Program-made: the position numbers and the translations under genes
Shown here: piece after piece, positions 1 to 20,200 of the stretch
Layout: each line of letters starts with the position of its first letter
Numbering within the stretch: position 1 is the first letter of the stretch
Virus record (IMG/VR): IMGVR_UViG_3300025674_000513
Location: 1-20,200 of that record
Direction: 5' to 3' (one strand)
DNA length: 20,200 bases
From: a virus
The notes under the pieces: generated by a model
Told to the model about the DNA's origin: nothing
The model's input: the letters and a program-made list of their open reading frames with translations, nothing else
The model's database searches: none

Positions 1-8
1 AACTGACA

Positions 9-16
9 TATAAATA
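9..16 (+). promoter_or_regulatory. T4-type late promoter box for the HNH-like gene
   Basis: The octamer TATAAATA is a perfect match to the T4 late promoter consensus, which is read by sigma factor gp55. It lies five bases before the ATG at 22. If the usual spacing holds (box at -13 to -6), transcription would start on the A of the ATG and give a leaderless message. The sequence is AT-rich, so a chance match is possible. The other late boxes in the window leave leaders of about 15 to 30 nt. Confidence 0.5.
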
Positions 17-21
17 TTTTC

Positions 22-327
22 ATGTCAAGTCATTACGAAAAATATAAAGAAACAATCAAAAGAGTTTTCAAAAGAAACTACAGAAAAAGAACGATTTGGG
101 TAAATGAATATTTGTCTGATAAGTTTTGTACATACTGTGGTGAATCTGAAAATGCGTGTTTACAATTTCACCCACATGAGAAAGAAATTAGAAGAACAAC
201 ACGAAAGAAAGGTTTGAACGAAGAAGCTAGGAGAGATATTCTAAAACTTATGAAAACATCTAAAATTGTTTGTGCAAATTGTTATTTAAAGTTAGAGAAT
301 GAGATTATTGAAGATTTACCAATCTGA
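22..327 (+). CDS. Small HNH-like zinc-finger protein, possible homing endonuclease relative
   Basis: This 101-aa protein is the only convincing plus-strand gene. Residues 36-39 (CTYC) and 84-87 (CANC) form two CxxC pairs, as in the zinc-ribbon frame of small phage HNH endonucleases. The central FHPHEKE (H50, H52) stands where those proteins carry the HNH histidines, and the usual CANCHxxxH tail reads CANCYLKLEN, so the last histidine is missing. The N-terminal 35 residues are rich in Lys and Arg, which suits DNA binding. Its 3' end overlaps the convergent terminase gene by 12 bases. No Shine-Dalgarno sequence can be seen before the ATG; a late promoter box is there instead. The HNH assignment is from motif pattern only. 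The altered catalytic residues mean it may be an inactive or regulatory zinc-finger protein. Confidence 0.65.
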   Translation: MSSHYEKYKETIKRVFKRNYRKRTIWVNEYLSDKFCTYCGESENACLQFHPHEKEIRRTTRKKGLNEEARRDILKLMKTSKIVCANCYLKLENEIIEDLPI

Positions 328-1959
328 ATCATGCGTTCTTATAACTGGTGACCATACTGTTCCATATTCATCAGTCATTGTTTCACCATAATTATCTAAA
401 CCATCATCAACAAATCCAAAAGGCGCCATGTCTTGTTCTAATTGATTTTGTTGTTCTGCATACATTCTTGCACGAATATCATCATCAGTTAACTCTTTAA
501 AGTATGTTTGTTGTGCTAACCATGAGAATAATACACAACACATAATTAAATCATCTGTATGACCTTCTTCAGCCTCGTAAGATTGACCTCTTAATGAAAA
601 TGTAGAGAATTCATTGATTAAATTATAATCTTGTATGATAAGTTTATCAGTTTCTACAATTTGTTTTAAATTAGAACAACCCATTTTTTTGACTGCTTTT
701 GTTGTTCTGACACCTAATTGTGAACGACCACCAGAGAAACCTGCACCTACTATTTGACCTGCACGACCTCTCATAGATGACATTATCATATTTTCATATT
801 CTAAATCAAATTGTAGTGCATTTGCAACTTGGTCACCTATATCATTGATTTCAACTAAAATATGTGCAAGATTATAGTTTGTTGCAACTTGTTTGATAAT
901 ATTAGGAAATAATAAAGGTTTTATCTCATTATTTCTATATGTTGCAACAATTGTATATGGTATTTGTGTAACATCAAATACAACAAATGCAGAATAATCA
1001 TTTTGAATACCTCTTGCAACATCAGCTACTAAAACATATTGATGACCATTTACTTTTTGTTTGTAAATAGAAAGACCTGCATTTTTTGTTAATGGTTCTG
1101 CATATGACATTGATTTAATCTTGTGTGGTGCAACTAATGTGTTTGTAGAACCTAAAAACTCACATTCAAACTCTCTTTTAAATTGTTCTTCAGATGTATT
1201 TGCAATAGTTTCTTGTTTCCATTTTTCATCTCTGCCAGGCACTTCACTCCAATGTACATCAATAATGTTATAAGAGTTTCTTTTGTTTTCTGCATCAGTC
1301 CATAGTTTGTAATACAGATTCATACCATTAGGTGTTGATACAATAATAACTTTTGTAGATTTACCAGATGATATTGTAGGATATACTGATGAAAAGAAAT
1401 CTTCTGCAACATTATTAGGAACAAATGCGAACTCATCTAAAAATATCATATTGTATGAACCACCACGAACTGCACTTGATGATGTAGATGATGCAACTAC
1501 CCTAGAACCATTTTCTAATTCTAATGAACCTTTATTCCATGACATTACACCTTGTTGTAACCATTTTGGTAAATTTTCATATGCAAGTTGTAATCGAGAA
1601 AGAATATCTCTTGCAGTAGAGGCTTTGTTTGCAAGTATCGCTACATTCATGTTTGCATTGAAAACAACATAATGTAATATGTAAGATACTAGTGTTGTAG
1701 ATTTACCTGACTGTCGAGGTAGTTTGCAGATTGTGAAACGATTGTTGTGAATTGTATCAACCATTTCTTTTTGAAATTGAAACATATCAAATGGAACTAA
1801 ACCGTGGTCTAGTGATACAATTTTTATGTAGTTTTCAATAAAGTGTAAAGGATTTTCCATACACTTTTGAAACTCAATAATCTGTTCTTCTGTCCATTCG
1901 ACAGAAACATTTGCTTTCTTTAGTAGGGGATTACCGAGATAATGATCAATATTTTGCAT
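316..1959 (-). CDS. 17: Terminase large subunit, T4 gp17-like packaging ATPase/nuclease
   Basis: This 547-aa motor protein pumps genomic DNA into the prohead and cuts the concatemer. The N-terminal ATPase has Walker A LPRQSGKST at residues 80-88 (K86), Walker B MIFLDE at 171-176 with the catalytic Glu in position, and the coupling motif STPN at 208-211. The C-terminal RNase H-like nuclease shows the three acidic residues expected for gp17: D313 in LVADVARG, E370 in ILVEINDIGDQ and D470 in HTDDLIM. Length and domain order are normal for the family and it looks intact. It is the last gene of the minus-strand neck/packaging unit, starting 16 bases after the preceding small gene. The ATG at 1959 has only a weak AGAGAA upstream; another ATG at 1964 is out of frame. 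In T4 the sheath gene 18 follows directly, but here an opposite-strand gene abuts the 3' end. Confidence 0.97.
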   Translation of the reverse strand: MQNIDHYLGNPLLKKANVSVEWTEEQIIEFQKCMENPLHFIENYIKIVSLDHGLVPFDMFQFQKEMVDTIHNNRFTICKLPRQSGKSTTLVSYILHYVVFNANMNVAILANKASTARDILSRLQLAYENLPKWLQQGVMSWNKGSLELENGSRVVASSTSSSAVRGGSYNMIFLDEFAFVPNNVAEDFFSSVYPTISSGKSTKVIIVSTPNGMNLYYKLWTDAENKRNSYNIIDVHWSEVPGRDEKWKQETIANTSEEQFKREFECEFLGSTNTLVAPHKIKSMSYAEPLTKNAGLSIYKQKVNGHQYVLVADVARGIQNDYSAFVVFDVTQIPYTIVATYRNNEIKPLLFPNIIKQVATNYNLAHILVEINDIGDQVANALQFDLEYENMIMSSMRGRAGQIVGAGFSGGRSQLGVRTTKAVKKMGCSNLKQIVETDKLIIQDYNLINEFSTFSLRGQSYEAEEGHTDDLIMCCVLFSWLAQQTYFKELTDDDIRARMYAEQQNQLEQDMAPFGFVDDGLDNYGETMTDEYGTVWSPVIRTHDSDW

Positions 1960-1975
1960 AACATATTTTTATTCT

Positions 1976-2242
1976 CTACTGTGGCCCATTATCCATTTCT
2001 GATTCTCTTGCTAGTCTTTCTGCTCCTGTTTCTAGATTAGCAGCCATAACTATTTCATCATCAGTTCCTGATACTGTACCGCCTTGATTTCTAATTCTTG
2101 TTATTTCAGATTCAACAACTCTTTTTATGACTTTTCTACATTTAGTTTTGATAGCATTCTCAATCCATTGTTGTGGTGATACACAATCATGTGCTAATGC
2201 TTTATCTTCAGCATCTGTTAGTGTAATTGTATAATCTGGCAT
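1976..2242 (-). CDS. Small conserved phage protein of unknown function
   Basis: This 88-aa soluble protein begins MPDYTITLTDAEDKALAHD, a start I recognise from small proteins encoded among structural genes of marine phages; no function is known to me. The C-terminal half is acidic and probably helical (residues 55-88, with AANLETGAERLARESE). There is no signal peptide or membrane segment. It has AGGAAA seven bases before the ATG (GGAAAAATTATG) and lies 12 bases after the C1q-like gene and 16 bases before gp17, so it should be co-transcribed with both. Its position between an adhesin and the terminase suggests it travelled with the adhesin as a two-gene insert. This is inference from position. 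Confidence 0.8.
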   Translation of the reverse strand: MPDYTITLTDAEDKALAHDCVSPQQWIENAIKTKCRKVIKRVVESEITRIRNQGGTVSGTDDEIVMAANLETGAERLARESEMDNGPQ

Positions 2243-2254
2243 AATTTTTCCTTT

Positions 2255-2848
2255 CTATCCTATTAAAGCAACACCAAAATGAGAATAACCACCATTCATA
2301 TGAACAGTACCAAAAGTCCTCTCTATTGTTATATAATCACTAGCATCTAAATAAACACAAGCACCAGCTGTTTGTCCTTCATAATAATTTTGATTGCCTT
2401 CCCTGCCAACTCTTGCAATGCGTGTTGAACCGTTAATAATTATATCTGCAGCTCCTGAAGTTCCTGTTGTAGAAAAAAATTGAACAGTAACAATATAAAA
2501 ACCATCAACTGGAGCGGTAAATGTATTACTACTATAATCACTTCCAGCATCTCGAATTTCATTATCATAATAGGCTAGTATATTACCAGAGGTATAATTT
2601 ACAGTACCTGCAGCGGCTCTCCTCATATAAACACCTGTTTGATTAGGTTTTAAAACTCTTCCTGAACTATCAACTTGAATACTATTGGCAGTAGCACTTG
2701 AATCAATATTCAAAGGATAATTTGCACCACTACCAACAACTGTACCTGATGCAGTTGGAACTGTTAAATTTTTAAGATTAGTAGCATCTACATTTGTACT
2801 AGTTACAGTTGTGGTAGTTACTCCTGTACTTGTAATGGTTGTTGGCAT
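2255..2848 (-). CDS. C1q-like adhesin / short fibre protein inserted between gp16 and gp17
   Basis: This 197-aa protein has a Thr/Ser/Val-rich N-terminal stalk (about residues 1-60), a linker, and a C-terminal domain of about 125 residues with the layout of a C1q/TNF-like jelly roll. The key stretches are SSNTFTAPVDGFYIVTVQF (about 105-123), INGSTRIARVGREG (about 138-151), CVYLDASDYITI (about 164-175) and the final GGYSHFGVALIG. C1q-like heads trimerise and act as ligand-binding tips in many phage fibres. The ATG directly follows the gp16 stop codon (TAAATG), with AAAGGA inside the gp16 end, so translation is probably coupled. The domain call is by pattern and could be another jelly-roll family. 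In T4 and most relatives genes 16 and 17 are adjacent, so this is an accessory gene in the packaging operon. Confidence 0.75.
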   Translation of the reverse strand: MPTTITSTGVTTTTVTSTNVDATNLKNLTVPTASGTVVGSGANYPLNIDSSATANSIQVDSSGRVLKPNQTGVYMRRAAAGTVNYTSGNILAYYDNEIRDAGSDYSSNTFTAPVDGFYIVTVQFFSTTGTSGAADIIINGSTRIARVGREGNQNYYEGQTAGACVYLDASDYITIERTFGTVHMNGGYSHFGVALIG

Positions 2849-3268
2849 TTATTTCTTTCCTTTTAACAATTTTTGTAATTCAGCAGTAGAACCTACAAAA
2901 AGTGCATTAGTTACATTCTTTGGTGCATTACTAGGAACATCTTTCAGTTTTTTCATCTTCTCTTGTAAATCACCAAGTTTCTCTGTTACTTCTGCAACTT
3001 GTTTTATTAAGTTACCTGCAACCTCATATGTTCTTGGGTGTTCAGATTCTCTTGCAAGCTCTAAAATACCATCTATTGCGTCTTGACCTCTTTCGACTAG
3101 ATTATAAAAGTTTTCTCTTTGATATTTATAATCATTGTCAATGTCATCATCATTTGTTTTAACAACAACTGGTTTCTTTACTACTTCTTTTGTAGTAGTA
3201 GACATTGCATTATCTACAACATCAGTTATACCTAATACTCCATCTAGAACTTCAGTTGACTTACTCAT
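2849..3268 (-). CDS. 16: Terminase small subunit, T4 gp16-like
   Basis: This 139-aa protein matches the T4 gp16 pattern. A low-complexity N-terminus is followed by a conserved helical core at residues 47-108 (YKYQRENFYNLVERGQDAI, then LARESEHPRTYEVAGNLIK and VAEVTEKLGDLQEKMKKL), which forms the antiparallel coiled coil used for ring assembly. A C-terminal ALFVGSTAELQKLLK probably contacts gp17. The small subunit recognises the concatemer and regulates the gp17 ATPase and nuclease. The start overlaps the end of gp15 by eight bases (ATGAGTAA), indicating translational coupling. The gene looks complete; the unusual point is that gp17 does not follow directly. Confidence 0.9.
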   Translation of the reverse strand: MSKSTEVLDGVLGITDVVDNAMSTTTKEVVKKPVVVKTNDDDIDNDYKYQRENFYNLVERGQDAIDGILELARESEHPRTYEVAGNLIKQVAEVTEKLGDLQEKMKKLKDVPSNAPKNVTNALFVGSTAELQKLLKGKK

Positions 3269-4085
3269 CTTGATCTGTTACTGGATTGTATGTTTTTGCA
3301 TCTTCAAAGAATGATGCAGTTTCATTAAATCCAAAGTTATCATCATCATTAGGATCAAACACAGCAGGTGAAACATTTGCTGGGTCTGGTGCAACTGTGT
3401 ATCTCTGTTCTCTCTTTGGAGAATTAACAGGCATATCTGTATACTGGTCAACTTGAACACTACGAATAACATTTGTAGAAGTGATTGGGCCGTATAGAAA
3501 ATACTTTGCAGTAAAACTCATTGTATAAATTATAGCTCTTCTACTTGTAAATTCACCCTCGTAATTATCTTCATAGTTGATACTGTTTAATACAATAGGA
3601 ACATCTCTGATAATATCTAACTCTGGAACTTCTCTCATTGTTACAGTATATTCTGGTTGAAAATATGGTAGTATTTGTTCTACGATTTGTAGTGCATCAT
3701 CAGATTGTTTTGCCATTACATATAATTCAAAATTGATATTATAAGGAACAGGCATAAATCCTGACTTTAATTGGTCATAATCAACACCATCAACTTTTTT
3801 CTTTACTTTGATTATTTTATTTAATTTTCTTGCAGTATCATATTCAATACCAGATATTTCAAAACCTAATCTTGGTAATGTTACTGCAACTTTTTTATTT
3901 AAATTTGGATCTTCCTGTAGTCTTGATAACCATTTTTGTTTTGGCCCATATGCTAATGGAACTTTCATAGTTTGTGTTACATTACCAGAACTATCTTTCT
4001 TTGCAATCTGTACTCTGTTAAAAAGCGTTCCAAATGCAACTACTACATTTCTTGTCGCTTCGTTATAAAAATATTGTCCTATCAT
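3261..4085 (-). CDS. 15: Tail sheath stabilizer and completion protein, T4 gp15-like
   Basis: This 274-aa protein caps the contractile tail at the top of the sheath and docks it to the neck. The signature is the start MIGQYFYNEATRNVVVAFGT (T4: FGYFYN...), the block PYNINFELYVMAKQSDDA followed at 133-144 by QIVEQILPYFQP, then the segment around 150-195 with ELDIIRDVPIVL and SRRAIIYTMSFT. The QILPYFQP motif is nearly identical to T4. The last 75 residues, rich in Asp, Asn and Pro, appear to be a lineage-specific tail. It starts one base after the gp14 stop and overlaps gp16, in the standard 13-14-15-16 order. Confidence 0.94.
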   Translation of the reverse strand: MIGQYFYNEATRNVVVAFGTLFNRVQIAKKDSSGNVTQTMKVPLAYGPKQKWLSRLQEDPNLNKKVAVTLPRLGFEISGIEYDTARKLNKIIKVKKKVDGVDYDQLKSGFMPVPYNINFELYVMAKQSDDALQIVEQILPYFQPEYTVTMREVPELDIIRDVPIVLNSINYEDNYEGEFTSRRAIIYTMSFTAKYFLYGPITSTNVIRSVQVDQYTDMPVNSPKREQRYTVAPDPANVSPAVFDPNDDDNFGFNETASFFEDAKTYNPVTDQDE

Positions 4086-4086
4086 A

Positions 4087-4953
4087 TCAATCTATCCCTG
4101 CATCTCCAAATGGGTTTGTTTCAGAAAAATCTAAAACATTATCATCTAATGTTGAATATAAATCATTTTGTGCTCTTTCATCTATCGAATCAAGAACATA
4201 AGATTCTAATATTATATATGATGCGTCTGCACCTTCTACTGGATTTTCTAATAATAAAGAACCATTATGTGTTTGTGTTTCTGTAATTAAATTATCACCT
4301 TCATCTGCATCTGCTGGATTTGTTCCATCTAATACAAGTAAACCTTCTCCACTTTCTAATCTAAATCCTTCAGTAAATGTTGTTTGTTCTAATGTTACTT
4401 GATGTGCAAGTTGATCTAAACTATTATCAGTTTCTATTGTATCTATTTCTGTAATACCAGTATCAATCTGTTCAGAACCATACTCGAATGTCTTACACTT
4501 TAATTTATATGTTGGTAAGTTATGTACTTGGTAAAATGGGTCATCATGATCTACAAAAGTAATCTCAAACATCTTTGAGGCTTTTGGAAAATAAATTAAA
4601 TCGCCTTCGTTTGGTCTTGAAGATACAATTAAATTATTATCAACTGAAACGAATTGTTCCCATCTTCTTCTTGCAACAACAAATGTTGCATCATCTTTTA
4701 TGTCTAAACCAAATTTAGACATTAATTCTTTCTCTCCCTCATAACCGTCTACATTTTCCATATACATTTCAATCAAGTATGCATCATCAAATGAAGATGA
4801 TTCATCTTCACCAAATACTTTATCTTCACCATTTAAGTTTCTAGGAATATAATAGACATCTTGCCCATAGATACGAAGCTGTTCTATGATTAAATCTTCA
4901 TAGAGTGCTTGTTCTGGTTTTGTACCTGTGTCGAAATATACATTAGTAGGCAT
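4087..4953 (-). CDS. 14: Neck protein, T4 gp14-like
   Basis: This 288-aa protein forms part of the neck that seals the packaged head and joins it to the tail. It shows the gp14 hallmarks found in marine T4-like phages: LYEDLIIEQLRIYGQDVYY near the start, GEDESSSFDDAYLIEMY (about 48-64), the block ATFVVARRRWEQF (89-101), and a C-terminal DFSETNPFGD. Residues about 195-250 form an acidic segment with the rhythm GLLVLDG, DNLITE, GSLLLENP and YIILESY, which I do not remember from T4 gp14 itself and which may be a small inserted beta module. It lies between gp13 and gp15 with gaps of four and one bases. Confidence 0.93.
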   Translation of the reverse strand: MPTNVYFDTGTKPEQALYEDLIIEQLRIYGQDVYYIPRNLNGEDKVFGEDESSSFDDAYLIEMYMENVDGYEGEKELMSKFGLDIKDDATFVVARRRWEQFVSVDNNLIVSSRPNEGDLIYFPKASKMFEITFVDHDDPFYQVHNLPTYKLKCKTFEYGSEQIDTGITEIDTIETDNSLDQLAHQVTLEQTTFTEGFRLESGEGLLVLDGTNPADADEGDNLITETQTHNGSLLLENPVEGADASYIILESYVLDSIDERAQNDLYSTLDDNVLDFSETNPFGDAGID

Positions 4954-4957
4954 TTAA

Positions 4958-5770
4958 TTATCCAATCATGTGCATTGGTGGTAACTCATAAGCGAGTTGC
5001 ATTTGTTCTTCTAGTTTATTTAATTCTTCTTGAGCTTGAGTATAAATCTGTTCACCGTTCAGAACAACACCACCTAACATTTGCACACCTTGGAATTTAG
5101 ATAAGTTTGCACCCCATTGTTTTTTAATTAATTGAGTTGCATACTTCTTTAAGAAAATATCATTCCAGATATCTACATATGTAGCAGGGTCTAAATTTCT
5201 ATAACATTCTATTACAATAAATTCATCAGCAGATACTGTCTGCCAGTCCATGTCAAGATATAATCTATTTTGATGTTGATTATGTCTTATTGGTATTTCA
5301 CCTACTAGAATATGGTCTAAAAAATCTAAATGTTGCATTGTCATCTGATAGTGTAAAACAGATGTCGAACTAAAGTCATATAAATCATTCAATCTTAATT
5401 GATATCTAACATCAAATAAGTTTTGCATACCTTTATCTGTAAAAGGAAAAACTTTTACAACAGACATAACTGATGTTGGAATAGGTATATAATTCTTTGC
5501 TTCTTTCCATGTTGCAGTTGTTGAACTATCAACATCAGTAACTTGAGTTAAGTTGTTATTAGAACGAGCTCGTGTAATGTCAGCAGATGTTATTTGATAT
5601 TTAAGATACATTCTCTCAATACCATCATAGTGATATTGTGCAAAGTATTGTAACGCTTCGTCTATTCTATCGTCTATCTGATCTGGGTCTACATTTATTT
5701 CAATTACAGGTTTCCCTAATGCTCTTAAACAATATTCTTTAAATGTATCTCTTGTGTTTGGAGTAGCCAT
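4958..5770 (-). CDS. 13: Neck protein, T4 gp13-like
   Basis: This 270-aa protein is the first gene of the neck/packaging unit. In T4, gp13 and gp14 together form the neck after DNA filling. Family features visible here are the N-terminal TFKEYCLRALGKPVIEINVD, followed by DDRIDEALQYFAQYHYDG (about 33-50), the mid-protein DVRYQLRLNDLYDFSS, and the C-terminal IECYRNLDPATYVDIWND and KKYATQLIKKQWGANLSKF stretches. The ATG follows AAGGA by eight bases, and a CATAAATA late box lies 20 bases upstream. Length and order match cyanophage gp13. Confidence 0.94.
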   Translation of the reverse strand: MATPNTRDTFKEYCLRALGKPVIEINVDPDQIDDRIDEALQYFAQYHYDGIERMYLKYQITSADITRARSNNNLTQVTDVDSSTTATWKEAKNYIPIPTSVMSVVKVFPFTDKGMQNLFDVRYQLRLNDLYDFSSTSVLHYQMTMQHLDFLDHILVGEIPIRHNQHQNRLYLDMDWQTVSADEFIVIECYRNLDPATYVDIWNDIFLKKYATQLIKKQWGANLSKFQGVQMLGGVVLNGEQIYTQAQEELNKLEEQMQLAYELPPMHMIG

Positions 5771-5790
5771 TTAATTTTTCCTTTTAATTC

Positions 5791-5798
5791 TATTTATG
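5791..5798 (-). promoter_or_regulatory. T4-type late promoter (CATAAATA) for the neck/packaging unit
   Basis: Read on the minus strand the octamer is CATAAATA, one change from the T4 consensus and of the NATAAATA type used in marine T4-like phages. The expected transcription start falls near 5785, giving a 15-nt leader with AAGGA before the gp13 ATG at 5770. It sits in the only gap between the fibre block and the gp13-gp17 genes. Confidence 0.75.
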
Positions 5799-5802
5799 TT
5801 AA

Positions 5803-6342
5803 TTAGAACTGCATCTCTGTAGTTACTACTTTTGCAACCCAACGAATTGTTGTAGATGCTTGACCTGTACAAGTTAATTTTAATGCACCTAATGTTGTGT
5901 CTGCACTTACATCTGCATCCCATGTTGATGCACCAGAATCTTGTGCTACAATTGTTTTAGTAACAGTTCCTACTAGTGATGTTGCAGCTGCATTTGCACC
6001 TCTTTTTATTAAACCCTCAAATGTAAATGCTTTTGAATCTCCAGCAGCAGTTACTCCTGCAACTAATTCAATTCTAAAAAAATATGCACCGTTATTATCT
6101 AATACAGGAATATTATCTGCGGCCGCAGTAGTTGTGTTTTTTGTTGTTGGTGTAGTTGCAGTCGCATCAGTTGTTTGACAGAATAATGTGTAATATCTTT
6201 GTTGTGCATTACCAGCAGTAATATTTTCATTTCCATGTCCTGTTAATACAACTGCACCCTCTACATCTCTGTCATCACCAACTGCACCAGCAATAACATC
6301 AAATATTTTTTTTACTATTTCTTTACTTTTAGTTTCTGCCAT
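5803..6342 (-). CDS. Virion structural protein with a fibre C-terminal beta domain
   Basis: This 179-aa protein has a short helical start (MAETKSKEIVKKIFDVIAG), a Thr/Ala-rich middle, and a C-terminal domain of about 110 residues. That domain has FFRIELVAG, AFTFEGLIKRGANAAAT, AQDSGASTWDADVSADTTLG, ALKLTCTG and a final IRWVAKVVTTEM. I recognise it as a common C-terminal module of marine phage tail-fibre and structural proteins; its exact role is not known to me. Its N-terminus resembles that of the next gene upstream (MAESRNKNLIKAI...), so both may attach to the same site on the virion. The call is structural, with low certainty about position in the particle. Confidence 0.75.
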   Translation of the reverse strand: MAETKSKEIVKKIFDVIAGAVGDDRDVEGAVVLTGHGNENITAGNAQQRYYTLFCQTTDATATTPTTKNTTTAAADNIPVLDNNGAYFFRIELVAGVTAAGDSKAFTFEGLIKRGANAAATSLVGTVTKTIVAQDSGASTWDADVSADTTLGALKLTCTGQASTTIRWVAKVVTTEMQF

Positions 6343-6352
6343 TATTAATTCC

Positions 6353-8182
6353 TTATACTACAACCCATGATGAGCCTGTTGGTACTGTTACGCTACCACC
6401 AGATTCTACTGTGATAGGCCCAGCACTCATTGCATTATTACCACTTGTTATTGAATACGCTGAATTAATTGAATTTGCGTGTTCATACAAAACATTTGAT
6501 GTTGAACTAGAATTTACTGTTGCTGTTGCAGTTCCAAGAGCTGCAATTATTATAACATCATTTAACTCTGCGGCTGTTACAAGAACAACACTATTTCCAC
6601 TTGATGCAGTATAATCATCAACTGGAGTTAATAAGACACCATTCTGATAAACTAAAGTTTTTCCAGCAGTATATGATAGTGTGTTACCATTATCATCACT
6701 ACCAGTAAAACTTGTTTGACCAGCAGTTGCAGTATATTGATATGGGGTTGCACCTGAACTAGCCGCATCAGCAAAACTTAATGTACCTGAACCGTTTGTT
6801 GTTAAAACTTGATCTGCACTACCGTCTGCTGTTGGATATGTTAAACCTGCAACTTCTAATCCTGTACCGTTAATTAATTTTAATTCTGTACTTGTTAATC
6901 TTGCACCAATATTATTTGCACCTGCTTTTCTTAATGCAAATTCTATTAAACCATCTTCAGTAGTATCTGAAGCATCAGAAATCTTTCCAGTAATTTTTGC
7001 ATAAACTACTTCTTGATCTGCATCATTTTCACCTTTGAATTTTAATTGACCTATATAATCAGCATCTGCTGGTGAACCTGAATTTCTTTTAAATGTTAGT
7101 ACAGGTGCGGCTGTACTACTATCTTCAGTTGTAGTAAGTAATAAAGTATCATTTGTAGTTGTATTAGTTAAACTCATTGTACCAGTAGTTGATATATTAC
7201 CAGTACCAGTAATGTTGTTTGAATTTAAATCTAAATTACCACCAAGTTGTGGAGATGTGTCATCTGATACATTTTGAATACCTGCACCAGCAAGAGAACC
7301 AACAGATGCAAAAGAAAGAGAACCACTTCCATCAGTTGTTAAAACTTGTGCAGAGTTTCCATCAGTTGTTGGAAAAGTATATGCACCATTTATACTTAAA
7401 GTACCTGTTGTTTGGACACCTGTGTTTGTAGTTTCAAACTTTTTAGAATTATCATAATAGATATCTACTGAACCATCACCATTTGCAATAAGCATATTTT
7501 CAGTACCAGAACCTGTCCAATGTCTTAATTGAATAGCACCAACTGATTCAATGTTTATAAAATTACCAGAACCTGAAGTGTTTGTATTTCGTATTCTTAT
7601 ATTTTCAAATCCTGTTAAAAAATCAATAAATGCATCTGTACCATCAAGTTGAATATCATTACCGTTTAAATCTAAATTACCACCAAGTTGAGGTGAAGTA
7701 TCGTCAACAACATCACCACCTGTTTGTGCAACCCAACTTGTTACACCACTACCATTTGTTTGTAAAACATAACCGTTTGTTCCATTACTTGATGGAAGTT
7801 GAAAAGTTACATTACCACTATAATTTGCATGAGCTGGTGGTTTAATTGTAACTTTGTGTGCATTATTAACTTCACAATACATATCAATAGATGCAACACT
7901 ACCAGTTCCTGTTCGCATTTCAATAAGACCATCTGATACTGTAATACCACCTGTACTACCATTACCATCTAAATTTACTTTACCTGCACCGTTTGGTAAT
8001 ATGTCAATGTTTCCATCACTTGTACTGACAATATCACTTCCGTTTACATCTAAATTACCACCAAGTTGTGGAGATGTATCTTCAACAATATCAGGAACTA
8101 AAACACCAGCAGTAGTTATCTTTCCATTAACCAATGCATTACTTATTGCTTTAATTAAATTTTTATTTCTAGATTCTGCCAT
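6353..8182 (-). CDS. Tail fibre-like structural protein with three-fold internal repeats
   Basis: This 609-aa secreted-style but signal-less phage structural protein is rich in Ser, Thr, Gly and Asn. The module DTSPQLGGNLDxNxNxI occurs three times (residues 35-49, 161-177, 308-324). A second unit, QVLTTNGSGTLSF-like, also occurs three times (about 139-150, 279-292, 458-471). Residues 481-550 are a complete YTATAGQTSF...LVYQNGVLL...DDYTAS module also present near the start of the 1295-aa fibre. The C-terminus ends in a marine-phage tip pattern with PITVESGGSVTVPTGSSW. Together these indicate a trimeric beta-helical or beta-prism fibre. It starts four bases before the stop of the 1295-aa gene (overlap), so translation is probably coupled. 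No enzymatic motif is visible. Confidence 0.85.
   Translation of the reverse strand: MAESRNKNLIKAISNALVNGKITTAGVLVPDIVEDTSPQLGGNLDVNGSDIVSTSDGNIDILPNGAGKVNLDGNGSTGGITVSDGLIEMRTGTGSVASIDMYCEVNNAHKVTIKPPAHANYSGNVTFQLPSSNGTNGYVLQTNGSGVTSWVAQTGGDVVDDTSPQLGGNLDLNGNDIQLDGTDAFIDFLTGFENIRIRNTNTSGSGNFINIESVGAIQLRHWTGSGTENMLIANGDGSVDIYYDNSKKFETTNTGVQTTGTLSINGAYTFPTTDGNSAQVLTTDGSGSLSFASVGSLAGAGIQNVSDDTSPQLGGNLDLNSNNITGTGNISTTGTMSLTNTTTNDTLLLTTTEDSSTAAPVLTFKRNSGSPADADYIGQLKFKGENDADQEVVYAKITGKISDASDTTEDGLIEFALRKAGANNIGARLTSTELKLINGTGLEVAGLTYPTADGSADQVLTTNGSGTLSFADAASSGATPYQYTATAGQTSFTGSDDNGNTLSYTAGKTLVYQNGVLLTPVDDYTASSGNSVVLVTAAELNDVIIIAALGTATATVNSSSTSNVLYEHANSINSAYSITSGNNAMSAGPITVESGGSVTVPTGSSWVVV
7230..7249 (-). 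repeat. Coding repeat, unit 1 of 3 in the 609-aa fibre
   Basis: A 20-base block on the plus strand, tctaaattaccaccaagttg, encodes the QLGGNLD core of the DTSPQLGGNLD module. It recurs identically at 7671 and 8049. Confidence 0.85.
7671..7690 (-). repeat. Coding repeat, unit 2 of 3 in the 609-aa fibre
   Basis: Identical 20-base copy of the QLGGNLD-coding block found at 7230 and 8049. Confidence 0.85.
8049..8068 (-). repeat. Coding repeat, unit 3 of 3 in the 609-aa fibre
   Basis: Identical 20-base copy of the QLGGNLD-coding block. The flanks are also similar to the copies at 7230 and 7671. Confidence 0.85.
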
Positions 8183-8185
8183 CTA

Positions 8186-11100
8186 TTAATTCCTTCTTCC
8201 AGGCGGTTCTGTTGGAACACTAAACGCTGAAGTATATCTTGCAACACCTGTTGTCATTCTAAATCCAAAAATTTCTCCAATAAGACCTCTAGTATAACCA
8301 TCATGCCAATGACTAAAGTGCATACCACCATTCCAATCAGTTATAGTTCCAGTAAATGTAAATGTTTCTGCAAGAACACCATTCACAAATTGATAACCAG
8401 TTGTTCCTGTTCTTACAACTGCATAATGTGTCCATTTATTTAAACCAACTTGAACACTACCATATGTGTTGCCTGGGTCTGTTCCTACTTTTGTCCAACT
8501 TCCACTAACTGTATTTCTATAAGATACACCAGTATAACCTGATGGATTAATTGCAAGTGCAAGCGCTTGTACTCCAGTAACATTACAAATAAATGTATCA
8601 CCATATGTTCCACTATTAACTGCATCTCGTTTGAACCAGAAGTCAACAGTAAAATCTTGATCTCTTAAATTCATCACTTCATTATTTTCAATTTTTATAA
8701 AATCTGTATCACCTCTAAATTTTAAAGTTCCACTAATGTCGTCAGGGAATGACATATTTGTATTATGGTCAACTTCTTTTGTTAAACTTACATTACCAGT
8801 AGCAGTTACATTAACTGGATATGCACCTGCATCTGCAACAGTAGATGCAGAACTTGTTATTAATAATTGAGTACCACTTATAGCAGTTAATGCTGAAGTT
8901 GGTGGTGTGAACGCAGATGTATATACAGCAGTTCCTACAACAAGTCTTACATCTGTTATGTATCCATTGAAATCATAACCATTAACAGCTCTACCAATAG
9001 TTAATGGGTTATCGTTAAAATTCTGTGTGTCAGCAGTAGCACCTCCAACCTGAACTCCATCTTGCCACAAATAAATATTACCACTACTTCTTGTAACTGC
9101 AAGATGATGCCATGTATGTTGAGTTAAATCTGTTGAAGAAACTGTTGTTGTAATATTTTGAGAACCTGCTTGAAATTGCCACTTTTGTGTACTTGCATTT
9201 AATCTAAAGAAATAATCTGTATCAGAACCTACATTAGCATAAGTTGTTACAAAGTGACCATAGTTGGTAAACGCATTTACTTTTACCCATGCTTCAAGGG
9301 TAAAGTCTGTGTTTGTTCCTATCGCACGATAAGTATTTGTTGCTACTGTATGATAATCACCACTACCATCATAAAAAGAAGCATATCTTAAATGTACATA
9401 ATTTGCATCAGTAAGTGTTGCATTACCATTAAAAGTAGGATGATATTCTTTACCTGTTCTGTCCTGCAAAGCATAATTTGCAAAATTCATTAGTAGTGAT
9501 GTATTTGTAATTGCAGATAATTTTGAAGTTGGTGGTGTAAATGCAGATGTGTATACAGCAGTTCCTTTTACAAATCTATAATCTGAAACATAACCAAATG
9601 TAGGTTGTCCTACTGGAGCACCGTTTTCTCCGATGCCTAATGCAGTTGCTGTATTTGAAATTGTTGCTGGACAAGTTGCAGTTGCAGTTGTATTTGCAGC
9701 TACACCATTTACCCAAAATTTTAATGTACCTGAATCGTTAGAAACTGCAATGTGATTCCACTCATGAGTATAGATAGTGTTATGAACATTAATCCATGAT
9801 GTTCCAGTCCACATTTCAAGTCTACCAGCAGGTTGACCACTTCTTCCAACTGCAATTGCAAAACCATTGTATGGATTACCATTAGTATAATTACCTGTTA
9901 TAAAATTAGGGCCACTTGACAATAAGTAACACCAAAATTCAATTGTAAAATCATCACTATTTGTGATTTGTATTGGTGCGGCTGAAGTAATTTGTAAATA
10001 ATCACCTGAATTATCAAAATATACAGAACCACCTTGAGTTGCAGGAATGTATTCTGTTTGCATTGCAGTAAAATCATCAGGATAATAATTTCTTACTTGA
10101 GGAACACTATTAAATGTAAGTGAGTATGCGTTACTACTGTTATCTTTTTTCTCATTTGATTGACAAGTTAGTAGTAATGTATTTGCATCTGAAGTAAATG
10201 GTGATGTTGGAACTGTATATGAAGAACCACTATATCTCGCAATATCACTACTTCTTAAATTTGAAATATGACCTTTGAATAAAGCATCAGTATCTGCTAC
10301 ACCATAACCTCTACCTATATACATAGTTTCACCACCAGAAGCCGTACCCCATGCAACACCACCATAACTAGTTATTGATGTGGCATCTCTTGACCCATTA
10401 ATATAAAAATATATGGTAGTTCCATCTCTTACTAGTGCAATATGATTCCATGTGTTTGGAGTTAATGTAGTTGTAGAATCTGAATATTGTGCAGAACCAG
10501 TATAGTAATAGTATCTTAATTTATGAGCATTTGTAATACCAAAGTTTATGTATGTACCACCAACACAACCAAAAGAGGCCGCAGTATATACTTGTGATGG
10601 TGTTGGTTGGTCACCATCTAATTTAACAAATAATTCATAAGTACCATAATCACTTCCACCATCTAACCATTCCATAGGTTGAGGTATAACACCTGAAGAT
10701 GTATATCTTATATCGTCATCAGCACCATCAAAATATACAGATTTATAACCATTTGGAAAATAGTATGGACTAAATGATACTTGTACAGTATCACCTGTTT
10801 TAGTTATATTTGATGTATAACTGTTAGGGCCAGTATCTACAAATGAATCATTATCACCAGTAACACCAGTACCATCATAAAGTGCAACAACACTTGCAAA
10901 ATTTGTATCAGTAAATGCAAATGATAAACTAAATTGACTTGCTGATGTTGCTGTATTAACTCCATCACTTGCAGTAAATGTTATAGTAAATTGTCCTGCA
11001 TAATTTTGATTAGTTGTTGGTGTTATTGTAAATACATTACTTGATTGAGAAACTGTTGCAGTTGTACCACCCCCATTTGTTAAACTACCAGTTGTAACTG

Positions 11101-12073
11101 CAAAACTCCAAGTAATTGGAAGTTCTTCAGGGTCTGTTGCAACTAAAGTTAATACTGTTGCAGTACCATCTGTATTTAATGTAACTGAACCAGGCGCTCC
11201 TGATGTAATTGATGGACTATTGTTTATAAGTGCAATGTTATACCAACCAGTTCCAGTCCAAAGATATAATCTATTTGTTGCAGAAACAAATGCAGTTGTT
11301 CCAGCACTAACACCAGACAAAGGTAAATCACTTACATTTGTGTAAGCTGCTGTTGATGGTGTTGAATTATCACTATTAGCAGCTGCTTGAAATGTTGAAG
11401 TAGAAATTGAACCACCAGTAGTGTCTACTGGTTTTAATTTACCATCTTGTGATAAAACAATTCCTTTTGGATTTGGAACACTTGCAGTTGCTCTAGGAAT
11501 AAATGCAATCGCACCAGTTGTTGGGTCTGTTTGCATACGAGCACCACCAAGAAAGAATGTTCCACCAGATAAATGTAATTCTGCCCATTGTTTTGATGCA
11601 GAACCTAAATCTCTAGTTGCATCTGCATCTGGTATAATGTCTTGTGCAACTGCACTTAAATCAACAGAACCACCTCCTCCACCACCAGAACCAGTAGATA
11701 GAGAAATGATTTGAACAGTATCAGTTACTAATGCACCTGTTTGTAGAACAACAGATGTTCCATTTGATGCAGTATAATCGTCAGTATCTTCGAGTAGAAT
11801 ACCATTTTGAAAGACTAGAATATTTCCAGTAGTATATGATAAACTATTTCCGTTATCATCATTACCACTAAAAGTTGTTTGTGATGCAGTTGCTGTGTAA
11901 ACAAATTCTGTTACACCTGAAACATTATTACCAACTTCGACAACACCTGTTGATGCACGAACATATATTTTCTTATCAGCAGTATTGACTGCAACTTCAC
12001 CAACAGCTAAATCACTCGTTGTTGGAACTGAATTTGCAGTTTCAGATTTTTTTAATTTAATTACTGTAGCCAT
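8186..12073 (-). CDS. Giant tail fibre / adhesin with four LamG-like lectin domains
   Basis: At 1295 aa this is the largest gene. Residues 1-50 resemble the N-terminal attachment domain of phage tropism-determinant fibres (IKLKKSETANSVP, LAVGEVAVNTADKKIYV). Residues 57-125 are the YTATASQTTF module shared with the 609-aa fibre. A polyglycine hinge follows at 128-135. Residues 285-386 look like a cadherin/Ig-like domain (VTLNTDGTATVLTLVATDPE). Then come four concanavalin/LamG-like jelly rolls: about 445-640, 685-885, 895-1090 and 1115-1290. Each has an opening FDGSGDY-like strand, a WNHIAVxR-like core and, near the end, GTAVYTSAFTPPTS or a variant. Such domains bind carbohydrate, so a role in host-surface recognition is likely but inferred. 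AGAGG precedes the ATG. Confidence 0.88.
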   Translation of the reverse strand: MATVIKLKKSETANSVPTTSDLAVGEVAVNTADKKIYVRASTGVVEVGNNVSGVTEFVYTATASQTTFSGNDDNGNSLSYTTGNILVFQNGILLEDTDDYTASNGTSVVLQTGALVTDTVQIISLSTGSGGGGGGSVDLSAVAQDIIPDADATRDLGSASKQWAELHLSGGTFFLGGARMQTDPTTGAIAFIPRATASVPNPKGIVLSQDGKLKPVDTTGGSISTSTFQAAANSDNSTPSTAAYTNVSDLPLSGVSAGTTAFVSATNRLYLWTGTGWYNIALINNSPSITSGAPGSVTLNTDGTATVLTLVATDPEELPITWSFAVTTGSLTNGGGTTATVSQSSNVFTITPTTNQNYAGQFTITFTASDGVNTATSASQFSLSFAFTDTNFASVVALYDGTGVTGDNDSFVDTGPNSYTSNITKTGDTVQVSFSPYYFPNGYKSVYFDGADDDIRYTSSGVIPQPMEWLDGGSDYGTYELFVKLDGDQPTPSQVYTAASFGCVGGTYINFGITNAHKLRYYYYTGSAQYSDSTTTLTPNTWNHIALVRDGTTIYFYINGSRDATSITSYGGVAWGTASGGETMYIGRGYGVADTDALFKGHISNLRSSDIARYSGSSYTVPTSPFTSDANTLLLTCQSNEKKDNSSNAYSLTFNSVPQVRNYYPDDFTAMQTEYIPATQGGSVYFDNSGDYLQITSAAPIQITNSDDFTIEFWCYLLSSGPNFITGNYTNGNPYNGFAIAVGRSGQPAGRLEMWTGTSWINVHNTIYTHEWNHIAVSNDSGTLKFWVNGVAANTTATATCPATISNTATALGIGENGAPVGQPTFGYVSDYRFVKGTAVYTSAFTPPTSKLSAITNTSLLMNFANYALQDRTGKEYHPTFNGNATLTDANYVHLRYASFYDGSGDYHTVATNTYRAIGTNTDFTLEAWVKVNAFTNYGHFVTTYANVGSDTDYFFRLNASTQKWQFQAGSQNITTTVSSTDLTQHTWHHLAVTRSSGNIYLWQDGVQVGGATADTQNFNDNPLTIGRAVNGYDFNGYITDVRLVVGTAVYTSAFTPPTSALTAISGTQLLITSSASTVADAGAYPVNVTATGNVSLTKEVDHNTNMSFPDDISGTLKFRGDTDFIKIENNEVMNLRDQDFTVDFWFKRDAVNSGTYGDTFICNVTGVQALALAINPSGYTGVSYRNTVSGSWTKVGTDPGNTYGSVQVGLNKWTHYAVVRTGTTGYQFVNGVLAETFTFTGTITDWNGGMHFSHWHDGYTRGLIGEIFGFRMTTGVARYTSAFSVPTEPPGRRN
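8895..8936 (-). repeat. LamG-end DNA repeat, copy 1
   Basis: A 42-base block coding GTAVYTSAFTPPTS at the end of the third LamG-like domain. It matches the copy at 9525-9566 in 39 of 42 bases. Confidence 0.85.
9525..9566 (-). repeat. LamG-end DNA repeat, copy 2
   Basis: The 42-base counterpart at the end of the second LamG-like domain, 39 of 42 bases identical to 8895-8936. Confidence 0.85.
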
Positions 12074-12098
12074 AATTTTTTATACCTCTGACTACTGA

Positions 12099-13718
12099 TT
12101 AAAATGTGCCGCCGTCTATATCACCATATGTTATGTCTGTACCATCAGATTGTAATATCTTACCATTTGCACCAAGTGTTAATTTTGCAAGTGTATTAGC
12201 TGCACTTGCATAAACTATATCACCTCTTGCATAAGATGTTTGACCAGTACCACCATAATTATATGCAATAGTATCACCGTTCCATGTACCAGTAGCAATT
12301 GTTCCTAATGTTGTTATACTTGTTTGTCCAACATAAGTTGATGCAATTGTAATTGCATTTGCACTAACAGTAATTTTATCTGCTGTACCAACTGCATCAA
12401 TTGTGTTTCCATTTTTTGTTAAACCATTTCCAGCAGAAATTTGTCCTGCACCAGAAAATTGTTCAAAGATAATATTACTTGTTCCAATTGCAGTTGTTGT
12501 TTCTGTTTGAACAAAACCATTTGCTTCGTTTACAGTTCCTTCTTCTACAAATAAGAAGTCACCAGAAGCAACTTCATTAACTGTATCAAAGTCTGTTGCT
12601 CTTGTAAATACAGTTGATGATGTTCTAGTATATATACCGTTATGAGCTTGATTGGTTTCGTTCTTAATTAAGATTCTATCACCATCTACAAGTGTATATC
12701 CATCAAGTGTTGAAATGCCAGTAGAAAGTGTCAATGTTGCACCAACACCTGAAGTACCATTATTGTATGTTACTGTGTCACCACTTTCAGTTGCTAAGTT
12801 TTGTGTTGTTGCAGCTTTTACAGAAGCATGAACATGAAGTCCTTCAGCGATTGCATCAACATAAGATTTTGGTACAAGTGATTGGTCAGTAAAACCTGCT
12901 CTGTTTTCATAACCAGATGGAACAATAACTGTTGCTGTTCCGTTTGGTGATAAAACTAAATCACCATTTGCATTTGTAGTAGAAATTGTATTTGCATCTA
13001 AACTTATATTATCAACTTTAAGAACTGTTACAGGAGTTGCATCACCAATAGTACCACCTTCGATTGTTGCAGTATTAATATTTGGTGATGTGAAAGTTTT
13101 ATTTGTAAATGTTTGACTACCAGTTAATGTTGCAACTGTACTATCAATTGCAATAGAAATTTGATTATTAGTAACAGTTGTATCAACACCAGTTCCACCT
13201 GCGAAAGTTAAAGTTTCACCAGTATTAAATGAATCTGTTGTTCCTGAATCAGCGTCTATATCAAATGAAGAAGTAATTGAACCCCAACTCAAATCACCAC
13301 TACTATTTGTAGTTAAGTAATTTCCAGCAGTTGGTGTTGCAGGCAATGTGTATGTTGTATTTGCAGATAGAGCATTTGGTGACTTAAGCGCAATATAGTT
13401 TGTACCGTTAGTAGTTCCTTCATTAAGTTTTAAACTACCACCAGTTGTAGAATGATTTCCTACATAGAAATCATCTATTGCACTATTTGAATCGACAAGA
13501 AGTGCTGAACTTGCAGTTAATGTACCATGAACATGATCCATTAAGTTTACAAAATATTCACCACCAATTACATTTACACTAGAACCATCACCAATAAAAA
13601 GTCTGTCACCATTGTCTGCTTGAGTACCTGCACCGTGGGTGTATGCTAATTCACCATCACTTAATGTATTTGGTGCAGTAGTACCAGTAGAGCGTTTTAT
13701 TTGAATTATTGTAGCCAT
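12099..13718 (-). CDS. Modular tail fibre protein with tropism-determinant-like N-terminus
   Basis: This 539-aa structural protein opens with MATIIQIKRSTGTTAPNTLS, DGELAYTH and LFIGDG (residues 1-45), the pattern of the attachment domain in Mtd-like phage fibres. A repeated LPATPTAGNYLTTNSSGDLSW-type beta unit follows (125-146). The motif STVATLTGSQTFTNKTFTSP lies near 193-212. Residues 295-425 are a compact domain common in marine T4-like fibres (GLHVHASVKAATTQNLAT, YTLVDGDRILIKNETNQ, GIYT). The C-terminus carries YGGTGQTSYARGDIVYASA, also typical of such fibres. AAAGGG precedes the ATG. Its place among baseplate-region genes suggests a side fibre, but which one cannot be said. Confidence 0.85.
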   Translation of the reverse strand: MATIIQIKRSTGTTAPNTLSDGELAYTHGAGTQADNGDRLFIGDGSSVNVIGGEYFVNLMDHVHGTLTASSALLVDSNSAIDDFYVGNHSTTGGSLKLNEGTTNGTNYIALKSPNALSANTTYTLPATPTAGNYLTTNSSGDLSWGSITSSFDIDADSGTTDSFNTGETLTFAGGTGVDTTVTNNQISIAIDSTVATLTGSQTFTNKTFTSPNINTATIEGGTIGDATPVTVLKVDNISLDANTISTTNANGDLVLSPNGTATVIVPSGYENRAGFTDQSLVPKSYVDAIAEGLHVHASVKAATTQNLATESGDTVTYNNGTSGVGATLTLSTGISTLDGYTLVDGDRILIKNETNQAHNGIYTRTSSTVFTRATDFDTVNEVASGDFLFVEEGTVNEANGFVQTETTTAIGTSNIIFEQFSGAGQISAGNGLTKNGNTIDAVGTADKITVSANAITIASTYVGQTSITTLGTIATGTWNGDTIAYNYGGTGQTSYARGDIVYASAANTLAKLTLGANGKILQSDGTDITYGDIDGGTF

Positions 13719-13732
13719 GTTTTATTTTCCCT

Positions 13733-14020
13733 TTAAAAACTTCCTGCATTTAGACGAAGTGAATTATTCTCACTTGTATCTAATTCGTTTCTTGCAACCC
13801 ATTTACTTGAAGCGGTACTGTATTGTAACAAAGCACCATCTGCTAGACCTGAAGCATCAACATTACCGATATCATTTATGTTAAGACTTGCAGATGTAGC
13901 TTGATCACCAGTATCACCTTTAGGGCCTGGTACAGTAACTCTTGTTACTTGTGGTTGATTCCCTTGTGATACAGAACCTACGACTGTTCTTGTTGTGTTA
14001 ACTGTTGCTGTTATTGCCAT
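13733..14020 (-). CDS. Small structural protein with a collagen-like motif
   Basis: This 95-aa protein carries at about residues 31-39 three collagen-type triplets, GPK-GDT-GDQ. They are preceded by VTRVTVP and followed by SLNINDIGNVDASGLADGALLQYS, a fibre connector I recognise from marine phages. The C-terminal half is short and probably trimerises. AGGAG lies ten bases before the ATG, and the gene sits 6 bases after the BppU-like gene and 14 bases before the 539-aa fibre, so the three are likely one unit. A bridging or adaptor role between baseplate and fibre is inferred from position. The collagen run is very short, and its presence near an oxygenase gene is noted in the findings. Confidence 0.75.
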   Translation of the reverse strand: MAITATVNTTRTVVGSVSQGNQPQVTRVTVPGPKGDTGDQATSASLNINDIGNVDASGLADGALLQYSTASSKWVARNELDTSENNSLRLNAGSF

Positions 14021-14026
14021 AGTAGT

Positions 14027-14365
14027 TTAACTCCTAGAAACGCTTGGATTGACAGTTGCAATACCTTCAACTACTCTTGTTTTTGTAGCAGAAGCATCTG
14101 TTATGAGAACATCATAAACATATCTTCCTGAATCAAGACTAGCTGTTTGTGTATCTGTTAATGAGATTGTGATTTGACCTGTGGTTCTATCAGATGCAAA
14201 AGTAGATGTAAAACTTGTAGATGTTGTAGATGCATAAGTTTTACGAATTTGAGCAAGTGCAGTATAACCAGTTAGATCAAGAGCAGAGCCCGTTGAATCA
14301 TTAATAGTTACTGTAGTTGTGAATGTTGCACCTTGGTCAATGAATATATTTGAAACAGTTGCCAT
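14027..14365 (-). CDS. Small virion protein with a BppU-like immunoglobulin fold
   Basis: This 112-aa protein has the pattern MATVSNIFIDQGATFTTTVT, then DLTGYTALAQIRKTYAS and GRYVYDVLITDASATKTRVV. This is a small beta-sandwich similar in layout to the N-terminal domain of siphophage baseplate upper proteins (BppU) and widely present beside fibre genes of marine phages. I chose the ATG at 14365 over an in-frame TTG at 14374 because AGGAGA (14375-14380) abuts the TTG directly but is nine bases from the ATG. It is the first gene after tandem late promoters. It probably attaches fibres to the baseplate, inferred from family and neighbours. Confidence in the fold is moderate, in the gene itself high. 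Confidence 0.82.
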   Translation of the reverse strand: MATVSNIFIDQGATFTTTVTINDSTGSALDLTGYTALAQIRKTYASTTSTSFTSTFASDRTTGQITISLTDTQTASLDSGRYVYDVLITDASATKTRVVEGIATVNPSVSRS

Positions 14366-14374
14366 TAAATACAA

Positions 14375-14380
14375 TCTCCT
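14375..14380 (-). promoter_or_regulatory. Ribosome binding site deciding the start at 14365
   Basis: AGGAGA on the minus strand lies nine bases before ATG 14365 and zero bases before an alternative TTG at 14374. The spacing excludes the TTG start. Confidence 0.8.
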
Positions 14381-14388
14381 TTATCATC

Positions 14389-14396
14389 TATTTATA
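14389..14396 (-). promoter_or_regulatory. T4-type late promoter, proximal of a tandem pair
   Basis: Perfect TATAAATA on the minus strand. The predicted start near 14383 gives an 18-nt leader that contains AGGAGA and leads to the ATG at 14365. It lies in the 66-base gap between the oxygenase and the BppU-like gene. Confidence 0.75.
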
Positions 14397-14398
14397 AT

Positions 14399-14406
14399 TA
14401 TTTATA
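14399..14406 (-). promoter_or_regulatory. T4-type late promoter, distal of a tandem pair
   Basis: A second perfect TATAAATA, ten bases upstream of the proximal one, about one helical turn. The predicted start is near 14393. It probably strengthens expression of the large fibre block. Confidence 0.65.
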
Positions 14407-14416
14407 ACTGAATGAT

Positions 14417-14443
14417 AAAAAAAGATTGGTATTAATTAAACCA
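14417..14443 (-). terminator. Possible weak intrinsic terminator after the oxygenase gene
   Basis: Read on the minus strand, TGGT and ACCA flank a nine-base loop and are followed, after ATC, by seven Ts (14417-14423). The four-base-pair stem overlaps the end of the oxygenase gene. It is weak by stem length, but its place just before two late promoters is where a unit boundary would be expected. Confidence 0.35.
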
Positions 14444-14995
14444 TGTGACTATTGAATATCTAGTTCCCATCTTTACAGGCAATACACCATGTGGGTACAT
14501 AAAATTAGAAGGAAACATAAGAGCGCTTCCTTTTTCAAGATTTAATTTATAATCATCATCAAAAAAACTAAACTCTCCACCTTTATAATTATCATTAAGT
14601 GATAAAGTTAATGATATTGTTCTAGGTGTGTTAGCATGAGAATCTAGGTGTCTTTTGTAAAAATTATTACAATCGTATTTTAACAACCTATATTCTTCAC
14701 TACTACTAACATAATCTTGCACATCTAAATGTTGTTCAATATATCTACCTAAACAATTACTCATAATATTATATAAAGGTTTTTGAAACATAGAGTTAGT
14801 CAATAATAACTCACTACAATTTCTCGTAGTTTCCTTTACTTTAGATTTATTACTTTTTAAATCACCCTGTATTCTAGCTTCTTCCCATTCATTTGAATAT
14901 CTGTAATAGTTAACTATTTCATCACATAAAACTCTTGGTACAACATTTTTAAAAACATGAATATAATTTTTTAAACTTCTCCATTGACTAAACAT
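14432..14995 (-). CDS. 2-oxoglutarate/Fe(II)-dependent oxygenase, prolyl-4-hydroxylase-like
   Basis: This 187-aa single-domain enzyme would use 2-oxoglutarate, O2 and Fe(II) to hydroxylate a substrate. The double-stranded beta-helix core shows HLD at 116-118 (Fe ligands H116 and D118), the downstream histidine H169 in FMYPHGV, and R179 in MGTRYSIVTWF, which should bind the 2OG carboxylate. GGEFSFFDDD (139-148) and LEKGSALMFPS (153-163) are typical flanking strands. Such enzymes are common in T4-like cyanophages and pelagiphages and are usually called prolyl 4-hydroxylases, though the substrate is rarely known. Its gene lies among fibre genes, so a virion protein substrate is plausible but unproven. 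The ATG is preceded by GAAAGA. Confidence 0.88.
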   Translation of the reverse strand: MFSQWRSLKNYIHVFKNVVPRVLCDEIVNYYRYSNEWEEARIQGDLKSNKSKVKETTRNCSELLLTNSMFQKPLYNIMSNCLGRYIEQHLDVQDYVSSSEEYRLLKYDCNNFYKRHLDSHANTPRTISLTLSLNDNYKGGEFSFFDDDYKLNLEKGSALMFPSNFMYPHGVLPVKMGTRYSIVTWFN

Positions 14996-15027
14996 AATAT
15001 ATCTTTCATTTGTATCATAACATAATT

Positions 15028-15636
15028 TTATACTGGTTTTTTAATTATATATGCAATTGAATAATATGGTGGTAAATTCGTATTTGTGTTAGTACCTGAA
15101 CCATCTTTCTTAATAGCAGCATTACCTTCTGGTGAGCTAGCAAAACTACCACTAAAACCAGTATCATACCATACTCTCGGATTATCAGCTTCTCGTATTG
15201 CCCTTGGAAACCAATCATAACCACTACCTGGCCCAACAGAGTATAATACTCTCATTCCATGATAGTGATCTTTAAGGTTACCATCTTTAGTACCACCTGT
15301 TTGTGTAAGACTTCCTGTAACATTTGTTTTTGCAATACTACTATCATCTTGATTTGCACCAATGACAAATTTATCTCTTAAGTCTGGTGAAATAACATCA
15401 GGTGAACCTGCATATGTAGTACCATCACATAAACCCCAACCTGTTGGAATTGTTAAAATAGTTCCAGACCACATGAGAATCATGCCTGGAACAAAAGCTG
15501 CATTTGCATCTAGTTTTGCAGATGTAATATCACCATCTGCAATTTTAGGTGTAGTTACATTTGCATCAAGAATTTTATCTGTGGTTATCGCATTAGCTTT
15601 AATTCCACTTGTTCCGATTTGTGTTAATATACTCAT
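15028..15636 (-). CDS. Phage tail-collar domain protein, short-fibre-like
   Basis: This 202-aa protein has an N-terminal coil-like connector with the rhythm ITTDKILDANVTTPKIAD then GDITSAKLDANA (about 17-46). Then comes a tail-collar domain: PGMILMWSGTILTIPTGW, LCDGTT and PDLRDKFVIGA (about 50-95). The C-terminal part has HYHG and ends NLPPYYSIAYIIKK, typical of collar proteins and of the T4 gp12 type receptor-binding region. The role would be a trimeric short fibre or baseplate-associated fibre. It shares the collar domain with the gene directly upstream but differs in the receptor-binding half. Confidence 0.85.
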   Translation of the reverse strand: MSILTQIGTSGIKANAITTDKILDANVTTPKIADGDITSAKLDANAAFVPGMILMWSGTILTIPTGWGLCDGTTYAGSPDVISPDLRDKFVIGANQDDSSIAKTNVTGSLTQTGGTKDGNLKDHYHGMRVLYSVGPGSGYDWFPRAIREADNPRVWYDTGFSGSFASSPEGNAAIKKDGSGTNTNTNLPPYYSIAYIIKKPV

Positions 15637-15650
15637 ATCTTTTTACTTTC

Positions 15651-16337
15651 TTAAAATTTTATACAATGTAATAATGTTGCATTGAATGGAAATGTTGTAC
15701 CACCTCTAGTTAAATTGTTACCAGTATTACCACCAGCTGCATTGTCACGCAACGCATTACCATCTGTGTCAATTCTATCTACTCTTAAACCCCACTCGTT
15801 CCAACCACCAATCCAACCTGCTTTATATAAACTACCAAAAAATATTAAGTTTCCTGAACCTTGTTGTCCTGGCTCATTTGGACTTACTGACGGATTAGAT
15901 GAATTTGTTGCATGAAAGGCCCCTCTATTTCTTACTGCTCTAGTTGCATATGTTGGGCCTGTGTTTTCTGTTCTAAATCTGTGTCCGTGGTCTTTAATTG
16001 TATCTACTGTTTTTTGTCCTACTGTTCCACCATCATGTGTTCTAGTGTATGTTTGTGAACCTGCACCACGAAGAAAACCACCTCTTAAGTCTGGAACATT
16101 AAATGTTGTAGAACCATCACCTGAACCCCAAGTAGTTCCTATTGCAGTAAATAAATCTGCATATGTTGTTCGACTTACTGCTGAACCATCACATGAAAGA
16201 AAACCACTAGGTGCAGCTGCATTTGCAAAAGAAATAACCATTCCAGTAAGAATAGGAGATTCACCACTATTATCAGCAACTGTTCTACTTCTGTTTGCAG
16301 TAATAGTTGTTCTGTCTATTGTAAATACATTTGCCAT
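15651..16337 (-). CDS. Phage tail-collar domain protein, second copy type
   Basis: This 228-aa protein carries a collar domain at about residues 30-93 (ILTGMVISFANAAAPSGFLS, CDGSAVSRTTYADLF, FNVPDLRGGFLRGAG), followed by KDHGHRF and a long Gly/Asn-rich tip ending NATLLHCIKF. The His pair near 117-119 resembles the metal-binding HxH of T4 gp12-like tips, though it is only suggestive. The first gene after the late promoter at 16360, it has AGAGAA seven bases before its ATG. A short tail fibre role is likely. Confidence 0.86.
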   Translation of the reverse strand: MANVFTIDRTTITANRSRTVADNSGESPILTGMVISFANAAAPSGFLSCDGSAVSRTTYADLFTAIGTTWGSGDGSTTFNVPDLRGGFLRGAGSQTYTRTHDGGTVGQKTVDTIKDHGHRFRTENTGPTYATRAVRNRGAFHATNSSNPSVSPNEPGQQGSGNLIFFGSLYKAGWIGGWNEWGLRVDRIDTDGNALRDNAAGGNTGNNLTRGGTTFPFNATLLHCIKF

Positions 16338-16359
16338 CTATGTTCTCTAGTTTTTAAAC

Positions 16360-16367
16360 TATTTATA
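16360..16367 (-). promoter_or_regulatory. T4-type late promoter for the collar protein unit
   Basis: Perfect TATAAATA on the minus strand, starting five bases after the stop of the small C2 gene. The predicted start is near 16354, giving a leader of 17 bases with AGAGAA before ATG 16337. A 14-base near-palindrome (16348-16361) overlaps the box end and the start site. Confidence 0.75.
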
Positions 16368-16371
16368 ATCT

Positions 16372-16542
16372 TTAGTCTGCATCCTGTATTGTTAATTCAC
16401 CTGCTTCTACTTGTCGCATGATTTCATCATAGTGCCTGTTGCCTGGTATTAAAGGAACTGAACAAACCTCACCATCTATTGTTGCTCTAATACTACAAGG
16501 TTCATTGTTCCATTGTGTATGTTGTGCGTTAGTTATTTCCAT
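16372..16542 (-). CDS. Small conserved protein C2 of the duplicated fibre cassette
   Basis: This 56-aa gene is short but well supported. Its ATG at 16542 is preceded by GGAG with good spacing, and it has a paralogue at 18195-18371. The protein begins MEITNAQHTQW and ends with PGNRHYDEIMRQVEAGELTI followed by QDAD. The block GNRHYDEIMRQVEAG is identical in the paralogue. I recognise this kind of short protein as one that follows fibre genes in marine phages, but no function is known to me. An assembly-chaperone role for the preceding fibre would fit its place but is only inference. At DNA level 45 of 48 bases (16400-16447) match the paralogue. Confidence 0.85.
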   Translation of the reverse strand: MEITNAQHTQWNNEPCSIRATIDGEVCSVPLIPGNRHYDEIMRQVEAGELTIQDAD

Positions 16543-16550
16543 ATTAACTC

Positions 16551-17669
16551 CTATAATTCTGCATCATATTTCATAGTTACACCTCTTACATCACAACCTC
16601 TTCCAACCACACTTGGTGTTCCAGTTGTATCTCTAAAAAATAAAACTCTAGCACTAAAAGGGTTTATATTTTGCGTTGTATTCTGACTAGAAATAGTAGA
16701 ATCATATTGTCCATCAGAAACAGTACCACCTGATATCCAAAAAATTGTAGGCCCTTGACGCATCCTTACAGGGAATTGTACGATAGAAAGAGGTATATTA
16801 GCACTACCACCACCCATAGTACCTGCATATGCAAAAACATCTTGTACAAAGTATCTATGACATTTTCTCAAAACAGTTTCATATGGCTCAAACTCGAATC
16901 CTGAAGCGTTTTCTCCAACCTCTAGCTGACAGCCTGTAATATATAATTCGTTACTTGTTGAATCTGCTAGGTTTACAACACCTACTGCTCTATTTGCATT
17001 GACACTTGACGCCCATGATGTATTTAATGTTCCTGATGTGTAATCAGAACCAGCACCAAGCCAAAATAAAACATTTAAACTTTGGTCATTATCATTATCT
17101 AATACTCCAGATGTATCTCCATCAAAGATCAACTCAACTTTTTGCCATGTTGATGCACTACTAATAGTGTATGATTTACTAATAGACCTAGAATTATCAA
17201 TATCTTCTAACTCAATAATATAAGTTCCAGTTTTATTAGACTTTATCCAAAAACTTAATGTAAGTTTTTTAGCACTTGACGAGCCTTTGAGTAAGTGCTG
17301 GAGGTTTTGACCTTCAATTCTTTGTTCAAAAACAATAAAATCACCAGCAGCTGGACTTGCATCTGCTGTAGTGCAATCCCATTTTGTAGAGTAACCAAAA
17401 CCTTGTCCTGATGGAACATCTGTTGACCTTGATACGGTAAAAGCACCTTGATTACCTACTCTTGTTTTCCATCTATCAACTGTTGAATAAGTATCTGTGC
17501 TAACTGAAGTTGAGGTACTTCTTTGCCATATATTCATTCCACCATTGATGAGTAAATTTCTATTAACAATATTACTGTTAATAATAGCAACATTACCAGA
17601 TGAATCTATCTTTATATCATCACTATCTGATTGTAATCCTCTAAATCCACCTGTCTTTACAAAACTCAT
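16551..17669 (-). CDS. Fibre protein B2 with INGGMNIWQR motif and carbohydrate-binding-like domain
   Basis: This 372-aa paralogue of 18380-19459 has NLLINGGMNIWQR at about 38-50, a family start I know from phage tail-fibre proteins. A jelly-roll domain of about 200 residues follows (LTLSFWIKSNKTGTYIIELE, NLADSTSNELYITGCQLEVG), of the carbohydrate-binding-module type. A conserved FEFEPYETVLRKCHRYFVQ lies near 258-276. After residue 277 it diverges from its paralogue except for the last residues (GVTMKYDAEL). It has a long, different N-terminus (SFVKTGGFRGLQSDSDDIK). GGA lies six bases before the ATG. It is probably a receptor-binding or side-fibre protein. Confidence 0.85.
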   Translation of the reverse strand: MSFVKTGGFRGLQSDSDDIKIDSSGNVAIINSNIVNRNLLINGGMNIWQRSTSTSVSTDTYSTVDRWKTRVGNQGAFTVSRSTDVPSGQGFGYSTKWDCTTADASPAAGDFIVFEQRIEGQNLQHLLKGSSSAKKLTLSFWIKSNKTGTYIIELEDIDNSRSISKSYTISSASTWQKVELIFDGDTSGVLDNDNDQSLNVLFWLGAGSDYTSGTLNTSWASSVNANRAVGVVNLADSTSNELYITGCQLEVGENASGFEFEPYETVLRKCHRYFVQDVFAYAGTMGGGSANIPLSIVQFPVRMRQGPTIFWISGGTVSDGQYDSTISSQNTTQNINPFSARVLFFRDTTGTPSVVGRGCDVRGVTMKYDAEL

Positions 17670-17678
17670 ATTTTATTC

Positions 17679-18191
17679 CTACGCTGACGGTATTGCTAAT
17701 ATTGAACAAGAACCTCTATCGTTTGGATCAACACTTGCATTGCTAGTTAAGGTTACAGTCCATGTACCAGCATCTAATGTTTGTATTCCATACCCAGGCG
17801 GACTTGCTTTATGTGATGCCGATTCATTTGTAAACCAAAGTATTTGTGCGATAGTACCAATAGTAGTAACTGCAAGAGTTAAAGTCATAGTACCTGCAGC
17901 ATTTTTAAATGAAGAACCACCAAATGAAAACAAACATTTACTTCTTGTACTTAAAGTAAATGTTCCTGATGCACCTGATGACAAATCTGCATTATTAAAA
18001 GGAACAAAAACATCTATTCCAGTTGCACCAGTTGCTAACATAGTTGCTGATACTGTACCTGTATCACCAGTAGTAATAATATCACCAGCAACATCTGGTA
18101 AATTGAATGTTCGATCTGTGTTGGTATTTGGAGCCTGAATAGTTAATGTACCTGACCCTGAAGCGTTTCCTTGAATTTTTACATTGCTCAC
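17679..18191 (-). CDS. Short fibre / head-domain protein A2 of the duplicated cassette (GTG start)
   Basis: This 170-aa paralogue of 19461-20042 is similar only in the first 45 residues (SNVKIQGNASGSGTLTIQAP, NTDRTFNLPDVAGDI), which is probably the attachment part. The rest is a beta-rich domain without a family I recognise. The start is GTG at 18191, three bases after the stop of C1; the paralogue aligns from its ATG, which supports this start. Ending 9 bases before B2, it is probably co-translated with it. Confidence 0.78.
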   Translation of the reverse strand: MSNVKIQGNASGSGTLTIQAPNTNTDRTFNLPDVAGDIITTGDTGTVSATMLATGATGIDVFVPFNNADLSSGASGTFTLSTRSKCLFSFGGSSFKNAAGTMTLTLAVTTIGTIAQILWFTNESASHKASPPGYGIQTLDAGTWTVTLTSNASVDPNDRGSCSILAIPSA

Positions 18192-18194
18192 TTG

Positions 18195-18371
18195 TTACTC
18201 TGCCTCTGCGATTGTAAGTGTACCTGCTTCAACTTGTCGCATAATTTCATCATAGTGTCTGTTGCCTGGTTGTAGTGAAACTGCCCAAACTTCTCCATTT
18301 ATTGTTGCAATAATTCCAGCATTTTCATTTTCACCATCATGTCTATAATATTTTGCGTTTGTTATTTCCAT
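18195..18371 (-). CDS. Small conserved protein C1 of the duplicated fibre cassette
   Basis: This 58-aa protein begins MEITNAKYYRHDGENENAG and ends PGNRHYDEIMRQVEAGTLTI followed by AEAE. It is a paralogue of 16372-16542, differing mostly in the N-terminal third. AGGAA lies just before the ATG and the gene starts eight bases after the B1 stop. The function is unknown; the family follows fibre genes in marine phages. Confidence 0.85.
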   Translation of the reverse strand: MEITNAKYYRHDGENENAGIIATINGEVWAVSLQPGNRHYDEIMRQVEAGTLTIAEAE

Positions 18372-18379
18372 TTTTTTCC

Positions 18380-19459
18380 TTATAGTTCTGCGTCAAATTT
18401 CATGTTAACATTTCTTACTACTGTTCCTTCACCTATAACTCCATTTCCACTTGACAAGCTGTAAACTAAACTAGCACCTGATGTCGCATTAGAATAGACA
18501 GGAAGTCCAGAATATAAACTAGAAATATTTAGGTCAGTTTGTCTACTACGAGCTACACCACCAGATATGTAATTTACATCTGGGTTATCTCTCATTGTAA
18601 CAGGGTAAGTGACACTTACGAAAGCAAGTTCAGCTGTGCCACCAATCCACATTCCTGATAGGTTATAGTCATTTTGATGAAAATACCTTTGACATTTTCT
18701 TAATACAGTTTCATATGGCTCGAACTCAAAATCTGTAGCAACACTTCCAACTTCTAATTGACACCCTGTCATATACCACTCATTACTTGTAGAATCTGCT
18801 AGATTAACTTGACCTACTGCTCTATTAGCACTAGTAATTGTTCCCCAAGATGTTTGTAATGTTCCTGATGTAAAGTTAGAACCTGCACCTAACCACCATT
18901 GAACATATAAAGATGCTGCGTTATCGTTGTCTAGTGTTCCTGTTGTATCACCTTCAAAGGTAATCGTTTTCTTTTCCCATGTTGACGCACTATCTATAGT
19001 ATAAGATTGACATATGTTTCTTGAGTTATCTTGATCAAATAATTCTATAATGTAAGTTCCAGTTTTGTTTGATTTTACCCAAAAGCTCAAAGTAATTTTT
19101 TTAGCACTTGAAGTTCCTTTAAGTAAATGCTGGAGATTTTGACCTTCAATTCTTTGATTTATAATTATACCATCCCCAGCAGCTGGAGATGCATCAGCAA
19201 TTGTGCAATCCATTTTTAAACTATACCCAAACCCTTGTGCAGATGGCACATCTGTTGACCTAGATTGTGTCCAAGTTCCCATAGAAGTAAAAGAGGTAAG
19301 CCACCTATCTGCTGTTCGATAAGCAGAGGTAGTAATGCCTGGCTCTGTTGTGCCTCTTTGCCATATGTTCATACCACCATTGATGAGTAAATTTTTATTT
19401 GTAAAAACTAAATTCTCACCAACTGCGTTTTGTAATGTATCTACTTTTAATGTACTCAT
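18380..19459 (-). CDS. Fibre protein B1 with INGGMNIWQR motif and carbohydrate-binding-like domain
   Basis: This 359-aa protein has LLINGGMNIWQRG at about 24-36, then a conserved block with STDVPSAQGFGYS, INQRIEGQNLQHLLKG and ITLSFWVKSNKTGTYIIEL, and a closing FEFEPYETVLRKCQRYF near 244-260. Its jelly-roll layout suggests carbohydrate binding. I chose the ATG at 19459 over an in-frame GTG at 19471. The ATG has GGAG at six-base spacing (19466-19469), follows the A1 stop by one base and aligns better with phage family members; the GTG would overlap A1 with no ribosome site. The C-terminal 95 residues differ from B2. Confidence 0.86.
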   Translation of the reverse strand: MSTLKVDTLQNAVGENLVFTNKNLLINGGMNIWQRGTTEPGITTSAYRTADRWLTSFTSMGTWTQSRSTDVPSAQGFGYSLKMDCTIADASPAAGDGIIINQRIEGQNLQHLLKGTSSAKKITLSFWVKSNKTGTYIIELFDQDNSRNICQSYTIDSASTWEKKTITFEGDTTGTLDNDNAASLYVQWWLGAGSNFTSGTLQTSWGTITSANRAVGQVNLADSTSNEWYMTGCQLEVGSVATDFEFEPYETVLRKCQRYFHQNDYNLSGMWIGGTAELAFVSVTYPVTMRDNPDVNYISGGVARSRQTDLNISSLYSGLPVYSNATSGASLVYSLSSGNGVIGEGTVVRNVNMKFDAEL

Positions 19460-19460
19460 A

Positions 19461-20042
19461 TTACGCTCCACTCACCATAAAACAACTCGCATACATATCA
19501 GCAAAAGTCAAACCTCCCACATCAGAATCCATACCCCAAAACTCGACATAGTCAGTAGTACCATTCATGTATGCAACACCACTTGTCGTTATATTAAGAA
19601 CATTCTCGTCATCTTCACCTACATCAGAAGTCCAATTTTCTGCGAATGAAACATAATTTGATGCAGTAGGTATTGTTTGGTTTTTTACTATTCCAGCTTT
19701 AATCCAATCCATATTGTTAAGACGAAATTGTAAGTGAAAAAAATAATATCCTGCAAGAGTTGGTACAATTCTCTCGTTTGATGAATTAAAAATTGATGCA
19801 GTATCTACATGATTACCACTATTCTCATTCCATTTTAATCTTACCCAAGAACCATTAACAGAAGTTGTTGAAGCACCTTGTAATTGCACTACTGGAACTT
19901 TAGGCATAGTGGTTGATTCTGTTGTTAAAACAGTTCCAGTTTCATCTGGTAAACTAAATGTTCGATTAGTGTTACTATTTGGAGCATCTATCGTGAACAC
20001 CCCTGTACCACTAGCGTTTGGACTCAATTTTATTTGTGACAT
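19461..20042 (-). CDS. Short fibre / C1q-like head protein A1 of the duplicated cassette
   Basis: This 193-aa protein opens MSQIKLSPNASGTGVFTIDA then NTNRTFSLPDETGTVLTT (1-41), shared with A2. The C-terminal part, about 45-193, has the C1q/TNF-like outline: RIVPTLAGYYFFHLQFRLNN (about 90-109) and TDYVEFWGMDSDVG (about 162-175). This would trimerise as a globular fibre tip. AGGAA lies nine bases upstream of the ATG. Because A2 has a different C-terminal domain, the pair probably shares an attachment site and presents different tips. Confidence 0.78.
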   Translation of the reverse strand: MSQIKLSPNASGTGVFTIDAPNSNTNRTFSLPDETGTVLTTESTTMPKVPVVQLQGASTTSVNGSWVRLKWNENSGNHVDTASIFNSSNERIVPTLAGYYFFHLQFRLNNMDWIKAGIVKNQTIPTASNYVSFAENWTSDVGEDDENVLNITTSGVAYMNGTTDYVEFWGMDSDVGGLTFADMYASCFMVSGA

Positions 20043-20048
20043 ATTTTA

Positions 20049-20200
20049 TTATTCCTTTGGATATTTTGCTTTAATAGGGTCAATCATTTCTGTTTTCCAA
20101 GCTTCAACCCCATCATCATAAATTTTTTCTAATTGCTTTTCCCAACTTGGATACTCACTTGCTCTTTGTCTTTGTTATTCATTAGCATCATATTCAGCTT
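20049..20200 (-). pseudogene. 3' end of a small fibre-associated gene with an in-frame stop
   Basis: Reading into the window from the right edge on the minus strand gives AEYDANE, then TAA at 20175-20177, then QRQRASEYPSWEKQLEKI and YDDGVEAWKTEMIDPIKAKY, ending PKE with a stop at 20049. The part after the stop strongly resembles the end of a small conserved protein that follows fibre genes in marine phages (EYPSWEKQLxxIYDDGxxAWK). In those proteins the position of the TAA is, as I remember, a tyrosine. No start codon lies just after the stop in this frame. So the gene looks broken by a nonsense change, or the base is a sequencing error. The gene runs out of the window. Confidence 0.6.

Follow-up and report, generated by a model that had tools for sequence, protein, structure and literature searches.

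The window analyzed here, a linear fragment that constitutes the entire 20.2-kb (20,200 nt) virus record IMGVR_UViG_3300025674_000513, carries on its minus strand six open reading frames placed back to back in the order A2-B2-C2-A1-B1-C1. The region is likely to be an adhesin array, lying within a known host-recognition island, in which the tips are interchangeable and every adhesin has its own minimal cognate chaperone. Under this reading protein B would present a conserved body carrying a hypervariable tip, and the small protein C would fold or protect that tip, its N-terminal half fitting the tip and its C-terminal half the conserved part. Recombination would exchange the tip, and in most cases the front half of C with it, within a segment bounded by conserved flanks: the 5′ one is the body up to a CxRYF motif, and the 3′ one is the DAEL/stop/C-start region in some cases and the back half of C in others. 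Two units per genome would allow a virion lineage to present, or rotate between, two specificities, and both units may be in use simultaneously.

An earlier sequence-only reading of this DNA had described six genes in the same order twice, which the ORFs (Table 1) and local alignments bear out. The scores all exceed the maxima obtained with shuffled sequences: 138 versus 58 for A1/A2, 1047 versus 80 for B1/B2, and 167 versus 38 for C1/C2. The similarity of the A proteins lies at the N-terminus, as had been claimed, and is restricted to residues 1-44, while the C alignment spans the whole length. At the DNA level the matches between the copies consist of exactly three blocks (A, B body, and B end plus C). 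That reading also held that the ends of the B proteins differ; the DNA match does break at CxRYF, but the last ~98 residues are still 27-52% identical per 30-residue window, and the final dozen B codons (..KYDAEL and ..KFDAEL) are shared, falling inside the C homology block. Two units is a lower bound, since the contig stops 158 nt upstream of A2.

Table 1. Features of the six-gene region (positions 16372-20042 of the window) and DNA blocks shared by its two copies
Feature	Position	Strand	Size or identity	Description
A2	19461..20042	-	193 aa	Common N-terminal motif (residues 1-44) and variable head
B2	18380..19456	-	358 aa	Putative adhesin; jelly-roll body and tip; phrog_4492 tail fiber, 2e-61
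B2 conserved body module	18680..19399	-	720 nt	3′ edge exactly at CxRYF codons
B2 tip	18383..18679	-	~99 residues	Terminal FDAEL
C2	18195..18371	-	58 aa	Putative mini-chaperone
A1	17679..18191	-	170 aa	GTG start; common N-terminal motif and head unlike that of A2
B1	16551..17669	-	372 aa	Putative adhesin; modelled CBM4/CBM16-like β-sandwich body and tip; phrog_4492, 3e-55
B1 conserved body module	16848..17564	-	residues 35-274	3′ edge exactly at CxRYF codons
B1 tip	16554..16847	-	98 residues	Terminal YDAEL; low-confidence model
C1	16372..16542	-	56 aa	Putative mini-chaperone; β-β-β-α model, pLDDT 94.6
DNA block, B body	16848-17564 vs 18680-19399		73%, 720 nt	Residue 35 to last base of CxRYF codons
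DNA block, last dozen B codons and entire C	16372-16589 vs 18195-18418		75%, 224 nt	
DNA block, A start	18092-18134 vs 19943-19985		86%, 43 nt	

The recurrent unit is best described as B plus C, with A as an optional neighboring head protein possessing a shared N-terminal anchor. At loci that were not selected on C, the B gene is directly followed by C in 168 of 184 non-redundant cases; C starts 0-10 nt downstream of B, and the spacing is often 2 nt or the genes overlap. The A motif is present for 41 of 159 B genes, fused onto B in 12 and as a separate upstream gene in 29, none being detected for the rest. A strict A-B-C unit is ruled out by this optional character of A, and the whole three-gene cassette cannot be upheld as the duplicated unit, because A is not obligate and, as shown below, B1 and B2 are not sisters.

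Related phages do differ in copy number, as had been predicted. Where a locus extends 5 kb or more upstream of the conserved fiber gene (14027-14374), and with obvious duplicates merged, the number of B copies at the same place is zero in about nine loci, one in about four, two in about eleven and three in one. If the entire A-B-C cassette had recently been duplicated in place and the tips had diverged afterwards, this would account for the identical order found twice, the homology of C over its whole length and the related A N-termini. We nevertheless regard such a duplication as highly improbable, and a recent event is ruled out by AU tests: a B1+B2 sister clade is rejected with p=0.00025 (p=0.0014 in a second test), with the proviso that recombination events in the body may have skewed the B trees and AU tests. 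Furthermore, B1 has a higher identity to B genes from other contigs (76%, 239 residues) than to B2 (~59%, 364 residues), and most units are without A.

A close relative (L006/L007), the flanking genes of which are mostly 81-99% identical to those of the window, possesses the same double A-B-C order in the same place. Identity between its B bodies and those of the window is no higher than 66-70%, and of its A heads no more than the first 38-53 residues are shared with the window A genes, the exception being one A that weakly matches A2 (36% over residues 1-123). Pairing the window units with those of L006 by position, the first being orthologous to the first and the second to the second, is neither favored nor rejected (p 0.16 and 0.06). 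Separate arrival of the two sets, which the sequence-only reading had named as evidence against its duplication, finds partial backing in the B bodies, which are not sisters, but the A-B-C-A-B-C order of the relative in the same place is to be set against it. These data are compatible both with an ancient pair obscured by later exchange and with two sets that arrived separately.

Both B proteins match the PHROG 4492 tail fiber profile (Table 1). The AF2 model of the B1 body (pLDDT >90) is a β-sandwich like CBM4/CBM16 (Foldseek E ~1e-6 to 1e-5, TM by target 0.6-0.7), with other likenesses to CBM11, tailspike 4 of phage CBA120, and baseplate/fiber chains of Pa193 and E217; the tip is poorly modelled. 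B is best read as a putative adhesin combining a conserved carbohydrate-binding-module-like β-sandwich with a hypervariable tip of ~100 residues, the latter presumably being the receptor-binding part.

In a set of 204 non-redundant B-C pairs, 97.8% of body pairs match at E<1e-4, which makes the bodies a single family, whereas only 2.6% of the tip pairs match. Even at a body similarity >0.9 the tips are unrelated in 64% of pairs; the sequence-only reading had anticipated that tips would change independently of the part that precedes them, and this is supported. Its suggestion that the cassette is a site of tip swapping is supported as well: the borders of homology were mapped in 40 independent pairs whose bodies are similar but whose ~100-residue tips are unrelated. 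The homologous segment begins at −735 to −705 nt in 69% of pairs, and in 34 of 39 its other end lies −6 to +12 nt from the point where CxRYF ends. In 35 of the 40 homology returns, the return points clustering at two places, just before the C start and in the back half of C. The DNA homology of the window's own B1 and B2 breaks at the same CxRYF border. Body identities across the exchange pairs are usually 73-98%.

The same edges are found in cultured viruses. Synechococcus phages MA01 and S-H34 share 91.5% identity with S-N03 up to +5 nt, followed by unrelated tips (246 versus 339 nt), after which 96% identity resumes 19 nt before the B stop codon. These borders recur in cultured MEP401 versus MEP402 and among the S-H34 paralogues. 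MA01, S-H34 and S-N03, all Kyanoviridae, have exchanged tips with no C gene present, from which it follows that tip exchange does not require C and that C is not universally required.

Taken as a whole, C correlates weakly with both tip and body (partial Mantel, 204 pairs: 0.08-0.10, permutation p 0.002). A different picture is obtained when C is split at its conserved middle, a post hoc division chosen after this weak result. The similarity of the C N-terminal halves is 0.70 with related tips and 0.13-0.19 with unrelated tips, even at body similarities >0.85 (where the median for unrelated tips is 0.16). That of the C-terminal halves climbs from 0.33 to ~0.6-0.67 with body similarity, even when the tips are unrelated. 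Comparison of 15 independent related-tip pairs with body-matched controls gives a positive excess for the N-terminal half in 13 (p=0.0037) and a weak one for the C-terminal half (p=0.06); in two of the 15 the tips are related but the C N-terminal halves do not match. These sequence patterns fit an adaptor the front of which would match the tip and the back of which would follow the B body. C had been proposed to be a dedicated partner, and it behaves like one.

The C proteins (56-62 residues) resemble the N-terminal part of S-2L gp51 (“tail fiber assembly-like protein”) and Kaagvere gp42. Both of these are longer proteins, annotated as, or sited like, fiber-assembly proteins. In one locus (L043) the C domain, directly after the B gene, is fused to Phage_tail_APC (PF16778, 2e-14). 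Comparison of the near-isogenic phages Melnitz and Melnitz-3 (flanks 99.7-100% identical) reveals that B plus C has been swapped for another fiber and a Phage_tail_APC protein, the right edge of the replacement lying at the C stop codon. C1, C2 and 19 relatives gave no match to PF16778 or any other Pfam family, and the PHROG matches of C are to families of unknown function only. Among solved structures there was no sequence match and no significant fold match for the C1 model (best Foldseek E=0.28, not a chaperone); membership of C in a Pfam family or a solved fold was accordingly set aside, and the chemokine-like Foldseek matches (E of at least 0.28) were taken as chance topology. By analogy, C is most likely a minimal fiber chaperone or cap, which would fold or protect the tip; rather than filing it as a member of the Tfa/APC proteins, we propose that it may work like one.

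The closest parallels are provided by Pam3 gp24/gp25 and the Mu/P2-type Tfa systems, where the fiber gene is likewise followed by a chaperone gene. The N-terminal β domain of the Pam3 chaperone (residues 1-55), about the size of C, embraces the fiber tip, and the N-terminal domains of these chaperones are variable and the C-terminal ones conserved, as in the halves of C; Pam3 gp25 has in addition a C-terminal helical trimerization domain, whereas C1 is modelled as a single β-β-β-α domain of 56 residues.(PMC9608196) Alteromonas phages V22 (gp26/gp27) and A5 (gp8/gp9) are also marine viruses with a fiber and a cognate downstream chaperone, and their modules are exchanged between unrelated phages. 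Their chaperones differ from C in length (195-239 aa) and in possessing DUF4376, and the exchange described is that of whole modules, not of a tip plus half a chaperone.(PMC7289586, PMC10579305)

Three other explanations for these patterns were weighed. Metagenome assembly could have created chimeras at the B body, a conserved module being an inter-genome repeat of the type that misleads assemblers. Identical borders in complete cultured isolates (S-N03 versus MA01/S-H34; MEP401 versus MEP402) and in the S-H34 paralogues rule this out, and body identities short of 100% speak against it as well, leaving it a near-negligible probability. A diversity-generating retroelement acting on the C-terminal variable region of B is more improbable still. 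The position would suit it, the variable region of known targets of such elements being at the 3′ end of the fiber gene, but the tips are unequal in length and unrelated rather than adenine-substituted copies of a template, and no reverse transcriptase was recognized among the genes scanned in this 20-kb fragment. The main rival to the adaptor reading is linkage alone, in which C is an unrelated small tail gene and the tip and the C N-terminal half travel together merely as neighbors, with crossovers in the conserved flanks. The exchanged block is indeed contiguous (tip, then the front half of C), and both flanks, the body and the back half of C, stay with the recipient, as a double crossover by itself would give. 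This explanation we hold to be somewhat unlikely, in view of the fusion of C to Phage_tail_APC in L043, the APC chaperone occupying the slot of C in Melnitz-3, and the rarity of junctions that keep the C N-terminal half with an unrelated tip.

The genomic setting is best interpreted as the tail-fiber end of the host-recognition island of a T4-like marine phage. Profile matches identify neighboring genes for the terminase small subunit, head closure Hc2, neck adaptor Ad2 and a sheath stabilizer; TerL is 79% identical to that of Methylophilales phage Melnitz, and the conserved packaging and neck genes of a Melnitz-like kyanovirid are present in the window. Melnitz-like Methylophilales phages (Kyanoviridae) are the nearest cultured relatives found and possess the same downstream fiber genes, with a single B-C unit versus two here, and none in Melnitz-3.(PMC9004378) The cassettes are found beyond the neck genes, from which other fiber genes separate them, a position that corresponds to the pelagimyophage host-recognition cluster, sited between VrlC and gp14.(PMC7029224) Carbohydrate-binding, C1q and fiber-assembly genes are typical of hypervariable metaviromic islands.(PMC3909814) The pelagimyophage cluster and these islands resemble the present region in being hypervariable, upstream of the neck gene gp14, and enriched in such genes; in the accessible parts of both sources the description is at the level of genes and islands, without domain-level borders of the present kind.(PMC7029224, PMC3909814)

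Hypervariable fibers, cognate fiber chaperones and host-recognition islands are already known, and tail-fiber variability in abundant marine phages has been recognized at the gene level. What the present data add is a rule at the level of domains, with borders that can be measured: the body is constant, and a tip of ~100 residues and one half of a tiny partner protein are exchangeable. A limited search of the open-access literature did not find constant-body/exchangeable-tip borders across phage families, a stand-alone mini-chaperone or split co-variation. Should the tip be what binds the receptor, a segment of ~300 nt could serve both to read out and to test specificity in phages of OM43, SAR116, SAR11 and cyanobacteria, and tip swapping may be how these viruses change which bacteria they recognize. 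The double co-variation predicts which half of C touches the tip. It is conceivable, though distinctly unlikely, that the CxRYF and DAEL/C borders represent a dedicated tip-exchange system (site-specific or short-homology recombination) common to kyanovirids, HMO-2011-like and T7-like marine phages, with C as a bipartite adaptor, its front half keyed to the individual tip, and the tip plus half of C as a plug-in cartridge of specificity. Counting against the explanation preferred here, that of adhesins with interchangeable tips and cognate chaperones, four Melnitz variants that differ in their fiber regions did not differ in host range when compared on a small panel.(PMC9004378)

The A proteins show a mosaicism of their own. 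Their N-terminal motif is also found internally in long fiber proteins. By eye only, the A2 head is C1q-like in appearance; neither A2 nor three relatives gave a C1q Pfam match. In one locus (L010) an A1-type head is joined to the N-terminus that another (L005) pairs with an A2-type head, combinations which indicate that A heads and A N-termini recombine independently.

Five contigs (L052, L053, L074, L075, and L076) possess the fixed architecture B-B-C-B, in which three copies of the adhesin gene B accompany a single copy of C, the gene for a putative mini-chaperone. Some B copies in these arrays have no C of their own. Synechococcus phage S-H34 (L089) carries one fiber island containing six B-related genes and no C; those paralogues that were compared have unrelated tips and have in common the CxRYF and DAEL edges, which end the B body and tip, respectively. 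Two separate fiber blocks distinguish the otherwise near-identical isolates Melnitz-3 (L338) and Melnitz (L340), the second swapped block being found farther downstream, around 8736-11230 of L340.

Further features of the window, all on the minus strand
Feature	Position	Strand	Location
Small ORF + C1q-like protein	~1976-2848	(-)	Between small and large terminase genes
LamG/concanavalin-rich protein, 1295 aa	8186-12073	(-)	
2OG-Fe(II) oxygenase gene	14432-14995	(-)	Amid fiber genes

Residues 1-128 of the LamG/concanavalin-rich protein are matched by a separate 149 aa gene (14293-14742) of the close relative L006, where the 1862 aa gene that follows has no match among the window proteins. This is another constant-N-terminus, variable-head pattern. 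The C1q-like protein (2255-2848, minus strand) matches Pfam C1q with an E value of 0.0017, a hit too weak to reach the curated cut-off. Since its homologue and that of the small ORF adjoin one another beside the B-C units in L011, the sequences suggest that these genes represent a second mobile head-plus-partner pair.

Immediately upstream of cassette gene A2 is the end of a further gene (20043-20200, minus strand; ..ASEYPSWEKQLEKIYDDGVEAWKTEMIDPIKAKYPKE). Its reading frame contains an in-frame TAA close to the contig edge, so either the gene is broken or the assembly may contain an error at its end. The oxygenase gene is missing from the corresponding place in L006; in L052, L053, and L075, genes resembling oxygenases come after the B-B-C-B array.
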